A stretch of DNA of 64,000 nucleotides from Hyphomicrobiales bacterium. GTDB lineage: Bacteria > Pseudomonadota > Alphaproteobacteria > Parvibaculales > Parvibaculaceae. Shown here in pieces: positions 1-64,000 of the stretch. The DNA is taken from assembly GCA_016124805.1 (NCBI GenBank), contig WGND01000009.1, positions 62,001 through 126,000 of the forward strand, given 5' to 3'. The notes beneath the pieces were generated by a model. It saw only the letters and a program-made list of their open reading frames with translations. It did no database searches and was not told where the DNA came from. The position numbers and the translations under genes are program-made. The stretch's first letter is position 1. Every line of letters begins with the position of its first letter.

Positions 1-847
1 TCACGTCAGCGGTCATTTCCTCACCGCGATGGGCGGGCAGACAATGCATGAAGATCGCGTCTTTATGCGCGGCGGCCATGATCTTCTCATTCACCTGATA
101 GGGCGCGAGAAGATTGTGACGCTGCTTGGCCTTGGCTTCTTCATCGCCCATGGAGACCCACGTATCGGTGACGATGCAGTCTGCCCCGTCTGCGGCTTCG
201 AAGGGATCGCGCGTGACAATGATTTTGGCCGATTTCGACGAAGCCCAGTCCATGACTTCCTGTGTCGGGGAAAGTTCCGGCGGGCAGGCAATACGCAGTT
301 CAAAACCGAGCTGACCGGCGGCATGCACCCATGAGGCAGCCACATTGTTGCCATCGCCCGACCAGGCGACTTTCTTGCCTTTGATCGGGCCCTTCTTTTC
401 CTCGAATGTGAGGATGTCGGCCATGATCTGGCAGGGATGGGATTTATCCGTGAGGCCGTTGATGACCGGCACGGATCCATATTCCGCGAGCTCTTCGAGA
501 TGGCGATGGTCCGTGGCGCGGATCATGATCGCATCGACATAGCGCGAGAGAACGCGTGCCGTATCGGCAATGGTTTCCCCGCGACCAAGCTGCGTGTCGC
601 TCGCGCTCAGCAGCAGCGTCTCACCGCCCAACTGACGCATGCCCACATCAAAAGAGACGCGAGTGCGGGTGGATGGTTTTTCAAAGATCATGGCGAGCAG
701 CTTGCCCTTAAGCGGCTTGTCGTCATCGGGCTCGGCCTGACCTTTCTCGCCGCGCCGCGATTTGCGCATCCCTGAGTCCGTCAGAATAGCGCGCAGATCG
801 GCAGGATCCACATCATGGAGATCAAGGAAATTGCGATAGGCCGTCAT
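1..847 (-). CDS. argF: Ornithine carbamoyltransferase, partial (C-terminus off window)
   Basis: Transfers the carbamoyl group of carbamoyl phosphate to ornithine, giving citrulline in cytosolic arginine synthesis. About 282 N-terminal residues are visible and the frame is still open at base 1, so the end lies outside. The carbamoyl-phosphate loop STRTR is at residues 59-63, HPCQ at 137-140 and the ornithine-side HCLPAH at 268-273, all in the expected order. The ATG overlaps the argD stop (ATGA), so the two genes are translationally coupled with argD first. The family assignment is very safe; OTC is preferred over other transcarbamoylases because of the HCLPAH motif and the argD neighbour. Confidence 0.96.
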
Positions 848-2052
848 GTTGTCGCTCCTGCAGCCTGTTTTTGAGCGGCTGCTTCTTCGAGAGCGCAACA
901 GGCACGTTCAAGGCCATCCAGCGCTTCATCCAAATGCTTTTCTTCAATATTGAGTGGCGGCAGCATGCGAACGACATTGTCGCCGGCACCGATCATCAGC
1001 ACATGCTCCTTGCGCAGCGCGGCCACGAGGTCAGTGTTCAGGACACGGCATTTAAGGCCGATCATCAGGCCCTCGCCACGCACTTCTTCAATGATGGTGG
1101 GGTGCTGATCGACAAGCCGAGCAAGCTTCTGTTTCAGCTTGATGCCCAACTCGCGCACATGCGGCAGAAAATTCTCCTCGGTGACGAGATCAATCACGGC
1201 ATTGGCCACCGCCATGGCGAGCGGATTGCCCCCGAAAGTGGAGCCATGTGTGCCCGCCGTCATGCCGCGGGCTGCATTTTCCGTTGCCAGACAAGCGCCC
1301 ACGGGAAAGCCGCCACCGATGGCCTTGGCAATAGCCATGATGTCTGGCGTGATGCCTGCTTGCTCATGGGCAAAAAGGGTGCCGGTGCGCCCGACGCCTG
1401 TCTGCACTTCATCAAGAACGAGCAGGATGTCGGCCTCGTCGCAAATCGCCCGAATGTTCCGCAGAATATCGCGCGGGACGACGCGCAAGCCACCTTCGCC
1501 CTGAATGGGTTCGATCAGGACGCCGGCCGTTGCGGGGCCGATCGCCTCTTTCAGCGCCTTGAGGTCGCCAAAGGGCACCTGCACAAAACCAGGCGTGGCA
1601 GGCCCGAAGCCTTCAAGATATTTGGCCTGCCCGCCTGCGGCGATGGTCGCCAAGGTGCGGCCATGAAAGGCGCCTTCCATGGTGATCAGTTCATAGCGTT
1701 CGGGATGGCCACCGGCGGCGTGGAATTTGCGCGCCATCTTGATGGCGCATTCCAGCGCCTCGGCACCCGAATTGGCAAAAAAGACGGTGTCCGCAAATGT
1801 CAGGTCAATCAGGCGGCGGGCAAGCTTGTCCTGTCCCGGCACGCGATAGAGATTGGAGGTGTGCCAGACCTTGTGGGCCTGCTCGGTCAGGGCGGCAATC
1901 AGGGCGGGGTGGGCATGGCCCACGACATTGACCGCCACGCCGGCACCGAAGTCGAGATATCGTTCGCCGCTGGCTGTCACCAGATACGGTCCCTCGCCGG
2001 TCTCGAATTCGAGATCGGCCCGCGCATAGGTAGGCAGAACTGGCGTTATCAC
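844..2052 (-). CDS. argD: Acetylornithine aminotransferase
   Basis: PLP enzyme converting N-acetylglutamate semialdehyde to N-acetylornithine; may also act on succinyl-diaminopimelate. It has 402 residues, normal for ArgD. SGAEA at 95-99 binds the PLP phosphate, [11 protein letters not shown] starts at 214 (the Asp contacts the PLP ring nitrogen) and the Schiff-base lysine is K243 in AKAIGGG. The start is GTG at 2052, preceded by GGGAG eight bases upstream. Its last bases overlap argF (ATGA), giving an argD-argF operon, an arrangement common in Alphaproteobacteria. A minus-strand terminator upstream separates it from the ABC permease gene. Confidence 0.96.
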
Positions 2053-2116
2053 GATAAATCTCCCGATGGGGACGCTTCCGAGCCTGCCCTGCCGGTTTTT
2101 CCGCAGGGCCCAATAG

Positions 2117-2141
2117 AAAAAGCCGCCAAGGTGACGGCGGC
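2117..2141 (-). terminator. Intrinsic terminator between ABC-2 permease gene and argD
   Basis: On the minus strand, GCCGCC, an 8-base loop and GGCGGC form a perfect 6-bp stem followed by five T. It lies downstream of the permease stop (2256) and upstream of the argD start (2052), so it should end the permease transcript and give argD its own promoter. A second 7-bp inverted repeat (2086-2092 with 2103-2109) without a T-run lies closer to argD. Confidence 0.7.
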
Positions 2142-2255
2142 ATTCCGAGAAGCCGTGAAGTATTACGGAGACAGGCCGATTATGTCAATCGCGAGCCCTG
2201 TCACAATCGATCAAAATCCAATGCGGTCAGTCGCTTATGACGTTTTTGACCTGCC

Positions 2256-3113
2256 TCAGGCCTTCAGTCGGAAGCCGATACGGAAGAGATAGTGCGTGGT
2301 CAGCCAGAGAACGACATTGCAGCCCAGAATAACCATGACGCCGGTGAGGATCGATCCGTCGGCATGACCGGTCATGCCGTAGCGCAGACCATCAATGAGA
2401 TAGAAGAACGGATTCCAGTGCGAAATGACCTGCGCGAAGGGTGGGAGCTGCGTAATTGAGTAGAACGTGCCCGAGAGGAAGGTCGCGGGCAAAATGATGA
2501 AATTGGTGATGGCCTGCAGATGGTCGAATTTTTCGGCCCAGATGCCACCAAGCATGCCCAGCAGGGACAGCATGAAAGAGGCCCCAAGGGCGTAAAAGAT
2601 GATCGCCCAAGGATGCACCATGCCGATATGGACAAAGGGCGCCATGCCGATGGCCGTGACGAGACCGACAACGATGCCACGGGTGACGCCTGCCATGGCG
2701 ATGCCGGTGTTGATTTCGCCCGGTGAGAGCGGCGGCATCAGCAGATCGACGACATTGCCCTGAATCTTCGAAATCAGCAGGGAGGAGGAGGTGTTGGTGA
2801 AGGCATTCTGGATCATGGTCATCATGATCAGGCCCGCCGAGAGAAATTCGATGAAGGGCACGCCGTGAATATCCGGGCGCAGCCGACCGACCGACAGCGA
2901 AAAAATCGAGAGATAGAGAAGCGTGGTAATGACCGGCGCGGCAACGGTCTGGCTCAGGATTTTCGTGAAACGGCGGACTTCCTTCACATAAAGTGTCCAG
3001 GTGCCGAGCGTATTGAAGCGGCCAAAGCGCCTCACCCCGAATGCCGGATAGGCTCCCTCGTGAAGGGCGCCAGTGGATTGCGTGGTCGCGGGCGATGTGA
3101 GGCTCTGGCTCAT
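2256..3113 (-). CDS. ABC-2 type transporter permease
   Basis: Inner-membrane permease of an ABC-2 exporter (the family of drug, polysaccharide and heme exporters), 285 residues. About six hydrophobic segments follow a soluble N-terminus of roughly 40 residues. The region around SAGLIMMTMIQNAF and LMPPLSPGE is typical of the ABC2_membrane domain. The start was set at the ATG at 3113 because AAAGGAG lies 7 bases upstream; an in-frame upstream start at 3149 has no such site. No ATPase gene is next to it within the window, so the partner is encoded elsewhere, which is common in Alphaproteobacteria. The substrate cannot be inferred. Confidence 0.88.
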   Translation of the reverse strand: MSQSLTSPATTQSTGALHEGAYPAFGVRRFGRFNTLGTWTLYVKEVRRFTKILSQTVAAPVITTLLYLSIFSLSVGRLRPDIHGVPFIEFLSAGLIMMTMIQNAFTNTSSSLLISKIQGNVVDLLMPPLSPGEINTGIAMAGVTRGIVVGLVTAIGMAPFVHIGMVHPWAIIFYALGASFMLSLLGMLGGIWAEKFDHLQAITNFIILPATFLSGTFYSITQLPPFAQVISHWNPFFYLIDGLRYGMTGHADGSILTGVMVILGCNVVLWLTTHYLFRIGFRLKA

Positions 3114-3485
3114 GCCGTGGCTCCTTTGAGCTCTTGTTTCCATTTGCAAGGTTAAGACGGCCCGCAGGCAGGCTTATTCGGCGGACCGGACCTCTTAAAT
3201 GGCGCAAGGTGGCCCCGATTCCAACCCCTAGATCAGAGATAGACCGTATTTAGGCGAACAAACAGGGACCCCGACTCTTTTCTGTGGATAAGGAGGCACT
3301 GGTTAACGTCAAACCTTGCCTCCACAGGGCATCATCTTGTATATTTTTTGTTAAGGCCTACGAAATCTGGTGTTGCGTGAGGCGGTTTACCCCCTATCCC
3401 CTGCCCTCTAGAGCGGCTGGATCGGGTCCGCCGGGAGCTTCTTTAGGGATTTGGGCAAGTCATTTCGCCGTAGGGGGATATCAAT
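3114..3485. other. Intergenic region with divergent promoters for ABC permease and gcrA
   Basis: 372 bases without a credible gene. It must hold the promoters of the divergent permease and gcrA genes. Two GANTC sites (3217-3221 and 3273-3277) lie upstream of gcrA; in Caulobacter such sites are methylated by CcrM and read by GcrA. A strong ribosome-binding site (AGGGGG) precedes the gcrA ATG. No clear sigma-70 hexamer pair or full CtrA box (TTAA-N7-TTAA) was found. Confidence 0.5.
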
Positions 3486-4004
3486 ATGTGGACCGACGAA
3501 CGCGTTGAATTGCTGAAAAAACTCTGGGCCGACGGGCTCAGTGCCAGTCAGGTCGCCAAGCAGCTTGGTGGTGTGACCCGCAATGCCGTGATCGGCAAGG
3601 TGCATCGTCTCGGGCTTTCGGGCCGCGCGACGCCCAGCCGCCCTGCCCGTCCCCGCCAGCAGGCACCCCGCACATTGGTGCGCAGCCGCCCTGATCCGCT
3701 GACACATCAGGAAAGCGCTGACGAGACAGCCGACGATATGCCGGTGATGACGCGCGAAAGCCGCAACGAAACCAAGAACCGCGATTTCGTACCCGCCCTG
3801 CGCGCCACTGTGCTGACGCTGACGGAACATACCTGCAAATGGCCGATCGGTGATCCAGGCCAGGAGGGGTTCCATTTCTGCGGTCATTCCGCTGATTCAG
3901 GCGTTCCCTATTGCCCTGAACATGCGCGCCTTGCCTATCAGCCTGCCCAGCCACGCCGCAACCGCGAACGCGAGCGTCTCCGCCGCGAGCGTCTGGCAGG
4001 CTGA
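3486..4004 (+). CDS. gcrA: Cell-cycle regulator GcrA
   Basis: Alphaproteobacterial transcription cofactor that binds sigma-70 and activates promoters carrying methylated GANTC. It has 172 residues, as is usual for the family. The N-terminal helix-turn-helix (residues 1-46) starts MWTDERVELLKKLWADGLSA and continues with RNAVIGKVHRLGL. A basic, Pro-rich linker follows, then the sigma-binding C-terminal part with CKWPIGDP and a CGH/YCPEH segment. The start has AGGGGG upstream. It is monocistronic: an intrinsic terminator follows directly. Confidence 0.95.
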   Translation: MWTDERVELLKKLWADGLSASQVAKQLGGVTRNAVIGKVHRLGLSGRATPSRPARPRQQAPRTLVRSRPDPLTHQESADETADDMPVMTRESRNETKNRDFVPALRATVLTLTEHTCKWPIGDPGQEGFHFCGHSADSGVPYCPEHARLAYQPAQPRRNRERERLRRERLAG

Positions 4005-4025
4005 GCGCCGCCAACAGACCCTGAC

Positions 4026-4058
4026 AAAAAAGCCGGTGCAGATTGCACCGGCTTTTTC
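4026..4058. terminator. Bidirectional intrinsic terminator between gcrA and phoB
   Basis: A perfect 10-bp stem (4031-4040 with 4044-4053) has a 3-base loop, an A-run on its left and a T-run on its right. It therefore works in both directions, ending gcrA on the plus strand and the convergent phoR-pst-phoU-phoB transcript on the minus strand. Confidence 0.9.
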
Positions 4059-4079
4059 ATTGGGCACATGCATGCCTGA

Positions 4080-4775
4080 TTAATTGCGAAACTGCTCGTC
4101 AAGCGAGTAGCCGGCTGAGCGTACGGTGCGAATGGGATCGCGCTCGTCTTTTTCGTTCAATGCCTTGCGCAAGCGCCCGACATGCACGTCGACCGTGCGG
4201 GCTTCCACATAGACATCCGAGCCCCAGACGGCATCCAGCAGCTGCTCGCGGCTGAAAACACGGCCGGGATGCTGGATCAGATGATCAAGCAGGCGATATT
4301 CGGTGGGCCCAAGATGAACCTCGCGGTCGCCACGGCGGACACGATGGGCGGCGCGGTCGATGACGATGTCGCCAAAGGTCACGAGGTCCTCAGTGAGTGC
4401 CGGCCGGATGCGACGCATGACAGCGCGAATGCGGGCCAGAAGCTCTGTCATGGAAAAAGGCTTGGTGACGTAGTCATCGGCACCGGTGTCCAACCCGCGA
4501 ATGCGGTCTGCTTCCTCGCCGCGTGCCGTGATCATGATGATCGGCAGATTGCGCGTCTCGGTGCGGCCACGCAGGCGGCGGCAGAGCTCGATACCGGAAA
4601 GACCGGGGAGCATCCAGTCCAGCAGGACCAGATCCGGCGTGACTTCGCGAATGAGCAGCGCGGCTTCTTCACCATCCGCTGCCGTCACAACCTTGTAGCC
4701 TTCCTTGTCCAGATTGTACTGAAGCAGCGTCGAGAGCGCTTCTTCATCTTCCACAATCATCACTGTTGGTTTCAT
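4080..4775 (-). CDS. phoB: Phosphate regulon response regulator PhoB
   Basis: OmpR-family regulator that binds Pho boxes when phosphorylated by PhoR. The receiver domain (about 1-120) has an acidic pocket at E9-D10 and phospho-acceptor D53 (LLDWMLPG). The C-terminal winged helix (about 130-228) ends near the usual RTVRSAGYSL. The ATG at 4775 gives 231 residues, matching the family. An in-frame start at 4832 would add 19 residues with no homology pattern, and neither start has a strong ribosome-binding site. It is the last gene of the operon, after phoU. Confidence 0.95.
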   Translation of the reverse strand: MKPTVMIVEDEEALSTLLQYNLDKEGYKVVTAADGEEAALLIREVTPDLVLLDWMLPGLSGIELCRRLRGRTETRNLPIIMITARGEEADRIRGLDTGADDYVTKPFSMTELLARIRAVMRRIRPALTEDLVTFGDIVIDRAAHRVRRGDREVHLGPTEYRLLDHLIQHPGRVFSREQLLDAVWGSDVYVEARTVDVHVGRLRKALNEKDERDPIRTVRSAGYSLDEQFRN

Positions 4776-4846
4776 TCTACGCTCGAATAGGGCCGAAGAA
4801 GGTTCACGTTCGTGAAGCATAGCCATGGACATATCACACCCATATC

Positions 4847-5563
4847 TTAAGAGGCAGACCGGACAGCGGTCGAGCTGGTAATATCGCCCTTGGGACGCTC
4901 ATCATCGGTGGTTTCGCCGGTGACCAGATAACGCACGGTTTCAGCCACATTTGTTGCGTGGTCGCCGATGCGCTCGATGTTTTTGGCCACGAACATGAGA
5001 TGGGTACAGGCGCCAATGGTGCGGGGGTCTTCCATCATATAGGTCAGCAGCTCGCGGAAGACCGAGTTGTACATCTCGTCGATTTCCTCATCATCCCGCC
5101 AGACTTCCATGGCCGTTGTGGCATCACGATTGGCATAGGCATCCAGCACCTGCTTGAGCTGGCCCTGTGCCAGACGGCCCATGCGGCTGATGCCCTGGAT
5201 GAGGCGTACCGGAATATCAAAATCGTTCTGGATAACCATGGCGCGCTTGGCGATGTTTTTTGCCAGATCGCCGATGCGCTCCAGATCGATGGAAATCTTG
5301 ATCGAGGAAATCGCTTCACGCAGATCGCTCGCCATGGGCTGGCGCAGCGCGATCAGGCGGATCGCGCGCTGTTCAATTTCCGCTTCAAGATCGTCGACAC
5401 GCCGGTCTTCGCGTACCGTACGCTCGGCAAGTTCGGTGTCACGGCGTGCGACTGATTCCATGGCACCGGCAAGCTGGGCTTCCGTCAGCCCGCCCATCTG
5501 TGCAATGCAAGTCGAGAGGGCTTCCAGTTCTTCGTGGAAGGACTTCACTGTGTGATCGGTCAC
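4847..5563 (-). CDS. phoU: Phosphate signalling protein PhoU
   Basis: Metal-binding peripheral protein that links the Pst transporter to PhoR and keeps the Pho regulon off when phosphate is ample. It has 238 residues with the two repeated three-helix PhoU bundles: the E/D-rich metal motifs appear in the first half (around EAEIEQRAIRLIALRQP) and again in the second (ERIGDHATNVAE). The start is GTG at 5563 with AGGAG seven bases upstream. It lies 39 bases after pstB and just before phoB. Confidence 0.96.
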   Translation of the reverse strand: MTDHTVKSFHEELEALSTCIAQMGGLTEAQLAGAMESVARRDTELAERTVREDRRVDDLEAEIEQRAIRLIALRQPMASDLREAISSIKISIDLERIGDLAKNIAKRAMVIQNDFDIPVRLIQGISRMGRLAQGQLKQVLDAYANRDATTAMEVWRDDEEIDEMYNSVFRELLTYMMEDPRTIGACTHLMFVAKNIERIGDHATNVAETVRYLVTGETTDDERPKGDITSSTAVRSAS

Positions 5564-5602
5564 TCTTATCTCCTGTTGGCCTCGACGCGGTCAGGATCGG
5601 TC

Positions 5603-6415
5603 CTAGCCAAATCGGCCAGTGATATAGTCCTGTGTGCGTTCATCGCTTGGTCGCGTAAATATCTGATCGGTATCCCCTTCCTCGACAAGAATGCCGAGGT
5701 GGAAAAAGGCGGTACGCTGGGACACACGCGCTGCCTGCTGCATTGAATGGGTCACGATCACGATCGTGAAATTCTGACGCAGTTCATCAATCAATTCCTC
5801 GACACGTGCCGTGGCAATGGGGTCAAGCGCCGAGCAGGGTTCATCCATGAGAATGACTTCCGGGCTCACCGCAATGGCGCGCGCAATGCAGAGGCGCTGC
5901 TGCTGACCACCGGAAAGGCCTGTGCCTGGCGACTCCAGACGATCCTTGACCTCATTCCAGAGACCGGCACGCTGCAGGCTGCGCTCGACGATTTCGTCGA
6001 GTTCGGCCTTGCCCGTTGCCTGACCATGAATACGGGGGCCATAGGCGACATTGTCATAGATTGATTTTGGAAAGGGGTTCGGCTTCTGAAACACCATGCC
6101 GACACGGGCACGCAATTCCACGACGTCGATTTCAGGATCGTAAATATCCTGACCCTCAAGCGTGATCAATCCTTCGACACGGCAGCTCGGCACCACGTCA
6201 TTCATGCGGTTGATCGAGCGCAGGAAGGTGGACTTGCCGCAGCCCGAGGGACCGATCAGCGAAATCACCTGATTGGCGGCAATGTCGAGATTGACGTTAA
6301 AGAGCGCCTGCTTCTCGCCGTAGAAAACACAAACATCTTTCGCCGCGATCTTCACATCACTGGATGATGTTTTCGGGCTCGCAACGGCAGGTTTTTCCTG
6401 AGTAGATATCGACAT
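5603..6415 (-). CDS. pstB: Phosphate ABC transporter ATP-binding protein PstB
   Basis: ATPase driving high-affinity phosphate import through PstCA. It has 270 residues. Walker [10 protein letters not shown] is at 55-63, followed by the signature LSGGQQQR, Walker [13 protein letters not shown] and the switch His in VIVTHSM. The ATG at 6415 is used because TAGGAG lies 8 bases upstream; that TAG is also the pstA stop. An upstream in-frame start at 6460 lies inside pstA. About 20 extra N-terminal residues precede the ABC core. Confidence 0.97.
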
Positions 6416-6425
6416 GGGTGCACTC

Positions 6426-7718
6426 CTACCAGCGACGCTCAAAGCGGCGTCGCAGAACAACGGCTATGGCATTCATGAGAATAAGGAAACCGATCAGCAC
6501 CATGATGGCAGCGCTGGTGCGCGCTTCAAAAGCACGCTCGGGACTGTCGGCCCAGAGATAGATCTGCACGGGCAGAACCGTCGCCGGGTCCGTAAAGTTT
6601 GCGGGCACATCGACGATGAAAGCGACCATGCCGATCATGAGCAGCGGCGCTGTTTCGCCCAGGGCCTGGGCAAGGCCGATAATGGTGCCAGTGAGAATGC
6701 CCGGCATGGCAAGGGGCACCACATGATGGGTGACAACCTGCAGCTCCGAGGCACCGACGCCGAGAGCGGCCTCGCGGATCGAGGGCGGCACGGCGGCAAG
6801 CGCCGCGCGGGTGGCGATAATGATGGTGGGCAATGTCATGAGCGCCAGCACAAGACCGCCAACCAGGGGGGCTGAACGCGGCATGCCGAAGAAATTGAGG
6901 AACACGGCAAGGCCCAGCAGACCGAAAACGATGGAGGGGACGGCGGCCAGATTGTTGATATTGACCTCGATGAGATCGTTCCAACGGTTTTTCGTCGCAA
7001 ATTCCTGAAGATAGACAGCAGCCAGCACGCCAATGGGAAAGCTGACAGCAAGTGTCACGGAAAGGGTGAGCAGGGAACCCATAACCGCGCCCCAGATGCC
7101 CGCCATTTCAGGTTCGCGGCTATCGCCCGTTGTCAGAAACGGCCAGGCAATGCCCCGGGCCAGGTGACCCTGCGCCTGAAGTTTATCAATCCAGGCAACC
7201 TGCACGTCGCTCACGGGGCGCTCGGCCTCGGGCTGCGACAGGTCATAGGTGCCTTTGACCACGAGATCGAGATCGTCGCCAGCCAGAAGCTGGACATCCT
7301 TGCGCTGGCCGATCAGAGACGGATCGGCACGGACCATTTCGCGCAGCTGCTGGTCAGCCGCAACGGAGATGAGCTGGCCGAGCTGGCGCTTCTCGCGACG
7401 TTCCGTGACTTCCGGAAACATGTCATAGAGCGCGTTCCGGGCCATCGCCTGAAAATTCACGCCATTGAGATTTTCCGTATCAATCTTTTCCGGATCGAAA
7501 AAGATATTCAGCGTGATGTTGGTCTGCAGGAAAGCAGGCGCGCCCTTGGCCGTGATGGTGCCGAGAAGGCCGATAAGAAAGGCGACAGCGACCGCAATGG
7601 CGGCAATACCATAGGCGCGGAAACGTCGTTCAGCGGCATAGCGCTTCTTGATGCGTTTCCGATAGGCCTGCGATGAAACGGCCAATCCCTCTGTTTTGGG
7701 CATGGTCATATCAGTCAT
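6426..7718 (-). CDS. pstA: Phosphate ABC transporter permease PstA
   Basis: Inner-membrane permease half of the Pst importer, 430 residues, longer than E. coli PstA (about 296). One N-terminal membrane segment is followed by a periplasmic domain of about 150 residues (DUF3333-like, common in Alphaproteobacteria). The MetI-type permease domain with the EAA loop ([13 protein letters not shown]) comes next, and the protein ends in RRRFERRW. The ATG at 7718 has AGGGA upstream and overlaps the pstC stop by 8 bases. Confidence 0.95.
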
Positions 7719-9093
7719 ATTGTTCCCTATAGCGACGTACAACGTAAAGCGCGATGACGTTCAAACCTAGCGTGATGACGAAAAGCACCAGACCCAGAGC
7801 AAAAGCAGCCAGTGTTTTGGCGCTGTCAAATTCCTGGTCGCCCACCAGCAGGGTGACGATCTGCACCGTGACCGTGGTGACGGCCTCAAAGGGGTTGGCC
7901 GTCAGATTGGCCGCCAGACCGGCCGCCATGACCACGATCATCGTTTCACCGACTGCGCGGGAAATCGCGAGCAGGACCGAGCCGACAATGCCCGGCAGGG
8001 CAGCGGGCAGGATGACCTGCTTGATGGTTTCGGATTTGGTTGCTCCCAGCGCATAGGCACCGTCGCGCAATGTCTGGGGCACGGAGTTGATCACGTCATC
8101 GGAAAGGGATGAAACGAAAGGAATGATCATGACGCCCATGACCAGACCGGCCGCCAGAGCCGATTCCGCCGAGATGACCCAGCCCAGCTCGACACCCAGA
8201 TCGCGCAGCATGGGCGCCACTGTCAGAGCGGCAAAAAAGCCATAGACCACTGTCGGAATGCCGGCCAGTACCTCAAGCACGGGCTTGGCGATGCCGCGGA
8301 TGCGCGGTGTGGCATATTCCGACATGTAGATCGCCGCATAAAGGCCGAGCGGCACGGCGACCGACATGGCAATCAGCGTGATGAGGAAGGTGCCCGCGAG
8401 CAAAGGCAGCATGCCAAAGGCACCCGATGAACCGATCTGCCCCGGACGCATGGCTGTCTGCGGGCTCCACTTCAAGCCGAAAAGGAAGTCGGCGAGCGGC
8501 ACCTTCTGCAGGAAGCGCAGGGTTTCAAAGATCAGCGAAAGAACAATGCCGAGTGTCGTCAGGATCGCGATCATCGAGGCAACAATCATGATCACGCGGA
8601 CGATCTTCTCGACGTGATTACGCGCACGGAAGCGCAGCGCAATGAGCTTTCGGCCAAAATGGAATGAGGCAATGGCCACAGCAATGGAACAAACGGAGAG
8701 AAGCCAGAGCGATATCTGGTTGAACCGGCTGTAGAAATCAGCCGCGATCTGCGTTGCCTCATCTACCGCGCCGGAGGTGATGCCACCATTGGCCATATTG
8801 CGCACGTCGGACATTTTGAGGCCGAGGGTCGCAGCGTCCATCGTTGCAGCGCCGGGGATATATTGTGCCATGAAATGATCTGCCAGCATGGGCGAGATCA
8901 CGAGCCATGTGATGATGAAGCCCATGGCGGGCAGCAGCACCATGAATGCGAGATAGGCACCGTGATAGAAAGGCAGGGAATGGAGCTTGCCCGTCGTGCC
9001 GCTTCTCAGAATACCCGTCGCCTGGCTGCGACCAAAATAATAGCCGATGAGAGTCAGAACAATCAGAACGGCAAAAATCAGGGAGTGGCTCAT
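7711..9093 (-). CDS. pstC: Phosphate ABC transporter permease PstC
   Basis: Second permease subunit of the Pst phosphate importer, 460 residues. It begins with a membrane segment and an extended N-terminal region, and has further membrane segments near 137-157 and 190-210. The transport domain carries the EAA-loop equivalent (RDGAYALGATKSETIKQV). The long N-terminal half is typical of alphaproteobacterial PstC. The gene overlaps pstA and follows pstS after a hairpin. Confidence 0.95.
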   Translation of the reverse strand: MSHSLIFAVLIVLTLIGYYFGRSQATGILRSGTTGKLHSLPFYHGAYLAFMVLLPAMGFIITWLVISPMLADHFMAQYIPGAATMDAATLGLKMSDVRNMANGGITSGAVDEATQIAADFYSRFNQISLWLLSVCSIAVAIASFHFGRKLIALRFRARNHVEKIVRVIMIVASMIAILTTLGIVLSLIFETLRFLQKVPLADFLFGLKWSPQTAMRPGQIGSSGAFGMLPLLAGTFLITLIAMSVAVPLGLYAAIYMSEYATPRIRGIAKPVLEVLAGIPTVVYGFFAALTVAPMLRDLGVELGWVISAESALAAGLVMGVMIIPFVSSLSDDVINSVPQTLRDGAYALGATKSETIKQVILPAALPGIVGSVLLAISRAVGETMIVVMAAGLAANLTANPFEAVTTVTVQIVTLLVGDQEFDSAKTLAAFALGLVLFVITLGLNVIALYVVRRYREQYD

Positions 9094-9135
9094 ACGACAA
9101 CTCGATCCGTGGCACCAGGGGACTTGAGCAGGGAA

Positions 9136-9168
9136 GAAAAGGCGGCGCGCTTTTGATGACGCGCCGCC
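9136..9168 (-). terminator. Hairpin with short T-run after pstS (partial terminator or processing site)
   Basis: A perfect 9-bp GC stem (9141-9149 with 9160-9168) is followed on the minus strand by TTTTC. It lies just behind the pstS stop and before pstC. Such hairpins after binding-protein genes let PstS be made in excess of the membrane subunits, by partial termination or by protecting the upstream mRNA. The T-run is too short for full termination, and the downstream genes have no obvious promoter of their own. Confidence 0.6.
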
Positions 9169-9174
9169 CCTTGA

Positions 9175-10212
9175 TTACATTTTCAGTTCAGGCAGATCGG
9201 CGGCAGTCTTCGCCATTTCTGCACGCATGTCGTCAGGAAGCGGGATCAGACCCTTTTCGCTGAGATAGCCTTCAGGGCCCCAGGCCTTGTCTGACGTGTA
9301 TTCAGCCAGATATTCCTTGATGCCGGGGATGACGCCGACATGTTCACGCTTCACATAGATGAAGAGCGGACGGGAAAGTTCGTAGGAACCATCGGCAATG
9401 GTTTCGAATGTCGGCTTATGACCATCAACGGCAGCGCCTTTGATCTTGTCGCCATTCTGTTCGAGATAGCTGTAACCGAAGATGCCGACCGAGTCAGGGC
9501 TGGCTTCCAGCTTCTGAACGATGAGGTTGTCGTTTTCGCCGGCTTCGATGTAAACGCCGTCTTCACGGATGCCGCCAGCAATGGCTGCGAACTTCTTCTT
9601 GTCGTCCTTCTTCAGGTCGGCAAGCTGGTCGATCGCCTTGGCGCCTTCTTCCATGGCGAGCTCGACGAACGCATCACGTGTACCGGATGTGGGCGGCGGG
9701 CCATAGACGGAGATGGCAACGTCAGGAAGCGAAGGATCGATATCGCTCCACTTTTTGTTCGGGTTGGCCATGAAACCGCCATTGCCGTTGGGAACCTGGG
9801 CGGCCAGAGCAAGGTAGATTTCCTTGGCGCGCAGGCTGAAAGCCGGACCGGCTTTCGCATTGGCCATAACGATGCCGTCGAAACCGATCTTGATTTCAGT
9901 CATCGTGATGCCGTTGCTGGCGCAAGTTTCAAATTCCGACGATTTCACGGCGCGCGAAGCGTCCTGAATGTCGGGAGTGTCTTCGCCGACGCCGGCGCAG
10001 AAGAGTTTGAAGCCGCCGCCTGTGCCGGTTGATTCAACAACAGGTGTCGGGAACTTTGAGCTGGAGCCGAACTTTTCGGCGACAGCAGTCGAAAATGGGA
10101 ACACCGTTGAGGAGCCCACCATCTGGATCTGGTCACGGGCATTTGCAGCCCCGGCCGTGGCAAGAGTCGCGGCTGTCATAGCTGCAACCATCGTCAGGTT
10201 TATGAATTTCAC
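9175..10212 (-). CDS. pstS: Periplasmic phosphate-binding protein PstS
   Basis: High-affinity phosphate-binding lipid-free periplasmic protein of the Pst importer, 345 residues. A Sec signal peptide (about 1-23, cut after ANA) precedes a PBP-like domain with phosphate-loop residues in VGSSTVFPFS and TGTGGG, and SGTRDAF further on. The GTG at 10212 has GGAG seven bases upstream; the ATG at 10218 overlaps that site and is less likely. It is the second gene of the operon after phoR and has its own Pho box. Confidence 0.95.
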   Translation of the reverse strand: MKFINLTMVAAMTAATLATAGAANARDQIQMVGSSTVFPFSTAVAEKFGSSSKFPTPVVESTGTGGGFKLFCAGVGEDTPDIQDASRAVKSSEFETCASNGITMTEIKIGFDGIVMANAKAGPAFSLRAKEIYLALAAQVPNGNGGFMANPNKKWSDIDPSLPDVAISVYGPPPTSGTRDAFVELAMEEGAKAIDQLADLKKDDKKKFAAIAGGIREDGVYIEAGENDNLIVQKLEASPDSVGIFGYSYLEQNGDKIKGAAVDGHKPTFETIADGSYELSRPLFIYVKREHVGVIPGIKEYLAEYTSDKAWGPEGYLSEKGLIPLPDDMRAEMAKTAADLPELKM

Positions 10213-10335
10213 GATCATTCTCCAGTCTGTGATAGCCGGGCGCGGCAGAACCCTATTTCTACCGTCACCCTAGCGGTCAGTGCCTTCAGGCAAGCGCAAC
10301 CTAGTAGCGGCGTACAAACTGTTTACGACGGAGGT

Positions 10336-10353
10336 ATGACACTTATGCGACAG
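10336..10353 (-). promoter_or_regulatory. Pho box upstream of pstS
   Basis: On the minus strand CTGTCGC-ATAA-GTGTCAT matches the PhoB direct repeat (CTGTCAT-N4-CTGTCAT) at 11 of 14 positions. A third weaker repeat (CCGTCGT) follows at the same 11-base period. It lies 124-141 bases upstream of the pstS start, inside the phoR-pstS gap, so pstS can be transcribed independently of phoR. Confidence 0.75.
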
Positions 10354-10421
10354 CAGGTTATGGTATTAAAATCAATCACTTAACTATGAGAACAGCGTTC
10401 AATTTCCAGATAATCAGGCCA

Positions 10422-11816
10422 TTATGCGTCAGCCGGGTCAAGCTGCACGGCTTTTTTCTCGTTCCGTTCCTCGGCAACAGGGATCAGAACGGCGAAAGTT
10501 GAGCCCTTGCCGATCTCGCTGTCCATCGAGAGCGCGCCCTGATGGCGATTGACAATATGTTTCACGATGGCGAGCCCCAGACCGGTGCCGCCTTTGGCCC
10601 GGCTGGCAGCTGCATCGACCCGATAGAATCGCTCTGTCAGGCGCGGCAGATGCTCGCGTGAAATGCCCGGGCCGAAATCCCTGACCGCGAGCCGCACCAT
10701 GGAGCGGCCCGATTTTGTGTCCGGTGTCAGTGAAATCACGATCTTCTTGCCGGTGCGGCCATAGCGCAGTGCATTGTCGATGAGATTTTGCACAACTTGG
10801 GACAACTCATCACGGTCACCACGGACCTTGGGCAGGTCCGGCGCGACCGAAATTTCCATCTCGACATTATTCTGTTCGGCAAGCGGTGTGAGGCCGTCCA
10901 TCACGTCATTTACCAGACCCTGCATATCGAGCACGCTGTCGGGACGAACATGTTCACGCAGTTCGATGCGCGACAGAGAAAGCAAATCCTCGATAAGGCG
11001 CCGCATGCGGCCGGCCTGTTCGCCCATGATGTCGAGGAAGCGGGTACGCGCTTCGGGATCATCCTTGGCATGGCCGCGCAATGTGTCGATGAAGCCGGAA
11101 AGCGATGCCAGCGGGGTTTTCAGCTCATGGCTGGCATTGGCCACGAAATCCACGCGCATGGATTCCACGCGCTTCGACTCCGTCAGGTCATGCAGTAACA
11201 CAAGCACGAGATGGGTGCTGTCGGGCCCGTCCTGATTGCGGGTCTTGACGGCTTCAGCCTCAATGGGCGCGATGAAGGCATTGTAATAACGCTCCACCGG
11301 CACCGGCAGACTATATTCAATGGTGCAGGCCTTGCCGCCCTTGATGACACCCTCAATGGCGGTGATGAGCGGGGCGCTGCGCAAAACGGTTGCGACATGC
11401 TTGCCGATGACATTCCGGCCGATAAGGGGCTCGGCGGCGCCATTGCGAAAGAGCACGCGCCCGGAGGCTTCCAGCACGAAAAGGGGATCGGGCAGCTGAT
11501 TGAGAATGGTCAGGCCCGGTCCCGAGCCCAGACGCGGCTTGTCCTTGCCTGCAGGCTGGCTCTGAACGGAGATGGCCTTGGTCTCGCCCGTGACGGCGCC
11601 GCGCAGCAGGACAACGAGGCAGAGGAAAATGAAGGAGAAAACGGCTGCGCCGCTATGCATGGCGCCGACATATCCGAGGAAGAGAAACAGCAGGCCAGCG
11701 GTCACCAGAAAGGTGCGGACACCCGACCAGGCGCCGACCAGCTCGCGCGCAGCTGCCATAAAACGCTGCCAGCCGCCTATATTCTCGCCGTTCATCAAAC
11801 TCATATTCGGTCCCAT
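10422..11816 (-). CDS. phoR: Phosphate regulon sensor histidine kinase PhoR
   Basis: Membrane kinase that phosphorylates PhoB when phosphate is scarce. Two hydrophobic segments (about 34-73) are followed by a PAS domain (about 100-185) and the dimerisation domain with phospho-His H230 in FVANASHELKTPL. The HATPase domain has the N box (NLIDNALRYG), DFGPGIS and GTGLGLAIV. There is no large periplasmic domain, as is usual for PhoR. The start is uncertain: an ATG at 11816 is used, a TTG at 11831 and ATGs at 11804 and 11795 are possible. It is the first gene of the operon. Confidence 0.93.
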   Translation of the reverse strand: MGPNMSLMNGENIGGWQRFMAAARELVGAWSGVRTFLVTAGLLFLFLGYVGAMHSGAAVFSFIFLCLVVLLRGAVTGETKAISVQSQPAGKDKPRLGSGPGLTILNQLPDPLFVLEASGRVLFRNGAAEPLIGRNVIGKHVATVLRSAPLITAIEGVIKGGKACTIEYSLPVPVERYYNAFIAPIEAEAVKTRNQDGPDSTHLVLVLLHDLTESKRVESMRVDFVANASHELKTPLASLSGFIDTLRGHAKDDPEARTRFLDIMGEQAGRMRRLIEDLLSLSRIELREHVRPDSVLDMQGLVNDVMDGLTPLAEQNNVEMEISVAPDLPKVRGDRDELSQVVQNLIDNALRYGRTGKKIVISLTPDTKSGRSMVRLAVRDFGPGISREHLPRLTERFYRVDAAASRAKGGTGLGLAIVKHIVNRHQGALSMDSEIGKGSTFAVLIPVAEERNEKKAVQLDPADA

Positions 11817-11878
11817 CTTGGTGGGTTTCAAGGTTCAGGGGCTTTTTTCCGCGCCCTGCATTGAGTACACAAATGACA

Positions 11879-11896
11879 GTGACGCTGTTGTGACAG
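11879..11896 (-). promoter_or_regulatory. Pho box upstream of phoR
   Basis: On the minus strand CTGTCAC-AACA-GCGTCAC matches the PhoB repeat consensus at 11 of 14 positions and is followed by TGTCAT. It lies about 63-80 bases before the phoR start. Together with the pstS box it suggests PhoB activates the whole operon, including its own sensor. The divergent SDR gene starts about 105 bases to the right. Confidence 0.7.
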
Positions 11897-12001
11897 TCCC
11901 TGCTTGAGGCCTTATAGGCCTATATTGGGCGAGGCTGTATGATTCCTCTCACCATCCTAAACCCGCGCACGCGACATAGCGACCGGCTCTGAAAGAAGAA
12001 A

Positions 12002-12826
12002 ATGACAGATATTAACGGGAAAATAGCCGTCGTAACGGGCGCGGCAAGCGGCATCGGACGAGCAACGGCGCTGGCGCTCGCCAAAGGCGGGGCGAAACTT
12101 GCCATCGCCGATCTTGACCGGGCGGGCCTGGCTGAGACAGCCACACGCATCCAGTCAGCAGGTGGACAGGTCAGCAGCTTCATGCTGGATGTCGCCTCGC
12201 GCGACGCGGTCCATGCCTTTGCCCAGGAAGTCGAGGCGACATTCGGCAAGGCCGATATCGTCATCAACAATGCCGGCGTGGCCCAGATCGCCAAGGTGGA
12301 CGAGCTCAGCTATGACGATCTGGAATGGGTCATGAATATCGACTATTGGGGCGTTGTTCACGGCACCAAGGCCTTTCTGCCCCAGATGCAGGCAAAGGGA
12401 GCGGGGCATATCGTGAATGTCTCAAGCGTCTTCGGCCTTTTTTCGGTGCCTTCGCAGGCGGCCTATAATTCCGCGAAATTCGCCGTCCGCGGATTTACCG
12501 AAGCCCTCGCCCATGAAATGCGCGGGACCGAGATTCACGTGTCCTGCGTTCACCCCGGCGGCATCAAGACCAATATCATGCGCAATGCGCGCTTCCTGCA
12601 GAGCGTGCAGGAAACAGTCAAAGAGGAAGCGGCCACCGGCTTTGACCGCTTTGCCCGCACCACACCCGACATGGCGGCCCAGACAATCCTCAAGGGCATC
12701 CGCAAGAACAAGCGCCGCATCCTGATCGGCACGGATGCGCGCATCATGGACATCGTCCAGCGCCTTTTCCCCGGTAGCTACGAAAATATTCTGCTCCGAA
12801 AAGGGGGCCTGATCGCCAATGACTGA
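12002..12826 (+). CDS. Short-chain dehydrogenase/reductase (classical SDR)
   Basis: NAD(P)-dependent oxidoreductase with Rossmann fold, 274 residues. The nucleotide motif TGAASGIG is at 12-19, NNAG at 89-92, the catalytic Ser at 141/142, Tyr155 and Lys159 (YNSAK). Asp37 after the second beta strand favours NAD over NADP (inference). The C-terminal 70 residues are helical and rich in basic residues, as in SDRs that act on lipid-like substrates. The substrate is unknown. The alpha/beta hydrolase gene follows 47 bases later and is probably co-transcribed. Confidence 0.88.
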   Translation: MTDINGKIAVVTGAASGIGRATALALAKGGAKLAIADLDRAGLAETATRIQSAGGQVSSFMLDVASRDAVHAFAQEVEATFGKADIVINNAGVAQIAKVDELSYDDLEWVMNIDYWGVVHGTKAFLPQMQAKGAGHIVNVSSVFGLFSVPSQAAYNSAKFAVRGFTEALAHEMRGTEIHVSCVHPGGIKTNIMRNARFLQSVQETVKEEAATGFDRFARTTPDMAAQTILKGIRKNKRRILIGTDARIMDIVQRLFPGSYENILLRKGGLIAND

Positions 12827-12873
12827 GGCCAGGTGTCTCTGATCCGTTCTTCATTCCGTGAAAAGAATAAAAC

Positions 12874-13749
12874 ATGCCCACACTGATCGGACCTTCTTCG
12901 GGAAATTATTTTTCACAGCGGCTGCGGTTGCATTATGTGGACTGGGGCAATGAAGACGCCCCGCCCCTGCTGCTGGTGCATGGCGGGCGCGACCATTGCC
13001 GCAACTGGGACTGGGTCGCCGAAGCGCTGTGCGACAAATATCATGTGATCGCCCCCGATCTGCGCGGCCATGGTGACAGCCAGTGGATGATGGGCGGCAG
13101 CTACGACATTTTCGATTATGTCTATGACATCGCGCAGCTCATTCACCAGAAGAACCTGGCACCGCTGCGCATCATGTCCCATTCGATGGGTGGTGCCATC
13201 TCGCTGCTTTATGCCGGGCTTTATCCCGAGACTGTTTCCAAACTGATCGCCATTGAAGGTCTGGGGCCGCCGCCTTCCATGCTGGCCGATCGCATGAAGA
13301 CACCTGCCGATCAGCAGATCCGTGGCTGGATTGACCAGTTACGGACGCTCTCATCGCGCCAGCCGCGCCGCTATGCCAGCATTGAGGATGCCTATAAGCG
13401 CATGCAGGAAGAAAATCCGCATCTCAGCCCCGAGCGCGCGCGGCATCTGACGGTGCATGGCATGAACCAGAATGAGGACGGCACCTATAGCTGGAAATTC
13501 GACAATTACGTGCGCATCTTCCCGCCGATCATCAGCGGGCGGCCGACCGAAAAGCTCTGGGCCAACATCACCTGCCCCACGCTGCTGGTGCGCGGCACCG
13601 AAAGCTGGGCAAAGGACCCGCGACAGGATGGCCGCCTCGATCACTTCCAGAATGCGACCTATGAAGAAATCGAAGGGGCGGGCCACTGGGTCCATCACGA
13701 CCGTTTCGACGAATTCATGTCGATTGCGACACGCTTTCTCGAAGACTGA
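12874..13749 (+). CDS. Alpha/beta hydrolase
   Basis: Serine hydrolase, 291 residues, no signal peptide, so cytoplasmic. The oxyanion strand LLLVHGGRDHCRNW is at 32-45, the nucleophile S104 in SHSMGG, and the catalytic His near 273 in GAGHWVHHD. The fold resembles epoxide-hydrolase/haloalkane-dehalogenase and MhpC-like esterases, but the reaction cannot be read from the sequence. It follows the SDR gene and is convergent with the TetR gene 10 bases away. Confidence 0.85.
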   Translation: MPTLIGPSSGNYFSQRLRLHYVDWGNEDAPPLLLVHGGRDHCRNWDWVAEALCDKYHVIAPDLRGHGDSQWMMGGSYDIFDYVYDIAQLIHQKNLAPLRIMSHSMGGAISLLYAGLYPETVSKLIAIEGLGPPPSMLADRMKTPADQQIRGWIDQLRTLSSRQPRRYASIEDAYKRMQEENPHLSPERARHLTVHGMNQNEDGTYSWKFDNYVRIFPPIISGRPTEKLWANITCPTLLVRGTESWAKDPRQDGRLDHFQNATYEEIEGAGHWVHHDRFDEFMSIATRFLED

Positions 13750-13759
13750 TGTTTGAAAC

Positions 13760-14461
13760 CTAAAGCAGAGCCTTGGTCTCATCCGAGACGGGGGCCAGCA
13801 GAAAGCCGCAGAGCACATCAATCACATTGCTGGCCATGAACCGCCGCGACTCCGGTGTTGCCATGAGCGTCTCGCGGCGCGCCATTGCCGCCAAGGTCAG
13901 GACCGATTGCTCGAGCATTGACCGTCCCCTGAATTTTTTGACCGCGGCGGGCAGTTTCGCCATGCAGTCCTCGACCAGTGCGGAACATTTGAGAATGCCC
14001 TCAAGATCGCTGCGCCGGACAAGCGCCTGAATGTTATACTCGGGATCGCTGAGCACCTGCGCCATGAAGCGCACGAAGTTGACGCCCTCCCCTTTTTCCA
14101 TGAGCTCAACCATGGGCATCAGCATGGCGCTGACAACCGCGCGGAGGTCATGCTGTCGGTCGGCCGCAATGACCTCATTGATCAATTGCACACGACGGGC
14201 ATCAATGATCGTGGAGCGATGCTTCATGATCGCCTGCACCAGTTCCTGTTTGGAGCCGAAGTGATAATGCAGGGCTGACTCATTGCGCTGGCCTGCCGCC
14301 TTGTTGATGTCGCGCAGGGTGACGCCATTGATGCCGCGCTCACCGAACAGCCGCTCGGCCTCGTCGATCAGGCGTTTACGCGTGTCGCCGCCGCGTCCTG
14401 CAGAGGCGGCTTTGCTGTCGATCACTGGCGATGTGGCAGAATGGAGGGCTGACTGGGACAT
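13760..14461 (-). CDS. TetR-family transcriptional regulator
   Basis: Repressor-type regulator, 233 residues. A 25-residue disordered start precedes the TetR DNA-binding domain (about 28-75), with the recognition helix region LRDINKAAGQRNESALHYHFGS split over the turn. The C-terminal ligand domain is unassigned. A 15-bp palindrome lies 11 bases before the ATG and probably mediates autoregulation. Its targets may include the SDR-hydrolase pair, but no copy of the palindrome was found upstream of those genes. Confidence 0.88.
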   Translation of the reverse strand: MSQSALHSATSPVIDSKAASAGRGGDTRKRLIDEAERLFGERGINGVTLRDINKAAGQRNESALHYHFGSKQELVQAIMKHRSTIIDARRVQLINEVIAADRQHDLRAVVSAMLMPMVELMEKGEGVNFVRFMAQVLSDPEYNIQALVRRSDLEGILKCSALVEDCMAKLPAAVKKFRGRSMLEQSVLTLAAMARRETLMATPESRRFMASNVIDVLCGFLLAPVSDETKALL

Positions 14462-14471
14462 GATCTCATCT

Positions 14472-14486
14472 TAATGGGCCGCATTA
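14472..14486. promoter_or_regulatory. Palindromic operator candidate of the TetR gene
   Basis: TAATG-GGCCG-CATTA has perfect 5-bp arms and lies 11 bases upstream of the TetR start and just after the copA stop. Its position fits an autorepression operator; its binding by this TetR protein is inference. Confidence 0.45.
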
Positions 14487-14496
14487 GAGCGGTCAA

Positions 14497-16890
14497 TCAG
14501 GCCGCCACCCCCAACCGGACCCGCTGCAGGCGAAGCGCATTGGCGATAACCGAAAAGGAAGAAAGCGACATGGCGGCCGCCGCAAAGACCGGGCTCAGCA
14601 AGAGACCGAACACCGGATAGAGGAGGCCTGCGGCCAGCGGCACGCCGAGCGCATTATAGACAAAGGCGAAGAAAAGATTCTGGCGAATGTTGCGCATGGT
14701 GGCCGTGGAGAGATGGCGGGCCCGTACGATGCCCATCAGGTCACCTTTGACGAGTGTGACCGAGGCACTCTCCATCGCGATATCGGTTCCCGTGCCCATG
14801 GCGATGCCGACATCGGCAGCGGCAAGGGCGGGTGCATCATTGACGCCGTCGCCAGCCATGGCAACGCGATGACCTTCTGTCTGCAGCTTGAGAATGATGT
14901 CGCTCTTCTGATCGGGCAGGACACCGGACTTCACCTCGTCAATGCCAAGCTGGCGGGCGACCGCCATGGCGGTTTTTTCCGCGTCCCCCGTGAGCATGAC
15001 GATGGCGATGCCTTCCGCACGCAGCAGGCGCAAGGCTTCTTTCGTGGTCGGCTTGATGGGGTCCTTGACGGCGAGAAGTCCGGTGAGCTTCTGATCAACA
15101 GCCACGAACATGACGGTCGCACCTTCCTCCGCGAGATCATCGACCCGGGCGCTGAGCGACTCTGTCGAAATATCATGGGCCTGCATCATGGCGCGATTGC
15201 CGAGAATAACATCATGGCCGGAAATCTTCGCCCGCACGCCCTTGCCAGATTCCGAGGTGAAATCATCGGCCTCGACAAGCGTCAACGCACGATCCTTTGC
15301 ACCGGCCACAATGGCTGCCGCGAGCGGATGTTCGCTTGCCCGCTCCAGACTGGCGGCAAGGGTCAGCAATTCATTCTCGTCCATCTCACCGCTGCTTTCG
15401 ACCCGGTCGAGCACGGGCTTGCCCTGCGTGAGCGTGCCGGTTTTATCGAGCACCAGCGTGTCGATCTTTTCCATGGCTTCCAGCGCAGCGGCATTGCGCA
15501 AGAGCACACCTGCCGATGCGCCACGCCCCGTGCCGACCATGATCGACATGGGCGTGGCAAGCCCGAGCGCGCAGGGACAGGCAATGATCAGCACCGAGAC
15601 GGCGGCGACCAGCGCATGGGCAAAAACGGGCGACGGGCCAAAAAAGACCCAGCAGGCAAATGCAATGACGGCCGAGAGCATGACGGCAGGCACGAAATAG
15701 CCCGCCACCTTGTCGGCCAGCGCCTGCACCGGCGCGCGTGAGCGCTGTGCCTCGCCCACCAACTGCACAATGCGCGAGAGCATGGTGTCGCTGCCGACCT
15801 TTTCAGCCTTCATGATGAAGCTGCCAGTGCCGTTGAGCGTGGCACCGATGACTTTGGCATCCTTGATTTTCTCAACCGGCACGGATTCGCCCGTGACCAT
15901 GGATTCATCGATTGAGGTCTGTCCTTCCAGAATGACACCATCGACCGGGACACGTGCGCCGGGGCGCACGCGAAGACGATCACCGGGGACGACATCTTCG
16001 AGCGGCACTTCCTCATCGCTGCCATCATCGGTCACGCGACGCGCTGTTTCCGGCGCGAGATCCAGCAGGGCGCGAAGCGCATTGCCGGTATTTTCGCGGG
16101 CGCGCAATTCGAGCACCTGGCCGAGCAGCACCAGCACGGTGATGACGGCGGCGGCCTCGAAATAGACAGGCACCGAGCCATCTTCCATACGAAAGGAGGC
16201 CGGGAAGAGGCCTGGCATGAAAACCGCGACCAGTGAATAGAGATAGGCCGCCCCCGTGCCCATGCCGATGAGCGTGAACATGTTGAGGTTCATCGTCCGG
16301 AGTGAGGCATAGAAGCGCTGGAAGAAGGGAAAGCCTGCCCAGATCACCACAGGCGTGGCGAGCAAACATTCGATCCAGATCGATATGTTCATGGGGATCG
16401 GGATGAGCCCCTTGAAGAAATGGCCACCCATATCGAGGATGAAAACGGGCACGGTCAGCGCGAGCGCGACCCAGAAGCGCCGGGTCATGTCGATCAGTTC
16501 GTGATTGACCGGGGCCTCGCGCGAAATCGCCACGGGTTCCAGCGCCATGCCGCATTTCGGACAGGTGCCCGGGCCTTCCTGCACAATTTCAGGATGCATG
16601 GGGCAGGTGTAAAGGCCTGTCGGGGAGGCGCCGGAGGCAGCACCATGATTATGGTGATCCCCATGGCAACAGCTGCTTTGCGTCGCGTCATTGTCCGGTT
16701 TTAGCCATTTTTCAGGCTCCGCAATGAATTTTTCCCGGCACCTGGCGCTGCAAAAATGATAGAGGTGGCCTTGATATTCAGTGTGGTGGCGCGACTTGAC
16801 GGGCTCCACGCTCATGCCACAAACAGGGTCTTTCATGGGCTCGTGGGGATATTCGATTGAATTATCCCCGGCATGGTTCATGTCAGACAT
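14497..16890 (-). CDS. copA: Copper-translocating P1B-type ATPase
   Basis: Inner-membrane pump exporting Cu(I), 797 residues. An N-terminal YHS domain (18-65, DPVCGMSV and a C-x3-C pair) is followed by a Cys/His-rich linker (CCHGDHHNHG) and a small heavy-metal-binding domain (94-119, YTCPMHPE and CPKCGM). The usual HMA domain is absent. CPC in the transport helix is at 438-440, the phosphorylated D482 is in DKTGTLT, TGES is near 333 and the hinge GDGVNDAPAL lies near the end. The ATG at 16890 has GAGG 7 bases upstream; a longer start at 16992 would overlap the promoter. A CueR-type promoter precedes it. CPC plus the promoter favours copper over zinc. Confidence 0.93.
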   Translation of the reverse strand: MSDMNHAGDNSIEYPHEPMKDPVCGMSVEPVKSRHHTEYQGHLYHFCSARCREKFIAEPEKWLKPDNDATQSSCCHGDHHNHGAASGASPTGLYTCPMHPEIVQEGPGTCPKCGMALEPVAISREAPVNHELIDMTRRFWVALALTVPVFILDMGGHFFKGLIPIPMNISIWIECLLATPVVIWAGFPFFQRFYASLRTMNLNMFTLIGMGTGAAYLYSLVAVFMPGLFPASFRMEDGSVPVYFEAAAVITVLVLLGQVLELRARENTGNALRALLDLAPETARRVTDDGSDEEVPLEDVVPGDRLRVRPGARVPVDGVILEGQTSIDESMVTGESVPVEKIKDAKVIGATLNGTGSFIMKAEKVGSDTMLSRIVQLVGEAQRSRAPVQALADKVAGYFVPAVMLSAVIAFACWVFFGPSPVFAHALVAAVSVLIIACPCALGLATPMSIMVGTGRGASAGVLLRNAAALEAMEKIDTLVLDKTGTLTQGKPVLDRVESSGEMDENELLTLAASLERASEHPLAAAIVAGAKDRALTLVEADDFTSESGKGVRAKISGHDVILGNRAMMQAHDISTESLSARVDDLAEEGATVMFVAVDQKLTGLLAVKDPIKPTTKEALRLLRAEGIAIVMLTGDAEKTAMAVARQLGIDEVKSGVLPDQKSDIILKLQTEGHRVAMAGDGVNDAPALAAADVGIAMGTGTDIAMESASVTLVKGDLMGIVRARHLSTATMRNIRQNLFFAFVYNALGVPLAAGLLYPVFGLLLSPVFAAAAMSLSSFSVIANALRLQRVRLGVAA

Positions 16891-16942
16891 AATGGCCTCA
16901 CCTTCATTCATGCGGCGGAAATGCCGTTTCGGGATGAAGCGA

Positions 16943-16973
16943 ATTGTGAGGCTTCCAGCAACTGGAATGTCAA
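16943..16973 (-). promoter_or_regulatory. CueR/MerR-type promoter of copA
   Basis: On the minus strand a -35 TTGACA and a -10 CACAAT are 19 bases apart, the long spacer used by MerR-family activators. The spacer holds the dyad TTCCAGTTGCTGGAA, very close to CueR sites of other copA genes. It lies 53 bases upstream of the copA ATG. No cueR gene is in the window, so the regulator acts from elsewhere. Confidence 0.8.
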
Positions 16974-17022
16974 GGACGCCGGTTCGCGACATGCCGGCAA
17001 GGACGAGGGAACTTTAGAAACG

Positions 17023-18861
17023 ATGACTCGGCGTGCGCCCCATGGCGTCTATCTTGCGATTTTCGCCCTGGCCTGCCTCGTCGCTTTTATCGGGCCGGAA
17101 CGTACGCGCGCCGACTCCGCTGCCATGGGCGAGACCACCACACGTGACCTCAAATTCGAGACCGTGATCGAGGGACGCAAGATTCCCGACTATATCCGCA
17201 GTCTTCTCGAACAGACGATTACGCTGGGCAAGGATGGCGTGCCGCCGCCGCTGTCGGTGGGACAGTTGCGCCGCCGCGCCATCGAAGATGAAGACCTGCT
17301 GGAAAAGGTTCTGCGCTCGGAAGCCTATTACAAGGGTCGCATCTCGTCCTCGCTTCGCGAAGGCGCGGGCGGGACGTTCGAGGTCGTCTATACGGTGCGC
17401 ATGGGACCGCGAACCATGATCGATAGCTTCGACATCGTTTATGAAGACAAGCCCGAGGACATGGCCACCCTGCCCGCGACAGGTGCCGCCCTCGGATTGA
17501 AAAAGGGACTGGCTGCAAAAGCCCAGCGCATCATCGACCTGACGGATGACGCGATGCGCTATCTGGAAAATAACGGCCATCCCGGCACGAGCCTGATCAA
17601 GCGCGACGTGATTGTGGATATGGCCGCTGATCTGGCGCATGTGACGCTGCATATCAAGGCGGGGCCGCGTCTCGTCTTCGGGCCGATGCTGGTGCAAAAC
17701 CCCGATGGCCGCACCAAGGATGATTATGTGCGCAGCTTTGCCACCTTCAAGGCAGGCGATGCCTATAGCAAGGCCCAAAGCGAAGAGACCGTGAGCGCGC
17801 TGCGTGGCGCAGGGCTTTTCGACAGCGTGACCATGTCGTCAGGCGATGTGACCAATGGCGATGAACTGCCGCAGAATGTGACGCTGAAGGAATCCAAACC
17901 CCGCAGCATCCGGCTCGGCACACGCTGGGCATCCGACACCGGCTTTGGCGTGACGGGCTCCTGGGAACATCGCAATCTCTGGGGCGAAGGCGAAGACCTG
18001 CTGTTTGGCAGCATCATCTCGCAGACCGAGCAGAGCCTGAGCGCCAATTTCAAGAAGCCGCGTTTCCGGCAGGACAACCAGACGCTTCTGGCGGGTTTTG
18101 AAATCGCGCGCGAGAAATCCGATGCCTATGATGAAAACCGCGTGAAGGTGAGCGCGGCCCTGTCGCGGCAGGAAACCAAGAAGCTGGCACTGAGCGCAGG
18201 GCTGAGTTTCGAACTGACACGCACGGCGGATGAACGCGGCAATAATCACTATCAGCTGTTCGGCCTGCCGCTGGTGGCGCGCTATGACGGCAGCAATGAT
18301 CTTTTCGATCCGACCTCCGGTATGCGCGCCTCGCTGGCCGCAACACCCTATCTTGGGCGCAGCAATGAAAAGGCCTCCGCCTTTGGCAAGCTTGAAGGCA
18401 TTGCATCCGGCTATTGGAGCTTTGGCGAGCGGCCCGATGTGACGCTGGCGCTGCGCGGACGGCTGGGCTCGATCCTGGCGCGGGAAACCGATGAGGTGCC
18501 GGGCTCCACGCGTTTCTATGCCGGTGGCGGCGGCTCGATCCGTGGCTATGCCTATCAAAGCGTCGGCCCGCTTGATTCATCCAATGATCCGGTCGGCGGG
18601 CGCTCGGTCTTTGAGACCAATGCCGAAATCCGCTATCGCGCGACTGAGACCATTGGTGTGGTTGCCTTTGTGGATGCGGGCGACAGCTATTCGGCATCGC
18701 TGCCGAGTTTCTCCTCACCGCTGCAGGTGGGCGCGGGCCTCGGCCTTCGCTATTACACACCCATCGGGCCTGTGCGTCTGGATGTGGGTGTGCCGGTCAA
18801 TCCACGTGACGGCATTGATGATGCCTTCCAGCTCTATGTATCTCTGGGACAGTCTTTCTGA
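17023..18861 (+). CDS. tamA: Outer-membrane assembly factor TamA (Omp85 family)
   Basis: Outer-membrane barrel that with TamB inserts autotransporters and other barrel proteins. It has 612 residues: a signal peptide (about 1-30), POTRA domains (about 35-280) and a 16-strand Omp85 barrel (about 290-612). The lid-lock-type segment GGGGSIRGYAYQ lies in the barrel and the protein ends with a C-terminal Phe (LYVSLGQSF). The ATG at 17023 begins the signal peptide; the frame extends back to 16873 but overlaps copA. tamB starts on the last base of its stop codon, so the two are coupled. Confidence 0.93.
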   Translation: MTRRAPHGVYLAIFALACLVAFIGPERTRADSAAMGETTTRDLKFETVIEGRKIPDYIRSLLEQTITLGKDGVPPPLSVGQLRRRAIEDEDLLEKVLRSEAYYKGRISSSLREGAGGTFEVVYTVRMGPRTMIDSFDIVYEDKPEDMATLPATGAALGLKKGLAAKAQRIIDLTDDAMRYLENNGHPGTSLIKRDVIVDMAADLAHVTLHIKAGPRLVFGPMLVQNPDGRTKDDYVRSFATFKAGDAYSKAQSEETVSALRGAGLFDSVTMSSGDVTNGDELPQNVTLKESKPRSIRLGTRWASDTGFGVTGSWEHRNLWGEGEDLLFGSIISQTEQSLSANFKKPRFRQDNQTLLAGFEIAREKSDAYDENRVKVSAALSRQETKKLALSAGLSFELTRTADERGNNHYQLFGLPLVARYDGSNDLFDPTSGMRASLAATPYLGRSNEKASAFGKLEGIASGYWSFGERPDVTLALRGRLGSILARETDEVPGSTRFYAGGGGSIRGYAYQSVGPLDSSNDPVGGRSVFETNAEIRYRATETIGVVAFVDAGDSYSASLPSFSSPLQVGAGLGLRYYTPIGPVRLDVGVPVNPRDGIDDAFQLYVSLGQSF

Positions 18862-21800
18862 TGGCACGCGACGAAAACAGATCACCGGCTCTTGCCTTTG
18901 CGGCGCGCAATGGATGGCGCGCGCTCAAGGGGTTTGTTGCGGTCACGGCTGTGCTGCTGGCGCTGGTCTTTCTCGGCGTGGCGCTGGTGCAGATCGGCAG
19001 CGTGCGGCAGGGCCTGCTGCAATTTGCGCTGACACAGATCAATAGCGGCGACACGCGACTGACCGCAGATGACATTGGCGGCACCTGGCCGCGCCATCTG
19101 ACGCTGGAAAATCTCCAGATCGCCGATGCGCAGGGCGTGTGGCTGAGCGCCAAATCGCTCGACATGGAATGGCAGCCCTTCGCGCTGCTTGCCGGCGAGA
19201 TGCATGTCATTTCGCTCAAGGGTGCCGACATCGCGCTTGAGCGCCTTCCCGGCGGCAGCACGGAGACCACGCCGAGCGACGGCCCGCTGCTGCCTTCGCT
19301 GCCGGTGACGGTGCGTGTCGATGCGCTGGCGCTTGAAAATTTCAGGCTCGGCAAGGATGTGTTGGGCGAAGAGGTCGTGCTGGATGCCACGGGTGAAGCC
19401 GATTATGGCAGCGCCAAGATGCTGCGCCTGCTGGTGGATCGTCGCGGCGACACGCCGGGCCATCTGGAAGCTGATCTGAATTTTGATGATGATCTCGACA
19501 AGGGGCTGCTGAAGCTCAGCTTGCGCGATGGCGCGAGCGGCAAGCCGGGGCTGCTCTCAAGGCTGACAGACATCCCCGAGCTTGGCAGCGTGACGCTCGA
19601 TGCCGATGGCGAGGCGCGCGATGGCGTGATCACGAGCCTGATGACAATTGATGCCGGCAGGGGGCTGACGGCCAAGGCCGAAATACATGGGCAGGCCGTG
19701 GGCGCACTTGATCTGAGCTTCACCACGGATGCCAATGGTCGCCTTGTGGCCGAGCAGATTGATGCGCTGGGCGGTGGCGACAGGCTGCATGCCAGTGGCC
19801 GCCTGCGTCGCGATGATGACGATGCCATCCAGCTTAGCGAGCTTGATCTGCAGGCGGGCAAGATGGCGCTCACCGGCGAGCTCTCGCTTGGCAATCCCGA
19901 CAAGGGCGGCATGCAGCCGATCAGCGGCAAGGGGCGCGTGAAGGGAATCGGCGCGCTGATTGCGCCGGGCGAAGAGAGCTTCATGGGCGATATGGCCTGG
20001 TCGATTGAGGGCACAGGCGATCTCGACCAGCGCAAGCTGCATCTCGAACCGGCGCTGCTGACCTCGCTGGAGAGTGAAATCCGGTTTACCGGCGACCTCG
20101 ATCTGCTCGACGGCTTTGCCGCGAGTGGCGATGCGCAGATGATGGTGAGCGATGTCGCGCCGCTGGCGCGCCTTGCCGGACAGACGCTGCATGGCCGGGC
20201 TGAAATCCATGTCACCCCCTTTGACCTCAACAAGGATGGCAGCGGCGCGGGCGATCTGGAACTGACGCTTGAAAATGTCCGCAGCGACGATCCGCTGATG
20301 CAGGGCCTGCTGGGACAGGGGCTGCTGGGCGAAGGATCGGTGCTGTTTTCAAAAGACGGGCTGATGGCCCTGCCCTCCTTCAACCTTCAGGCACCGGACA
20401 GATCGCTGATGATGAGCGGCAATCTGTCCATCAAGAATGGCCAGACGCTGGACGGGAAAGTGACGCTGGCGATGAGCGATGCGGCACGTTCGCTGCCCGG
20501 CATGTCGCTTGCCGGAAAACTCGATGCCACCGCCCAGCTGTCGGGCACGCTGGATGCGCCGCGCGGGACGCTGGATGCCGAGATCAGCAAGGGCTCTGTG
20601 GCGGGCTTTGATGCCGAGACGATGACAGTGCTGGTGACGGCAGAGCCCGGCGCGACAGGCCCCGTCTCGCTGACGCTGGATGGCAGCGACGGCCATGTGG
20701 ATGTGACAGGCCAGCTGCGCCTGCCGGCCCAGGGCGGTGGCGCCGAGCTGACAAAACTGGAGGCGGATATTTTTGGCGCGCGGCTCACCGGCGATGTGGC
20801 GCTGAATGCAGCGGGCCGCGCCAGCGGCAAGATCACCGGCGACAAGGTAGGTATGGCCACGATTGGCCGGCTTGTCGGCGTGAAGATGCGCGGGCGCGCC
20901 GACATGGTGCTGACGCTGGAAGACAAGAACGCCCAGCAGAACATCCTCTTCACCATGGAGGCGCCGCGGCTTGCCGTTTCTTCCGTCAAAGACCTGACGA
21001 TGGAAAAGGCCAGGTTGACAGCGTCGCTGAGAGATCTGGGCGGGACATCCGAAAAGCTCGCCGCCCGCTTCGGGGTGGAAAGTGCGACAAGCGGCCTGAC
21101 GCAATTCTCCCGCTTTGATGCCGTGGTGACGGGTCCGCTCGATGCCATTGATTTCGACATCGACGTGGAAGGGCGGGAAATTTCGCTCTCGCCCGAAGAT
21201 GTGCTGCTACATGTCAATGCGACATGGCTGGGCGACAAGGCGCGTCTGCGTCGCCTGAATTTTGCCATCGGCAAATCATCGCTTGTGCTGACCGAGCCGG
21301 TGATGATCGAGGTGCAGAATGGCGTGCGGATGAAAGACCTGCGCATCACCAGCAAGAGCCCCTTTGGTGCCGGGCATCTGAACGGTAATTTCACGCTGAT
21401 CGGCAACAGTGCCATTGGCGATCTCGACATTGCCTCGCTTCCGATTGCCCTGCTCGCCCCGATCCTGCCACTTGAACAGGCCGACGGGCTGATTGACGGC
21501 ACGGCCAAGCTGAACAGCGGACAGGGCACCGGCAAGGTGGCACTGAGCTTCCGGCAGGTGCGCCTGACCCAGACCGATCTGACCAAGGCCGATCCCTTTG
21601 ATGCGAGCTTTGACGGCAACTGGGCGCGCAACAGGCTGCGCTTTGAGGCGCGCGCCAAGGGGACCTCGGAAATTCCCTTCCAGCTGCAGGGTTCGGTGCC
21701 AATGATACGCGCGGCAGGCGGTGCCTTCCCGACCCTGCCCGCGAAGGGGCCTGTGGATGGCAGCCTGAAATGGCGCGGGCCGGTGGCCTCGCTGCTGGCG

Positions 21801-23057
21801 CTGGGTGACTTCCCCGGTCACAAGATGACAGGTGTGGCGGATATTTCGCTGACGGCGAGCGGCGATATTTCCAATCCCGAGATCGACGGCAAGGGGTCGA
21901 TCAAGAACGGCTCCTATGAGAATTATGAATTGGGGACCCTGCTCAAAGACCTGCAGCTGTCGCTGACGGCACAGGGGAGCGAATTGCTGACATTCGAGAT
22001 GAGCGCCAATGATGGCGGCAAGGGGCGCATGACCTCAACGGGCGTGCTGTCGCTGGCGCGGGATGCAAACCCTGCCCTTTCGATCAAGAACCATTTTGAA
22101 AATGCCCATCTGCTGCATCAGCGTGACATGGACATGGCGCTGAGCGGCGATGTGGAACTGAGCGCGGCGGCCTTTCCGCTGACGGCAGAAAAGCCGCTGC
22201 TGGTGAAAGGCGCGCTGACAACGGAGCTCGCGCAATATCGCATTCCCGATGAATTGCCGGGCAGCGTGCCGGAAATTTCCTGGCGAGAGATCAATGGCGG
22301 GCGTGACGGTGACCGGGAGCGCGATATCGAGGCGGAAGGCAGCCTGCCGATCGAACTGGATGTGACGATTGATATTGGCGAGCCGGCACGCGTGAGCGGG
22401 CGTGGCCTGACCTCGCTCTGGACAGGTGGCTTCAATGTCTCGGGCCAGACAGCCGACCCCAAAATTGCGGGCACGCTTTCGGCCCTGCGCGGCAGTTTCG
22501 ATCTGGGCGGCAAGACCTTCAGCCTGACCAAGGGCACGATCACCTTTAACGGGACGACGCCGATCAACCCGATCCTCAATCTCGTCTTTACCCATAAGCG
22601 CAGTGACCTGACAGCCAGCATCGCCGTGACGGGGACGGCCAACGCGCCCAAGATTGCGCTTGCCTCGACGCCCTCGCTGCCGCGCGACGAGATCATCTCG
22701 CGCGTGCTCTTTGCCAAGGGGGTGGGTGAGCTCAGCGCCATCGAGGCCGCCCAGCTTGCCAATACCCTGGCGGTGGTGTCGGGCAAGGCGGGCGGCGGTG
22801 GCAGCCTTGTCGGCAAGCTGCAGGATTCACTCGGCCTTGATGTGCTGAGCGTCGACAAGGGCGCGAGCGGCGACGCCACCGTGTCAGCGGGCAAATATCT
22901 GCGAGAAGGCGTTTATGTGGGCGTCGAGCAGGGCGCCAATGCGGCCGACAGCAATGTGAAAGTGGAAATCGAGGTCAGCCCGCATATCAGCGTCGACACG
23001 AAAATCGGCCAGGCGGCGACGAGCGATGTCGGCGTCAACTGGAAATGGGATTATTGA
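18861..23057 (+). CDS. tamB: Translocation and assembly module protein TamB
   Basis: Large inner-membrane-anchored periplasmic protein that spans to TamA and helps assemble outer-membrane proteins; AsmA-like TamB proteins also move phospholipids outward. It has 1398 residues: a signal anchor (about 21-43), more than 1000 residues of beta-taco repeats with alternating Asp/Gly-rich strands, and the C-terminal DUF490 domain (about 1040-1398). That domain carries GGxFxLxGxTFSLTKGTITFNG-like sequence and the family end VGVNWKWDY. It overlaps tamA by one base (TGATG). No further gene follows on this strand. Confidence 0.93.
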   Translation: MARDENRSPALAFAARNGWRALKGFVAVTAVLLALVFLGVALVQIGSVRQGLLQFALTQINSGDTRLTADDIGGTWPRHLTLENLQIADAQGVWLSAKSLDMEWQPFALLAGEMHVISLKGADIALERLPGGSTETTPSDGPLLPSLPVTVRVDALALENFRLGKDVLGEEVVLDATGEADYGSAKMLRLLVDRRGDTPGHLEADLNFDDDLDKGLLKLSLRDGASGKPGLLSRLTDIPELGSVTLDADGEARDGVITSLMTIDAGRGLTAKAEIHGQAVGALDLSFTTDANGRLVAEQIDALGGGDRLHASGRLRRDDDDAIQLSELDLQAGKMALTGELSLGNPDKGGMQPISGKGRVKGIGALIAPGEESFMGDMAWSIEGTGDLDQRKLHLEPALLTSLESEIRFTGDLDLLDGFAASGDAQMMVSDVAPLARLAGQTLHGRAEIHVTPFDLNKDGSGAGDLELTLENVRSDDPLMQGLLGQGLLGEGSVLFSKDGLMALPSFNLQAPDRSLMMSGNLSIKNGQTLDGKVTLAMSDAARSLPGMSLAGKLDATAQLSGTLDAPRGTLDAEISKGSVAGFDAETMTVLVTAEPGATGPVSLTLDGSDGHVDVTGQLRLPAQGGGAELTKLEADIFGARLTGDVALNAAGRASGKITGDKVGMATIGRLVGVKMRGRADMVLTLEDKNAQQNILFTMEAPRLAVSSVKDLTMEKARLTASLRDLGGTSEKLAARFGVESATSGLTQFSRFDAVVTGPLDAIDFDIDVEGREISLSPEDVLLHVNATWLGDKARLRRLNFAIGKSSLVLTEPVMIEVQNGVRMKDLRITSKSPFGAGHLNGNFTLIGNSAIGDLDIASLPIALLAPILPLEQADGLIDGTAKLNSGQGTGKVALSFRQVRLTQTDLTKADPFDASFDGNWARNRLRFEARAKGTSEIPFQLQGSVPMIRAAGGAFPTLPAKGPVDGSLKWRGPVASLLALGDFPGHKMTGVADISLTASGDISNPEIDGKGSIKNGSYENYELGTLLKDLQLSLTAQGSELLTFEMSANDGGKGRMTSTGVLSLARDANPALSIKNHFENAHLLHQRDMDMALSGDVELSAAAFPLTAEKPLLVKGALTTELAQYRIPDELPGSVPEISWREINGGRDGDRERDIEAEGSLPIELDVTIDIGEPARVSGRGLTSLWTGGFNVSGQTADPKIAGTLSALRGSFDLGGKTFSLTKGTITFNGTTPINPILNLVFTHKRSDLTASIAVTGTANAPKIALASTPSLPRDEIISRVLFAKGVGELSAIEAAQLANTLAVVSGKAGGGGSLVGKLQDSLGLDVLSVDKGASGDATVSAGKYLREGVYVGVEQGANAADSNVKVEIEVSPHISVDTKIGQAATSDVGVNWKWDY

Positions 23058-23099
23058 GGGCGGCGAGCGGGCGCGCGGCCCCTCTGCCCCGACTGTTGC

Positions 23100-23444
23100 T
23101 TAGTAGGGGATGAAACCGTTGCGGACCGAGGTGCTGTAGCCGACGGGACGGCCACCGGCAAAATCATCCAGACGCTCAAGCTGCTGGCGCTCCTCGATCA
23201 GTTCCTGCCGACGGCGGGCCTCGAACTGCTCGGCATACATTTCGGCATTATGCTGTTCTTCGGTGTCGTATTTCTCATCCACATTTGAACGATAATTGAC
23301 CGGCGGGGAATCCGCCTCATCGGTCAATTCATAGACCGAACCGGGCTGTGGCACCTCAGGCTCGCGAGCCTGAGCGGACAGCGAAAGAAGCATCACGGAA
23401 GCGATCGCAAGAGCGCCTTTAACCGATGTCTGTGTGATCTTCAT
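23100..23444 (-). CDS. Small secreted protein of unknown function
   Basis: 114 residues. The ATG at 23444 has GAGG just upstream and begins a Sec signal peptide (about 1-26, cut after AQA). The mature part is acidic, with a Glu/Gln/Arg-rich probable helix (around EQHNAEMYAEQFEARRRQEL) and a C-terminal Gly/Tyr segment ending NGFIPY. I do not recognise a family. It is convergent with tamB and lies alone; a periplasmic location is inferred from the signal peptide. Confidence 0.65.
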   Translation of the reverse strand: MKITQTSVKGALAIASVMLLSLSAQAREPEVPQPGSVYELTDEADSPPVNYRSNVDEKYDTEEQHNAEMYAEQFEARRRQELIEERQQLERLDDFAGGRPVGYSTSVRNGFIPY

Positions 23445-23587
23445 TTGCCTCAAGCCTTTCCCATACACGCCGCATTTCTGCACTGCAGTACGGGCAGTAT
23501 ATAGGAAAGACTGTTGCTTTTACATCCGACGGAGTGCGATCTTCCTGCCACAGCGCTGTTTTTTCGTGGCTAATAAAAGCCTAAGAT

Positions 23588-24607
23588 TCAGACGGGGTCG
23601 GCGACCTTCACCACCAGCTTGCCAAGATTGCCGCCGTCAAAAAGGCGGTTTACCGCCACGGGCGCGTTTTCCAGACCCTCCACCACCGTCTCGCGATGCT
23701 TGAGACGGCCCTCGGCGACCCAGGTCGCGAGCTGGATGGTGCCTTCGGCATATTTCTCCATGAAGTCGAGAATGATGAAGCCGCGCACATTGATTCGGCG
23801 CATGAGAATGGGCGAGAAATCACCCCTCATGGGCTCGCCCGTGTTGTAGCCGGAGATCATGCCGCAGAGGGGCATGCGGCTGAAGAGGTTCATGCGCATC
23901 ATGACGGCTTCCATGATTTCACCGCCGACATTCTCGAAATTGACGTCCACGCCGTCGGGGGTGGCTTCGATGAGCTGGTCGCGCCAGTCGGCCCGCTTGT
24001 AATCCACGGCGGCATCAAAGCCGAGATCCTCGATGAGATGGCGGCATTTATCCGCCCCGCCTGCAATGCCAACCGCGCGGCAGCCCTTGATCTTGGCGAT
24101 CTGGCCGACAACGGAGCCGACGGCGCCTGCTGCGGCAGAGACAAGCACGGTTTCGCCAGGCTGGGGCTTGCCGAGCTCAAGCAGGCCGAAATAGGCGGTC
24201 AGCCCCGTCATGCCGCAGGCGCCCAGCATGGTGGGGAGCGGGATGGGCAGACCGGCTGGCAGCACGCCCATGGCGTTTTCACCCTCATCGGCGACGCAAT
24301 AGTCCTGCCAGCCGGTGAGGCCGGAGACCAGGTCACCTTCCTTGTAGCGCGATGAATTGGACTTTACGACGCGGCCGATGCCGCCGCCGCGCATGACCGC
24401 GCCGATTTCGACGGGCGGCATATATTGATCCATGTCGCTCATCCAGATGCGGTTCGTCGGATCGAGGCTCAGATAGAGCACGCGGACAAGCGCCTGACCG
24501 GCGCCGATCTCGGGAATGGGATTTTCCACGAAATCGAAATTGCCGGTTTCGATGCGACCCGTGGGGCGCGTTTTCAGCCGGAACTGGCGGTTCACATCAT
24601 TGCGCAT
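23588..24607 (-). CDS. NADP-dependent medium-chain oxidoreductase (leukotriene B4 dehydrogenase-like)
   Basis: Zinc-free MDR enzyme that reduces enones or 2-alkenals with NADPH, 339 residues. The N-terminal half carries the substrate domain (RIETGNFDFVENPIPEIG, DPTNRIWM). The Rossmann part has AAAGAVGSVVGQIAK and the family-specific GGAD and NVGGE. The ATG at 24607 has AAGGA upstream. A longer frame back to 24916 adds about 100 residues of non-homologous sequence and overlaps the next gene. It follows the alkylsulfatase gene with a gap of about 60 bases and may be co-transcribed with it. Confidence 0.9.
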   Translation of the reverse strand: MRNDVNRQFRLKTRPTGRIETGNFDFVENPIPEIGAGQALVRVLYLSLDPTNRIWMSDMDQYMPPVEIGAVMRGGGIGRVVKSNSSRYKEGDLVSGLTGWQDYCVADEGENAMGVLPAGLPIPLPTMLGACGMTGLTAYFGLLELGKPQPGETVLVSAAAGAVGSVVGQIAKIKGCRAVGIAGGADKCRHLIEDLGFDAAVDYKRADWRDQLIEATPDGVDVNFENVGGEIMEAVMMRMNLFSRMPLCGMISGYNTGEPMRGDFSPILMRRINVRGFIILDFMEKYAEGTIQLATWVAEGRLKHRETVVEGLENAPVAVNRLFDGGNLGKLVVKVADPV

Positions 24608-24668
24608 GTCGGTGGTCCTTTGATGTTGTTGTTTTTGTCTGTGGGACGTCGCCCGAAGGGACGCAAAA

Positions 24669-26567
24669 TCAGGGCATAACGATTTCGAACCAGAAATCGA
24701 AGCGGTCGAGAAGAGCAAGCCAGTCGGCAAAAAGCTGCCTGCTGCCGGTGAGCCTGACCGCACCGGAGGTGAGAAGCGCCTCCAATGTTGCCTCGCCCAC
24801 GACAAGGGCAATGAGATCGCCGCGCGTGAGATCAATATCGGCGTCGGCCTTCTCGGCCTTGCGATCAGGGAAATGGTGGAAGACGCCATTTTCGACGAGC
24901 AAATGGAAGCGTTCATTCACATCGCTGAAGGCGAGATTGAAGGAGAAGCCCTGCTTGCCTGCCTTGGGCCCGTTGAGGCGGACCGAGAGCGAGTCGAGCA
25001 GCATTTCGGCAGGGAGCGCGCGGAGCTGGCCTGCCGCGCCCTGACGGGGCTCATCAGCCGGAGGACGCGGATTGCGCAGTTCCATGGCAGCGGTGAGGTA
25101 GAAGGCGCGCCAGGGACCAGACTCGGCCTGATAGCCGAGCTGTTCGAGCGCATCGGCCTGCAGCTCGCGCGCGGCGGCATTGGTCGGCTCGGCAAAGACG
25201 AGATGATTGACGAGTTCGGCGACCCAGCGATAGTCGCCCGCGTCATAGGCGGTGCGGGCCTTGGCCATCAGCTGCTCGGAACCGCCGGCAAGTTCAACAT
25301 AACGCTTGCCGACCTCGACCGGGGGATGCTTGTGCAGATTGGCGGGGTTGCCGTCAAACCAGCCGAGATAACGCTGATAAACGGCCTTGGCATTGTGATT
25401 GAGGGTGCCGTAATAGTCGCGCGTGTACCACTCCTCGGCGAGCGTGGGGGGCAGCGCAATTTCCTCGGCAATTTCGAGCGGTGTCAGGCCGTGATTGGCA
25501 AGGCGCAGCGTCTGGTCGTGAATATATTTATAGAGATCGCGCTGCTTGCGCAGGAAGATTTCCGCCTTCTGGCGTCCCCATTTGGGCCAGTGATGGCTGG
25601 CGAAGAGAACATCCGTCTGCGGACCAAACATCTCCAGCGCTTCATTGATGTAATAGCTCCAGGCCTTGGCATCGCGCACCTGCGCGCCGCGCGGCGTGTA
25701 GAGATTATGCAGCTGGCAGGAGCAGTTCTCGGCCATGCAGAGGGCCTTGAACTGGGGGAAAAAGAAATTCATTTCGGCAGGTGCCTCGGTGCCGGGCGTG
25801 ACCTGGAAAATGATCTCAATGCCGTCAATGACGAGTTTTTCGCCCGTGGTGGTGATGGAGACATTGGGCGGCACCAGCGAGACGGTGCCGAGCGAGACGG
25901 TTTTGCCGAGGCCAGAATCAACATGGCCCTTTTCATTGCGCGGCAGGAGCGAGCCATACATATAGGTGGCACGCCGCCCCATGGCATTGCCTGCCAGCAC
26001 ATTCTCGCTGACGGCTTCTTCAAGGAAGCCTTCCGGGGCGATGATCTTGAGGCCCGCGGCGATGTCGGCATCGCTGAGCACGCCACGCACGCCGCCATAA
26101 TGATCGACATGGCTGTGGGTGTAGATGACGGCGGTGACGGGCTTGTCGCCGCGATGTTCGCGCATCAGCTTGAGGGCGGCAGCGGCGGGCTCTTCGGAGA
26201 TCAGCGGGTCGATGACGAGATAGCCGGTATCGCCCTCGATGAAGGTGATGTTGGACAAGTCAAAATTGCGGACCTGATAGATGCCCCTGGTGACCTCGAA
26301 AAGGCCGTGGATCGAATTGATCTGGGCCTGGCGCCAGAGGCTGGGATTGACCGTGTCGGGGGCCGGGCTGCCCTCCTTGATGAAGTCGAAGGTGCTCATG
26401 TCCCATGTGGCATGGCCCATGGCATGGAGCGACTTGGCGTCGGGAATGGTGGCGATGAAGCCGCGCCTGGCGTCCTCGAAATCCTCACCGGTTTCCTTCG
26501 GCAAATGGTTGCAGAGATGTGCCTGCGCCTTGCGGGTGGCATCTGTTGCGTCGTTGGGACCAGCCAT
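24669..26567 (-). CDS. Alkyl/aryl-sulfatase of the metallo-beta-lactamase fold (SdsA-like)
   Basis: Cleaves alkyl sulfates such as dodecyl sulfate by inversion, using two zinc ions. It has 632 residues. The metallo-beta-lactamase domain carries HSHVDHYGG at 151-159 and a further Glu/His set near AENCSCQLHNLYTPRG. The middle is the helical dimerisation domain and the C-terminal 120 residues are an SCP2-like hydrophobic-substrate domain. No signal peptide is evident (the start is MAGPNDATDA), unlike secreted SdsA1 of Pseudomonas. The ATG at 26567 follows GAGGGAG. The adjacent MDR gene could act on products, which is inference. Confidence 0.9.
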   Translation of the reverse strand: MAGPNDATDATRKAQAHLCNHLPKETGEDFEDARRGFIATIPDAKSLHAMGHATWDMSTFDFIKEGSPAPDTVNPSLWRQAQINSIHGLFEVTRGIYQVRNFDLSNITFIEGDTGYLVIDPLISEEPAAAALKLMREHRGDKPVTAVIYTHSHVDHYGGVRGVLSDADIAAGLKIIAPEGFLEEAVSENVLAGNAMGRRATYMYGSLLPRNEKGHVDSGLGKTVSLGTVSLVPPNVSITTTGEKLVIDGIEIIFQVTPGTEAPAEMNFFFPQFKALCMAENCSCQLHNLYTPRGAQVRDAKAWSYYINEALEMFGPQTDVLFASHHWPKWGRQKAEIFLRKQRDLYKYIHDQTLRLANHGLTPLEIAEEIALPPTLAEEWYTRDYYGTLNHNAKAVYQRYLGWFDGNPANLHKHPPVEVGKRYVELAGGSEQLMAKARTAYDAGDYRWVAELVNHLVFAEPTNAAARELQADALEQLGYQAESGPWRAFYLTAAMELRNPRPPADEPRQGAAGQLRALPAEMLLDSLSVRLNGPKAGKQGFSFNLAFSDVNERFHLLVENGVFHHFPDRKAEKADADIDLTRGDLIALVVGEATLEALLTSGAVRLTGSRQLFADWLALLDRFDFWFEIVMP

Positions 26568-26637
26568 GGTCGTCTCCCTCAATCCGGCCCTCTTGAAACG
26601 GGGCACCTTACTGATGGCAGACTACAAGCTGCGCCGC

Positions 26638-27171
26638 TCAAAACAAGTCTGGATCGGCGGCTTTGACGCGGGAGTAATAGTGGTCAACGACCATCATGAC
26701 CTCAATCCGGTCGCCGCCATTGGTCAGTGGCGCGATGAAATGTTCAAATCCGGTATGGGACTTGTCCTTGAAGAGCACGATACCCGTGGCGCGGGTCGGC
26801 GCGCCCTTTTCAAGGATGCGAAGGGCGACATCCATCCAGCGCTGCATGAGGGAGGGCCCGATCACCTCGCCCAGATCGCGATCCCTGGAATGACCATAAA
26901 TTTCGCCGAGCCTGGCGCCGATGAGGCGGAGCGCCAGTGACGAGGCGACGTCGCCCTCATAGACGACATCGATGAGACTGAGATGGCTGAGCAGAGGCGC
27001 AAAACGGACCGGATCGATATCGCGCCTGTCGGGCCATGGACGGCCCTGGCACATATCAAGCCAGATCTCATGGCCGAGACGCGGCTCGGGAAACTGAAAG
27101 TTCAGCGAGAAATCAAGTTCCATGCGGGAGAATGTTTCACCCTCACCCGCAGATGTGCCCTGCCCGGTCAT
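26638..27171 (-). CDS. PAS domain protein (PF07310 PAS_5-like)
   Basis: 177 residues of the alphaproteobacterial PAS_5 family. Visible markers are WPDRRDIDP, the LIGARLGEIYG segment and the C-terminal ...VEVMMVVDH-type strand. There is no output domain, so it is a single-domain sensor of unknown ligand or partner. The ATG at 27171 has GAGG upstream. It is divergent from the acyl-CoA ligase gene, and the two palindromes in between could control either gene. Confidence 0.75.
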   Translation of the reverse strand: MTGQGTSAGEGETFSRMELDFSLNFQFPEPRLGHEIWLDMCQGRPWPDRRDIDPVRFAPLLSHLSLIDVVYEGDVASSLALRLIGARLGEIYGHSRDRDLGEVIGPSLMQRWMDVALRILEKGAPTRATGIVLFKDKSHTGFEHFIAPLTNGGDRIEVMMVVDHYYSRVKAADPDLF

Positions 27172-27252
27172 GTTGCCTCGCCGCTGTGATAGCTGTTTCG
27201 CTATGGCATGTCAGATTGAGAAGCGGTCTCCACCCGTTTTTTGCTGTCTGCA

Positions 27253-27298
27253 TTGGACCCGAGTCCAATTTTCTTTTTCTGACTGGACTCTAGTTCAA
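27253..27298. promoter_or_regulatory. Pair of 16-bp palindromes between PAS gene and acyl-CoA ligase
   Basis: Site 1 (27253-27268) is TTGGAC-CCGA-GTCCAA with perfect 6-bp arms. Site 2 (27283-27298) is CTGGACTCTAGTTCAA, a weaker copy. Their starts are 30 bases apart, about three helical turns, so both lie on the same face of DNA, as for a TetR/FadR-type dimer pair. They lie 120-165 bases before the ligase ATG. Confidence 0.55.
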
Positions 27299-27417
27299 AT
27301 TCTTCCAAACAAAAACATCGATTTATTTCAGATGACGTTTTATCACTTCATTCTGTTGCGCCGATGCATGAAGATTGCGTTAAGAAGACAAATCACCCCG
27401 AAGAAGTGAGAGAAAAA

Positions 27418-29001
27418 ATGCCACTGCCGCAATTGACCAATCGTCACGTTCAGCCTTTCGCGGGACAAGATATCCGTACACTGATCGACCTGATGGCGAC
27501 AAGGCGTGCCGATCATGCCGCGCTGATATGGGAACCTTTCGAGGGTGACGGGACGAGCTGGAGCTATGCGGCTTTTGCAGAGAAAATCCGGCGATTGGCT
27601 GCAGGGCTGCATGCGCGCGGCGTGACACCGGGCGACCGCGTGATTGTGCATCTGGATAATTGCCCTGAAGCCATTTTTGCCTGGTTCGGCTGCGCCTATG
27701 TTGGGGCCGTGGCGGTGACAACCAATGCGCGCTCCATGCCCGACGAGATGGCCTATTTTGCCAGCCACAGCGGCGCGGTGGCCGCGATCACGCAGCCGCG
27801 CTTTGCCGCCATGGTGAAAGAGGCCGCGCCAAAGCTCGCCTGGATCGCCGTGACGCAAACGGATAATGGCGAGGATGCCGGCGCGAACAAGCCGACGGCC
27901 AAAGAGAGTTTCGATGCGATTGACGCCGATCCCGCCACGCTGCCCGAACGCCCTCACGACCCGATGGCGCCCTTCGGCATTCAATATACGTCGGGCACGA
28001 CATCGCGCCCCAAGGCCGTGCTCTGGACCCATGCCAATGCGCTGTGGGGGGCGAAGGTCGGCGCCGACCATGAAGACCTACAGCCGAGCGATGTGCATCT
28101 CATCACCATGCCGCTCTTCCACACCAATGCACAGTCCTATTCGGTGCTGACATCACTTTGGGTCGGTGCCACCATGGTGGTGCAGCCGCGCTTTTCCGCC
28201 TCGCGCTTCTGGCCGGTGTCGCTGAAACATAAATGCACATGGGCCTCGATGGTGCCCTTCTGCCTGCGGGCGCTGGTGACGCAGCCGGTGCCGGATCAAC
28301 ATTACTACCGCTTCTGGGGCAATGGCGTTTGCGAGCCGGTGACGGATGCGCATTTCCGCGTCAAGACCATCGGCTGGTGGGGCATGACCGAAACCATCAC
28401 CCATGGCACGGTGGGCAGCGCCTTTCACCCGGACATGCCGATGTCGATGGGCCGTGTCGCCAGCGAATATGAAATCCGCATCGTCAATGACGACGGTAAG
28501 GATGCCCAGCCCGGCGAGACGGGCGACCTGCTGATCAAGGGGCAGCGCGGGCTTTCGCTTTTTGCCGAATATTACAATAATGCCGAGGCGACCGAGTCCG
28601 CCTATGACGCGGATGGCTATTTTATCACCGGCGACCGCGTGACCCTGATGCCGGACGGCTATCTGGTTTTTGCCGACCGCAGCAAGGACATGCTGAAAGT
28701 GGGCGGGGAAAATGTCGCGGCCTCGGAAATCGAGCGTGTGGTGATGACCGTGCCGGGCATTGCGGAGGCGGCGGTCGTTGCCAAGAAAGACCCGATGTAT
28801 GACGAGGTACCGGTGGTGTTCGTGCTGCCGATGCCCGGCAGCACGGCCAGCCCCGAGGCCATGCGCGAGTCCATTGCCAAGGTCTGTGCCGCGCAGCTTG
28901 CCAATTTCAAACAGCCGCGTGAAATCCGCATTGTCGACAGCCTGCCACGCTCAACGCTGGAAAAAATCGCCAAGGCCGAGCTGCGCAAGCTGCTCGACTA
29001 G
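27418..29001 (+). CDS. AMP-forming acyl-CoA ligase
   Basis: Adenylates a carboxylic acid and transfers it to CoA, 527 residues. The ATP loop YTSGTTSRPKAV is near residue 192, GWWGMTET follows, then the hinge TGDRVTLMPDGYLVFADRSKDM and the C-terminal lysine region STLEKIAKAEL. It belongs to the broad class-I adenylate-forming family, resembling CaiC-like or long-chain ligases. An in-frame start at 27364 has no ribosome-binding site; 27418 is used although its GAGA site is weak. The carboxylase gene is convergent on its right. A fatty-acid or sterol side-chain substrate is possible. Confidence 0.88.
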   Translation: MPLPQLTNRHVQPFAGQDIRTLIDLMATRRADHAALIWEPFEGDGTSWSYAAFAEKIRRLAAGLHARGVTPGDRVIVHLDNCPEAIFAWFGCAYVGAVAVTTNARSMPDEMAYFASHSGAVAAITQPRFAAMVKEAAPKLAWIAVTQTDNGEDAGANKPTAKESFDAIDADPATLPERPHDPMAPFGIQYTSGTTSRPKAVLWTHANALWGAKVGADHEDLQPSDVHLITMPLFHTNAQSYSVLTSLWVGATMVVQPRFSASRFWPVSLKHKCTWASMVPFCLRALVTQPVPDQHYYRFWGNGVCEPVTDAHFRVKTIGWWGMTETITHGTVGSAFHPDMPMSMGRVASEYEIRIVNDDGKDAQPGETGDLLIKGQRGLSLFAEYYNNAEATESAYDADGYFITGDRVTLMPDGYLVFADRSKDMLKVGGENVAASEIERVVMTVPGIAEAAVVAKKDPMYDEVPVVFVLPMPGSTASPEAMRESIAKVCAAQLANFKQPREIRIVDSLPRSTLEKIAKAELRKLLD

Positions 29002-29008
29002 CCGAGCC

Positions 29009-32000
29009 CTACCATGTGTCGATGAAGCCGCGCGAGGCCGACGCCTCGCGTGGCGGCATGGATTTGAGCCCGCGCAACACCCAGCGGCGCGTGTCCGACG
29101 GGTCGATGACCTCATCAATTTCGAGGAAGGCGGCCATGTTGATGGCCTTGCCGTTCTCATAGGAGCGGTCGACCATCTTGCGGAAGAAGGCGTCGCGCTC
29201 CTTCTCATCCTCAATGGCTTCCATCTCGCGGCGATAGCCCAGACGCACGGCCCCTTCGAGCCCCATGCCGCCAAATTCGCCGGTGGGCCATGAGACGATG
29301 AAGAAAGGGGCATGAAAGCTGCCACCCGCCATGGCCTGCGCGCCAAGCCCATAGCCCTTGCGCAACACGACGGTGAAGATCGGCACGGTGAGGCTCGCTG
29401 CCGTCACAAACATGCGCGAGACATGACGCACCTGCGCCTGTTCCTCAATTTCGGGGCCCACCATGAAGCCCGGCGTATCGCAGAGTGACAGGATCGGCAG
29501 GCCGTAAGACTCGCAGAGCTGCATGAAACGGGCCGCCTTGTCCGCCGCATCGGCATCAATGGCGCCGCCCAGATGCATCGGGTTATTGGCCATGAGCCCC
29601 ATGGGCCGCCCTTCGATGCGGATGAAGGCGGTGAGAATGCCGATGCCGAAATCGCGGCGCAGCTCGAGCACGCTGCCCTGATCGGCAAGGCCCTCAATGA
29701 CGCGGCGCACATCATAGGCGCGGAGCCGGTTTTCCGGGATCATGTGGCGAAGGGCGCGCTGGTCTTCGACATCCCATGTCGGCAGCGCGCCTTGCGTGTA
29801 GCCGAGATATTTTTTGGCGGCGGCAACGGCCTCGCCTTCATCCTCCACCGCGATATCGACGACACCATTTTTGGTCTGCACGCCGATGGGGCCGATATCT
29901 TCAGGCATATAGGCACCGAGCCCACCGCCCTCGATCATGGCGGGACCGCCCATGCCGATATTTGAATCCCTGGTGGCGATGATGACATCGCAGACGCCGA
30001 GCAAGGCGGCATTGCCTGCAAAGCAGCGACCCGACACCAGACCGAGCAGCGGCACCTTGCCGGAGAGGGCGGCAAATTTGATGAAGGAGGGCGTGTCGAG
30101 ACCGGCCACGCCTGCGACATCGGTGTCGCCCGGACGCCCGCCCCCGCCTTCGGCAAAAAGCACGACCGGCAGCTTCCAGTCATCCGCGATCTTGAGCATG
30201 CGGTCTTTTTTCTTGTGGTTCATGCCGCCCTGCGTACCCGCAAAGACGGTGAAGTCGTAAGCCATGACCATGGCGCGGGATTTATCCTCGCCAAAACTTT
30301 CGCCGTTGATGGCGCCGATGCCGGTGATGAGACCATCGGCGGGGCTCATGGCGATCAACTCTTCCATGGAACGGCGGCGGCGCTGGGCGGCGAGCACCAG
30401 GGCGCCATATTCGATGAAGCTGCCGGGATCGACGAGATCGTCGATATTTTCACGCGCGGTGCGCTGGTTGCGCTTGCGGCGACGGGCGACCGCGTCGGGC
30501 CGGCGATGATCCAAGCCAATGGCATGGCGTTCGATCGTTTCGGCAAGATCGGGACGGATGGCGTCGAGATCTATCTCTTCCTCAATGGCAGACCCTTCGC
30601 TCAAGACATCGGAGGCTTCAAAGAAAAGCACCGGATCATTTTCAAAGAGCGTGTCGCCCGGCTGTGCCGCGAGCTGTTTCACATGACCGCCCTGTTGCGC
30701 GGTGACGATGTGTTCCATTTTCATGGATTCGATGATGGCGACCTGCCTGCCCGGCCAGAGGGCATCGCCTTCGGCGACATCAATGCTGACAACGCGGCCC
30801 TGCATGGGTGCACCAAGCGCTGTGGTGCCTTCAGGCGCCTGCATATTCTGGGATGTTGCGGCACCGGACGTGGCTGTGCCCGTATGGAAACGCTGGACAT
30901 GAGCATCACCTGCCGAAGGCATGAGACTGGCGGCATGATCCTCGACATAGCGGGTGTAGAGATCATTGCCGGCAAAGGCGGGCGTGGCGAGAAGGTTCTG
31001 ATGGAAAGGGAGATTGGTCGCCACGCCCTCGATGCGGAATTCGCTGAGCGCCCGGCGGGCGCGCATGACCGCATCGCCATAGGCAGGGGAGGAAGAATGC
31101 ACGATGAGCTTGGCAAGCAGCGAGTCATAATGCGGGCTGGTGCGGTAGCCGGCATAGCCGAAGCTGTCGACACGGATGCCGGGACCTGATGGCGGCTCAA
31201 AAACGCTCAGCGTGCCGCCTGCGGGTTTGGCCTCGCCGGTGGCATCCATGGTTTCCATATTGACGCGGATCTGGATGGCGTGACCCCGCGCGCGTGGCGC
31301 TTCGGCCTGCAGCAGGGCAAGATCGGCCAGGGATTTTCCGGCGGCCAGATGCAGCTGGGTCTGGACGAGATCAACGCCGGTGACTTCCTCGGTCACCGTA
31401 TGCTCGACCTGCAGGCGGGGATTGGCTTCCATGAAGGCAAAGACGGCGGCATCGCCCTCGCCTGCCGCATCGACCAGAAACTCGAATGTGCCGAGGTTTT
31501 TATAATGAGCCTCTTCGGCCATGCGGATGGCGGCAGCTGTCAGCTGGTCACGCATGGCAGGCGCGAGCGTGGGGCTGGGCGCAATTTCGACAAGCTTCTG
31601 GTTGCGCCGCTGAAGCGAACATTCGCGCTCACCGAGATGGGTGACATGACGGCCATCGCCGATGATCTGGATTTCAATGTGGCGGGCCTTTTCGATCAAT
31701 TGCTCGACATAGACATCGGCGCTGCCGAAAGCGGCTTTGGCTTCTGACTGGCAGCGGGCATAGGCCTCTGCTATGTCGCCTGCCGCACGCACCGGGCGCA
31801 TGCCACGGCCACCGCCGCCCGCCACGGCCTTGATCATCATGGCGGCGTTGGAACCCAGCCCCTCAAAAAAGCGTGTGGCGTCGTCGAGTGAGGTCGGCCC
31901 ATTGGTGCCGGGCAAGAGAGCGACGCCGCATTTGGCAGCAAAGGCGCGGGCGGCCACCTTGTCGCCGAAAAGGTCAAGCGTGTCGGGCGAGGGGCCGACA

Positions 32001-32305
32001 AAGGTGACACCGGCCGCCGCGCAAGCCCGCGCGAAGGCGGCATTTTCCGAGAGGAAGCCATAGCCCGGATGGAGCGCGTCGCAACCATGGGCCTGCGCCA
32101 CCTTCAAAATCGCCGCACCATCCAGATAGGCCGCCGCGCCGACACCGGGCAGTTCCACGGCCTCATCACAGGCTTTGACATGCAGGCTTGCGCCATCATC
32201 AGCCGGATGGACAGCGAGGGTTTTGATGCCGAGTTCGGCAGCGGCACGGGCAATGCGAATGGCGATCTCGCCCCGATTGGCGATGAGGAGCTTGGTGAGG
32301 GTCAT
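29009..32305 (-). CDS. Single-chain biotin-dependent acyl-CoA carboxylase (BC-BCCP-CT)
   Basis: Carboxylates acyl-CoA at the alpha carbon with bicarbonate and ATP, 1098 residues. Biotin carboxylase (about 1-450) begins LLIANRGEIAIRIARAA and carries the ATP-grasp loop GGGGRGM and EANPRLQVEHTVTEE. The BCCP domain (about 490-560) has ESMKMEH with biotin lysine K529. The two-half carboxyltransferase (about 600-1098) contains GGGRPGD, GxGGPAMIEGG and the acyl-CoA-side CDTPGFMVG. BC, BCCP and CT in one chain is the plan of long-chain acyl-CoA carboxylase (LCC). The ATG at 32305 is used; a TTG at 32314 also exists. It does not replace AccABCD. Confidence 0.9.
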   Translation of the reverse strand: MTLTKLLIANRGEIAIRIARAAAELGIKTLAVHPADDGASLHVKACDEAVELPGVGAAAYLDGAAILKVAQAHGCDALHPGYGFLSENAAFARACAAAGVTFVGPSPDTLDLFGDKVAARAFAAKCGVALLPGTNGPTSLDDATRFFEGLGSNAAMMIKAVAGGGGRGMRPVRAAGDIAEAYARCQSEAKAAFGSADVYVEQLIEKARHIEIQIIGDGRHVTHLGERECSLQRRNQKLVEIAPSPTLAPAMRDQLTAAAIRMAEEAHYKNLGTFEFLVDAAGEGDAAVFAFMEANPRLQVEHTVTEEVTGVDLVQTQLHLAAGKSLADLALLQAEAPRARGHAIQIRVNMETMDATGEAKPAGGTLSVFEPPSGPGIRVDSFGYAGYRTSPHYDSLLAKLIVHSSSPAYGDAVMRARRALSEFRIEGVATNLPFHQNLLATPAFAGNDLYTRYVEDHAASLMPSAGDAHVQRFHTGTATSGAATSQNMQAPEGTTALGAPMQGRVVSIDVAEGDALWPGRQVAIIESMKMEHIVTAQQGGHVKQLAAQPGDTLFENDPVLFFEASDVLSEGSAIEEEIDLDAIRPDLAETIERHAIGLDHRRPDAVARRRKRNQRTARENIDDLVDPGSFIEYGALVLAAQRRRRSMEELIAMSPADGLITGIGAINGESFGEDKSRAMVMAYDFTVFAGTQGGMNHKKKDRMLKIADDWKLPVVLFAEGGGGRPGDTDVAGVAGLDTPSFIKFAALSGKVPLLGLVSGRCFAGNAALLGVCDVIIATRDSNIGMGGPAMIEGGGLGAYMPEDIGPIGVQTKNGVVDIAVEDEGEAVAAAKKYLGYTQGALPTWDVEDQRALRHMIPENRLRAYDVRRVIEGLADQGSVLELRRDFGIGILTAFIRIEGRPMGLMANNPMHLGGAIDADAADKAARFMQLCESYGLPILSLCDTPGFMVGPEIEEQAQVRHVSRMFVTAASLTVPIFTVVLRKGYGLGAQAMAGGSFHAPFFIVSWPTGEFGGMGLEGAVRLGYRREMEAIEDEKERDAFFRKMVDRSYENGKAINMAAFLEIDEVIDPSDTRRWVLRGLKSMPPREASASRGFIDTW

Positions 32306-32643
32306 GAGCGGCAACCTGCTGACGTGAGTTCTTGATTTTGCTTTGTGCGCAACTTTGGTCGGCAGGCCGCGTCAGGTCAATGGGGACAGATGAGGCGGCA
32401 CTTGTTCAAAAAGAGTGCATGGATGTCCGACATTATATGGCGGTGTTCAGCCGTTTCCTCCGCCGCCCAACAATTTACCTTGCTATTTCTGCCCCAGCCC
32501 CCACTTATGAGCTGTCATTTCGTTTTGGTTCGGCATGCTCTCTACGCTCAAGATCGAGCGCCGGGCTATCCCTACTCTCAGTGAAGATTGATACATCCGC
32601 GTGATGATTGCGCGGCTGACACCTCTATTATTAAGGAGACACC
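32306..32643. other. Divergent promoter region and long leader of the cold-shock gene
   Basis: 338 bases without a credible gene. The right part should be the 5-prime leader of the cold-shock gene, which is long in CspA-type genes and folds as a thermosensor; the sequence just before the ATG is AAGGAG. No clear -35/-10 pair was identified for either direction. Confidence 0.45.
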
Positions 32644-32850
32644 ATGTCCAACAAGGGCGCGGTTAAATGGTTTAACAGCCAAAAAGGTTTCGGTTTCATT
32701 CAGCCTGACAATGGCGACAATGATGTGTTCGTTCACATCTCCGCCGTCGAGCGCGCAGGCCTTTCGAACCTGAATGAAGGCCAGAAGCTGTCCTACGATC
32801 TCGTGACAGAAAAAGGCAAGACCTCGGCTGCCAATCTTCAGGTTCTCTGA
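32644..32850 (+). CDS. Cold-shock protein (CspA family)
   Basis: Single-stranded nucleic-acid chaperone, 68 residues, exactly one cold-shock domain. RNP1 is KGFGFIQP, RNP2 is VFVHIS, and the start MSNKGAVKWFNSQKGF is typical. Ribosome-binding site AAGGAG is seven bases upstream. An intrinsic terminator follows. Whether it is cold-induced or constitutive cannot be decided. Confidence 0.96.
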   Translation: MSNKGAVKWFNSQKGFGFIQPDNGDNDVFVHISAVERAGLSNLNEGQKLSYDLVTEKGKTSAANLQVL

Positions 32851-32901
32851 ATCTGACTGATGGCGCGAGGTGCAGGACCTGTTCCTGACCTTTCGACAAA
32901 G

Positions 32902-32936
32902 AAAACCCGGCTGGAGCAATCCATGCCGGGTTTTTT
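32902..32936. terminator. Terminator between cold-shock gene and histidine kinase gene
   Basis: A 10-bp stem (32902-32911 with 32925-32934) has a 13-base loop and is followed by a T-run on the plus strand; the A-run on its left serves the minus strand. It separates the convergent cold-shock and kinase genes and overlaps the kinase stop. Confidence 0.85.
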
Positions 32937-34359
32937 ATGGCGACCGCGAAGCTGGCCAGCGCAGCGTGACACGCAGACCCGGCGCGGCATCTTCCAGCAC
33001 AAGGCCTGCCTCATGCAGATCGGCAACCGCCTTGACCAGTGACAGCCCCAGCCCGCTGCCCGGCGAGGTGCGGCTCGTTTCCAGACGATAGAAGCGGGTG
33101 AGCACATTCTCTCGTTCGGACGCGGGAATACCCGGCCCCTTATCCTCCATCATCAGCCTGATGCCGTCCGCATCACGCGACAAGGTGAGCGCGATCGGTG
33201 AACCGGCGGGTGTGTGGCGCAGGGCATTTTCCACCAGATTGGCGAGCAGTTGAAAGAGAAGGTCGCGGTCCCCCTGCACCTCGATATCGGGCGCGATATT
33301 GGCGATGAGATGGCGCCCCTCCTCCTCAATGGAGGCGCCATAGGCTTCGATCACTGTTGAGCAGATCTGGCTCAGGCTGATTGTCCCGAATTTCTGTTTG
33401 CGTCCGCCGGCCTCAATCTGGGCGATCCGCAAGAGAGCGACAAAGGTCGAGAGGATAATGTCGATCTGCGACAAGGCTTCTTCGATGGCGGATTTATATT
33501 CATCCGGCGTCTGGGACCGATGGGCGGCTGTTTCCAGACGCTGGCGCAACCGGCTCAGCGGTGTGCGCAGATCATGGGCGATGCCGCTGGAGACCTGCTT
33601 GACGCTCTCCATGAGGTGGCCGACGCGCTCGAGCGTGGCATTGACGCCCTGCGCCAGTTCATCCATCTCGTCGCCGGCGCCTGCCAGCTTGAGCCGCGTC
33701 TCAAGATGACCCTGCATGACGAGGTGCAGCGATCTGTTGAATTCATCAATGCGGCGCAAAGAGCGTATGCCCAGAAAGGCGCCGCCGCTGACGGCCAGAA
33801 GGAGCATGATGCCCCCGCTCCACAGGAAGGCGGAGACAATGGCTTCCTGCGATTCCAGAATGGGGTAGCGATCAAAGCCAATGAGCAGCAGGCTGCCATC
33901 TTCGAGCTGCTGGCCGAGCGCGGTCAGCATGTGCTCGTCATAATCTTCGGTGCCTTCGGCTTCCTTCAGCGGCAGCGGATAATTGTGCCAGCCTGTTTGG
34001 GGAGCGGCGATGTCGACATTGCCTTCGACGACGGCCCCCTTGGCGTCGGTCAGGAGCGTGTAGAGCTTGAAGCCGCTGGCGGCGGTGCCCTCTTCTGCGA
34101 GATCGCCGATCAGGGCCGCGCGGCCCTCGACCAGATAGCGATTATGCATGGCCGAAGCTTCCTGCTCGATTGCACTGCGCGTCTGGTCTTCAAGCGCGGC
34201 GGTCGCGATCCAATAGGTGACCTGACCCAGGACGAGATAGGACAGCGCAAAGAGCACCGCATAAAGCAGCGCGAAACGGAAGCTTGAAGCGCGAAGCGTG
34301 CGCCTGATCCGCCTTTTCGGCGTCAGAAGCGATGGCTGCATGTCTGATGGTTGCGGCAT
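32935..34359 (-). CDS. Two-component sensor histidine kinase
   Basis: Inner-membrane kinase, 474 residues. Membrane segments near 27-52 and 178-199 frame a periplasmic sensor domain of about 125 residues. A HAMP domain (about 200-255), HisKA with phospho-His H262 (AHDLRTPLSRL) and HATPase (NLVENALRH, DKGPGIP, GSGLGLSLV) follow. The layout is that of PmrB/QseC-type kinases. It is the last gene of the cluster; its partner regulator lies 3 kb upstream beyond the two glycosyltransferase genes. Signal unknown; cationic peptides or metals are possible by analogy. Confidence 0.9.
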   Translation of the reverse strand: MPQPSDMQPSLLTPKRRIRRTLRASSFRFALLYAVLFALSYLVLGQVTYWIATAALEDQTRSAIEQEASAMHNRYLVEGRAALIGDLAEEGTAASGFKLYTLLTDAKGAVVEGNVDIAAPQTGWHNYPLPLKEAEGTEDYDEHMLTALGQQLEDGSLLLIGFDRYPILESQEAIVSAFLWSGGIMLLLAVSGGAFLGIRSLRRIDEFNRSLHLVMQGHLETRLKLAGAGDEMDELAQGVNATLERVGHLMESVKQVSSGIAHDLRTPLSRLRQRLETAAHRSQTPDEYKSAIEEALSQIDIILSTFVALLRIAQIEAGGRKQKFGTISLSQICSTVIEAYGASIEEEGRHLIANIAPDIEVQGDRDLLFQLLANLVENALRHTPAGSPIALTLSRDADGIRLMMEDKGPGIPASERENVLTRFYRLETSRTSPGSGLGLSLVKAVADLHEAGLVLEDAAPGLRVTLRWPASRSP

Positions 34360-34437
34360 GGAATGCGTGGCCCTAAGCGCGGGGAGAGGCAGACAATCAT
34401 CCGGGAAACAAGAAGGCGGCGCAACCTGCCTGCCTTC

Positions 34438-35565
34438 TCAGGCTGCCTTGTTGCGCCAGGTGAATGTCGAGGTGACGACATAGTTCCAGACCGAACCCAC
34501 AATGGCGCCCAGAAAACCGGCGGCCAGCCAATAGACGGAATGGGAAAAGAGCATGTCGGCGACGGCGAAATTGGCCGCCGCGCCAATGCCGCAAGCCGCT
34601 ATGAAAGAGAGAAAGCCCCAGACAAAAGCGCTGCCGGTAAGGCGCCGGTCGCGATAGGTGATCGTGTTGTTGAGGACGAAATTCACCGTCATGGCAAAGA
34701 AGGTCGCCGTCATCTGCGAGAGATAGAAGGGAATGGCAAGGCGGATGAAAAGAAGGCTGAGCGCACCGAGATGCAGGACCACGCCCAGCATGCCGACCAT
34801 GACGAAAATGACAAAGCGCAGTGGGATGAGGCGGCCAATGGTCTTGTCGGCGAGCAGTTCCAGATAATTGAGGGCGACACGCAGGCTGAGTTTGCTCTCG
34901 CCATGGGCGCGCTCACCGAAGATATAAGGCAGTTCGACAATGCGCGGCGGCGTGGGCGATGAGACCACGAGATCGAGCAATATCTTGAAGCCGATATTGG
35001 AAAGACGATGGACTGCGGCGCGAAAAAAATCTGCCCGGACCATGAAGAAGCCGCTCATGGGATCGCTCAGTGGCACCTTGAGCAGCATCCGGGCCAGACG
35101 TGTGCCGAGGGAGCTCAGCGCCTTGCGATGCTCGGCAAACTCGCCCATATCGCCGCCGCTGACATGGCGGCTGCCGACCACGATATCCGTGTCGCCCTCC
35201 TTCATCACATCCAGCATGAGCGGGATGAGAAAGGCATCATGCTGCATGTCGGCATCGAGAATGACGAAACAGGGCGCGACAGAGGCCATCATGCCTTCGG
35301 TGCAGGCCGAGGCGAGACCCCCACGCCCGATGCGCTGAATGACGCGCAGATTGCTGCGATTGGCGGCAAGGCGACGGGCAAGCTCCGGCGTGCCGTCATG
35401 TGAATCATCATCCACGATGATGGCTTCCCAGGCGAGGCCCGTGAGCGCCTTGTCGAGCAGGTCAAGAAGCGGCACGAGATTGTCGCGCTCATTCAGTGTC
35501 GGGATGATGACGGAGAGTTCCGGCGCAAAAGAAAGGGCATCTTCTGAGAGATAGGGAATTGTCAT
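34438..35565 (-). CDS. Polyprenyl-phosphate glycosyltransferase with GtrA domain (DPM1/ArnC-like)
   Basis: Family 2 glycosyltransferase, 375 residues. It joins a nucleotide sugar to a polyprenyl phosphate on the cytoplasmic face. The N-terminal catalytic domain has LSVIIPTLNERDNL, the DDDSHDGT segment and the DAD motif (ILDADMQHD). The C-terminal about 130 residues form a four-helix GtrA-like membrane domain (VGMLGVVLHLGALSLLFI). The ATG at 35565 follows GGGTGG and overlaps the stop of the upstream transferase gene (ATGA). The pair suggests that this enzyme makes the lipid-linked sugar used by that transferase. Confidence 0.9.
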   Translation of the reverse strand: MTIPYLSEDALSFAPELSVIIPTLNERDNLVPLLDLLDKALTGLAWEAIIVDDDSHDGTPELARRLAANRSNLRVIQRIGRGGLASACTEGMMASVAPCFVILDADMQHDAFLIPLMLDVMKEGDTDIVVGSRHVSGGDMGEFAEHRKALSSLGTRLARMLLKVPLSDPMSGFFMVRADFFRAAVHRLSNIGFKILLDLVVSSPTPPRIVELPYIFGERAHGESKLSLRVALNYLELLADKTIGRLIPLRFVIFVMVGMLGVVLHLGALSLLFIRLAIPFYLSQMTATFFAMTVNFVLNNTITYRDRRLTGSAFVWGFLSFIAACGIGAAANFAVADMLFSHSVYWLAAGFLGAIVGSVWNYVVTSTFTWRNKAA

Positions 35566-37142
35566 TTGTTCCACCCGAGATGAAGCATTGTCGGCCTGAA
35601 GCCATGCGCAAGATAGGTTGTGAGGATGATGGCGGGACGTCCCGCATGAGAGATGATGAGGGGGGCCGATGGCTCGATCTGTGCGAAGGCGGCGCCATAA
35701 AGCGACCGGATTTCCGCCGGCGTCAGATGTACGCCAATGATGAGCGCGATCTGACCGGCGTGAGCTCCGGCATGATTGAGCACATCAAATTCGCGCGGGT
35801 CGGGCGAGAGGCAAAGAACGGGCAGCGCCCCGTCGAGGGCGTAAGCCGCCTTGGCAGCTTCATGCCAGCGCGGCGCGATAATGAAATCACCTTTGCCTGC
35901 GCTAATGCCGCGTGCGTCAAGCGCCGATTTGAGATCATGCCAGTCAACCAGTTCGCGAAGCGGATCGCCCTTGCTTGCAAGTGACGGGATTGCCTGGGTG
36001 AGCCAGGCATAGCGCGACTCGCTTGCCACAAGGAGCGCGGCCAAAGCGAGAAAGGCGACAGAGCCTGCAAGCCACCATGTCAGCCGGGTCCTGCCACGCG
36101 GCGTCGCTTCCGCCTCGGCCATGGCCGCCCCGAGCAGGGGAAACAGCATGAGGTAACCGGGGGCGGCCCAATGCGGCAGGATCTGGCCGCCAGACCAGAG
36201 CGGCACAATCGAGAATAGGATGATCGGGCCGCAGGCGAGGCATAGCAGGAGCCAGGATCGGGTGTCTGCCGGGCCGCGGCGCAGGGCGCGCCATGCAACC
36301 ACGACAAGCGGCACCCAGACCCATGGCGCCAGATAGAGGGCATGACCGGCGATGGCGCGCAGAACCCGCGTGACAGAGAGGCCGACGACCTCGGAGCGCG
36401 CGCCCTGAAACAGGAACGAGACCCAGTGATGTTCGGCGTTCCAGATGAGGACAGGGGAAAAGATGGCAAGCCCCAGCGCCGTGCCGAGATAAGGCCAGGG
36501 CGTTGCCAGCCATTTGCGCTGGGGGGGCGATGTCAGAACAAAGAGAAAGGCACCGGCAAAGATGAAGAGGCCATGATATTTGGCAAGCAGTGCGAGGCCG
36601 CCAAAGGCACCGGCAGCCAGCCAGAACCAGGGGCGGTTTTGTCGTGGCTCGACAAGGCCCATCGCAAGGCAGTGCGCGGCGGCCAGCATGGCGGCGACCA
36701 AGGGGCCATCGGGCAATATCCAGCTGCCGGTGCTGACGACAAAGACTGGCGAGAGATTGAAAGCGATGGCGGCCCAAAGCCCGGCGCGTGCGCCATAAAG
36801 CCGGGCCGTGAGCTCATGCATCAGCCAGGTGCTGAGCGCGAAGAGGGCGATGAATGGCAGGCGCAGGACAAGCGGCGCAAGGCTGCCCGTGAGATGGTGG
36901 ACAGCCCAGACAAGCCACCATGCCAGAGGGGGATGGTCGAAATAGCTCAGTTGCAGATCGCGCCCGGCGGCGACCATATAGGTTTCATCGACGCCGAGCC
37001 CGATGGAGGCGGCAAAGAAAAGGCGAAACAGGCCGGCGGCGAGAATAAGCCACCAGATATTCATCCGTAGGCGCATGGATCGGGCATCATCCCGATAGAC
37101 GGCCCGTTCTGTTTGCGGAAGGATCGAAATATCCGGCCTCAT
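35562..37142 (-). CDS. ArnT-like glycosyltransferase (GT39/GT83 family membrane protein)
   Basis: Integral membrane transferase, 526 residues. About ten or more hydrophobic segments fill residues 28-380 and a C-terminal periplasmic domain follows (about 390-526). The first loop carries VDETYMVAAGRDLQLSYFDH with the conserved acidic pair and HPPL, as in ArnT and protein mannosyltransferases. It would move a sugar from a polyprenyl-phosphate carrier to lipid A, another glycolipid or protein. It overlaps the lipid-sugar synthase gene. The start has no clear ribosome-binding site; an ATG at 37076 is an alternative. Confidence 0.87.
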   Translation of the reverse strand: MRPDISILPQTERAVYRDDARSMRLRMNIWWLILAAGLFRLFFAASIGLGVDETYMVAAGRDLQLSYFDHPPLAWWLVWAVHHLTGSLAPLVLRLPFIALFALSTWLMHELTARLYGARAGLWAAIAFNLSPVFVVSTGSWILPDGPLVAAMLAAAHCLAMGLVEPRQNRPWFWLAAGAFGGLALLAKYHGLFIFAGAFLFVLTSPPQRKWLATPWPYLGTALGLAIFSPVLIWNAEHHWVSFLFQGARSEVVGLSVTRVLRAIAGHALYLAPWVWVPLVVVAWRALRRGPADTRSWLLLCLACGPIILFSIVPLWSGGQILPHWAAPGYLMLFPLLGAAMAEAEATPRGRTRLTWWLAGSVAFLALAALLVASESRYAWLTQAIPSLASKGDPLRELVDWHDLKSALDARGISAGKGDFIIAPRWHEAAKAAYALDGALPVLCLSPDPREFDVLNHAGAHAGQIALIIGVHLTPAEIRSLYGAAFAQIEPSAPLIISHAGRPAIILTTYLAHGFRPTMLHLGWNK

Positions 37143-37305
37143 GGATTTTGAATATGTCGAAGCCAGATGTCACAAATGACCTGAGCCCCTTGCCTGAATT
37201 GATAGAGCAAAGGGTGAGACGACGCTCATTACACTGCTATACAAATTCCCAATATGCGGGAGAGCGGGATTTTCCGGCCTCAGTCGCTCGGAATGACTTG
37301 CAAAC

Positions 37306-37983
37306 TCATTCCGGAACACGCAGCGAATAGCCCTGACCGCGTATGGTGTGGATGAGTTCGGCGGCAAAGCCCTTGTCCATCTTGGAGCGCAGGCGGCTGA
37401 TATTTGTTTCCACAATATTGGTCTGCGGATCGAAGTGAAAATCCCAGACATTTTCCAAGAGCATGGTGCGGGTGACGACCTGACCTTCGTGACGCATGAG
37501 ATATTCCAGCAGGCGATATTCCTGTGGCTGAACGTCGATGCGCTTTCCCCCGCGCGTGACCGACCGCTTGAGGAGGTCAATTTCGAGATCGGCGACCCTC
37601 AGCGTTGTTTCCGTTGTGGCAACGGGCGCGCGCCGCGTCAGCGCATGCACGCGGGCCAGCAGTTCGCTGAAGGCAAATGGCTTGACGAGATAGTCGTCGC
37701 CGCCGGCATTGAGGCCTTCGACGCGATCATCAATGCCGCCCATTGTGGTGAGGAACAGAACGGGCGTCTGCAGGCCTGTGGCGCGGAAGGCCTTGACCAT
37801 GGAGAGGCCATCAATACCCGGCAGCATGCGATCCACGATGACGATGTCATGGCGCGCGGCGGTCGCCAGAAACAAACCGTCCCGCCCGTTGGCGGCGGCA
37901 TCAACCACATGCCCCTGCTCGCGCAGCCCATTGACAATATAGTCGGCTGTTTCCGCGTCATCCTCGATCAGCAAAATCTTCAT
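37306..37983 (-). CDS. OmpR/PhoB-type response regulator
   Basis: 225 residues. The receiver domain (1-115) begins MKILLIEDDAETADYIVNG with the acidic pocket and a phospho-acceptor Asp in IVIDRM-type sequence (VIVDRMLPG). The winged helix (about 125-222) ends IHTIRGQGYSLRVP. The ATG at 37983 gives the family length; the frame runs back to 38154 without homology. First gene of a cluster that continues with the two glycosyltransferases and the kinase, so it probably controls cell-envelope sugar modification (inference). Confidence 0.92.
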   Translation of the reverse strand: MKILLIEDDAETADYIVNGLREQGHVVDAAANGRDGLFLATAARHDIVIVDRMLPGIDGLSMVKAFRATGLQTPVLFLTTMGGIDDRVEGLNAGGDDYLVKPFAFSELLARVHALTRRAPVATTETTLRVADLEIDLLKRSVTRGGKRIDVQPQEYRLLEYLMRHEGQVVTRTMLLENVWDFHFDPQTNIVETNISRLRSKMDKGFAAELIHTIRGQGYSLRVPE

Positions 37984-38116
37984 GTCGATAGTATGGGCGT
38001 TCGCAACCATCATCTCCAGCACCAAACCAGGCAAGACCAAACAAGAAAAGGGGCAGGCCTGCGCCTGCCACCTTGCTTGATTATGCCAGAGATCAGATAA
38101 CCACGAGATGGTGCGA

Positions 38117-38134
38117 ATTATACAAATCAGTATA
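38117..38134 (-). promoter_or_regulatory. Promoter -10 and overlapping dyad of the two-component cluster
   Basis: On the minus strand TGTATAAT is an extended -10. It overlaps the 16-bp dyad TATAC-N6-GTATA (38119-38134). The site is about 135 bases upstream of the regulator ATG. A TTTGTATA stretch recurs before the ArnT-like gene. Autoregulation by the response regulator is possible. Confidence 0.4.
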
Positions 38135-38137
38135 GCG

Positions 38138-38169
38138 CCCGCGCCGCCCGTCATTTTTGACGGCGCGGG
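38138..38169. repeat. GC-rich hairpin behind the aldehyde dehydrogenase gene
   Basis: A perfect 9-bp stem (38138-38146 with 38161-38169) contains a nested CCGTCA-TTTT-TGACGG hairpin. It lies 10 bases past the dehydrogenase stop but has no T-run, so it may be a weak or Rho-assisted transcript end or an mRNA-protecting stem. Confidence 0.5.
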
Positions 38170-38178
38170 ATGCCTTGA

Positions 38179-39579
38179 TTATTTCAGGACGTTGATGACC
38201 TTGAGCTGGGTAAATTCAGCCAGGCCTTCCTCGCCGAGCTCGGAGCCGAGACCGGACTGCTTGGCCCCACCAAAGGGAATGTTGGGCCCGAGGCTGCCAT
38301 GCTGGTTGACCCAGATGGTGCCGGAATCCATCTGATTGGCGACTTCATAGGCGCGGTCGGGATTGGATGACCAGACCGAGCCGCCCAGCCCGTAGGGCGA
38401 GGCATTGGCGCGGGCGATCACATCGGCCATGTCCCTGTATTTGATGACGGGCAGGACGGGCCCGAACTGCTCTTCATCGACAAGACGCGTGCCGTCGGTG
38501 ATGTCACGCACGATGGTGGGGCGAATGAAGTAGCCCGCCTTTTCCGGCGTGGTGCCCCCGGCGATGATGTTCCCGTCCTTGCGGGCTTCCTCGATGATGG
38601 CCTTGACCTTGTCGAACTGCATCTTGTTCTGCAGCGGCCCGAGCTGGGTGCCCTGCTTGAGGCCGTCGCCGACGATGGCGGCATCGGCGATCTTGACGAG
38701 TTCGTCGCAGATTTCGTCATAGATCGACTCATGCACATAGAGCCGCTTCATGGCGATGCAGACCTGACCATTATTTTCAAAGGCGCCTTCGAAAAGTTCA
38801 GGCGCGACTTTCTTGGGGTCCACATCATCGAGCACGATGCCGGCGTCATTGCCGCCGAGTTCGAGCGTAATGCGCTTGAGGAGAGCGGCGGCACCCGCCA
38901 TGACCTTGGAGCCTGTGGCAGTGGAACCGGTGAAGGAAATCTTGCGCACATCGGGATGGGCGGTGAGTTCGCCGCCGAGGTCGTTGGCATCCGTGATGAT
39001 GTTGAGGACACCGGCGGGCAAGGCGTTGGCAATCAGCTCGCCAAAGCGCAGTGTTGTCAGCGACGTGGTGGGCGCGGGCTTCACGACGATGGTGTTGCCG
39101 GCCAGCAGCGCCGGCGGCACCTTGAAGGCCATGAGCACGATGGGGAAGTTCCACGGGATGATGGCACCGATGACACCGAGCGGACGACGATGTGCCTCAA
39201 CGCGCTTTTGATCGCTGTCTTCAATGATCCTGACGGGCAGGTCGAGCGAAGTGAAATAGCGGAAGAAGGCGGCGGCACCGAGAATTTCACCTGTCGCGTC
39301 TGCCAGCGGCTTGCCCTGCTCCTGTGTCAACAGGCGGGCGAGCTCGTCTGAATTTTTTTCGATGATGTCGGCAATGCCGTTCAGCACCTTTTTGCGCTCG
39401 TCAATGGAGGTTTTGCTCCATGCGGGGAAGGCCGATTTGGCGGCGGCCACGGCCTGATCAAGCTGCGCCTTGGATGCGCGCGGACATTTGGCAAGCACTT
39501 CCTCCGTTGCCGGATTAAGTACATCCATTGTCTGGTCGCCATCTACAAGTTTGCCGCCAATGAGCAATTTATAGGTCAT
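38179..39579 (-). CDS. NAD(P)-dependent aldehyde dehydrogenase
   Basis: Oxidises an aldehyde to its acid, 466 residues, cytoplasmic. Catalytic Glu is in LELGGND (near 242), catalytic Cys in GQVCIAMKRL (near 276), and NAD-site motifs include IIPWNFP and FTGSTATG. An EQFGPVLPV segment is typical of succinate-semialdehyde/fatty-aldehyde groups. GAGG seven bases before the ATG supports the start. Substrate unknown. It is divergent from the RND exporter gene, with 380 bases between them. Confidence 0.93.
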   Translation of the reverse strand: MTYKLLIGGKLVDGDQTMDVLNPATEEVLAKCPRASKAQLDQAVAAAKSAFPAWSKTSIDERKKVLNGIADIIEKNSDELARLLTQEQGKPLADATGEILGAAAFFRYFTSLDLPVRIIEDSDQKRVEAHRRPLGVIGAIIPWNFPIVLMAFKVPPALLAGNTIVVKPAPTTSLTTLRFGELIANALPAGVLNIITDANDLGGELTAHPDVRKISFTGSTATGSKVMAGAAALLKRITLELGGNDAGIVLDDVDPKKVAPELFEGAFENNGQVCIAMKRLYVHESIYDEICDELVKIADAAIVGDGLKQGTQLGPLQNKMQFDKVKAIIEEARKDGNIIAGGTTPEKAGYFIRPTIVRDITDGTRLVDEEQFGPVLPVIKYRDMADVIARANASPYGLGGSVWSSNPDRAYEVANQMDSGTIWVNQHGSLGPNIPFGGAKQSGLGSELGEEGLAEFTQLKVINVLK

Positions 39580-39959
39580 GCTATCCTCTTATTGTTATGC
39601 GGCTCCTCACGCCTCGTCGGGAGCCATTGGGTTGATACTAGGCCGCGGCCTGATGCCTGTCATCCGTGCGTCGGGGGATTTCGCATTCTCCGCTGCAGTG
39701 CTGTCGTCGCCGCACACGCCTTGCAGTGCACGGATTTTGCCTAGATAGTCATCAGATGACTGATCTTTCGACAGGCAGCGATTCCACTACAAAGAGAATG
39801 ATCAAGGGTCGCTGGTTTCTTCAAGGTCAGTCCGCTATGGGGGAAACACCTATCTCTTCACTACCTAATCATTTTGGCTCTAGGGGCGATGCCCTGTCGA
39901 GGAAAATGATGGGTCTGTGATGGAAACAGCGGGAATGAATGCGGGGAGGCATTCAAACC
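39580..39959. other. Intergenic region between aldehyde dehydrogenase and RND exporter
   Basis: 380 bases without a credible gene. It holds the promoters of two divergent genes and a 15-bp perfect palindrome, AGTCATC-A-GATGACT, at 39747-39761. No -35/-10 pair was assigned. A short open frame (39666-39920) has no ribosome-binding site or domain pattern. Confidence 0.5.
39747..39761. promoter_or_regulatory. 15-bp perfect palindrome, operator candidate
   Basis: AGTCATC-A-GATGACT has two perfect 7-bp arms around one base. It lies about 170 bases before the dehydrogenase start and 200 before the exporter start. The size fits a GntR, TetR or Lrp-type dimer; no such regulator gene is adjacent. Confidence 0.45.
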
Positions 39960-42281
39960 ATGATGAAAAAACTCGAAGATTTTCTGTTTGCGGCGCGCGG
40001 CATTATTTTGCTGGTGCTTTTCATCATCACAGGCATTGCCCTCTATTTCGCGCTGCAACTGAAGCTTGATACGAGTTTCGACAAGGCGCTGCCCGCGGGG
40101 CATGAATATATTGAAACCTTCCAGCAATATCGGAAGGACATTTTTGGCGCCAACAGCGTGGTGGTGGTGCTGGAAGCCAAGAATGGCACCATCTGGAACC
40201 AGCCCTTTTTCGCCACCTATAAAAAGGTGTCAGACGACATCTTTTTCCTGCCGGGTGTTTCGCGCCCGACCGTGACCTCGCTGTGGACGCCTAATGTCCG
40301 CTATATTGAAGTGACGGAAGAAGGCGCGACGGCTGAAGACGTGATCCCGAGTTTTGTGCAGCCTGACGGCATGACGGATCAGGATATTGACGACATCCAG
40401 AGCAAGGTCATCCGGGGCGGTTTTGTGGGGCGGCTTGTCGAAAATGATTTTGGCGGCGCGCTGATCTGGGCCGATCTTCAGGATTATGATCCCTCGACGG
40501 GCAAGAAGCTCGATTATTTCGATCTCGCCAAAAAGCTCGAAACACAGATTCGCGACAAATATGAGAGCGAGAATTATACCGTTCGCATTATCGGCTTTGC
40601 AAAGGCTGTGGGCGATATTGCCGATGGCGCGCGCGGCGCGGTGATGTTTTTCGCCATCGCCTTTGCGCTGACGGCATTGGCGCTCTATCTCTATTCCCAT
40701 TCGGTGATGCTGAGCGCCATGGTGCTGCTCGCCTCGCTCACTTCCGTCATCTGGCAATTCGGATTGCTCTATCTGCTCGGCTTCGGGCTTGATCCGCTGG
40801 GCATTCTCGTTCCCTTCCTTGTCTTCGCCATTGGCGTGAGCCATGGCGTGCAGCAGATCAACCGCATTACGGCGTCGATCAGCCTGGGGGCGTCGAGCGA
40901 GTTGGCAGCGCGCGAAAGCTTCTCGGCCCTGCTCGGGCCCGGCGCCATGGCGCTGACAACGGCGCTTGTCGGCTTTGCAACGCTCTACCTCATTCCGATC
41001 CCGCTTATTCAGGACATTGCCGTGGCGGCCTCCATCGGCGTGGCGCTGAAAATGATCACGACGCTTGTCATGCTGCCGCTATTGGTGAGCTATCTCCGGT
41101 TTGATGCAGGCTTTGCCCTGCGGGCCGCGAAATCACGCGAGTCCCGCCTGAAATTTGTCGAGGTGCTGAGCCTTGTCTCGATGCCGCGCAACGCGACAAT
41201 CGTGCTGCTGATCGGGACCTTCCTCTTTGGCATCGGCGTGGTGCAGAACGGCAAGCGCCATGTCGGCTCGCTGCAGGCCGGCACGGCGGAACTGCAGCCG
41301 GAGTCACGCTATAATGTCGACTCCCGCGACATCGCCGCCAAATTTTCCATTGGTCTCAATATTCTGACCGTGGTGGCCGAGACGCCGGCAGATGCCTGCA
41401 TCGACTATACGACGCTCAAATTTCTGGGTGGGTTTTCCTGGGCCATGATGAATGTGCCCGGCGTGACGAAGGTGACCTCCCTGCCCTTCACGATGCGGAC
41501 ACTGAATGTGCCTTTCAATGAAGGCAATCTGCGCTGGAAGACCATTCCCAAGGCGCGCGAGTCGCTGGTGCAGGAACAGGCGGTGCTGCCCCCGGGCGCA
41601 CTGACCAACGGGCCCTGCACGATGTTTCCGCTGCATCTCTATCTGGCCGATGGCAAAGCCACGACCATCAACAGGGTGACGGCGGCGGTGAAGGACTGGC
41701 GGGCGCATAACAAGATGGATGAGGTGAGTTTGCGTCTGGCCGCCGGAAATATGGGCGTGCAGGCGGCGGTAAATGAAGAAATCTCGCAGGCCGAACTGCC
41801 CATGATGCTGTGGGTCTATGGTGTGGTGATTGCGCTGGTGCTGATCAATTATCGCGACTGGCGCGCCGTCATCGCCTGCTGCCTGCCGCTGACGCTGGCG
41901 ACATTTCTGGGCTACTGGTTCATGGCGGAAATGCAGATCGGCCTGACCGTTGCGACGCTTTCGGTGATGGTGCTGGCGGTGGGGATCGGCGTTGATTACG
42001 CCTTCTACATGTATAACCACATCATTCATCACATGGCCTCGGGACGCCCGATGACGGAATGCATCCGCGTGACGATGATCGAAACCGGCATGGCGACGAT
42101 CTTCACCGCGATCACGCTGGCGGTGGGCGTTTCAAGCTGGGCCTTTTCCGCGCTGAAATTTCAGGCGGATATGGGCCTGCTGCTGGGCTTCATGTTCATG
42201 ATCAACATGATCGCGGCCATCACGGTGCTGCCGTCGATTGCCGTGATGCTGGATGTGCTCTTCCCGCGCAAGGAAGCCTGA
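39960..42281 (+). CDS. RND/MMPL-family exporter
   Basis: Inner-membrane proton-driven transporter, 773 residues, two homologous halves. Each half has one N-terminal membrane helix, a periplasmic domain and five or six helices: about 10-30 and 220-400, then about 418-440 and 620-765. The helix-4 acidic motif is clear in the second half (AVGIGVDYAFYMYNHI), while the first half has AIGVSHGVQQINRI. It is the hydrophobic-compound (MMPL, hopanoid transporter HpnN-like) type. The ATG at 39960 has GGGGAGG upstream. No membrane-fusion protein gene is adjacent. Confidence 0.88.
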   Translation: MMKKLEDFLFAARGIILLVLFIITGIALYFALQLKLDTSFDKALPAGHEYIETFQQYRKDIFGANSVVVVLEAKNGTIWNQPFFATYKKVSDDIFFLPGVSRPTVTSLWTPNVRYIEVTEEGATAEDVIPSFVQPDGMTDQDIDDIQSKVIRGGFVGRLVENDFGGALIWADLQDYDPSTGKKLDYFDLAKKLETQIRDKYESENYTVRIIGFAKAVGDIADGARGAVMFFAIAFALTALALYLYSHSVMLSAMVLLASLTSVIWQFGLLYLLGFGLDPLGILVPFLVFAIGVSHGVQQINRITASISLGASSELAARESFSALLGPGAMALTTALVGFATLYLIPIPLIQDIAVAASIGVALKMITTLVMLPLLVSYLRFDAGFALRAAKSRESRLKFVEVLSLVSMPRNATIVLLIGTFLFGIGVVQNGKRHVGSLQAGTAELQPESRYNVDSRDIAAKFSIGLNILTVVAETPADACIDYTTLKFLGGFSWAMMNVPGVTKVTSLPFTMRTLNVPFNEGNLRWKTIPKARESLVQEQAVLPPGALTNGPCTMFPLHLYLADGKATTINRVTAAVKDWRAHNKMDEVSLRLAAGNMGVQAAVNEEISQAELPMMLWVYGVVIALVLINYRDWRAVIACCLPLTLATFLGYWFMAEMQIGLTVATLSVMVLAVGIGVDYAFYMYNHIIHHMASGRPMTECIRVTMIETGMATIFTAITLAVGVSSWAFSALKFQADMGLLLGFMFMINMIAAITVLPSIAVMLDVLFPRKEA

Positions 42282-42286
42282 GGCCC

Positions 42287-42814
42287 TCAGGGCAATGTGC
42301 GGATGGGGTCCTTGCCGTCCCAGTCGACGGCGAGCTTGCGGATATGCGCAAAGAAGGGCCCCTTGGCGCCGCTGATGTCGGAAATTTCGATGATGGTGCC
42401 GGGATGGGCTTGGGTGTCGAAATAGGCAAAGCGGCCCTTCTCGCCACCGATCTGGCCTTCATGGCCGACCGTGTAGCCGAGCCCGAGGGCCTTGTCGTAA
42501 AGCCCCTGATAGTCCTGCGTCCAGTATGACATGTGCTGCAGGCCCTCGTGACCGGCGTCGAGAAATTCCCTGTACATGGAGGGGGCGTCATTGCGCTGCT
42601 GGATGAGCTCGATCTGCATGTCGCCGGAATTGGCAAGCGCAATGCTCATCTTCACGTCCGACGCAAGGCCGCGATGCCGGAACCAGTCGGTTTTCACATC
42701 CTCAATATAGAACCATGGGCCAACGCCCATGACCCCGATCCAGTGTTTCATGGCGGCCTGAATGTCGCGCACGACATAGCCGTTCTGGCAGACGGATCCA
42801 AAAATGCGGCTCAT
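42287..42814 (-). CDS. VOC (glyoxalase/dioxygenase fold) protein
   Basis: 175 residues with paired beta-alpha-beta-beta-beta modules. GSVCQNGYVVRDIQAAMKHW opens the first module, and metal-site-like His and Glu occur in LQHMSYWTQDY and TIIEISD. The reaction is not recognisable; it could be an isomerase, dioxygenase or lyase. AAGG precedes the ATG. It ends 5 bases past the exporter stop (convergent) and follows the SnoaL-like gene on the same strand, so the two may form an operon. Confidence 0.8.
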   Translation of the reverse strand: MSRIFGSVCQNGYVVRDIQAAMKHWIGVMGVGPWFYIEDVKTDWFRHRGLASDVKMSIALANSGDMQIELIQQRNDAPSMYREFLDAGHEGLQHMSYWTQDYQGLYDKALGLGYTVGHEGQIGGEKGRFAYFDTQAHPGTIIEISDISGAKGPFFAHIRKLAVDWDGKDPIRTLP

Positions 42815-42846
42815 GGCTGATACCTTCCTGTTTGGCGATTGCCCGG

Positions 42847-43287
42847 TCAGAGTTTGAGGTCGAGGGCCCTGATGACGGCCATGCTGTCAAAATAGGGGCG
42901 CTCGCATCTGATCTTGTCGGTGCCGGGGGCAAATTCGAATGTCGCAGCCATGCGGATGCGGAACGCCTTGCCAGTGGGCTCGATTGTCTGGCTGCCGATG
43001 GTGAGGGGCCCGAGATGGGTGCCCGTGAGCCAGAACTCGACATGGACGGTGTCATTGTCGCCGGCGGCAAGCGAGATGATCTCATTGGCCTGATCGGGAA
43101 AGGGCACGCGGGAGGCGGCAAAATAGCGGCGCACATCCGCCTCGCCGTCAAAAACCTGACCCGAGCCGTAAAGCTCGTATCGCGGGTGCTCGAATGTGGC
43201 GATCACGGCGTCCCAGTCATGCACGCATTCAAGGGCCATGTGGTCGCGCACCGTCTGGAGGCGTTTTTCTGTCAGGTCGGTCATCAT
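42847..43287 (-). CDS. SnoaL/NTF2-like protein
   Basis: 146 residues of the cone-shaped NTF2-like fold. The pattern DWDAVIATFEHPRYELYGSGQVFDG and a C-terminal FEFAPGTDKI strand is typical of SnoaL-like isomerases and hydrolases. No catalytic residue can be assigned with confidence. It precedes the VOC gene by 32 bases. Confidence 0.78.
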   Translation of the reverse strand: MMTDLTEKRLQTVRDHMALECVHDWDAVIATFEHPRYELYGSGQVFDGEADVRRYFAASRVPFPDQANEIISLAAGDNDTVHVEFWLTGTHLGPLTIGSQTIEPTGKAFRIRMAATFEFAPGTDKIRCERPYFDSMAVIRALDLKL

Positions 43288-43383
43288 CTTTTCCGTCAGA
43301 TCAGGGGCACATCAATTTAACTGATGGCCCCTGTTTAGCACGTGCTGACGATGATGAAAGCCGCCTTCAGAGAGGCGTTGCGT

Positions 43384-45111
43384 TCAGGCGTTCCAGATCA
43401 TGCTCGGCCCCGGCAGCATCTGGCCGTCATCCTCGCCGACTTCGCCTGCCACCAGCGCATTGGTGAGCTGTGCCATCTGCCAGACAAAGGCCTCATTTTC
43501 CGGGTTGTTGGCAATATTGACGCGCTCCAGAGGGTCGGCCTGCGTGTCATAAAGCTCCAGATCATTGAGGCGCTTCAGTTCCTCCATCGAGCCCGGCGTG
43601 TTGTGCTCTGTGGGTCGGAAATAGCGGGCGAATTTATAGCGGCCATCAAAAGAGCCGCGCATGCCATGGCGATATTTCAGCCCTTCAACGACGAAGGCGT
43701 CATAGAATTTCATGGCCCGCGAGAGCCCCTCAGCCTTGAAGGCGTCGGCGATGAGATGCACACCCTCGGGCGAGCCATAGATGCGGCTGTCCCATTGATA
43801 AAGAACGCCCTTGCGGCCAATGCCGCCAAGCTCCCGGTCCGCGCCGTTGCCCAGCGCCTGTGAAAGGTCATGCCCCCTGAGGCCCGGCAATTGTTCCTGC
43901 CACTCTGCCTGCTCAATACCGGCAAAACGCAGAATGGCGGGCGCGATGTCCACATGGCTGGTCAAAACGCCTGTCTCCGACTCTGTTCCGATGTCGGGAT
44001 GGCAGATGGCGAGCGGCACTTCGCAATTCTCGCGATAGATCACATTGCCCTTGGCACGCAAACCATGGGCGCCGGACAATTCGCCGTGATCGGCGGTGAA
44101 AATAACGACCGTGTCACGCCAGGCATCCGTCGCATCCATGGCATCAAGCACGGTGCCGAGATTGCGGTCCACATCGCGCAGGCAGTTGAAATAGTAATTC
44201 TCATAGGCCTTCCAGCCCGCCGCATCATCAAGCGGGATTTCACCCAGCGCCAGATCATTCACCTGACGGAAAAGCTGATGGGCGAGCGGCTTGTCGACAT
44301 CCCCTGTCTCGCCGAAATTTTCGAGCAGGGGCAGATCAAGATTTTCGGCATAAAGCGGATCGTCCGGGCGGGGCACGAGATCGGTGCCGCCGATGGGAAG
44401 CGACACAAAGGTGTCGAGCTGCCGCTGCGTTGCCAGATAGAACATGATGTCATGCGGGTTCAGCAGATTGACGGCGGCAAACCAGGGCCGCTCGCCCTTG
44501 CCTGCCTTTGCCTTCTCATGCAGATAGGACGCGGCGACACGGGCCGTGCGCGGGTCCTTGTGATAGCCCGCCTGTGGCCCTTCCACTTCGCCCGCCTGAT
44601 CATTGACCTCGAAACCGTAGCTCTGGAAAAGCGCCCGCATTTTCCCGGTGCCGACTTCTTCGGTTGTTGGCAGATGGGTCAGATGCCATTTGCCGAAATA
44701 GGCGGTTTCATAGCCCGCATCCTGCATCATGGTGCCGATGGTGGGCACCGAGGGATAGAGGTCGTGGGCAAAGGGGATGGGTGTGTTCTCGTAGACGCCG
44801 TTATGCTGATAGTGCTGGCCTGTATAGATATTGGCACGCGCCATGGAACAAAGCCCAGAGATGCCATGCATTTTGAAACGCGTGGCGCGCTCAAAAATGC
44901 GTTCCCGGTTCGGCAGCTTGAGCCCGGCGGGAAGATAGTCGTGATGGCGTTCCTGATCCGTGACGATGAGCAGGATATTGGGCTGGCGCGTCTTGCGCTT
45001 TTCAAACCGCGCGCGCGGACGCGGCTTGTCGCGAAAAGCTGCCACGCCAAGTGCCCCGATGGCGGCAAGACCGCCGGCGCCCAGCATCAAATGACGTCGT
45101 GAGAGTTTCAT
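43384..45111 (-). CDS. Tat-exported sulfatase with CSMAR active-site motif
   Basis: Type I (formylglycine) sulfatase fold, 575 residues. A twin-arginine signal SRRHLML (residues 4-10) precedes a hydrophobic stretch, so it is a periplasmic or Tat-anchored enzyme. The metal-site D52 is in LIVTDQE. The cysteine to be modified is C88 in CSMAR (88-92), with Met where family enzymes usually have Pro or Ala. TADHGELSGAHG is the second metal motif. It has GAGG and AAGG before the ATG at 45111; a longer frame back to 45264 lacks a site. The substrate is unknown (choline-sulfatase/arylsulfatase group). Confidence 0.88.
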   Translation of the reverse strand: MKLSRRHLMLGAGGLAAIGALGVAAFRDKPRPRARFEKRKTRQPNILLIVTDQERHHDYLPAGLKLPNRERIFERATRFKMHGISGLCSMARANIYTGQHYQHNGVYENTPIPFAHDLYPSVPTIGTMMQDAGYETAYFGKWHLTHLPTTEEVGTGKMRALFQSYGFEVNDQAGEVEGPQAGYHKDPRTARVAASYLHEKAKAGKGERPWFAAVNLLNPHDIMFYLATQRQLDTFVSLPIGGTDLVPRPDDPLYAENLDLPLLENFGETGDVDKPLAHQLFRQVNDLALGEIPLDDAAGWKAYENYYFNCLRDVDRNLGTVLDAMDATDAWRDTVVIFTADHGELSGAHGLRAKGNVIYRENCEVPLAICHPDIGTESETGVLTSHVDIAPAILRFAGIEQAEWQEQLPGLRGHDLSQALGNGADRELGGIGRKGVLYQWDSRIYGSPEGVHLIADAFKAEGLSRAMKFYDAFVVEGLKYRHGMRGSFDGRYKFARYFRPTEHNTPGSMEELKRLNDLELYDTQADPLERVNIANNPENEAFVWQMAQLTNALVAGEVGEDDGQMLPGPSMIWNA

Positions 45112-45214
45112 GCTGTTGCCTTCCCTCGGATTTTTTGGCTTGTTGAGGGCAGCTTGGCCTTTTTCGACTGTCCGTTCCAGCAAATCCGGATCGAGTGAGA
45201 AAATAAACCGTATA

Positions 45215-45227
45215 CGCATCATATGCG
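45215..45227. promoter_or_regulatory. Palindrome between sulfatase and MarR genes
   Basis: CGCAT-CAT-ATGCG has perfect 5-bp arms and lies in the divergent promoter region, 104-116 bases before the sulfatase ATG and about 108 before the MarR ATG. A MarR operator is possible. Confidence 0.4.
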
Positions 45228-45334
45228 GGTCATTTTTGAAATAGCGTCCAATTCTGACTGTCATTCAATGTTGCATTTAGGTCATCTCGGCAGGCGGCTT
45301 TGACCGCTCGGATTTTGTCGTGCATATTCACGTT

Positions 45335-45778
45335 ATGACAAAGCTGAACACCATTTTTGATGATGTGGCGGGCCGCTGCGCCGCTGTGCGCACGCTGAGC
45401 GCCAGCCGCAGCATGACGCGCCATTATGATGATGCGCTGCGACCGCTCGGCCTGACCATCACCCAGTTCACGCTGCTGATCAGCATTGGCTATATGCAGC
45501 CGGAGTCGATTACGGAGATTGCCACTGCGCTGAATATTGACCGGACAAGCCTGACGCGGAACCTGAAGCCTCTGGAAGCGGCCGGTTATGTGACGCGCGG
45601 CCATGAAGGCTCCCAGCGCCGGCGGCGTATTGAACTGACGGCGGCGGGCAAGCAGATCGTCAGCAAAGCCTATCCGCTCTGGCAGGCCGCCCAGCGGCAG
45701 GTCGAAGCCGCCTTCGGGCCCGGTGACTTCAAAGACGCCATGGCCACCCTGGCAACACTGGTGGGCGTTGCCCGATAA
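45335..45778 (+). CDS. MarR-family transcriptional regulator
   Basis: 147 residues. The winged helix spans about 40-110, with the recognition helix ITEIATALNIDRTSLTRNLK and the wing GSQRRRRIELT. It is divergent from the sulfatase gene, so control of that gene is likely. The ATG at 45335 is used; 45320 is an in-frame alternative and neither has a ribosome-binding site. Ligand unknown. Confidence 0.85.
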   Translation: MTKLNTIFDDVAGRCAAVRTLSASRSMTRHYDDALRPLGLTITQFTLLISIGYMQPESITEIATALNIDRTSLTRNLKPLEAAGYVTRGHEGSQRRRRIELTAAGKQIVSKAYPLWQAAQRQVEAAFGPGDFKDAMATLATLVGVAR

Positions 45779-45874
45779 GGCCCCGCCCGCCTCGAATGGC
45801 ATGTCGGTTCCCTTTCAGCATTCAGGCGGGCATAATGAAGCCGCCTCATGTGATGGAGCGGAATGGAGACGGCC

Positions 45875-46390
45875 ATGCAGTGGAATGAACTGGAAGAGCA
45901 AAGCTGTTCGGTTGCCCGGACATTATCGGTGATCGGCGACCGCTGGACACTGCTGATCCTGCGTGACTGCTTCATGCGGGTGCGTCGCTTTGACGATTTT
46001 CAGGCCCGACTGGGCATTGGCCGGCCGATCCTGGCTGACCGACTTTCCAAACTCGTCGATGCCTTTGTGCTGACCAAGGTCGCCTATCAGACAAATCCGA
46101 TCCGCTATGAATATCGCCTGACGCCCAAAGGGCTCGATCTGCATCCCGTGATCATGTCGATTGCCCATTGGGGTGATCTGCATATGAGCGACAAAAAGGG
46201 CCGACCGATCCTGCGTCACCATACGCTGTGTGACCATGATTTCGATCCGGTGATGGTGTGCTCGCATTGTCGTGAGACGCTGGACCCGCATGAAGTGACC
46301 CTTGCGCCCGGACCCGGCGCACGCCATGCGCAGCATATGCCGATGGAGGTTTTGCCCGACGGCAAGCGCCGCAACAAGGCTCCGTCATAA
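45875..46390 (+). CDS. HxlR-family transcriptional regulator
   Basis: 171 residues. The winged helix is at about 8-100 with the conserved Cys in EEQSCSVART and the IGDRWTLLILRDCF core. A C-terminal extension carries a Cys/His cluster (CDHDF...CSHC), perhaps a metal site. Many HxlR proteins sense oxidants or electrophiles through that Cys. GGAG six bases upstream favours the ATG at 45875 over 45863. The next gene downstream is an isomerase behind a palindrome. Confidence 0.87.
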   Translation: MQWNELEEQSCSVARTLSVIGDRWTLLILRDCFMRVRRFDDFQARLGIGRPILADRLSKLVDAFVLTKVAYQTNPIRYEYRLTPKGLDLHPVIMSIAHWGDLHMSDKKGRPILRHHTLCDHDFDPVMVCSHCRETLDPHEVTLAPGPGARHAQHMPMEVLPDGKRRNKAPS

Positions 46391-46454
46391 AGGCGGTGGC
46401 AAAAGACGACGCCCGCGCCCTCGTCAAAGCGCTTGCCATTAACAGAAATGCCTG

Positions 46455-46475
46455 TAAGTTCCATTTTAGAACTTA
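46455..46475. promoter_or_regulatory. 21-bp inverted repeat before the isomerase-SDR operon
   Basis: TAAGTTC-N7-GAACTTA has two perfect 7-bp arms. It lies 40-60 bases before the isomerase ATG and 65-85 after the HxlR stop, where a promoter should be. HxlR regulators bind such dyads, so this may be the target of the adjacent regulator. Confidence 0.6.
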
Positions 46476-46514
46476 AAAACAAATAGTGGCAGGCAATGCC
46501 GCAGGGAGGTCATC

Positions 46515-47135
46515 ATGGTGAGCGTAGAATTCTATTTCGATTTCGGCAGTCCCAACGCCTATCTCAGCCACAAGGTCATTCCTGCGATCGAGGCGCGCAC
46601 AGGCGTCCGCTTCGATTATGTGCCGGTGCTGCTGGGCGGCATCTTCAAGGCGACCGGCAACCAGTCCCCCGTGACAGCCTTTGCCGGGATCAAGAACAAG
46701 CCGGAATATGACTCGCTGGAGATGCAGCGCTTTATCAAGCGTCACGGTCTGCAGAGCTTCCGGTTCAATCCGCATTTTCCGATCAATACGTTGCAGATCA
46801 TGCGCGCGGCCATTGCAGCGCAATCGCTGGGAATTCTCCCCGCCTATGTCGACAGTGTCTGCGCCGACATGTGGGAGCGCGGATTGAAGATGGATGATCC
46901 CGAGGTCATCGGCCAAGCCTGGTGCGATGCAGGCCTGCCCGCCGAGAAGCTTTTTGACCTGATGCAGACGCCGGAGGTCAAGGCACAGCTCATAACCAAT
47001 ACCGAAACGGCGGTGGCGAATGGCGCCTTTGGCATTCCCACTTTTCTGGTCGGCGGCACGGAGCTTTATTTTGGCAAGGATCGCCTGCGCGATGTCGAGG
47101 AAGAGATCGAGCGCCAGAAGAAAGACGGGAAATGA
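46515..47135 (+). CDS. DsbA-family/GST-kappa-like isomerase (2-hydroxychromene-2-carboxylate isomerase-like)
   Basis: 206 residues. The thioredoxin-like fold holds a helical insert. The start VEFYFDFGSPNAYLS carries the active Ser, followed by ATGNQSP and a cis-Pro segment GIPTFLVGG. The enzyme uses glutathione to isomerise chromene carboxylates or related aromatic ring-cleavage products. The ribosome-binding site GGGAGG precedes the ATG. It overlaps the SDR gene (ATGA), so the two are coupled. Substrate inferred only at family level. Confidence 0.9.
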   Translation: MVSVEFYFDFGSPNAYLSHKVIPAIEARTGVRFDYVPVLLGGIFKATGNQSPVTAFAGIKNKPEYDSLEMQRFIKRHGLQSFRFNPHFPINTLQIMRAAIAAQSLGILPAYVDSVCADMWERGLKMDDPEVIGQAWCDAGLPAEKLFDLMQTPEVKAQLITNTETAVANGAFGIPTFLVGGTELYFGKDRLRDVEEEIERQKKDGK

Positions 47136-47881
47136 CGATGACCGCACCAACATCAAAAGGCGTGTGCCTCGTCATTGGCGCGGGCGACGGCGTGGGCGGA
47201 GCCCTTGCCAGAGCCTTTGCCCTGGACGGCCATGAAACCGTGATCACGCGCCGCGCCCGGCATCTCGATCAACTGGAAGCGACGGCTGAGGACATCCGCG
47301 CCGTTGGCGGCATCGTCCATGCGAAGGGCGTGGATGCGCGCTCGGAAGAAGAAACCGTGGCGCTTTTTGCCGAGATCGAACGCGATATCGGCCCGCTCGA
47401 GGTGGTGATTTTCAACATCGGCGCCAATGTCCGCTTCCCGCTGCAGGAGACGACATCGCGCGTGTTCACCAAAGTCTGGGAGATGGCCTGCTATGCGGGC
47501 TTTCTGGCCGGACGCGAGGCGGCCAAGGCCATGGTGCCGCGTGGCAGGGGCAGCCTGTTCTTCACCGGCGCAACGGCAAGTGTGCGCGGGCGCGAGGGCT
47601 TTGCAGCCTTTGCGGCGGCCAAGGCCGGGTTGCGCGCGATTGCCCAGAGCGCGGCACGCGAATTGGGGCCCAAGGGCATTCATGTAGCGCATGTGATCTG
47701 CGACGGCTCGATTGACGGGGTTTTTTCGCGCGAGAATATTCCCGATCTCGATCAGCGGCTCGCCGAAGACCGTGTGCTCAAGCCCGATGATATTGCCGAA
47801 AGCTATCTCGCCCTGCACCACCAGAAGCGCTCGGCCTGGACGCATGAGCTGGACCTGCGCCCCTGGTCTGAAAGCTTTTGA
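47132..47881 (+). CDS. SDR-family protein lacking the catalytic Tyr
   Basis: 249 residues, Rossmann fold. The nucleotide motif is degenerate, IGAGDGVGG at 15-23. NNAG is replaced by FNIGA (94-98). The catalytic Tyr position is F160 in FAAAK, with K164 kept. It therefore may have lost dehydrogenase activity, or act by another mechanism or as a binding partner. It overlaps the isomerase gene and is probably co-transcribed with it. Confidence 0.82.
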   Translation: MTMTAPTSKGVCLVIGAGDGVGGALARAFALDGHETVITRRARHLDQLEATAEDIRAVGGIVHAKGVDARSEEETVALFAEIERDIGPLEVVIFNIGANVRFPLQETTSRVFTKVWEMACYAGFLAGREAAKAMVPRGRGSLFFTGATASVRGREGFAAFAAAKAGLRAIAQSAARELGPKGIHVAHVICDGSIDGVFSRENIPDLDQRLAEDRVLKPDDIAESYLALHHQKRSAWTHELDLRPWSESF

Positions 47882-48000
47882 CGGCTTGCCGCGCGGCGTT
47901 ACTTGCCCATGCGCAGCAGGGCGTCGCGGAAATGGCAGGCTCAAATGTGGCGGAGGATTTTATTGCCCTGCTGGTGAACGGCCTCGCGCCGCGGGATTGA
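47881..48000 (+). pseudogene. Possible 3-prime remnant of a TetR-like gene
   Basis: The frame from 47881 to the TGA at 47998-48000 reads TACRAALLAHAQQGVAEMAG and ends ALLVNGLAPRD. This resembles the C-terminal helix of TetR-family proteins. No start codon, DNA-binding domain or ribosome-binding site is present. It lies between the SDR stop and the next TetR gene. Chance similarity cannot be excluded. Confidence 0.3.
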
Positions 48001-48044
48001 AACAGCAAGCCTAATCGCGCGCAGTCGTCACCCGAGGATTTAGC

Positions 48045-48677
48045 TTATTTGCCGTCCGGTGTTGCCCAGCCGTGGCGGACCAGGTTGACGACGGACTCGA
48101 TATGCCGTTCGACGAATTCGTCGGTGAAGGGCTCCGTCTCCCAGATGCGCCGCGCGCCTGTCGGCGAGATGAAGACGAAGTTCATTGCGCCGGCCAAGGC
48201 GTAAAAATCATAGACGCTTTTCGGGCGGCCGCTCACCTGCGAGATCATGTCGGCAAAACGGCTGACGTGCTTTTCGGCGATATAGTCGCGGCGGTCGGAT
48301 TCCACCTTTGCTTCACGCATGATGAAGTTCAGTATTTCCGGATGACGCGCACTGCCGCGAATATAGGCCGCAATGAGCGCTGCCAGCCGATCGTCTTCGC
48401 GTTTGGCAAGTTCTTCGACGAAGAGCTCACGGATGGCGGCCTCCGACTGGGCAAAGGCCAGATCCACCGCCTGCAGCCAAAGCGCGTCCTTGCCGCCGAA
48501 GTGATACCTCAACAAGCCGCGCTGGACACCGGCCTCCTCCTCGAGCGCAGCAACCGTCACACCCTCGAAACCGACGGTCGCAAACATTTCAACAGCCGCC
48601 TCCAGCAAAAGCCGACGGGTCTCTTCGGCGCGTTTCTGCGGCGCTCTCTGACGTATTTTGGGGGAATGCAAGGCCAT
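48045..48677 (-). CDS. TetR-family regulator, copy 1 of a duplicated pair
   Basis: 210 residues. The N-terminal helix-turn-helix (about 15-62) begins RQRAPQKRAEETRRLLLEAA and carries VAALEEEAGVQRGLLRYHFG. The C-terminal domain (about 90-205) includes ARHPEILNFIMREA and GARRIWETEPF, which match the second copy at 52546-53178 closely (about three quarters identical by eye). It is divergent from autotransporter 1, and a 44-base block in the gap is identical in both copies, so it likely represses its neighbour and itself. Confidence 0.88.
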   Translation of the reverse strand: MALHSPKIRQRAPQKRAEETRRLLLEAAVEMFATVGFEGVTVAALEEEAGVQRGLLRYHFGGKDALWLQAVDLAFAQSEAAIRELFVEELAKREDDRLAALIAAYIRGSARHPEILNFIMREAKVESDRRDYIAEKHVSRFADMISQVSGRPKSVYDFYALAGAMNFVFISPTGARRIWETEPFTDEFVERHIESVVNLVRHGWATPDGK

Positions 48678-48694
48678 GTTGCGATTGACTATAG

Positions 48695-48738
48695 CAGAGT
48701 CGGCACCCGAGTTAACCAGATATTATTTTTGTCATTGA
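48695..48738. promoter_or_regulatory. 44-bp block identical upstream of both TetR/autotransporter pairs (copy 1)
   Basis: Exact match of 44 bases to 53196-53239. It contains an imperfect palindrome (ACTCGGGTGCCGACT on the minus strand) set between a possible -35 and the -10 TATAGT of the TetR gene. It likely holds the shared TetR operator and promoters of both divergent genes. Confidence 0.6.
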
Positions 48739-48774
48739 GCGAAGTTAGTATTTTGTTCATCATAAGTTTGAGTT

Positions 48775-48860
48775 CCGCCATCCGGCGGTAGGGGCCACCC
48801 GTTCTTCGAGATCGGGCGCAAATTGAAACGGGGGTGACGGGTCGCATTTATCGCAGCCCG
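48775..48860 (+). ncRNA. Structured 5-prime leader of autotransporter 1 (three hairpins)
   Basis: Hairpin 1 is CCGCC-ATCC-GGCGG (48775-48788). Hairpin 2 is at 48798-48816 and hairpin 3 at 48838-48860, ending 10 bases before the ATG. The gaps between hairpins are 9 and 21 bases, the same as in the paralogous leader at 53302-53388. Several paired bases differ between the copies in ways that preserve pairing. The function is unknown. Confidence 0.5.
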
Positions 48861-48870
48861 CAATTAGCCA

Positions 48871-51800
48871 ATGACAGATCAGAGTGTACCTGTGGCGCGG
48901 CAGAATGCCTGCCAGACGAAGTTTTCTCGTAATCACCGGCCATTACTGCCATTGACAGCGGCGCTGATGCTCTCCCTCCCGCTGGCGCTGACGAGCAACG
49001 GGGCCTCTGCGGCGGACGCCACCTGGAATGGCACGACGGCCGATTACAATACCGGAACCAACTGGAACACCAGCGCCGCTCCCGGCTCGAGCGACACCGC
49101 CACCTTCGACAATACGGCCACCAATCAGAGCGTGACCTTTTCATCGAGCCCGACCAGCGTCGGCGGCTGGACGTTCAACAGCGGGACCTATGACTTCACG
49201 ATTGGAAGCGGTCAGCACCTCACTTTCGACAATGCCGGCATCATCAACAATGGCGCCAACATCGTCGACAGCTTCGCCATCACGAATAACGGCAGGCTGG
49301 ACTTCTACGGCACCAGTTCAGTTAGCGGCGGCAGCTTGAGCACCACCATCACCACCAACAGCGGTGGCACCACCTACATCGGTGACACCGCCAGCGGCGA
49401 CAACGCGCGTTTCTACATGTATGGCACAGGCTCGCTCGACATCTCCGGCCTTACGAACAGCGGCACCACCGTCGGCTTGTTTGGGGGGAGCGGCGACATC
49501 TTTCTCGGTTCGAAGAACCTGACATTCGCCAGCGACAGCGTGGTCGCCACTTTTTCCGGCGTGATCCAGGACGGCGGCGACAGCGGCGGCACCGGTGGCT
49601 CGCTGACCAAGGGCGGAAGCGCCAGCATACTGACGCTGTCTGGCGCCAACACCTATACCGGCGGAACGGCGATCAACAGCGGCACGGTCGTGATCGGCAA
49701 CGACAGCGCGCTCGGGACCGGTGATGTCACCATGGCGAGCGGAGCAAACATGTTCTTCGCCGGCGATTACACCCTCGCCAACAATTTCGGGCTGACCGGC
49801 GACACCTACTTTAACGTCAGCACTGGCTCCAGCAGCACACTCACCGGGATCATTTCCGACACCGGCGGCACCCCCGGCGTATTGAACAAGTCGGGCAGCG
49901 GCACGCTAACGCTCTCCGGCGCCAACAACTATACGGGCGGCACCAAGGTCACTGGCCTGCTTTTCGTCGGCAACGACAGCGCACTCGGCACGGGCGACGT
50001 GACGATGGCGGCGGGAACGACGCTCGGCTTCACCAGCGGCGTCTTAACGCTTGCCAATAATTTCGGCCTGACGGGCGATCCGACATTCTTCGTCGATACG
50101 GGCAATACCGACACCATCTCCGGTGTGATCTCAGACAGCGGCGCCACGCCGGGCGTGCTTGAAAAGACCGGTGGCGGAACGCTGGTGCTGTCAGGCGTAA
50201 ACACCTATTCCGGCGGCACCACTATCAACGCCGGCACACTGAATGTCTCCGCCGATGGCGGACTTGGCGATACTTCGGGCGACGTCACGCTCGACGGCGG
50301 CACGCTGCAATGGGGCGCGGCTTTCGATTCTGCGCGCGACATCACACTGAACAGCGGTGGTGGCACCTTTGATACCAAAACCTACAACAGCACGCTTTCC
50401 GGCGTGATCTCCGGCGATGGCGCCTTCACCAAGAAAGGCACGTACACGCTTACGCTGTCCGGCGCCAACACCTATACCGGCGACACGACGGTGAATGGCG
50501 GCAACCTTGCAATCAGCGGATCGCTGGCGTCAAGCCAGATCGCGGCAAGCGGCGGCACTCTGCGGTATATCGGCTCCGGCACGGCTGGCAGCGCCACCCT
50601 CACCAGTACCCTCTACAACATTGACTTCTACGATAACAGTACGGCCGCCAACGCCACCATCATCGACAACTGGAGCCTGGGATTCCACGACTCCAGCTCG
50701 GCCGGCAGCGCAAACATTACCAGCGGCCAGTTCATGGATTTCACGGATTCCAGCACGGCCGGCAACGCTACCATCATCAACAATCACAACCTGGCCTTTG
50801 CCAACACCAGTACGGCCGACAATGCAACGATCACCAACAACGATGCCTCCACGAACTTCTACGATACCGCCAGCGGTGGCACCGCGCGCTTCATTCTGAA
50901 CGGTACCGGCAATCTCGACCTTTCCGGTCTTTCGAGCAGCGGCACCACTGCCGGCTCCATCGAGGGGGACGGTTTCGTCTATCTCGGTTCCAAGACCCTC
51001 ACGGTGGGCGGCAACAATCTCGACACCACCTTCTCCGGCACGATCCAGGATACTGGCGGCTACGTTTCCGACACGGGCGGCTCTCTGACCAAGGAGGGCA
51101 CCGGTAATCTGATCCTCTCCAGCGACAGCACCTACACAGGCGCCACCACGGTGAATGGCGGCACATTGTCTGTCAACGGATCGCTCGGAAACACCAGCCT
51201 GCTGACGGTCAATTCAGGCGGCACGCTTGGCGGCACGGGCGCGATGTCAACGACCGTGATCGGCAGCGGCGGCACGCTGGCGCCGGGCAACTCCATCGGC
51301 ACGATCACGGTCGTTGGCGACCTGACATTGTCTTCAGGTTCGACCTATGCCGTGGAAGTCTCGCCGAGTGCGGCGGACAGGACGAATGTGATAGGGTCGG
51401 CCACGATTGCCGGTAATCTGGCGACCTCATTTGAGAGCGGCACCTATACGGCGGGGTCACAATACACGCTCATCAGTTCCATTGGCGGAGTGAGCGGTAC
51501 TTTTGCAGACGTAAGCTCGACGAATGCGCCCTACGGTTTCGCAGCAGATATCAGCTACGATCCGAACAATGTGTTCCTAACCCTGACGCAAAATCTCGAT
51601 CCCAGCGACGCGCAGATTTATGCAGACGGGACGACGGCGGCCATTTCGGACGAGCGGCTGCTCCGCAATGCCGTTCTCGATCATTTGCATAGGCGATCGA
51701 CCGGATCGAACATCTGGGGCGCGGGCTTCGGTGGCTACAGCAAATTCGACGACACGACAGAGCTTGCCCATCACTACTCGGGCGGTATCGCCGGTTTCGA

Positions 51801-52530
51801 TGTGCCGCTGGGCAACGGTATCCGCGCCGGGCTGGCCACCGCCTATGCGAGTTCCAATACGTCCTCTTCGACATCTGGAAGCCTCGCCAGTGGCCGCGCC
51901 ACCAGCGACAGCGGCCATGTGCTTGCCTATGCAAGCTGGTCGCAAGGGCCCCTCGCCCTGCGTGGCGGCACGGCATTCGGCTGGGGCAGCCGCGACATCA
52001 CGCGCTACACCCCCTCTCAGGCGGCAACCAACCAGAGCAGCCGACCTTTTGAGACCAGACAGGTCTTTGCCGACGCGGGCTACAGCTTCAGCACCGCCGG
52101 CGCGAGCTTCGAACCCCATATCGGACTGGATTGGACGCATGCCTCCAGTGGCAGTTTTCAGGAGACCGGCACGTCGGCAACGATCTTCTCGGGGCCCGAC
52201 ACCGATACCTCTGCCGGTTTCACCACGCTGGGCCTGCGTATGGGTCTCGCCGACATACTGATTGGGTCGTTCAACATAACACCAAGCCTCAACCTTGGCT
52301 GGCGGCATGGCTTCCACCTGTCGAGGCCTGACCAGAGCCTGACGCTCAATAGCGCGGGGCTGACGGTCACCGCTGACGGTGTTCCGCTTGCGCGCGATGC
52401 CCTCACCACGACGCTTGGCACGGATATCACCCTCACACCGGCTCTGCGACTGAACCTTGGCTATGACGGTTTCCTGTCCGGCCATTCCCACGACAATGCC
52501 CTCACGGCGCAGTTCAACTGGAGCCTGTGA
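48871..52530 (+). CDS. Autotransporter 1 (PATR-repeat passenger)
   Basis: Type V-secreted outer-membrane protein, 1219 residues. A basic N-terminus with a Sec signal (cut about 48, GASA-AD) is followed by a beta-helix passenger (about 50-830). It has PATR-type repeats of the form LSGANTYTGGT and LSGVNTYSGGT and a middle part with repeated STAxNATI units. A linker (about 790-900, GGTLAPGNSIGT) precedes a C-terminal autotransporter barrel (about 945-1219) that ends in NWSL, not a terminal Phe/Trp. Start by homology with copy 2 (MTDQSVPVARQ / MAYQRTPAARQ). Passenger role unknown: adhesion or cell-cell contact is only a guess. Confidence 0.88.
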   Translation: MTDQSVPVARQNACQTKFSRNHRPLLPLTAALMLSLPLALTSNGASAADATWNGTTADYNTGTNWNTSAAPGSSDTATFDNTATNQSVTFSSSPTSVGGWTFNSGTYDFTIGSGQHLTFDNAGIINNGANIVDSFAITNNGRLDFYGTSSVSGGSLSTTITTNSGGTTYIGDTASGDNARFYMYGTGSLDISGLTNSGTTVGLFGGSGDIFLGSKNLTFASDSVVATFSGVIQDGGDSGGTGGSLTKGGSASILTLSGANTYTGGTAINSGTVVIGNDSALGTGDVTMASGANMFFAGDYTLANNFGLTGDTYFNVSTGSSSTLTGIISDTGGTPGVLNKSGSGTLTLSGANNYTGGTKVTGLLFVGNDSALGTGDVTMAAGTTLGFTSGVLTLANNFGLTGDPTFFVDTGNTDTISGVISDSGATPGVLEKTGGGTLVLSGVNTYSGGTTINAGTLNVSADGGLGDTSGDVTLDGGTLQWGAAFDSARDITLNSGGGTFDTKTYNSTLSGVISGDGAFTKKGTYTLTLSGANTYTGDTTVNGGNLAISGSLASSQIAASGGTLRYIGSGTAGSATLTSTLYNIDFYDNSTAANATIIDNWSLGFHDSSSAGSANITSGQFMDFTDSSTAGNATIINNHNLAFANTSTADNATITNNDASTNFYDTASGGTARFILNGTGNLDLSGLSSSGTTAGSIEGDGFVYLGSKTLTVGGNNLDTTFSGTIQDTGGYVSDTGGSLTKEGTGNLILSSDSTYTGATTVNGGTLSVNGSLGNTSLLTVNSGGTLGGTGAMSTTVIGSGGTLAPGNSIGTITVVGDLTLSSGSTYAVEVSPSAADRTNVIGSATIAGNLATSFESGTYTAGSQYTLISSIGGVSGTFADVSSTNAPYGFAADISYDPNNVFLTLTQNLDPSDAQIYADGTTAAISDERLLRNAVLDHLHRRSTGSNIWGAGFGGYSKFDDTTELAHHYSGGIAGFDVPLGNGIRAGLATAYASSNTSSSTSGSLASGRATSDSGHVLAYASWSQGPLALRGGTAFGWGSRDITRYTPSQAATNQSSRPFETRQVFADAGYSFSTAGASFEPHIGLDWTHASSGSFQETGTSATIFSGPDTDTSAGFTTLGLRMGLADILIGSFNITPSLNLGWRHGFHLSRPDQSLTLNSAGLTVTADGVPLARDALTTTLGTDITLTPALRLNLGYDGFLSGHSHDNALTAQFNWSL

Positions 52531-52545
52531 TGCAAAGGCTTCAAC

Positions 52546-53178
52546 TCACTCGTCATCAGCCGCCGACCAGCCATGGCGGAACAGGGTGATGATGGAGTCG
52601 ATATGCTGTTCGACGAAGGCATCGGAGAAGGGCTCCGTCTCCCAGATGCGCCGCGCACCAGCAGGCGAAACGAAGACGAAGCTCATCGCCCCGATGATGG
52701 CATAAAAGTCAAAGACGCTTTTCGGGCGGTCGTTCACATTTGAGACCGCGTCAGCGAAGCGGCTGACATGTTTTTCGGCCATATAGTCGCGACGGTCGGA
52801 GTCCACCGTCGCTTCCCGCATGATGAAGTTCAGCAATTCAGGATAGCGCGCACTGCTGCGGATATAGGCCGCAATGAGCGCAGCCAGCTGGTCTCCATCG
52901 CGTTTTGCAAGTTCCTCGACGAAAAATTTACGGGTGGCAGCCTCTGAACTGTTGAAGGTGTAATCCACTGCCTGCTGCCACAGCGCTTCCTTGCTGCCGA
53001 AGTGATAGGTCAGCAACCCGCGCTGGACCTCGGCCACCTCTTCGAGGGTGGCCACCATCACGCCCTCGAAGCCGACGGTCGTGAACATCTCGATGGCCGC
53101 CGCGAGCAAACGCTGGCGGGTCTCTTCGGCGCGCTTCTGCGGCGCCCTTTGCCGTGTTTTGGGAGAACCTGAGGTCAT
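52546..53178 (-). CDS. TetR-family regulator, copy 2 of a duplicated pair
   Basis: 210 residues. It is a paralogue of the regulator at 48045: SPKTRQRAPQKRAEETRQRL, VQRGLLTYHFGSKEAL and GARRIWETEPFSD all match at the same positions. The DNA-contact helix is nearly the same, so both regulators may recognise the same operator and cross-regulate. The ATG at 53178 is used; a TTG nine bases earlier is unlikely. Its stop lies 15 bases from the end of autotransporter 1 (convergent). Confidence 0.88.
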   Translation of the reverse strand: MTSGSPKTRQRAPQKRAEETRQRLLAAAIEMFTTVGFEGVMVATLEEVAEVQRGLLTYHFGSKEALWQQAVDYTFNSSEAATRKFFVEELAKRDGDQLAALIAAYIRSSARYPELLNFIMREATVDSDRRDYMAEKHVSRFADAVSNVNDRPKSVFDFYAIIGAMSFVFVSPAGARRIWETEPFSDAFVEQHIDSIITLFRHGWSAADDE

Positions 53179-53195
53179 GTGACGCAAGACACTAT

Positions 53196-53239
53196 CAGAG
53201 TCGGCACCCGAGTTAACCAGATATTATTTTTGTCATTGA
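53196..53239. promoter_or_regulatory. 44-bp block identical upstream of both TetR/autotransporter pairs (copy 2)
   Basis: Exact copy of 48695-48738. It lies just before the copy-2 TetR start and 164 bases before the autotransporter ATG. The bases outside the block are diverged, so the block appears to be held by selection or by recent gene conversion. Confidence 0.6.
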
Positions 53240-53301
53240 ACGAAAATAGTTATTTTCACTAATGTGCAAAATTAATAAAGTATTGATCGTGACTTTGAGC
53301 T

Positions 53302-53388
53302 CCGCCATCCGGCGGAAGGGGGCGCCCGCTCTTTCTGGAGCGGGTGCAAAATCGAACGGGGGTGACGGGCCGCGTTTATCACGGCTCG
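53302..53388 (+). ncRNA. Structured 5-prime leader of autotransporter 2 (three hairpins)
   Basis: Hairpin 1 (53302-53315) is identical to copy 1. Hairpin 2 (53325-53344, CCCGCTC/GAGCGGG) and hairpin 3 (53366-53388) have the same spacings (9 and 21 bases) but different paired bases. The last hairpin ends 14 bases before the ATG. Function unknown. Confidence 0.5.
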
Positions 53389-53402
53389 CGAGTGGGGCAG
53401 CA

Positions 53403-56400
53403 ATGGCGTATCAGAGAACACCTGCGGCGAGGCAGAAAGCCCGCCTGACAAATCTTTTTTTCAATTGCCGGTCCGTTCTGCCGCTCGCGGCGCTCGGCCT
53501 GACGCTGGCCTTCGGCGCGCCCACGGCATGGGCCGATGAAGTCATCGACAACGCGACGGAAAGCGTCATTGGCACTGGTGGCGGCACGCAGGCCAGCCCG
53601 TGGAATATTGGCGATCGTCTGTTCGTGGGGACGTCCAACACCGGCAGACTCGACATTTCCGCTGGCGGCGAGGTCAGCAATACAGATGGCATCGTCGGTA
53701 GTGCCTCCAGTGGAGACGGCACGGTCACCGTGACGGGCGCGGGGTCCACATGGACGAATTCGAACGAGCTTTATGTCGGCAATTTCGGCACCGGTGAGCT
53801 GACCATCGCCGATGACGGCACGGTCGAAGTGAACGGTCCGGGCGGCTATGCATTTGTGGCGAAGAACTCCGGCTCCACCGGCACGCTCAATATCGGCGCG
53901 GCGGAGGGCGATACGGCGGCGGCAGCGGGCAAGCTTGATGCAGATAGACTCGTTTTCGGCGGCGGCAGCGGCACGCTCAATTTCAACCACACCGAAGACT
54001 CTTATGCGTTCGGGGCGGATATTTCCGGCGGGGGCATAATCAATCAGCTTTCGGGCGTAACCACCCTTACGGGCGATTCCTCCGGCTTTACCGGCACCAC
54101 CTATGCGAATGGAGGGACGCTCATCATTACCGGCACACTCGGCGGATCCGGCGGCATTATCGGCAGTAGCGCCGGAACGACGGGAGCCGTATCGGTCCAG
54201 GGCGCGGGTGCAAGCTGGACGACGACGACCTTTCGTGTCGGCGATCAAGGCACCGGCTCGCTGACCATCGCGGGGGGCGGCACGGTAGGCAGCGGCGATG
54301 CGTGGATCGGTAATGCCTCCGGCGCTATCGGCACGGCAAGCGTGACCGGCACCGGCTCAAGCCTGACAGCCTCGAACGGCGTCGATATCGGTCGCTTCGG
54401 CACCGGCACACTCAATATTCTGGACGGGGCGACGGTCACTGCCGGCAACGACTCTTTTATCGGCGACAGAGTGGGCAGCGACGGCACGATGAATGTGTCG
54501 GATGACGGCTCGAGCTTCGATACGGGCAGTAGCGATCTGTTTGTCGGCAACGAGGGCACCGGCGCGCTGAACGTCACGAATGGCGGCGAAGTCAGCACGG
54601 TGGCGAGCTATATCGGTGACGATTCCGGATCGTCGGGAGAGGTGACAGTTACGGGTTCAGGCTCCAGGTTCACAAATTCGGATGTTCTCGCTGTCGGCTA
54701 TGAAGGCAATGGCACGTTGAACATCGCGGATGGCGGCTCGGTCAGCAATACCTATGGCTTTATCGGTGACGCCACCACTTCAACCGGCGCGGTGACTGTC
54801 GATGGCACGGGTTCCACATGGACCAATGCGAACAACGTTTCCGTCGGTTATTATGGCACCGCGGCGTTGACCATCGCCAATGGTGGGACCGTGAGTGCGG
54901 GGAGCGGCAGCGGAACCGTGACACTCGGCATTCTGTCCGGCTCCACCGGCACGCTCAATATCGGCGCGGCGGCGGGCGACACGGCAACGGGAGCGGGCAC
55001 GCTTGACGCAGGCGCGGTGACATTCGGCGACGGAACGGGCGTACTCAATTTCAATCATACGGACACGGATTATGAATTCGCGGCGGCGATTTCCGGGGCC
55101 GGCGCCATCAACCACCTCGCGGGCGTAACCACGCTTACAGGCGTTTCCGTTGGCTATGGCGGCGTGACGACCATCACCGGCGGAACGCTGCAGATCGATG
55201 GAACGCTTGGCGGCGTGCTCAGCGGCGCACAGCGCGTGGAAAATGGCGCTTTTGTCATCAAAAATGGCGGCGTGGCTGTCAACCTGACGGAAGACAGCAC
55301 GGTCGGCACCGACAATGGCGATGTGGGCGCGGCCACGGTCACGGGTGTGGGGTCGAGCTGGGTGAATTCGCACGATCTTTTTGTCGGTGACTTCGGCACC
55401 GGAACGCTGACGATCACCGACGGCGCCGCGGTCAGCAATGACAACGCCTTTGTCGGCAAGGACGCCGTTGCCACCGGCACGGTGAATGTTGCAGGCTCGA
55501 CCTGGAGCAACAACAGCTTTCTCTATATCGGCTTTGAAGGCGCCGCCACGCTGAATGTCGAAAGCGGCGGCTCCGTCGATTCTGAGTCGAGTGTCATCGG
55601 CTACCAGTCCGGTTCCTCCGGCACGGTGACGGTGACCGGGGCGGGATCGAGCCTGACAAGCCAGACGATGCTTGTCGGCGATCGCGGCAACGGAGCGCTC
55701 ACTGTCGCCGATGGCGGCGAGGCCTCCATTGAATATGGCTATGTGGGCGGCGAGACCGGCACGGGTGCGGTGACGGTGACCGGGGCGGGATCGAGCCTGA
55801 CAAGTTCGAACGAACTTGTTGTCGGCGATTTCACGACCGGCACGCTGACGATTGCCGAAGGCGGCGTGGTGCAATCAAGTGCCGGCATTGTCGAAGTCGG
55901 CAAGGAACTGGGCGGCGATGGCACGCTGAACATTGGCGCCGCGGCAGGTGAGACGGCGGTGGGTGCGGGCACGCTTGACGCCGAGATGGTTCAATTCGGT
56001 TTCGGCGCCGGCACAATCAACTTCAACCATACAGACACGGACTATGAATTCGCCGTAGATATTTCAAGGTCATACGGGTCCGGAACAATCAACCAAATAG
56101 CAGGGATCACCAAGCTGACCGCCGATGCCAGCGCCTTCAATGGCATCACCGATATCAGCGGCGGCTCGCTTTACGTAAACACGACGCTTGGCGGCACGGT
56201 CAATGTCACGGGCGGCACGCTGGGTGGTTCGGGTACGCTGGGCAGCGTGACGATAGGCTCCGGCGGCACGCTGACGCCGGGCAATTCCATCGGCACCGTC
56301 ACCGTGAGCGGCGATCTCCTCTTCAACAGCGGCTCAAACTACAATGTCGAGGTCTCGCCGAGCGATGCCGACCGCACCGACGTCACCGGCACAGCGACGC

Positions 56401-57719
56401 TTGCGGGCAGCGTGAACGCCACCTATGAGGCGGGCAGCTATACGGCCAAGCAATATACCATCCTCAATGCGGTGGGCGGCCTCAGCGGCACGTTCGATAC
56501 GCTTGCCAATAGCAGCCTGCCGAGCAATATCAGCGCGGCGCTGGGCTATGACGCCAATAATGTCTATCTCGATCTGACGCTCAGCTACACACCACCCGGC
56601 GGGCTGAACACCAACCAGCAGAATGTCGGCGATGCGCTGACCGATTACTTCAACACGAATGGCGGCCTCTCGACTCTGTTCACCGACCTGTCGGCGAACG
56701 GCCTGAGCCAGACTGACGGCGAAGTCGGTGCCGGTGTGCAGCAGATGGGGTTCGACAGTGCCGACCTCTTCATGAACAGCGTGTTCGACAAGGCGCTCAG
56801 CCAGGCGCCCGGGCGCAATGTGCAGGTGGCCTCCGCCGATGCTGCGGCGTCTTTCAGCCAGGCATCAGAGGCCGAGACGGGCTGGGGCTCATGGGCGGCA
56901 GCCTATGGCGGCACCGCCAGCGTGGATGATGACAACGCGACCGGTTCGCATGACACCACCAGCCATGTCTATGGCCTGGCTGCCGGTGCCGATTATCGCC
57001 TGTCGGCGGATAGCCATCTGGGCTTTGCGCTTGGCGGTGCGAGTTCGCGTTTCTCGCTGGCGGAAGGTTTCGGCTCGGGCGAGGCCGACATATTCAATGC
57101 CGCGCTTTACGGGCGGCAGGCTTTCGAGGCCGGCTACCTTGCTGCCGCGCTGGGCTATTCATGGCAGGACGCAACGACAGAGCGGACCGTGACATCGTCC
57201 GGCATCGACGTGTTGCAGGCCTCGTTCCACCCGCAGGCGCTGAGCGCACGTCTGGAAGCCGGGCACCGCTTTGAAACGGGCTTCTTCGGCGTGACGCCTT
57301 ATGCCGGCATGCAATCAACCACCTTCTTCATGCCGTCCTATCGCGAGCAGGCGATCTCTGGCTCCAGCCAGTTCGCACTGGCCTATGACGCGCGTCAGGT
57401 TACGGCGATGCGCAGCGAATTGGGCGCGCGCTTTGATGAGCGCATCGCATTTGCCGACAAGGTGCTGACGCTGAAGCCAAAACTCGCCTGGGCGCATGAC
57501 TGGAACCGCGACCGCCGCGCAACGGCGAGCTTCCAGCAGCTTGCAGGCACGAGCTTCACGGTGAACGGGGCTGAACCGGCAGCCGATTCACTGCTGGTGT
57601 CGGCGGGGGCAGAGCTTGCCCTGAGTGATGGCTGGGCACTCGCCGCCGATTTCGACAGCGAATTCTCCGGCACCACCACAAGCTATGCCGGCAAGGGCTC
57701 GATCCGCTGGGCCTGGTAG
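53403..57719 (+). CDS. Autotransporter 2 (tandem-repeat passenger)
   Basis: 1438 residues. A Sec signal (cut about 43, TAWA-DE) is followed by a passenger (about 45-1010) of degenerate repeats of the form VTGAGSTWTNS-LYVGxxGTGTLTIADGGTV. Three longer blocks start TLNIGAAxGDTA and end in NFNHT and a short spacer. A linker (GGTLTPGNSIGT, SPSDADRTDVTG) very like that of autotransporter 1 leads to the barrel (about 1150-1438), which ends SIRWAW. The barrel is not closely similar to copy 1. The ATG at 53403 is supported by alignment with the copy-1 N-terminus; a start at 53262 would run through the leader. Confidence 0.88.
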   Translation: MAYQRTPAARQKARLTNLFFNCRSVLPLAALGLTLAFGAPTAWADEVIDNATESVIGTGGGTQASPWNIGDRLFVGTSNTGRLDISAGGEVSNTDGIVGSASSGDGTVTVTGAGSTWTNSNELYVGNFGTGELTIADDGTVEVNGPGGYAFVAKNSGSTGTLNIGAAEGDTAAAAGKLDADRLVFGGGSGTLNFNHTEDSYAFGADISGGGIINQLSGVTTLTGDSSGFTGTTYANGGTLIITGTLGGSGGIIGSSAGTTGAVSVQGAGASWTTTTFRVGDQGTGSLTIAGGGTVGSGDAWIGNASGAIGTASVTGTGSSLTASNGVDIGRFGTGTLNILDGATVTAGNDSFIGDRVGSDGTMNVSDDGSSFDTGSSDLFVGNEGTGALNVTNGGEVSTVASYIGDDSGSSGEVTVTGSGSRFTNSDVLAVGYEGNGTLNIADGGSVSNTYGFIGDATTSTGAVTVDGTGSTWTNANNVSVGYYGTAALTIANGGTVSAGSGSGTVTLGILSGSTGTLNIGAAAGDTATGAGTLDAGAVTFGDGTGVLNFNHTDTDYEFAAAISGAGAINHLAGVTTLTGVSVGYGGVTTITGGTLQIDGTLGGVLSGAQRVENGAFVIKNGGVAVNLTEDSTVGTDNGDVGAATVTGVGSSWVNSHDLFVGDFGTGTLTITDGAAVSNDNAFVGKDAVATGTVNVAGSTWSNNSFLYIGFEGAATLNVESGGSVDSESSVIGYQSGSSGTVTVTGAGSSLTSQTMLVGDRGNGALTVADGGEASIEYGYVGGETGTGAVTVTGAGSSLTSSNELVVGDFTTGTLTIAEGGVVQSSAGIVEVGKELGGDGTLNIGAAAGETAVGAGTLDAEMVQFGFGAGTINFNHTDTDYEFAVDISRSYGSGTINQIAGITKLTADASAFNGITDISGGSLYVNTTLGGTVNVTGGTLGGSGTLGSVTIGSGGTLTPGNSIGTVTVSGDLLFNSGSNYNVEVSPSDADRTDVTGTATLAGSVNATYEAGSYTAKQYTILNAVGGLSGTFDTLANSSLPSNISAALGYDANNVYLDLTLSYTPPGGLNTNQQNVGDALTDYFNTNGGLSTLFTDLSANGLSQTDGEVGAGVQQMGFDSADLFMNSVFDKALSQAPGRNVQVASADAAASFSQASEAETGWGSWAAAYGGTASVDDDNATGSHDTTSHVYGLAAGADYRLSADSHLGFALGGASSRFSLAEGFGSGEADIFNAALYGRQAFEAGYLAAALGYSWQDATTERTVTSSGIDVLQASFHPQALSARLEAGHRFETGFFGVTPYAGMQSTTFFMPSYREQAISGSSQFALAYDARQVTAMRSELGARFDERIAFADKVLTLKPKLAWAHDWNRDRRATASFQQLAGTSFTVNGAEPAADSLLVSAGAELALSDGWALAADFDSEFSGTTTSYAGKGSIRWAW

Positions 57720-57951
57720 GGGGCGGGGGCGGGATATCGTTCGTTGATGGCATCCGCTTTCATCGTTAATTGATGCGGCGGGCATGGCGTGCTCAGATTG
57801 CCCTGCCCGCTCAGCCAAGATCCAATGTCCGGCTGCGTGCGTATCAGACAAGAAGAAAGCAATCGTTTCGTTCTTGCTGGTCCTAAAAACACCAAAAGCT
57901 GCTCTGCGCGGTGCAGAGGTGAATTGAAGCGACCGGATGAGGCTGGTTGAC

Positions 57952-59475
57952 ATGGGAACATTGAGACTTGTGCTCGGCGATCAGCTGACGCGAGAAATTT
58001 CGGCACTGCAGGATATCGATATCTCTGCCGACATTGTCCTGTTGGCGGAGGTCCGAACTGAAGCAAGCTATGTTCCGCATCACAAGCAGAAGATTGTGAT
58101 GATTTTTTCAGCCATGAGGCATTTCGCCGACATGCTGCAAGAGGAAGGCATAAACATTCACTATACGGACTATCTTGACCCGGAAAATACGGGATCGCTC
58201 ATCGCGGAAATAGGCCGTATCGCAAAGCACCACAAATTCGACAGATTGGTTGTGACGGAACCCGGCGAATGGCGCGTCCTGGATGAATTGCGGCGTGTTG
58301 AAACCGAGGCAGGCATCGCGGTCGAAATCCGGGAAGATGACCGGTATTTTGCAACCCATGCCCGTTTCGGGAAATGGTTGCAGGGTCGAAAATCCCTGAG
58401 AATGGAATATTTCTACCGGGAAATGCGCCGCGAAACCGGCATTCTCATGGACGGAGACAAGCCTGCTGGTGGCGAATGGAATTTTGATGCCGACAACAGA
58501 AAGGCATTAGCCAAAAGCGCGATATTGCCGGAAAGATTGCGCTTTGCACCGGACACCATCACCTGCGATGTCATGGAGATGGTCGCGACCGAGTTTCCGG
58601 AGAATTTTGGCGATCTCACGGATTTCGGCTGGGCGACAACGCGTCGCGATGCGCTGATGGCCCTTGATCAATTCATTGAAGAGATCCTTCCGCATTTTGG
58701 CGATTTTCAGGACGCCATGCGCGCAGGCGCGCCCTTCATTTATCACTCCCTGCTGTCGCCCTATCTCAATATCGGCCTGCTGACACCTACCGAAATCTGC
58801 GACAGGGCCGAAAAAGCCTATCTGGAGAGTGCTGCGCCCATCAACGCTGTGGAAGGCTTTATCCGCCAGATTCTGGGCTGGCGGGAATATGTGCGCGGCA
58901 TCTATTGGCATAAAATGCCTGACTATGCGGACAGCAATTTTCTCGGCGCCCACCGCCCTCTTCCATCACTCTACTGGACCGGCAAGACGGATATGCGGTG
59001 CATGTCCGAGGTTGTCGAACAGACCCGGGCATATGCCTATTCCCATCACATTCAGCGCCTTATGGTAACCGGCAATTTCGCCTTGCTCGCCGGCATCTCG
59101 CCCAGGGACGTCTCCGACTGGTATCTGGCTGTTTATGCCGATGCCTTTGAATGGGTGGAGCTGCCAAACACGATCGGCATGGCTCTTTTCGCCGATGGCG
59201 GCATTCTCGCATCCAAGCCATATGCCGCCTCAGGCGCCTATATCAATCGCATGTCAAATTTCTGCGCGGAATGCCACTACAAGGTGAAAGAGAAATCGGG
59301 GGAGGACGCCTGCCCATTCAACTATCTCTACTGGGCATTTCTCATACGCAATGAACAGCACCTCGCCCGGAATCCACGCATGCGGATGCCCTATCGCACA
59401 TTGGAAAAATGGTCCGTCAAACAGAAACAGACATGCATGGATGAGGCAGAAAGATTTTTGTCCAGGATTGATTAG
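57952..59475 (+). CDS. phrB: FeS-type bacterial (6-4) photolyase/cryptochrome (PhrB-like)
   Basis: Light-driven repair enzyme for (6-4) photoproducts with FAD, a lumazine antenna and a [4Fe-4S] cluster, 507 residues, the length of A. tumefaciens PhrB. The cluster cysteines are C350 (in DMRCMSE), C438 and C441 (NFCAECHYK) and C454 (EDACPF), exactly the numbering known for PhrB. The N-terminal antenna domain begins LRLVLGDQL. The ATG at 57952 is chosen because it gives this numbering. A 15-base longer frame exists at 57937. Confidence 0.94.
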   Translation: MGTLRLVLGDQLTREISALQDIDISADIVLLAEVRTEASYVPHHKQKIVMIFSAMRHFADMLQEEGINIHYTDYLDPENTGSLIAEIGRIAKHHKFDRLVVTEPGEWRVLDELRRVETEAGIAVEIREDDRYFATHARFGKWLQGRKSLRMEYFYREMRRETGILMDGDKPAGGEWNFDADNRKALAKSAILPERLRFAPDTITCDVMEMVATEFPENFGDLTDFGWATTRRDALMALDQFIEEILPHFGDFQDAMRAGAPFIYHSLLSPYLNIGLLTPTEICDRAEKAYLESAAPINAVEGFIRQILGWREYVRGIYWHKMPDYADSNFLGAHRPLPSLYWTGKTDMRCMSEVVEQTRAYAYSHHIQRLMVTGNFALLAGISPRDVSDWYLAVYADAFEWVELPNTIGMALFADGGILASKPYAASGAYINRMSNFCAECHYKVKEKSGEDACPFNYLYWAFLIRNEQHLARNPRMRMPYRTLEKWSVKQKQTCMDEAERFLSRID

Positions 59476-59553
59476 ACCGGTTGCTGCGCCGCATGCGGTC
59501 TTTCTTCCGCGCGGCTTGAAGGCTAGACTTTTCCCAAACAAGGAATGGATGCC

Positions 59554-59826
59554 ATGAGCGACGCGATCGGACCAGGCGATCTTGTTCTCTGCGTTAATGC
59601 TGCCCCGAACCATGTGACGGGTGAGCCGGTGCCTTTGCTCGCAGGCGAGACCTATCGTGTTTTCACCGTAATGGACTTTGCCTGCCCGTGCGGGCGTTCC
59701 GATGCGCTGCTGGATGTCGGCGTTGATTTTGCCTGGTGCCAGTCGCGCTTCCGTCTCCTGCCCAAGCCAAAACTGGAAGTGAAACCACGGCGCGTTTCAG
59801 CCCCAAGGGAAAAAGAGACAGTTTAG
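59554..59826 (+). CDS. Small Cys-containing protein of unknown function
   Basis: 90 residues. GDLVLCVNAAPNHVTGEPVP opens a compact fold; a CPCGRSD segment and a later Cys (FAWCQSRF) could bind metal or form disulfides. There is no signal peptide. AAGGA precedes the ATG by about nine bases (an in-frame ATG lies at 59545). Similar short proteins occur in Alphaproteobacteria, but I do not know a function. Confidence 0.65.
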   Translation: MSDAIGPGDLVLCVNAAPNHVTGEPVPLLAGETYRVFTVMDFACPCGRSDALLDVGVDFAWCQSRFRLLPKPKLEVKPRRVSAPREKETV

Positions 59827-59856
59827 CCAATCAAAGCCGGGTCATATGAAGATGGT

Positions 59857-59933
59857 TGGTGCACCGAGAAGGATTCGAACCTCCGACCCTCAGATTCGTA
59901 GTCTGATGCTCTATCCAGCTGAGCTACCGGTGC
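59857..59933 (-). tRNA. tRNA-Arg(ACG)
   Basis: 77 bases including an encoded CCA. The acceptor stem GCACCGG pairs with TCGGTGC, and the anticodon loop is CTACGAA, giving anticodon ACG (Arg, CGN codons, read after A34-to-inosine editing). The T-arm GGTTCGAATCC is canonical. Confidence 0.97.
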
Positions 59934-60067
59934 CTGATCGCGGCAAATATGAAGGCGCTGGCCCGACGGCCCGGCCCAAATGCCGCGAAGGCGCACACTA
60001 ATAAGGGGTCCGGCTGGCAAGCGCAAGGGGGGATTGAGATTCCTCTCCAATCCGTCCCTTAAAGGCC

Positions 60068-61111
60068 TCAGGCGCCATATATGGTCCTGTAGCCCGCCAG
60101 ATGGCCAAGTGTTTCGGCCTCATAGACCCCGCGCGCAACGGCGCGGGCCACGCAATCCGCTGCGAGTGCACCGATGAGCGAGAGCGAAAGCGGTCGGCTT
60201 GCCGACTCAAGCGCGTAACCCGATGTCGCCAGAACAAAGACCACATCGCCATCGACGGCGGAATGAACCGGCCGGATGGCGCGCGCAAGCCCGTCCTGCG
60301 CCATGATGGCAATCCGCCGGGCCTCTGCCGGTGTCAGCTCGGCATTGGTGGCCACAACACCGATGGTGGTATTGGCCCCGCTATTGCCATGGGCCGGTTC
60401 CGCCTTGGTGCCCGCCAGCGGATTCATGGCGGCAAAGCCCGCAACATCCGGGGGCCAGCCCTTGCCACCGAATTCGCCTTCCATTTCATAGGGTGCCGCC
60501 CAGAAATGGGCGCGCTCCGGCATCAACACCGAGCCGAAGGGATTGGACGCAATGATTGCGCCAACCTGAAGCCCGCTCTCGGTGACGACGGAGGCCGAGC
60601 CCAGCCCGCCCTTTACCCGACCGGCCTGCGCGCCATAGCCCGCGCCGATATTGCCAAGCGCAAAATCAGGCCCTGCTGCTTCGCATGCGGACCGGGCAAG
60701 ATCACGATAGGGGGGCATCTCGCCCCAGGCCTTGTCGCCGCCATTCATCAGATCGAAGAGGATGGCGGCAGGCACCACAGGCGAGACGAGTGGCGAAGCG
60801 GCCATGGCAAAGCCACGCCCGCGCGCACCCAGCCAATTGGCCGTGCCTGATGCCGCATCCAGCCCGTAGGAGGAGCCACCGGAGAGCACGACGGCATCCA
60901 CCGCATCCACCAGACAGGTCGGATCGAGCGCGTCTGTCTCCCGCGTGCCGGGCCCGCCCCCGCGCACATCCGTTGCGGCGATGGCGCGTGCCTCGGGCAG
61001 GATCACGCTGACACCGCTTCGCACGGCCGCGTCATGGGCGTTGCCCACCGTGATGCCATCGACATCGGTAATGAGGTTACGTGGGCCGGGACGAAGGCTG
61101 CCAAAGGACAT
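60068..61111 (-). CDS. P1/DmpA-family peptidase (L-aminopeptidase/D-esterase-like)
   Basis: Ntn-hydrolase-like enzyme made as one chain that cuts itself before the new N-terminal nucleophile, 347 residues. The substrate-loop motif GGSSYGLDAASG is near 78-89, with GNIGAGYGA and the cleavage region GANTTIGVVATNAELT; the nucleophile is probably T248 (S or T in this family). No signal peptide, so cytoplasmic. Substrate unknown (D-amino acid amides and beta-peptides for relatives). Confidence 0.88.
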   Translation of the reverse strand: MSFGSLRPGPRNLITDVDGITVGNAHDAAVRSGVSVILPEARAIAATDVRGGGPGTRETDALDPTCLVDAVDAVVLSGGSSYGLDAASGTANWLGARGRGFAMAASPLVSPVVPAAILFDLMNGGDKAWGEMPPYRDLARSACEAAGPDFALGNIGAGYGAQAGRVKGGLGSASVVTESGLQVGAIIASNPFGSVLMPERAHFWAAPYEMEGEFGGKGWPPDVAGFAAMNPLAGTKAEPAHGNSGANTTIGVVATNAELTPAEARRIAIMAQDGLARAIRPVHSAVDGDVVFVLATSGYALESASRPLSLSLIGALAADCVARAVARGVYEAETLGHLAGYRTIYGA

Positions 61112-61259
61112 GAAACTTACTTTCGGTTCAATTCCGGGGGCGGTTTGTGATCAAATCAACACTAATGTGCTTTTGCTGCAGATGGAATTGGCCGCGAGCC
61201 TTCCCATATAGCCTGTTTCAAGCATGATGAGCGCAGCGACAGCCTGAAGGAGAGCCAGC

Positions 61260-63017
61260 ATGGCCAGGATCTTTAACAACAAAAGAAATGGCCTGCTGCT
61301 GGCAGGGGCCGGTGCGGCAGCGGTGTTGATCGTGGCGCTCATCGCGATCTGGGTGCTGCGCCCGCCTGCCGAACGACCCTATATGGTTGCGACGGCCAAC
61401 CCCTATGCGAGCAACGCAGGCGGCGAGATTCTGAAAGCCGGTGGCAGCGCGGTGGATGCCGCCATTGCCGTGCAGGCGGTGCTGACGCTGGTAGAGCCGG
61501 AATCATCAGGTCTTGCCGGTGGGGCTTTCATGCTGCACTGGGATGGGGCGGACAAGAAACTTGATGCCTATGACGGCCGCGAGACCGCGCCTGCCGGTGC
61601 CACACCCGACATGTTCCTCAATGAAGATGGCGAGCCGATGGATTATATCCGCGCCATTGTCAGCGGTCGCTCCGTGGGCGCGCCCGGCGTGGTCAAGATG
61701 CTGTGGATGGCGCATCAGGCGCATGGCAAGTTGCCTTGGGCCGATCTCTTCAAGCCTGCCATCAAACTTGCCGAAGACGGCTTCATCGTCTCCAAGAAAC
61801 TGTCCGAGAGCATTGCGCGCGATCCGGCACTTGCGATGATCCCTGTCTCACAGGATTATTTTTTCACCCGCGATGGCGACGGTGGCCTTGTGCCCTTGGC
61901 CGCAGGCGCCCTGCGCACCAACCCCGAATATGCCGCGACGCTGCGGCTGATTGCCGAGAAGGGACCAGACGGCTTTTATAAAGGTCCTGTGGCAGAGACC
62001 ATTGTCGAGACGGTGCAGAATGCCCCTGCCCTGCCCGGCACGCTGACACTGGATGATCTCGACAATTATCAGGCCAAGGATCGCACACCGCTTTGTGCGC
62101 CCTATCGCGCCTATAAGGTCTGCACCATGCCGCCGCCCACATCGGGCGGCCTGACCAGCCTTCAGATTCTCGGCATTCTTGAGTCCTTCGACATTGGCGA
62201 TATCAAACCGATGTCGCTCGAAGCGGTGCATTTCATCGCTGAGGCGGAGAAACTCGCCTATGCCGACCGCGACAAATATATCGGCGATCCCGATGTGGTC
62301 GATGTGCCCGTGGCGGCGATGCTTGACCCGGCCTATCTGAAATCACGCGCCGACATGATTGATGCCAGCGCCACGCTAGGCAAGGCGAAGGCAGGCGATC
62401 TGCCCGACAAGCAAGCTGCCCATTACGGGATCAATGCATCGATTGCCCGGCCCTCGACGAGCCATTTTTCTATTGATGACGGCATGGGCAATGTTGTTTC
62501 CATGACGACATCGGTGGAAGCGCCTTTTGGAAGCCATCTGATGGCCGCAGGCATGATGCTCAATAATCAGCTGACAGATTTTTCCTTCAAGCCGGTTGAC
62601 GAGGGCAAACCTGTTGCCAATGCCGTGGCCGCCGGCAAACGTCCCCGCTCCTCCATGGATCCGGTCATCGTGTTTGACGACAAGGGCGATTTCTATGCCG
62701 CTGTCGGCTCGCCGGGCGGCAGCCGCATCATCGGCTATGTAACGCAAACCCTGATCGCGCTGCTCGACTGGAAGATGGACATGCAGGCGGCCATCAATCT
62801 GCCGCGTTTCCTCGACCGCAATGGCGATCTGGAAATCGAGGAGGGCACCTCACTTGAGGACCTGACGCCGCGTCTGGAGCAGCTCGGCCATGTGGTGAAG
62901 CCAAGCAAACTGACCAGCGGCTTGCATGGCATCAAGGTGACGGCGGACGGGTCGCTGCGCGGCGGCGCTGATCCCCGGCGTGAGGGGACCGTCGTAAGCG
63001 GTATGCGGGCTGATTAG
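61260..63017 (+). CDS. ggt: Gamma-glutamyltransferase
   Basis: Periplasmic or membrane-anchored Ntn-hydrolase that hydrolyses or transfers gamma-glutamyl groups from glutathione, 585 residues. An N-terminal hydrophobic segment (about 12-36) is a signal anchor. ANPYASNAGGEILKAGGSAV opens the large domain, and the self-cleavage/nucleophile Thr is T400 in STSHFSIDDG. The small subunit carries SMTTSVEAPFGS and GSPGGSRI. ATG at 61260; no gene of glutathione metabolism is adjacent. Confidence 0.92.
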   Translation: MARIFNNKRNGLLLAGAGAAAVLIVALIAIWVLRPPAERPYMVATANPYASNAGGEILKAGGSAVDAAIAVQAVLTLVEPESSGLAGGAFMLHWDGADKKLDAYDGRETAPAGATPDMFLNEDGEPMDYIRAIVSGRSVGAPGVVKMLWMAHQAHGKLPWADLFKPAIKLAEDGFIVSKKLSESIARDPALAMIPVSQDYFFTRDGDGGLVPLAAGALRTNPEYAATLRLIAEKGPDGFYKGPVAETIVETVQNAPALPGTLTLDDLDNYQAKDRTPLCAPYRAYKVCTMPPPTSGGLTSLQILGILESFDIGDIKPMSLEAVHFIAEAEKLAYADRDKYIGDPDVVDVPVAAMLDPAYLKSRADMIDASATLGKAKAGDLPDKQAAHYGINASIARPSTSHFSIDDGMGNVVSMTTSVEAPFGSHLMAAGMMLNNQLTDFSFKPVDEGKPVANAVAAGKRPRSSMDPVIVFDDKGDFYAAVGSPGGSRIIGYVTQTLIALLDWKMDMQAAINLPRFLDRNGDLEIEEGTSLEDLTPRLEQLGHVVKPSKLTSGLHGIKVTADGSLRGGADPRREGTVVSGMRAD

Positions 63018-64000
63018 AGAAGGCTGCGGGCTGCCGTCTGGGCAAGGCCCAGCAGCGCTGTATCATCGCGCATGATCGCATAAACGGGGATGCGCGCGAG
63101 AAAGGCCTCAAAGCCGCCCTTGGCTTCAAAGCGGGAACGAAACAGGGCGGCATCAAAAAGCTGTTGCCCTGTGCGATCTGCCAGCCTGAGCCAGCCCGGC
63201 ACGATGCCGCCACCGATATAGATGCCGCCTCTGGCGCCCATGATGAGCGCAAGATCGCCCGCCACAGCCCCAAGCCAACCTGTGAAAAGTGCGATGGCTT
63301 CCATGCAGAGTGGGCAGGTGCCGGCAAGCGCCTTCTCCGCAATATCGGAAGCCCGCAACGGCGCAGTGGGCGCCTGCCCTGCCATGTCGGACATGGTTTC
63401 ATAAAGCGTGACCAGCCCGGGCCCGGAGAGCACGCGCTCAACGGAGACATGCCCGTATTTGGCGGCAAGCGCCTGATGGATTGCCATTTCACGCGGCGTG
63501 GTGGGCGCCAGATCGACATGCCCGCCCTCGCCGGGATTGACGATATAGCCGCTTCCCGACCAGATGAGCGTGGCCACACCAAGCCCTGTGCCCGCCCCCA
63601 TCACAACCTTTGTCCCTTCGGCTTCCGGCGCCTCAGAGCCGCCGATCTGGCGCAGCTCGTCCGGCTTTAGATGGGGGACAGCACTGGCGAGCGCCGCAAA
63701 ATCATTCATGAGGCTGGGCGCGGCAACCGATGTGGCCGCCGCCAGCGACGCCACCGACACTTCCCAGGGGCAATTGGTGAATGTGATACGGGATGAAGCG
63801 CCCCGCCCTTCAAGCGGACCTGCCGCACAGACAGCCACGGCATCAAGCGCAGGCTGCCCCTGTCCTTCGAGAAAGAGCGCCAGTGCCTCATCCAGTGTCG
63901 CATGATCGGCCGTCTGAAAAACGGTCGGCCTGGACAAGGCAAGTGTCTCGCCCTGCTGATGGGCAAGCGCAAAGCGCGCATTGGTGCCGCCGATGTCAGC
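63014..64000 (-). CDS. glk: Glucokinase, partial (N-terminus off window)
   Basis: Phosphorylates glucose with ATP for glycolysis. The frame runs past base 64000 and begins with ADIGGTNARFALAHQ, the phosphate-1 motif, so only a few residues are missing. 328 residues are visible, including GAGTGLG, NPGEGGHVDLA and the C-terminal GGIYIGGGI. It overlaps the stop of ggt (convergent, four bases). Confidence 0.93.
   Translation of the reverse strand, partial: ADIGGTNARFALAHQQGETLALSRPTVFQTADHATLDEALALFLEGQGQPALDAVAVCAAGPLEGRGASSRITFTNCPWEVSVASLAAATSVAAPSLMNDFAALASAVPHLKPDELRQIGGSEAPEAEGTKVVMGAGTGLGVATLIWSGSGYIVNPGEGGHVDLAPTTPREMAIHQALAAKYGHVSVERVLSGPGLVTLYETMSDMAGQAPTAPLRASDIAEKALAGTCPLCMEAIALFTGWLGAVAGDLALIMGARGGIYIGGGIVPGWLRLADRTGQQLFDAALFRSRFEAKGGFEAFLARIPVYAIMRDDTALLGLAQTAARSLL

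Follow-up and report, generated by a model that had tools for sequence, protein, structure and literature searches.

Parts of the locus analyzed here have described counterparts. For phage T4, mRNA structure is reported to shorten the distance between the Shine-Dalgarno sequence (SD) and the AUG from 27 to 11 nt in gene 25 and from 22 to 5 nt in gene 38 (PMC3014915). The E. coli thrS mRNA is described as having a split ribosome-binding site, whose hairpin the ribosome is said to accommodate without unfolding it (PMC3936740). In Bartonella, Brt RNAs of 194-203 nt, with an HTH gene immediately downstream, are described as controlling badA together with Trp regulators (PMC5387305).

We analyzed a window of 64,000 nucleotides from a Hyphomicrobiales bacterium, in which two neighbouring surface-protein genes, both encoding autotransporters, are preceded by related folded RNA leaders. 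The genes belong to a duplicated module of a TetR gene and an autotransporter gene, and the leaders are copies of each other (Table 1). A third copy of the leader was found in one of 26 other genomes of the same genus (G026). The likeness to T4 genes 25 and 38, as described, is a strong SD too far from the AUG and an intervening structure that shortens the gap (PMC3014915); here, folding of hairpin 3 (H3) would reduce the distance between an SD-like box and the ATG from 33, 37 and 34 nt to 10, 14 and 11 nt in copy 1, copy 2 and G026, respectively, a matter of geometry counted to predicted starts. In contrast to the T4 genes, the present ones are bacterial chromosomal autotransporter genes known from sequence and prediction, with two extra hairpins (H1 and H2) upstream and, in copy 2 and G026, a second, nearer and weak SD. 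In thrS, a single-stranded ribosome-binding region lies upstream of the accommodated hairpin and is set apart by it from the remainder, and the mRNA is repressed by its own product, the synthetase; here the hairpin sits between SD and ATG. The common element with the published description of thrS would be the split ribosome-binding site with an accommodated hairpin (PMC3936740). The Brt RNAs are alike by description only, as a lineage-specific structured RNA that is repeated beside genes of DNA-binding proteins and tied to autotransporter expression (PMC5387305); here it is the autotransporter gene that follows the leader, with the TetR gene in divergent orientation.

Table 1. Positions of the features of the two modules within the window.
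Feature	Position	Strand	Remarks
tetR copy 1	48045..48677	-	TetR-family regulator, divergent from autotransporter 1; ORF; Pfam TetR_N 1.3e-12; 79% DNA identity to copy 2
44 bp between tetR copy 1 and leader	48695..48738		identical to 53196-53239; probable control region
Hairpin 1, copy 1	48774..48789	+	folding
Hairpin 2, copy 1	48798..48816	+	weak, with mismatches; pairing probability 0.19-0.26 in context
GGGGGTGA, extended SD-like box, copy 1	48830..48837	+	invariant; -14.3 kcal/mol with 16S tail
Hairpin 3, copy 1	48838..48860	+	proposed bridging hairpin; ends 10 nt before ATG
Autotransporter 1	48871..52530	+	1219 aa; PATR repeats, beta-domain
tetR copy 2	52546..53187	-	TetR-family regulator gene; ORF, Pfam
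44 bp upstream of copy 2 leader	53196..53239		identical to 48695-48738
Hairpin 1, copy 2	53301..53316	+	folding
Hairpin 2, copy 2	53322..53347	+	-21.6 kcal/mol alone
GGGGGTGA, extended SD-like box, copy 2	53358..53365	+	invariant
Hairpin 3, copy 2	53366..53388	+	proposed bridging hairpin; ends 14 nt before ATG
Autotransporter 2	53403..57719	+	1438 aa counted from ATG 53403; beta-domain

The initial annotation had placed three hairpins in front of both autotransporter genes, and we found them there in both leaders. H1 (CCGCC-ATCC-GGCGG) is the same in the two copies (48775-48788 and 53302-53315), and its centre is altered in G026. The spacing is equal as well, with 9 nt between H1 and H2 and 21 nt between H2 and H3 (22 nt if the outer C-G pair of H3 is left out). 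The distances of 10 and 14 nt from the end of H3 to the ATGs at 48871 and 53403 were likewise reproduced, and in the leaders H3 begins directly after the box.

Our preferred reading, to which we assign a probability of about 0.4, is that the leader would be a structured 5' untranslated region of the duplicated autotransporter gene with an H3-bridged split ribosome-binding site. The mRNA would start upstream of H1 and the 30S ribosome would dock on the box; H3 would stay folded as a bridge, making this a split ("accommodated") ribosome-binding site, with translation starting at the ATG beyond H3. H1 and H2 would probably shield the 5' end of the mRNA, and any translational regulation would act via exposure or hiding of the box or via a change in H3. 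Bridged SDs of this type are rare but have been described before.

The longest invariant block of the three leaders, AACGGGGGTGACGGG (15 nt), consists of the box and the first four bases of H3. Within this block, GGGGGUGA pairs at 8 of 8 positions (-14.3 kcal/mol) with the generally known anti-SD sequence of the 16S rRNA tail; a search of this assembly with 17 nt of the 16S end as an exact pattern gave no match. For 25 ORF starts of the window, hand-picked from mechanical ORFs and some of them possibly wrong, the median with the same tail was -4.6 and the best value -9.5 kcal/mol. Sites at -14 kcal/mol or better occur 12 times on both strands of the 64 kb, the two boxes included, and 0.010 are expected per 110 nt. 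Autotransporter 1 is without a proximal SD, the best site up to 20 nt from the ATG reaching -0.1 kcal/mol, and in copy 1 the box surpasses by far any other match to the 16S tail near the gene. A distance of 33-37 nt between SD and ATG is beyond the range of ordinary SDs. A nearer GGGG is present as well in copy 2 and G026 (-6.9 and -6.5 kcal/mol), and the H3 loop of G026 contains an in-frame ATG 10 nt downstream of the box; therefore bridging would be needed only in copy 1. In copy 2 and G026 the stretch from H1 to H2 contains a second SD-like sequence, GGAAGGGGGC (-14.2 kcal/mol), from which it follows that G-rich runs match the 16S tail easily here. As the three leaders are all related by descent, conservation of the box counts as one ancestral event. 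A separation of 10-14 nt exceeds the usual optimum, a point against bridging.

The predicted formation of H3 varied with the length of coding sequence included, which weighs against bridging. With 9 and 40 nt its probability was 0.97 and 0.19 in copy 1, 0.83 and 0.96 in copy 2, and 0.15 and 0.01 in G026. In favour of bridging, H3 pairing was predicted at 0.95-0.98 in the two copies of the window when the box was held single-stranded; for G026 the same constraint gave 0.69 and 0.07 (9 and 40 nt of coding sequence). The box itself is mostly paired in the predicted folds, with unpaired probabilities at 37°C of 0.45, 0.26 and 0.62 in copy 1, copy 2 and G026. Sequestration by one conserved partner was rejected, since the predicted partners differ between the leaders.

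The similarity of the leaders could also be that of plain copies, i.e. the module was duplicated, the leaders are alike by descent, and hairpins occur without function in sequence with a GC content of 60%. The identity of the leaders of the window (79%) equals that of the tetR coding sequences (79%), and folding of the whole leader was no better than that of shuffles in copy 1 (z +0.2 and +0.1) and G026 (z +0.8) and somewhat better in copy 2 (z -2.2 and -1.6). The claim that H2 and H3 have different bases but keep pairing turned out to be largely wrong for the window copies: counted on a 25-pair structure drawn from copy 2, nine stem pairs differ, of which seven are broken in one copy (six of them in copy 1), two are still paired, both via G-U, and none is rescued by a double change. 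H3 is maintained partly through G-U pairs, a point for bridging. With G026 included, one of the 25 pairs is compensated, which equals the shuffled mean, and covariation, whose lack the initial annotation had named as a refutation, is absent, the covariation term of RNAalifold being a penalty (+2.34). Leader windows at columns 750-850, 775-875 and 800-900 (z -2.4, -2.4 and +0.1) did not surpass the best windows on tetR coding sequence (z -3.1 and -3.0).

Against plain copies stands the consensus folding of the three leaders with RNAalifold, which recovered the three-hairpin fold unaided at -38.4 compared with -23.9 +/- 3.3 in column shuffles (z -4.4, 0/300); the core fold reached z -4.5 (0/300), both measured with column shuffles that do not preserve dinucleotides. 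Pairwise consensus folds were weaker, with z -1.3 (20/300 as good), -2.4 (3/300) and -1.6 (19/300). The non-coding leader is moreover conserved as much as coding sequence and contains the 15-nt invariant block, and the lowest forward z of 50 sliding windows (-5.2; reverse -6.1) fell on the one with H1 and most of H2, although both values are inflated by the mixture of AT-rich and GC-rich parts. In tests of single hairpins, which had been chosen beforehand, most were more stable than shuffles; the fraction of shuffles as stable in copy 1, copy 2 and G026 was 0.006, 0.002 and 0.026 for H1, 0.102, 0.000 and 0.196 for H2, and 0.024, 0.000 and 0.002 for H3. All three hairpins were predicted to be dominant in context in copy 2 only; for H2 the pairing probability was as low as 0.01 in G026 (copy 1 in Table 1). 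We regard plain copies as quite unlikely.

Comparison of the strands brings in a second alternative, that the inverted repeats act as DNA and not as RNA structures, serving as operators of the divergent TetR or of another regulator. H1 and H2 could be DNA palindromes because their scores were equal or better on the reverse strand (H1 z -2.7 forward and -4.0 reverse; H2 z -5.6 and -6.2). Both arms of H1 are kept in G026 while the centre changes, and the TetR genes are divergent and conserved together with the leader in all three copies. H3, in contrast, is the sole hairpin favouring the mRNA strand (-14.9 versus -10.0 kcal/mol, z -3.5 versus -2.6), and the three repeats differ in sequence and are thus not copies of one operator. 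They also adjoin the ATG, apparently beyond the AT-rich probable promoter, and the identical 44-bp stretch by the tetR promoter is the more usual place for an operator. We consider DNA sites in place of RNA structures rather unlikely. The initial annotation had suggested selection on RNA structure in the leaders. The three-homologue consensus fold (z about -4.5) speaks for it and the lack of covariation and the strand behavior of H1 and H2 against it; selection on structure is moderately supported, and a constraint on either RNA structure or DNA palindromes is likely.

The divergent TetR probably sets the transcription of the autotransporter genes. A promoter scan detected a minus-strand promoter-like site for tetR copy 1 (48715-48688, TTAACT-16-TATAGT) and no equivalent in copy 2; on the plus strand it found none in either leader region. 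Within the identical 44 bp we spotted by eye a TCGG-N3-CCGA repeat, a candidate TetR operator.

A thermosensor, as suggested initially, fared poorly and appears very improbable to us. RNA thermometers such as ROSE and fourU are similar in having a 5' UTR hairpin near the ribosome-binding site, but the SD box of the leaders is not inside a hairpin, and there is neither a common predicted switch nor an Rfam hit at gathering score. The closeness of H3 to the ribosome-binding region would fit a sensor, as would the predicted exposure of the start codon, which rises gradually from 10 to 60°C in the three leaders (0.40 to 0.72, 0.36 to 0.63 and 0.37 to 0.62), and that of the proximal region of copy 2 (0.38 to 0.60). 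Exposure of the proximal region drops in copy 1 (0.72 to 0.47), however, and stays at 0.17-0.19 in G026. For the box, the predicted exposure decreases with heat in copy 1 and hardly changes in copy 2 (0.25 to 0.32) and G026, and the box, the strongest SD-like sites and the assigned ATG lie outside H3. Heat favours H3 in copy 1 (predicted pairing rising from 0.01 at 20°C to 0.64 at 55°C), which would fit a sensor and tells against bridging. H2 and H3 of copy 2 are still paired at 55°C (1.00 and 0.89). No switch is common to the leaders.

Other regulatory classes were considered as well. With Rfam 15 at gathering score the window contained a tRNA only and the leaders remained unmatched; at E up to 5 each leader had one sub-threshold match, CRISPR-DR9 and sn2841. 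A transcription attenuator was rejected because a scan of 48600-48900 and 53100-53430 gave 0 terminator-like sites. Upstream of autotransporter 2 the reading frame stays open as far as 53262; a coding leader was rejected as a conserved N-terminus because the ATG of copy 1 is preceded, at two codons' distance, by an in-frame TAG and the leader contains an indel. The proposal of a previously unknown cis-regulatory RNA therefore holds insofar as no Rfam family claims the leaders at gathering score, but the evidence points more to a ribosome-loading arrangement than to a sensor.

The family and order searches, which covered the same 40 genomes, gave strong matches in G000 and G026 only. Three weak DNA matches to the H1 region (E 0.001-0.008), one each in G007 and G006 and one at another place of G026, are all inside long open frames. 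With the model, whose E-values are rough, the class sample (385 genomes) contained 2 other matches at E <= 1e-4 and the phylum sample (398 genomes) 2 other matches, one with E 1e-6, all in long ORFs; no further leader was recognised in these samples. Weaker matches occurred in 32 of the 40 genomes at E <= 1; six were viewed as 150-nt stretches, together with one from the own genome (L126), which is in a long ORF. Plasmids gave no match, and neither did viral contigs with the N-terminal 276 aa of autotransporter 1 as query. The N-terminus of autotransporter 2 detected in the 40 genomes itself, G026 and two weak matches, but missed copy 1 of its own genome and is therefore short in reach. One weak match (L153) lies in a reading frame of an unrelated gene; at the other (L154), a surface-protein-like ORF has a similar signal peptide, but its leader is different and carries an ordinary GAGGG ahead of the ATG. 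TetR relatives were found at 61 loci in a collection of genome contigs (21-47% identical in the best segment). The class search gave 20 matches outside the own genome, and in eight opened loci no autotransporter was seen within about 1.5 kb (by eye, from ORF starts).

These searches bear on a third alternative, a structured leader with another role and no bridging, in which the hairpins stabilize the 5' end or a protein or small RNA binds the invariant G-rich linker. Invariant linkers between hairpins are typical of binding sites, the consensus fold is better than shuffles, and H1 is predicted at 37°C with a probability of 0.98 in copy 2 and 0.97 in G026, although in copy 1 it reaches only 0.46. 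Sequences resembling the box at no more than 2 mismatches, in contrast, occurred in 39 of the 40 genomes with 140 matches compared with 125 for the reversed pattern, thus without sign of a wider regulon, and the nearest other copy in the own genome (1 mismatch) is in a minus-strand open frame (L003). The missing Rfam match at gathering score and the lack of further leaders in the class and phylum samples also weigh against such a role, which we judge unlikely.

With considerable doubt, we can extend the bridging reading to a family of bacterial chromosomal surface-protein genes that would share a conserved split ribosome-binding site: an extended SD would lie 33-37 nt from the start, a hairpin would form the bridge, two upstream hairpins would tune access, and leader and signal peptide would move together between different passengers. 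If bridging is wrong, the locus has an ordinary duplicated leader. If it is right, split ribosome-binding sites, of which phage T4 and E. coli thrS provide the described examples that we found, would gain a natural bacterial case, and SD searches limited to about 20 nt upstream of the start would miss such genes.

The window, bases 62001-126000 of one contig of a 3.2-Mb draft genome, carries two tandem modules (copy 1 and copy 2). In each a TetR-family gene lies on the minus strand and an autotransporter gene, preceded by a leader, is divergent on the plus strand. The TetR proteins are 73% identical. At the DNA level the copies are 79% identical both in tetR and in the leader, and 80% identical in the upstream intergenic part; identity is 68% over the opening 105 nt of the autotransporter gene and drops to 47% at the passenger start. 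The duplication therefore took in the regulator, the promoter region, the leader and the signal peptide, ahead of differing passengers. A third module, with the same gene order, is present in another genome of the genus (G026).

Coordinates of the features in the two modules and in the third module of G026 (locus L071)
Feature	Copy 1	Copy 2	G026	Remark
Identical 44-bp stretch	48695-48738	53196-53239		tetR/autotransporter intergenic regions; differs in G026
Region with an extra stretch of about 26 nt		53222-53277		extra stretch adjoins the promoter region; missing from copy 1 and G026
Upstream open frame		53262-53402		autotransporter 2 frame open across the whole leader from ATG 53262; not kept in copy 1
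Second strong site, GGAAGGGGGC		53314-53323	same place	between hairpins 1 and 2; -14.2 kcal/mol
Shine-Dalgarno-like box	48830-48837	53358-53365		just before hairpin 3
Autotransporter gene	48871-52530	53403-57719	L071:2553-6104	
Deoxyribodipyrimidine photolyase-related protein		57937-59475		follows autotransporter 2 directly; Pfam DPRP 9.1e-83

The 44-bp stretch contains a TCGG-N3-CCGA repeat, a candidate TetR operator. Beside it a promoter scan reports a minus-strand promoter-like site for copy 1 only, which would place the tetR transcript start almost at the tetR ATG. The extra stretch of copy 2 lies inside an imperfect inverted repeat of 27 nt (70% complementary) and may alter the promoter. 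On the plus strand the scan found no promoter-like site in either intergenic/leader region, so that the mRNA start can only be inferred.

The longest invariant stretch of the leader, AACGGGGGTGACGGG, is not a hairpin arm; it consists of the linker before hairpin 3 (H3) and the first four bases of H3. Within it GGGGGUGA, the box, pairs with an unbroken run of eight bases in the 3' tail of 16S rRNA, which we take to be UCACCUCC; a search of this assembly for an exact 17-nt 16S-end pattern gave no match. The duplex reaches -14.3 kcal/mol in all three leaders. For the best site within 20 nt of 25 ORF starts in the window, the median is -4.6 and the strongest value -9.5 kcal/mol. Both strands of the 64 kb hold 12 sites at or below -14, the two boxes included (0.010 expected per 110 nt). 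In copy 1 the second strong site was not among the top six. The distance from box to ATG (33 nt in copy 1, 37 nt in copy 2 and 34 nt in G026) is too long for direct use of the box. Nearer the ATG there is no other Shine-Dalgarno sequence in copy 1 (-0.1) and a weaker one in copy 2 (-6.9) and G026 (-6.5).

The three hairpins lie where the initial annotation had placed them, with the distances it gave, and RNAalifold returned this fold unaided from the three leaders. The consensus energy was -38.4, whereas shuffling the columns 300 times gave -23.9 +/- 3.3 (z -4.4, 0 of 300). The conservation index was 0.87 compared with 0.56. Pairs of leaders gave z values of -1.3, -2.4 and -1.6 only, and whole-leader folding of single sequences was ordinary in two of three. 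When the module was scanned in 50 windows, forward z was lowest (-5.2) in the one covering H1 and most of H2, a value that mixed composition inflates; other windows on the leader gave -2.4, -2.4 and +0.1, and tetR coding windows reached -3.1. The proposal that the hairpins differ in bases and keep pairing did not hold: nine pairs differ between the copies, of which seven are broken in one copy and two are kept as G-U. Covariation was also absent with the added homologue, as one of 25 pairs was compensated (shuffled mean 1.0) and the RNAalifold covariation term was positive. Selection on RNA structure, as originally proposed, thus stands in part: there is moderate support for a constraint acting on the inverted repeats, and at the RNA level it is suggested for H3 only. 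DNA operators are a rival reading of the repeats. By strand, z was -4.5 forward and -4.3 reverse for the hairpin core and, for the single hairpins, -2.7/-4.0 (H1), -5.6/-6.2 (H2) and -3.5/-2.6 (H3).

The best mechanism, to which we give a probability of roughly 0.4, would be a split ribosome-binding site bridged by H3, with another function of the leader among its rivals. This hairpin spans 23 nt and begins at the base right after the box; its folding would bridge the gap and leave 10, 14 and 11 nt to the ATG in copy 1, copy 2 and G026. At 10-14 nt the spacing is long, which is a weak point of the bridging model. Another is that the predicted probability of H3 varied with its context: when 9 or 40 coding nucleotides were included, it was 0.97/0.19 in copy 1, 0.83/0.96 in copy 2 and 0.15/0.01 in G026; with the box held single-stranded it rose to 0.98/0.95, 0.98/0.97 and 0.69/0.07. 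For H2 the predicted probability was 0.19-0.26 (copy 1) and 0.01 (G026). The H3 loop of G026 contains an in-frame ATG 10 nt past the box, from which the listed autotransporter length of 1183 aa is counted, and therefore the start may differ there.

The suggested thermosensor is poorly supported: the predicted exposures between 10 and 60°C show no switch common to the three leaders. In the order copy 1, copy 2 and G026, box exposure went from 0.50 to 0.30, 0.25 to 0.32 and 0.61 to 0.62, and the ATG became gradually more exposed in all three (0.40 to 0.72, 0.36 to 0.63 and 0.37 to 0.62). Exposure of the proximal region rose only in copy 2 (0.38 to 0.60). H3 of copy 1 was predicted to be favored by heat (0.01 at 20°C, 0.64 at 55°C).

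Among 27 genomes of the genus searched at the DNA level, the genome of the window included, G026 was the sole other one with the leader. Family and order searches (40 genomes) added none; in samples of the class (385 genomes) and phylum (398) the model matched four further places at E <= 1e-4, each inside a long ORF. The three known leaders share one ancestor, and plain duplication is a rival explanation of their likeness. The G026 passenger resembles that of autotransporter 1 (80% over residues 2-560) and its tetR is slightly nearer copy 1 (84% versus 82%), whereas leader (79% versus 66%) and signal peptide (79% versus 70%) are nearer copy 2. Leader and signal peptide may have been exchanged, by swapping or gene conversion, or copy 1 may have changed faster in this region; either would explain the pattern.

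According to a review on post-transcriptional regulation in phage T4 (PMC3014915), structure brings the distant Shine-Dalgarno sequences of genes 38 and 25 to 5 nt (from 22) and 11 nt (from 27), and mutations weakening it lower initiation. A biophysical study (PMC3936740) counts the leader of E. coli thrS among split ribosome-binding sites and describes ribosomes accommodating hairpins in leaders. According to PMC5387305, structured Brt RNAs beside DNA-binding protein genes of Bartonella act on the autotransporter gene badA. Literature searches combining Parvibaculum with autotransporter, and autotransporter with RNA thermometer, yielded no title on this leader. Taken together, the leader is a real, narrowly distributed and structured element that belongs to a duplicated TetR/autotransporter module. 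Split ribosome-binding sites are already known, and this leader would add a case.
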